Positions 1 to 5,528 of a DNA stretch of 5,528 bases are shown here, in pieces. The stretch is from Candidatus Alcyoniella australis (GTDB lineage: Bacteria; Lernaellota; Lernaellaia; JAVCCG01; Alcyoniellaceae). The stretch's first letter is position 1. Every line of letters starts with the position of its first letter. The stretch is from contig JAVCCG010000154.1 of assembly GCA_030765605.1 (NCBI GenBank), forward strand, positions 1-5,528, written 5' to 3'. The notes beneath the pieces were generated by a model, which ran no database searches, had not been told where the DNA came from, and saw only the letters and a list, made by a program, of their open reading frames with translations. Both the position numbers and the translations under genes were made by a program.

Positions 1-113
1 CGATGGATCACCAGCGGGCAGACCCCGTGATTGCGCCAGACGCGGATTGTGGGCAAAACCAGGGCGATCACCAGGTAGACGCTGACTGCGATTGGAAATG
101 CGATGCATTCCAT
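1..113 (-). CDS. Partial small membrane protein, possibly isoprenylcysteine methyltransferase family
   Basis: Only the first 37 codons are present; the gene runs off the left edge. The start ATG is at 113 and is preceded by a good ribosome binding site (GGAAGGGA, 5 nt before the ATG). The peptide begins MECIAFPIAVSVYLVIALVL, so residues about 4-20 form a first transmembrane helix. It continues with TIRVWRNHGVCPLVIHR, a basic stretch after the helix. A first helix followed by an R-x-W/Y-R-x-x-G-x-x-P pattern is reminiscent, from memory, of bacterial membrane proteins annotated as isoprenylcysteine carboxyl methyltransferase family. That assignment is tentative because the catalytic C-terminal half is outside the window. 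The gene is divergent from the TetR regulator at 198-830, with 84 bp between the starts and a palindrome in that gap, so it is a plausible target of the regulator. Confidence 0.7.
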   Translation of the reverse strand, partial: MECIAFPIAVSVYLVIALVLPTIRVWRNHGVCPLVIH

Positions 114-144
114 TGTTTCCCTTCCGGTTCAATCTCTGCTATAT

Positions 145-173
145 ATTGTGAGTAAATGCTCACATTAGGGCAA
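145..173 (-). promoter_or_regulatory. Putative promoter of the left-edge membrane protein gene
   Basis: Read on the minus strand, TTGCCC (168-173) and CACAAT (145-150) are separated by exactly 17 nt. Each hexamer matches the sigma-70 consensus at 4 of 6 positions. Transcription would start near 138, giving a leader of about 25 nt that contains the ribosome binding site. The palindrome at 147-164 covers the spacer and most of the -10 element, which is an ideal position for repression. Both hexamers are imperfect, so this is a moderate to weak call. Confidence 0.35.
147..164. promoter_or_regulatory. Palindromic operator, probable TetR-family binding site
   Basis: The sequence TGTGAGTAAATGCTCACA has perfect 6-bp arms (TGTGAG and CTCACA) around a 6-bp centre. 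Its core, TGAG-N6-CTCA, resembles operators of many TetR/AcrR-type regulators. It lies between the divergent membrane protein gene and the TetR gene, and overlaps AT-rich -10-like sequences on both strands (TATATT at 142-147 on plus, CACAAT on minus). No convincing -35 element was found for the plus-strand promoter. Autorepression plus control of the divergent gene is inferred from position; binding has not been shown. Confidence 0.65.
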
Positions 174-197
174 CTCGCATTTGCCGAAGGAAGGGCC

Positions 198-830
198 ATG
201 AGGCGGGAAAACGCGATAAAACCAAGGAAAGCAGCCATTCAGCAGCGTTCGCAGTTCACTGTCCAACAGATTTTGGAGGCCGCGACTCAGGTTTTTTCCA
301 AGCACGGTTACGCGGGCACCACCACCAACCACATTGCCCAGCGCGCTGGCGTGTCGATCGGGTCGCTCTACCAGTACTTCCCCAACAAGGGCGCAATTTT
401 GCACGAACTAGTGAAGATGCATCTTGAGCAGAGTACGGCAATGCTCGATCAATTTCTCGATAGTATCGATGGAACCACGGTTGATCTTCACGATATTTTG
501 CAGACCGCAGTGCGCATTACATTGGAGTTGCACACCCAAAATCCGCAGCTACACTATGTGCTGCTTTCAGAGGCGATCTGGCCTGCTGAGGTGATGCAGC
601 AGCTGCACGCGATTGAAGATCGATTCGCAGCGCTGGTCCAACAACTGCTCGCCTCGAGACCGCAGGTCACGCATCGCCACCCGGAACACGCCGCCTACCT
701 GATGGTGCATATTGTTAAAGATCTGGCGCACGAATTCGTGGTCCATCCACCGCAGGAGATGGATCAGGAGCAGTTTATCGAGGAGATAGTCGTTCTGCTT
801 GAGGCCTATCTTGCGGCCCCACATCAATAG
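198..830 (+). CDS. TetR/AcrR-family transcriptional regulator
   Basis: This is a 210-residue DNA-binding repressor-type protein, a typical length for the family. The N-terminal TetR domain spans about residues 18-65. It includes the helix ILEAATQVFSKHGYAGTTTN and the helix-turn-helix HIAQRAGVSIGSLYQYF, followed by the usual N-K-x-x-I-L continuation. Residues about 70-205 are the helical ligand-binding and dimerisation region; its ligand cannot be read from sequence. I chose the ATG at 198 over an in-frame ATG at 156. The former has an AAGGAAGGG ribosome binding site just upstream, while the latter has none and lies inside the palindromic operator, and its extra 14 residues do not look like family sequence. 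The gene is divergent from a membrane protein gene and ends 24 bp from the convergent HAD gene. No hairpin terminator is visible after its stop. Confidence 0.93.
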   Translation: MRRENAIKPRKAAIQQRSQFTVQQILEAATQVFSKHGYAGTTTNHIAQRAGVSIGSLYQYFPNKGAILHELVKMHLEQSTAMLDQFLDSIDGTTVDLHDILQTAVRITLELHTQNPQLHYVLLSEAIWPAEVMQQLHAIEDRFAALVQQLLASRPQVTHRHPEHAAYLMVHIVKDLAHEFVVHPPQEMDQEQFIEEIVVLLEAYLAAPHQ

Positions 831-854
831 CCTTAAGATTGATTACGTTGGAAG

Positions 855-2303
855 CTAGTCGCTGCGCTCGATCAGTTTGCGGGATAGAGTCAGGTTCCAT
901 TCAATTGAATACATTATTGCAGCTTGTTCTCTTTGCGTCTTGGTCAATCGTTTGCCCAGGCGGCCCAGTTGCTTAAGATATGATCGTAGTTGTTTGAAAG
1001 CCTTGTCGCGCGCCGCGCCCTGTGACTGGTTATAGTTGCGCACTACTTCATCAATTCGGCATTGCACGTCGCTGATCTCCCGTTCCAATTCCTGTCGCAC
1101 GGCCTGCGATTTTCCTTTGGCCCGCTGAAATGAATCGGCCAGGGTTTCCAAGGACTGCACGACTGGTTGCAGGCGATCGGTCAACTGCGAACTGTTCAAT
1201 GCAAGCGATGTTGGCGCTGCTTCTTTTCTCTTTGGATTGAGATACGATGCGTTGCCGCTTTCCCGTTGTTTGATTTCATCTGCTGTGAGCAACTTCGCCG
1301 AATGGATTTCCTTTAGAGGCGAGTCATTGCTGACAATCGGTGAAAACGGGTCCGAGCTGTTGATGTCCACAACCCGCGTAAAATAGTGCGCCCAGGCATG
1401 ATCCTCGCCATAGCCGGTGTCGGTAATGCCGACGGTTTCCACTTCGGAATCGAGCATGTCCGGGTAAAGTTCGAGCAGATGTTTGATCTTCATATATGAA
1501 GAGTTTTGCTTGAAACTATCGGGCGGTGAAATCCGTTTCGGCTTTCGATAGAGTAAAAAGTAGCGATAAATGAAGTGCGGCGAACTGAGAAAACCGTCAT
1601 GTTCTTCAATTGTCGTATAGATAATATCCTCAATGCCCAGATCGTCGCGCGCCGTCTCGACAATCGGTTGCGGAGAAGCGCTGCTGATGATGATCTTTAA
1701 TTGCGGGTATTTTTTCCGCAGGGCTTCGAAATCCTCACGAAAGAACACCTGGTCGCCGGAATATCGGTTCCAGAGCCTGCGGCTCATGTTGCGCAGCGCG
1801 TCAAGGGAGAATTCAGTCATGTGGTGCATCAAGGCCAGTCGCGGCACTTCCTGCACCACGGCCACCGGATGCGCTCCGAACAGCCGGTACCTCAGCCGGT
1901 TGCTCCACGTGCGGCGCCCGGCCAGCTTGCCGCAGAATAAATAGAACAGGCCTGGAAACGTCCACAGGCGCGCACCGCGCAATATATATTTGAGCATGGC
2001 CAGCGGCTGATCTTTGGCAAACAGAAAGCGGCTTTGAATGCGCTGGGAATCGATGCGGGCCATGTAATCTTCACCGTAACAGGAGCCGGCCGAGAGCTCC
2101 CAACCCAGCAGCTCACCCAGGTTGCGCCCAAAATGAAAAGTCCGATCCAAGTCCATGACCAGGTATTTTGTTTTGTCGGTTATCACCTGATCTAAAATCT
2201 CGCTGCCGCGTAAATAACCGCCGTGCACAGTGATGCGATCGACCAGCCGCGTGTAATTGGCGTCTGGACCGCGACTGGAACCAATAAACCGTTTTAAGTC
2301 CAT
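855..2303 (-). CDS. HAD-superfamily phosphatase-like protein with helical C-terminal extension
   Basis: The protein has 482 residues. The HAD core is visible as motif I at residues 49-55 (V-M-D51-L-D53-R-T55), motif II in IIISSAS (204-210, Ser207/208), a motif III lysine in MKIKH (Lys272 or Lys274) and motif IV as ITD295TGYGE300D301. The roughly 150 residues between motifs I and II form a large C1-type cap, which includes a hydrophobic stretch, ILRG then LWTFPGLFYLF, near 107-122. After about residue 345 a linker leads to a Lys/Arg/Gln-rich region (about 370-480) that looks helical or coiled-coil and is not part of a normal HAD fold. HAD enzymes of this layout, including phosphoserine phosphatase relatives, hydrolyse phosphomonoesters through an Asp nucleophile (here Asp51); the substrate is unknown. 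The ribosome binding site is weak (only a GAG at suitable distance). The upstream lipoprotein gene on the same strand is separated by a strong terminator, so this gene probably has its own promoter, though none is clear. Confidence 0.85.
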   Translation of the reverse strand: MDLKRFIGSSRGPDANYTRLVDRITVHGGYLRGSEILDQVITDKTKYLVMDLDRTFHFGRNLGELLGWELSAGSCYGEDYMARIDSQRIQSRFLFAKDQPLAMLKYILRGARLWTFPGLFYLFCGKLAGRRTWSNRLRYRLFGAHPVAVVQEVPRLALMHHMTEFSLDALRNMSRRLWNRYSGDQVFFREDFEALRKKYPQLKIIISSASPQPIVETARDDLGIEDIIYTTIEEHDGFLSSPHFIYRYFLLYRKPKRISPPDSFKQNSSYMKIKHLLELYPDMLDSEVETVGITDTGYGEDHAWAHYFTRVVDINSSDPFSPIVSNDSPLKEIHSAKLLTADEIKQRESGNASYLNPKRKEAAPTSLALNSSQLTDRLQPVVQSLETLADSFQRAKGKSQAVRQELEREISDVQCRIDEVVRNYNQSQGAARDKAFKQLRSYLKQLGRLGKRLTKTQREQAAIMYSIEWNLTLSRKLIERSD

Positions 2304-2419
2304 GCTGTTTGTCTCGTTGGCTTTCGTTTAATGGGGTCAACGGGGAATACGATACTAAATCCACGGGTTGTCGTCTGTTGCCTGCATCGGGCGATGTAGC
2401 ATTGTAAACCATTCCCGCG

Positions 2420-2449
2420 AAAAAAAGCCCTCCCCAGGCGGGGAGGGCT
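2420..2449 (-). terminator. Rho-independent terminator of the lipoprotein gene
   Basis: Read on the minus strand, a perfect 10-bp stem (AGCCCTCCCC with GGGGAGGGCT, 2426-2435 and 2440-2449) with a 4-nt loop is followed directly by seven T residues (2426 down to 2420). It begins about 20 bp after the stop of the lipoprotein gene at 2471 and separates it from the co-directional HAD gene. Stem GC content and the U-tract are both textbook. It has no U-tract on the plus strand, so it acts in one direction. Confidence 0.95.
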
Positions 2450-2470
2450 CTCATTGGAGAACGGAAGAGG

Positions 2471-3304
2471 CTACTCCTGGATTTCGATCACGCCGTAAGT
2501 CGGCAGGTTGAAGCCCGGGTAGTAGTCGTTGAGCTCGTTGATGAACTCGTCGGCCAATAACTGATGCCCTAACTCATTGACGTGAACGTCGTCCAGCAGA
2601 ATGTCGGTCATCGTGAGCTTCTCGCCGTCGTATAGAAGCTTGTCGTTGATCAGCGCCGTCATCAGCGCGTCGAGGTCCACCATCGTGTAGTCGGGATAAT
2701 CCGCGATCTCGTCGGCAATCGCATCGTTGTACAGCACGCGATCAGCGAACGGGCAGGAAAGCGCGTTCATCATCAGCACCGGCACGTTGGCGCCGAAGAA
2801 CGGTGCGTCGTTCTTCGAGTTGCTCAGCGTGTCCAGGTAGTCCGCCACGCGGCCCTGGAAAGTCGGCACGTCCGGGTCGTCGTCCAGGTAGTGGAAGAAA
2901 GCGTCGACCGCCGGGAACCAAGTGCTGTCGCCCGAGAGGTCGTCCACGTCGGTGTACCAGTAGACCCACATCTCCGGCGTGTACTCGACGCAGGCGTCCA
3001 TCACCGTCCAGACCTGCTCCAACAGCTTGCCCGGGTAGAACGTGTTGTAGTCGCCGGGGCCCAACGGTCCGAACGGGTCGCCCGCGCCGCTGCCCACGTC
3101 GGTGTTGTAGCTGTTCGAGGAGCCCGCGATCGAGATCAAGGTGAACAGCCCCTTCATCTCGTCTGTCAGAGCTTCGCAGTCGTATTCGTCATCGTCGTCG
3201 TCGTCGTCATCGTCGTCATCATCGCCGTTGTCGCAGGCCAAGCCGGAGGCCAGCAGGCCCAGCGCGAGCAGCAGGATGAACGCAATCCACATTTTCGGTT
3301 TCAT
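2471..3304 (-). CDS. Poly-Asp lipoprotein, putative SGNH/GDSL-type hydrolase
   Basis: The protein has 277 residues from the ATG at 3304, which has a strong GGGAGG site 6 nt upstream. An ATG 51 bp further upstream would only add residues before the signal peptide. A lysine-bearing start and the hydrophobic core MWIAFILLLALGLLASGLA lead to Cys24, giving a lipoprotein-like signal whose lipobox (GLAC) lacks the usual Leu/Val at -3. Twelve consecutive Asp follow at residues 28-39. The C-terminal D238-D-V-H241-V-N-E-L-G-H matches block V of SGNH hydrolases (D-x-x-H, catalytic Asp238 and His241). ISIAGSSNS (58-65) could be a divergent block I with Ser63 as nucleophile, the usual Asp of GDS being Ser. 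A classical G-x-N-D block III is not seen. Such enzymes cleave acyl or acetyl esters of lipids or carbohydrates; the substrate here is unknown. It likely sits anchored at the envelope facing the periplasm or outside. Confidence 0.8.
   Translation of the reverse strand: MKPKMWIAFILLLALGLLASGLACDNGDDDDDDDDDDDDEYDCEALTDEMKGLFTLISIAGSSNSYNTDVGSGAGDPFGPLGPGDYNTFYPGKLLEQVWTVMDACVEYTPEMWVYWYTDVDDLSGDSTWFPAVDAFFHYLDDDPDVPTFQGRVADYLDTLSNSKNDAPFFGANVPVLMMNALSCPFADRVLYNDAIADEIADYPDYTMVDLDALMTALINDKLLYDGEKLTMTDILLDDVHVNELGHQLLADEFINELNDYYPGFNLPTYGVIEIQE
3188..3223. repeat. GTC/ATC triplet run encoding 12 Asp
   Basis: Twelve uninterrupted triplets, each GTC or ATC on the plus strand, encode Asp28-Asp39 of the lipoprotein in a GAC/GAT mixture. 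The mixture of the two codons suggests selection for the peptide as well as possible triplet slippage. A similar tract lies in the neighbouring gene at 3474-3557. Confidence 0.9.
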
Positions 3305-3356
3305 AACGGTCCTCCCTGTTCTGTATTTTGTATATCCGATAGATATCGCAACCAAC

Positions 3357-3394
3357 GCGCTGGGTCAAAGAGATCAGCGCAGCTTGGAGCTGCG
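3357..3394. repeat. Two overlapping inverted repeats in the metallophosphoesterase-lipoprotein gap
   Basis: GCGCTG (3357-3362) can pair with CAGCGC (3375-3380) across 12 nt. CGCAGCT (3378-3384) can pair with AGCTGCG (3388-3394) across the loop TGG. The two share bases 3378-3380, so they are mutually exclusive. They lie in the 151-bp gap between the metallophosphoesterase stop and the lipoprotein start. There is no long U-tract, so they make at best a weak terminator or mRNA structure between the two genes. The rest of the gap holds only the lipoprotein ribosome binding site and AT-rich sequence with no clear promoter. Confidence 0.4.
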
Positions 3395-3455
3395 GCAAGG
3401 CTCACGCAGTACGCTGGTTCTATATTGGACGACTCTCTTCGCGGCCAGCCTTGTT

Positions 3456-4808
3456 TTACCCGCAGCACCCGTTGTCGTCGTCGTCATCGTCGTCAGCGTT
3501 GATGTCGTCGTCATCGTCAACATCATCGTCGTCAATGTCGTCGTCGTCGTCGTCGTCGGGGTCGGGCTCGGGCGGATCGCCGATCTCGAGGGTGTCGATG
3601 ATCGTGCCATCGGAGATGATCGACTCGAGCTTGAGGTAGTCGCCGTTGATTTCAATCAGGCAGAAGCCGAAGTGTTCGAAGTCGCCGTTGGGCTCGAAGA
3701 ACTGGGAGTAGGGGTTGTGCGCCGGGTTGCCGAAGAACGTGGGCAGGGCCCCGCCGTTGCCCGCCACCATCCAGTAGATGCCGTCCTTATAGCTGCGTTC
3801 GTAGCTGTGCTCGTGGCCCATTAGCACCATGTCCAGCTCGTACTCCTCGGCCAGCGGTACGATGAACTCCTGCGCCTGATGTTCGGTGTTGTCGGTGGGC
3901 CAGCGAAACGACGAGGTAAAGGCCGGAATGTGGAACAGCATAAACTTCCAGGTGATGTCCGGGTTGAGCGCTGTTTCTTCCAAATCGTCGGCGATCCATT
4001 GGTACTGCGCGTCGCCGGGCTGGAACCCATGTTCGGTGCTGACCACCACGAAGTGGGCGTTGGAGTAGTTAAATGAGTAGTAGAACTCGTTGCCCGAAAG
4101 CGATTGCTCGCCGGGATTGGAGAAGATCGCCGAGTAGACGTCCTTGCCGTCGATCCCTTCTTCCTCGCGGTCCTCGTGATTGCCGTAGATCGGGTAGTAG
4201 GCGCTGCGCGCAGCCACGGGCGCGGACGTTGCCAGGGCGATCTGCCACAGTTGCATGTCGTGACCGTCGTTGACGATGTCGCCGACGTTGAACATGAAGT
4301 CGAAGTCGTACTGCGCCATGCGCTCGATCACGCCCTGGTGAAACTGGTTGGTCTCGCCCAGGGGGTAGAGCGGATCGGAGCGCGAGTCGCCGTAGACCAC
4401 AAAGCGGAACGGCTGATCAGGGTCGGGCGCGGAGGCAAAGGTGCTGTCCGCGCTGGACGCATCACCGAGGGTCACCGCGTAGTGGTACAGGCTGTCCGGC
4501 TCCAGATTCTCGATGGTCGTGCAGTAGGCGTAGCGCTGCACCAGGTCGTACCAAGTTACTGCGCCGAACAGCAGGTAGTGTCCCCAGGTGGCGTCGAGCA
4601 GCTCGCCCGAGACAAAGATCTCGGAGCCGTAGTCCGCGGTCGGGCCGAAATTTATCGCCGCGAGCTGGTTGGACTCGGACTGAAAGCAGATGTCGATCGA
4701 CGTGCGCGTGACGTTGGTGACGAACGGCGAAATCGTGAACTCGGCCGCCTGGGCCGAACCGACGAGCGCCGAGAGGATCAACAGCGAGAGTACGATTGTT
4801 TTTTTCAT
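3456..4808 (-). CDS. Secreted calcineurin-like metallophosphoesterase, purple acid phosphatase-like, Asp-rich tail
   Basis: The protein has 450 residues. A Sec signal peptide, MKKTIVLSLLILSALVGSAQA, is probably cut after Ala21. Residues about 22-125 look like the fibronectin-III-type N-terminal domain of purple acid phosphatases. The catalytic domain (about 135-345) shows GD141SRSD, G-D177-I, GN210HE, FH293IP and GH332EH334SYER, the full dinuclear metal set. The position of the Tyr ligand of true purple enzymes (G-D-x-x-Y) is Asn180, so the metal centre is probably not the Fe-tyrosinate type. Likely activity is hydrolysis of phosphate mono- or diesters outside the cytoplasm. The C-terminus (418-445) is four Asp runs of 7, 4, 5 and 7 residues, ending NGCCG with no transmembrane helix. 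The ATG at 4808 is chosen because the signal peptide begins there; in-frame ATGs at 4856 and 4892 give no signal peptide. No ribosome binding site precedes 4808. Confidence 0.9.
   Translation of the reverse strand: MKKTIVLSLLILSALVGSAQAAEFTISPFVTNVTRTSIDICFQSESNQLAAINFGPTADYGSEIFVSGELLDATWGHYLLFGAVTWYDLVQRYAYCTTIENLEPDSLYHYAVTLGDASSADSTFASAPDPDQPFRFVVYGDSRSDPLYPLGETNQFHQGVIERMAQYDFDFMFNVGDIVNDGHDMQLWQIALATSAPVAARSAYYPIYGNHEDREEEGIDGKDVYSAIFSNPGEQSLSGNEFYYSFNYSNAHFVVVSTEHGFQPGDAQYQWIADDLEETALNPDITWKFMLFHIPAFTSSFRWPTDNTEHQAQEFIVPLAEEYELDMVLMGHEHSYERSYKDGIYWMVAGNGGALPTFFGNPAHNPYSQFFEPNGDFEHFGFCLIEINGDYLKLESIISDGTIIDTLEIGDPPEPDPDDDDDDDIDDDDVDDDDDINADDDDDDDNGCCG
3474..3557. repeat. GTC/ATC-rich tract encoding the Asp-rich tail
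   Basis: The 84-bp tract is almost entirely GTC and ATC triplets on the plus strand. It encodes Asp runs interrupted by single Ile, Val, and an Ile-Asn-Ala group. The breaks keep the frame exactly, and several interruptions are one base away from an Asp codon (GTC to AAC, ATC to AAT differ by one or two bases), consistent with a tract grown by triplet duplication and then diverged. Confidence 0.9.
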
Positions 4809-4814
4809 ATGTGG

Positions 4815-4841
4815 ATTATACTGCAACGGGCAGCCAGTAAA
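4815..4841 (-). promoter_or_regulatory. Putative promoter of the metallophosphoesterase gene
   Basis: On the minus strand a perfect -10 hexamer, TATAAT, lies at 4820-4815. A TTTACT that matches 4 of 6 -35 positions lies at 4841-4836, but the spacer is short at 15 nt. The -10 ends 6 nt before the ATG at 4808, so transcription would begin at or next to the start codon and give a leaderless mRNA. That agrees with the absence of a ribosome binding site. Confidence 0.45.
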
Positions 4842-4871
4842 AGTGGTGTATCGCATCGTGGCTTGAGCTGA

Positions 4872-4894
4872 CCTTGGCGGATGCTTCGCCAAGG
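4872..4894. repeat. Inverted repeat in the divergent phosphatase intergenic region
   Basis: CCTTGGCG (4872-4879) and CGCCAAGG (4887-4894) form perfect 8-bp arms around a 7-nt loop. The repeat sits midway in the 144-bp gap between two divergent genes, so neither gene's transcript ends there and a terminator role is unlikely. No U-tract follows on either strand. A dyad operator shared by both genes is a reasonable guess, but the regulator is not in the window. Confidence 0.5.
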
Positions 4895-4907
4895 CCGCCG
4901 GTTGGTT

Positions 4908-4913
4908 TAAAAT
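4908..4913 (+). promoter_or_regulatory. Putative -10 element for the Tat-exported phosphatase gene
   Basis: TAAAAT matches the sigma-70 -10 consensus at 5 of 6 positions and would start transcription near 4920, giving a leader of about 33 nt. The candidate -35 at the 17-nt spacing (TTCGCC at 4885-4890) matches only 3 of 6 and lies in the inverted repeat at 4872-4894, which would fit a promoter controlled by a factor bound there. Weak evidence. Confidence 0.25.
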
Positions 4914-4952
4914 ATTGGCAAACTAATTTCGATCAATCGGTGGAGGTAGGCA

Positions 4953-5528
4953 ATGTCGCAGAGAATCACGCGAAGAAGGTTCGTCGGGCAAGCCGCGGCA
5001 GCAGGCGCGGCCCTGGGCGCCGGAGCGTTGGCCGGTTGCCACAAGGGCTCGGCTGTTGATGCGGCTGCGCGCGAGTACAGCGGCAAGCGGCTGCTCGGCG
5101 CCTACGCAGGCGACCCGAACGTGCCCAAGGTGCTGCTGATCTCCATCGATTCCCTTGACCCGCGGATCCTCGGGTTGGATCGCAACGGCGAACCAGGCGG
5201 CAAGCCCGGCGATTGGCTGATGCCCAACGTGCGCGAGTTCCTGGATCGCAGCACCAACTTCGAAGACTCGCGCTGCTATTTGCCCGCGGCCACCGACATG
5301 AACCATCTCAACGCCGTGGCTGGTACGCATTCGGGTTTAACCGGCGTGTTCGGCGTGTCGCTGCAGGTCTTTGATTGGAACCGCGACGGCACGGCCAAGG
5401 TGGTGCACACCGACCTGGCGTATACCCGCGACGATCGGGGGCGCAAGCTCGATACGCTGTTCACCGCGTTCAAGCGGCGCTGGCCGCAGTCGCGCACGCT
5501 TTATGCCGCGGGCAAGGGCTGGGTGGCG
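4953..5528 (+). CDS. Tat-exported alkaline phosphatase superfamily phosphodiesterase/phosphatase, partial
   Basis: This open frame of 192 codons has no stop before the right edge. The ATG at 4953 has a GGAGG site 6 nt upstream. The N-terminus carries a twin-arginine motif, TRRRFVGQ, then an Ala/Gly-rich core and ALAGC29, a good lipobox, so the product is probably exported folded by Tat and lipidated. From residue 59, KVLLISIDSLDP supplies the first metal-binding Asp66. MPNVREFLDRSTNFEDSRC is the usual continuation. LPAATDMNHLNAVAGTHSG carries the likely nucleophile Thr114 with Asn118, in the style of type I phosphodiesterase/nucleotide pyrophosphatase enzymes, which cut phosphate mono- or diesters with two Zn ions. 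AAGKGWVA at the edge also fits that group. The remaining metal ligands are off-window, so a phosphodiesterase, phosphomonoesterase or sulfatase-like relative cannot be told apart. The gene is divergent from the metallophosphoesterase, suggesting a shared phosphate-ester role. Confidence 0.88.
   Translation, partial: MSQRITRRRFVGQAAAAGAALGAGALAGCHKGSAVDAAAREYSGKRLLGAYAGDPNVPKVLLISIDSLDPRILGLDRNGEPGGKPGDWLMPNVREFLDRSTNFEDSRCYLPAATDMNHLNAVAGTHSGLTGVFGVSLQVFDWNRDGTAKVVHTDLAYTRDDRGRKLDTLFTAFKRRWPQSRTLYAAGKGWVA

Follow-up and report, generated by a model that had tools for sequence, protein, structure and literature searches.

A C-terminal aspartate and cysteine tag on diverse exported proteins of a class of Candidatus Lernaellota, with a probable role in anchoring

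Why would a secreted enzyme end in a long run of aspartates, two cysteines and a stop codon? The question is raised by a phosphoesterase gene of Candidatus Alcyoniella australis, which lies in the stretch of 5,528 nucleotides that we analysed (the window). An earlier note on this DNA had offered three readings of the tail of the protein: a tether that binds Ca, a metal site, and a previously unseen C-terminal signal for modification or anchoring. Here we examine the protein, the occurrence of its tail in the source genome and in other lineages, and the relation of the tail to known ways of sorting and anchoring exported proteins.

The gene has its likely start at an ATG (4806-4808) and its TAA stop at 3456-3458 on the minus strand, giving a protein of 450 residues whose C-terminus reads ...DPDDDDDDDIDDDDVDDDDDINADDDDDDDNGCCG before the stop. 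The protein matches Metallophos (PF00149, E 3e-12), and residues D141, G176/D177, G209/N210/H211, H293, H332 and H334 are invariant in an alignment of its homologues (alignment A1). An AlphaFold2 model built with 19 homologues of the same class as input was confident over the core (mean pLDDT 83.6), for which the best PDB matches were plant purple acid phytases/phosphatases (Foldseek E 1e-27). By fold and metal-ligand motifs, the cargo meets the criteria for a purple-acid-phosphatase-like metallophosphoesterase. The last 30 residues were modelled without secondary structure (pLDDT 45-56), and the final 35 residues together form a disordered Asp linker followed by NGCCG and the stop. The features of the gene and of its neighbor are collected in Table 1.

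Table 1. Positions of the tagged phosphoesterase, its parts and the adjoining lipoprotein gene in the window.
Feature	Position	Strand	Sequence or basis
Tagged secreted phosphoesterase, purple-acid-phosphatase fold, 450 aa	3456..4808	-	PF00149, AlphaFold2, Foldseek
Sec/SPI-type signal peptide, no lipobox Cys	4746..4808	-	MKKTIVLSLLILSALVGSAQA then AEF; sequence; orthologues align with SPI signals
Folded core with conserved GD, GNHE and GHxH motifs	3579..4733	-	Alignment A1 and high-confidence model
Asp linker, residues 416-445, 24/30 Asp, flexible spacer	3474..3563	-	Sequence; pLDDT 45-56
Terminal tag NGCCG, residues 446-450, then TAA	3459..3473	-	Common to about 30 proteins of the genome
N-terminal lipoprotein, GDSL/SGNH-like, adjoining the tagged phosphoesterase	2471..3304	-	Lipobox LASGLA-C then DNGDDDDDDDDDDDD
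Lipobox Cys and Asp linker of the GDSL/SGNH-like neighbor	3188..3235	-	Sequence

The adjoining GDSL/SGNH-like protein was assigned on a weak PF13472 match (E 0.007) that falls below the family cut-off. It carries a 12-residue Asp run right behind its lipobox Cys, and the two anchor styles thus lie side by side in the window. Two further genes were noted. A 482-residue protein (855-2303, minus strand) has a weak HAD-IB match, a coiled-coil-like C-terminal part and no Pfam match, and a gene truncated by the contig end (4953-5528, plus strand) encodes the beginning of a Tat-exported protein in which a lipobox-like Cys (LAGC) is seen.

The tail is not peculiar to the phosphoesterase. The source genome (4.29 Mb, 98% complete) gave 64 overlapping matches to D4-N{0,30}-CCG, against none in a reversed control, and the in-frame matches inspected were 28 proteins, in all of which CCG ends zero to two residues before the stop. 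Altogether about 30 unrelated exported proteins of this genome end in an Asp linker and a Cys tag, and those with complete N-termini mostly begin with classical signal peptides. A wider look in the same genome added the endings GCGC, GGCGG, CCGR and ACSS. The tagged cargo spans unrelated folds: Metallophos, GDPD, papain C1, M14, subtilase S8, S15, gingipain-like C25, GH123, a GH42-like domain, amidase_3, kelch and DUF6055. In 108 of the 118 tails collected, two or three cysteines fall within the last nine residues, while roughly 8% have a single Cys there; the last Cys is followed by zero to four residues before the stop codon. The tail segments had no match to TIGR03901, other CTERM models, Pfam or NCBIfam. 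Additionally, we found no description of the tag or of protein sorting in Lernaellota in the open-access literature searched, a scope that leaves out subscription papers, including the original description of Lernaellota.

Beyond the source genome, an Asp and Cys tag was present in all seven genomes of the class that we analysed, in the dialects GCCG, GCGC, GCCGC and GCGCGC. Tags are numerous in G001-G005 and few in G006. GCCG dominates in the window genome and GCCGC in G001; among the endings found in G002, G003, G004 and G006, GCGC is the most frequent. The pattern D3-N{0,12}-GCGC-stop occurred in 7/7 genomes of the class and in 0/379 genomes of other lineages. Furthermore, a scan of the genomes of 84,980 species for D4-x2-CCG followed by TRR, a collection from which genomes very near the window's may be absent, returned 11 stretches. 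The stretches with a true stop came from the metagenome-assembled genome (MAG) FR_14, which belongs to this class, apart from a single 38-residue betaproteobacterial ORF that is junk. In four matches from Acidobacteria the scan gave no tag with a true stop, and TRR is presumably TGG there. One of our class genomes, G005, is identical over three 3-kb stretches to FR_14, the scaffolds of which bear the name FR-FEN-1099-1. FEN-1099 is the phylum that has been proposed as Ca. Lernaellota (PMC13248872), and we infer that the class belongs there. Taken together, these surveys show a conserved, class-specific, disordered C-terminal tag of Asp and Cys on diverse exported proteins.

The earlier note was right about the form of the tail, an Asp run behind the catalytic domain that ends in NGCCG (Table 1). 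Its statement that the tail has no transmembrane helix or basic end, and so is not tripartite, agrees with the sequence, and among 108 tags checked in the +1 and -1 frames past the stop we found a hidden membrane helix in only one. A frameshift-hidden helix was set aside, since the frame of that single match looks like a signal peptide belonging to the gene that follows. The note would have been refuted by a tail found on no other protein of the genome or lost among close orthologues. Neither is the case, given the tagged proteins described above and the closest orthologue of the phosphoesterase (G002, 54% identity), which keeps the tag and ends in ...DGACGC.

A function for the tag is suggested by where Asp runs occur. 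In the sampled stretches of the source genome, runs of at least five Asp lie almost always in one of two places, immediately behind a lipobox Cys or immediately ahead of a C-terminal Cys. When the ORFs of all collected loci were sorted by rule, 71 were N-type (lipobox and Asp) and 138 were C-type (111 after deduplication), and only two scored as both. Judged by their sequences, both dual-scoring ORFs look like rule errors, one having a chance C-terminal Cys without a linker and the other an SPI site after a Cys in the signal peptide. Separately, a gingipain-like C25 protease (L149:9282-11795, minus strand) combines a lipobox-like signal with a tail in which an Asp linker leads to a final ACSS. 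Its sequence would fit a doubly anchored protein or a decayed tag, and it is the one possible true exception. Overall, the tag is nearly exclusive with N-terminal lipoprotein anchoring.

The same division is found within families. Eighteen Metallophos members are tagged and have SPI signals whose cleavage site lacks a lipobox, and eight have a lipobox and an Asp linker and end without a tail. Neither the phosphoesterase nor its 18 tagged homologues therefore meet the criterion of a bacterial lipoprotein, an N-terminal lipobox Cys. This split was read by eye; a crude automatic lipobox rule (17/1/5/6, Fisher p 0.006) misfiled several proteins. We considered many independent switches between lipobox and tag in Metallophos and rejected them, because the tree needs only one. 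The family thus counts as one independent event, and the weight is carried by the genome-wide dichotomy and by a second family of unassigned function that shows the same anchor switch (BLAST E about 1e-52). A third such pair is weak (BLAST E 9e-7). Because the two features are nearly exclusive genome-wide and homologues carry one or the other, we infer that the tag takes the place of the N-terminal lipid anchor. That it anchors its proteins in this way is probable, although we have no data on location.

We propose the following sequence of events. Exported proteins would cross the inner membrane by means of an ordinary signal peptide, and a flexible, highly acidic linker would then expose the cysteines of the tag, one to three in number, which lie at the C-terminus or only a few residues short of it. 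A lipid would most likely be added to at least one tag Cys, possibly by an enzyme from among the several Lgt paralogues. After type II secretion the lipidated tag would hold the enzyme at a membrane, the probable site being the outer membrane or the cell surface. A tagged protein would then be the mirror image of a lipoprotein, in which the lipidated N-terminal Cys precedes the same Asp linker. On balance we favor, by a modest degree, a phylum-specific C-terminal anchoring tag whose terminal Cys is most likely lipidated, in the absence of lipid, enzyme or location data. The stronger form of this proposal is a helix-free and cleavage-free pathway in which the terminal Cys is lipidated directly and such "reverse lipoproteins" reach the surface; we hold this only tentatively and would not yet bet on it. 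One argument against lipidation is that the tail has no membrane helix, so that its capture by a membrane acyltransferase is hard to explain. The possible double anchor of the C25 protease, the single-Cys tails, the single anchor switch in Metallophos, the absence of one Lgt group from the window genome and the lack of linkage between Lgt copies and tagged genes beyond chance also count against this explanation.

Several candidates for the machinery were weighed. Each genome of the class has three Lgt genes (in drafts, some are in pieces). Most of 34 other genomes have a single copy, and just one of the 34, of 9 Mb, has three that are full-length. Of the shared orthologous groups, A was found in 7/7 class genomes and B, in the tree, in 6/7; group C is absent from the window genome, which has a different third Lgt instead. 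Most Lgt paralogues of the class (L207-L226) have an unusual GCC[YH]G motif, and the third copy of the window genome looks canonical. Copies of Lgt lay beside tagged genes in 2 of 20 regions, which is not above expectation. The Lgt paralogues are the leading candidates for lipidation of the tag, a point inferred more weakly than anchoring itself, and the enzyme is not identified. A CPBP protein (PF02517) is present in 6/7 class genomes, with no match in G003, which is 99% complete and has both short and tripartite tails. On these matches, CPBP/myxosortase does not seem to be a required enzyme. The earlier note had proposed asking whether many unrelated secreted enzymes share the tail and whether a processing enzyme accompanies it; the first part was borne out, but no gene family recurs beside the tags in 55 tagged neighborhoods beyond two or three chance pairs, and a processing gene adjoining the tags was discarded as a candidate. 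Lastly, all seven class genomes encode GspD, a component of type II secretion.

The main rival to lipidation is that the terminal cysteines anchor through their thiols, by way of disulfide bonds or mixed crosslinks to some surface or envelope protein that is rich in Cys. The two or three cysteines near the end of most tails would fit such a bond, and exclusivity with N-terminal lipid anchors suits an anchor of any type. We nevertheless consider this unlikely. Extracellular disulfides are less favored in anoxic settings, and such are the sludge and fen from which FEN-1099 MAGs were obtained (PMC13248872; MAG name); moreover, the motif is similar to that of MYXO-CTERM, for the Cys of which lipidation has been proposed (PMC11980579).

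Alternatively, the tag could serve in recognition or targeting, type II secretion being one example, with the protein left free or the tag later cleaved and no permanent anchor formed. The presence of GspD throughout the class and a cargo of extracellular-type hydrolases would agree with this, but untagged homologues carry a lipid anchor instead. Furthermore, the Asp linker is common to tagged proteins and lipoproteins, which points to tethering and against a signal for targeting only. The substrates of type II secretion are not known to share a terminal tag, which also counts against this reading, and we regard it as improbable.

A tail that binds Ca or another metal, the Asp run holding cations and the cysteines a soft metal, would account for the high density of Asp and for the paired Cys. 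However, neither spacing nor length is fixed, disorder is predicted, the tail occurs on many unrelated folds with Cys always at the end, and the same Asp runs serve as linkers in lipoproteins. We give metal binding very little credence. With regard to the readings offered in the earlier note, a folded Ca-module is not supported, given the predicted disorder and the use of the same linker behind a lipobox Cys, and near-exclusivity with N-terminal lipoprotein anchors makes a new C-terminal modification or anchoring signal the best supported of them. A low-complexity artefact, that is, GAC/GAT repeats or translation in the wrong frame, might be suspected where simple repeats expand easily and tail lengths vary, but it is refuted here by the recurrence of the Cys motif at the stop across seven independently assembled genomes, by mixed GAC and GAT codons, a reversed-pattern control near zero and restriction of the tag to secreted ORFs with known domains.

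An anchoring tag with a lipidated terminal Cys can be compared with several known systems. It shares with N-terminal lipoproteins of the Lgt/LspA pathway the combination of Cys, Asp linker and enzyme, and in homologues it appears to replace their anchor, but it sits at the opposite end of the protein, and the signals of tagged proteins are of SPI type without a lipobox. Rab-type double-Cys prenylation (-CC, -CXC, -CCXX) is eukaryotic and cytosolic and acts on GTPases. It offers an analogy only, in soluble proteins that end in one or two cysteines without a membrane helix (compare CCG, CGC and CCGC). GlyGly-CTERM/rhombosortase, PEP-CTERM/exosortase and LPXTG/sortase are likewise genome-wide C-terminal sorting tags on unrelated cargo; however, they consist of a motif, a helix and a basic end, a tripartite criterion that the short tag does not meet.

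The closest likeness is to MYXO-CTERM (TIGR03901), also a C-terminal tag on many unrelated Sec-exported proteins, with a GCGC-type Cys signature, a disordered region ahead of it and type II secretion present. The criterion of an invariant Cys signature near the C-terminus is satisfied by the GCCG and GCGC of the collected tails. In contrast, the transmembrane helix and Arg-rich cytoplasmic end are missing; the short tag has no peptide to cleave, and the chain stops at the Cys motif. Without a helix and a basic end, the short tag fails membership of MYXO-CTERM. Tails that do match TIGR03901, with an Asp linker, GCGC or GCGGCG, a membrane helix and Arg/Lys, are few in the class. Such MYXO-CTERM-like tripartite tails, outside Myxococcota, were seen in 7/7 class genomes (L120, L121, L125, L126, L127, L133, L135). 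In Myxococcus, the TraA tag contains ...AFCCG..., and myxosortase depends on the cysteines of this tag to cleave it (PMC11980579; Guo, Haft and Wall); prior lipidation of the Cys by an unidentified, possibly Lgt-like, enzyme has been proposed (PMC11980579). From the tripartite tails of the class and these facts on TraA it follows that the short tag resembles the Cys signature alone, ending at about the point where myxosortase would cut. By analogy, it may function like the processed form of MYXO-CTERM.

The C-terminal sorting tags described to date rely on a membrane helix, which is then removed by cleavage. A tag that lacks the helix, ends in Cys and is carried by dozens of enzymes in each genome would amount to a new mode of protein display. 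Direct lipidation of the terminal Cys, if true, would separate the proposed, unidentified Cys-lipidation step of MYXO-CTERM from its protease step, and the short tag would be a clean substrate for asking which enzyme lipidates a C-terminal Cys in that pathway. Recognition of the tag would also improve the annotation of exported enzymes in an uncultured phylum. We would place the tag among the known C-terminal sorting tags, and it would come close to being categorically new if helix-free lipidation were shown.
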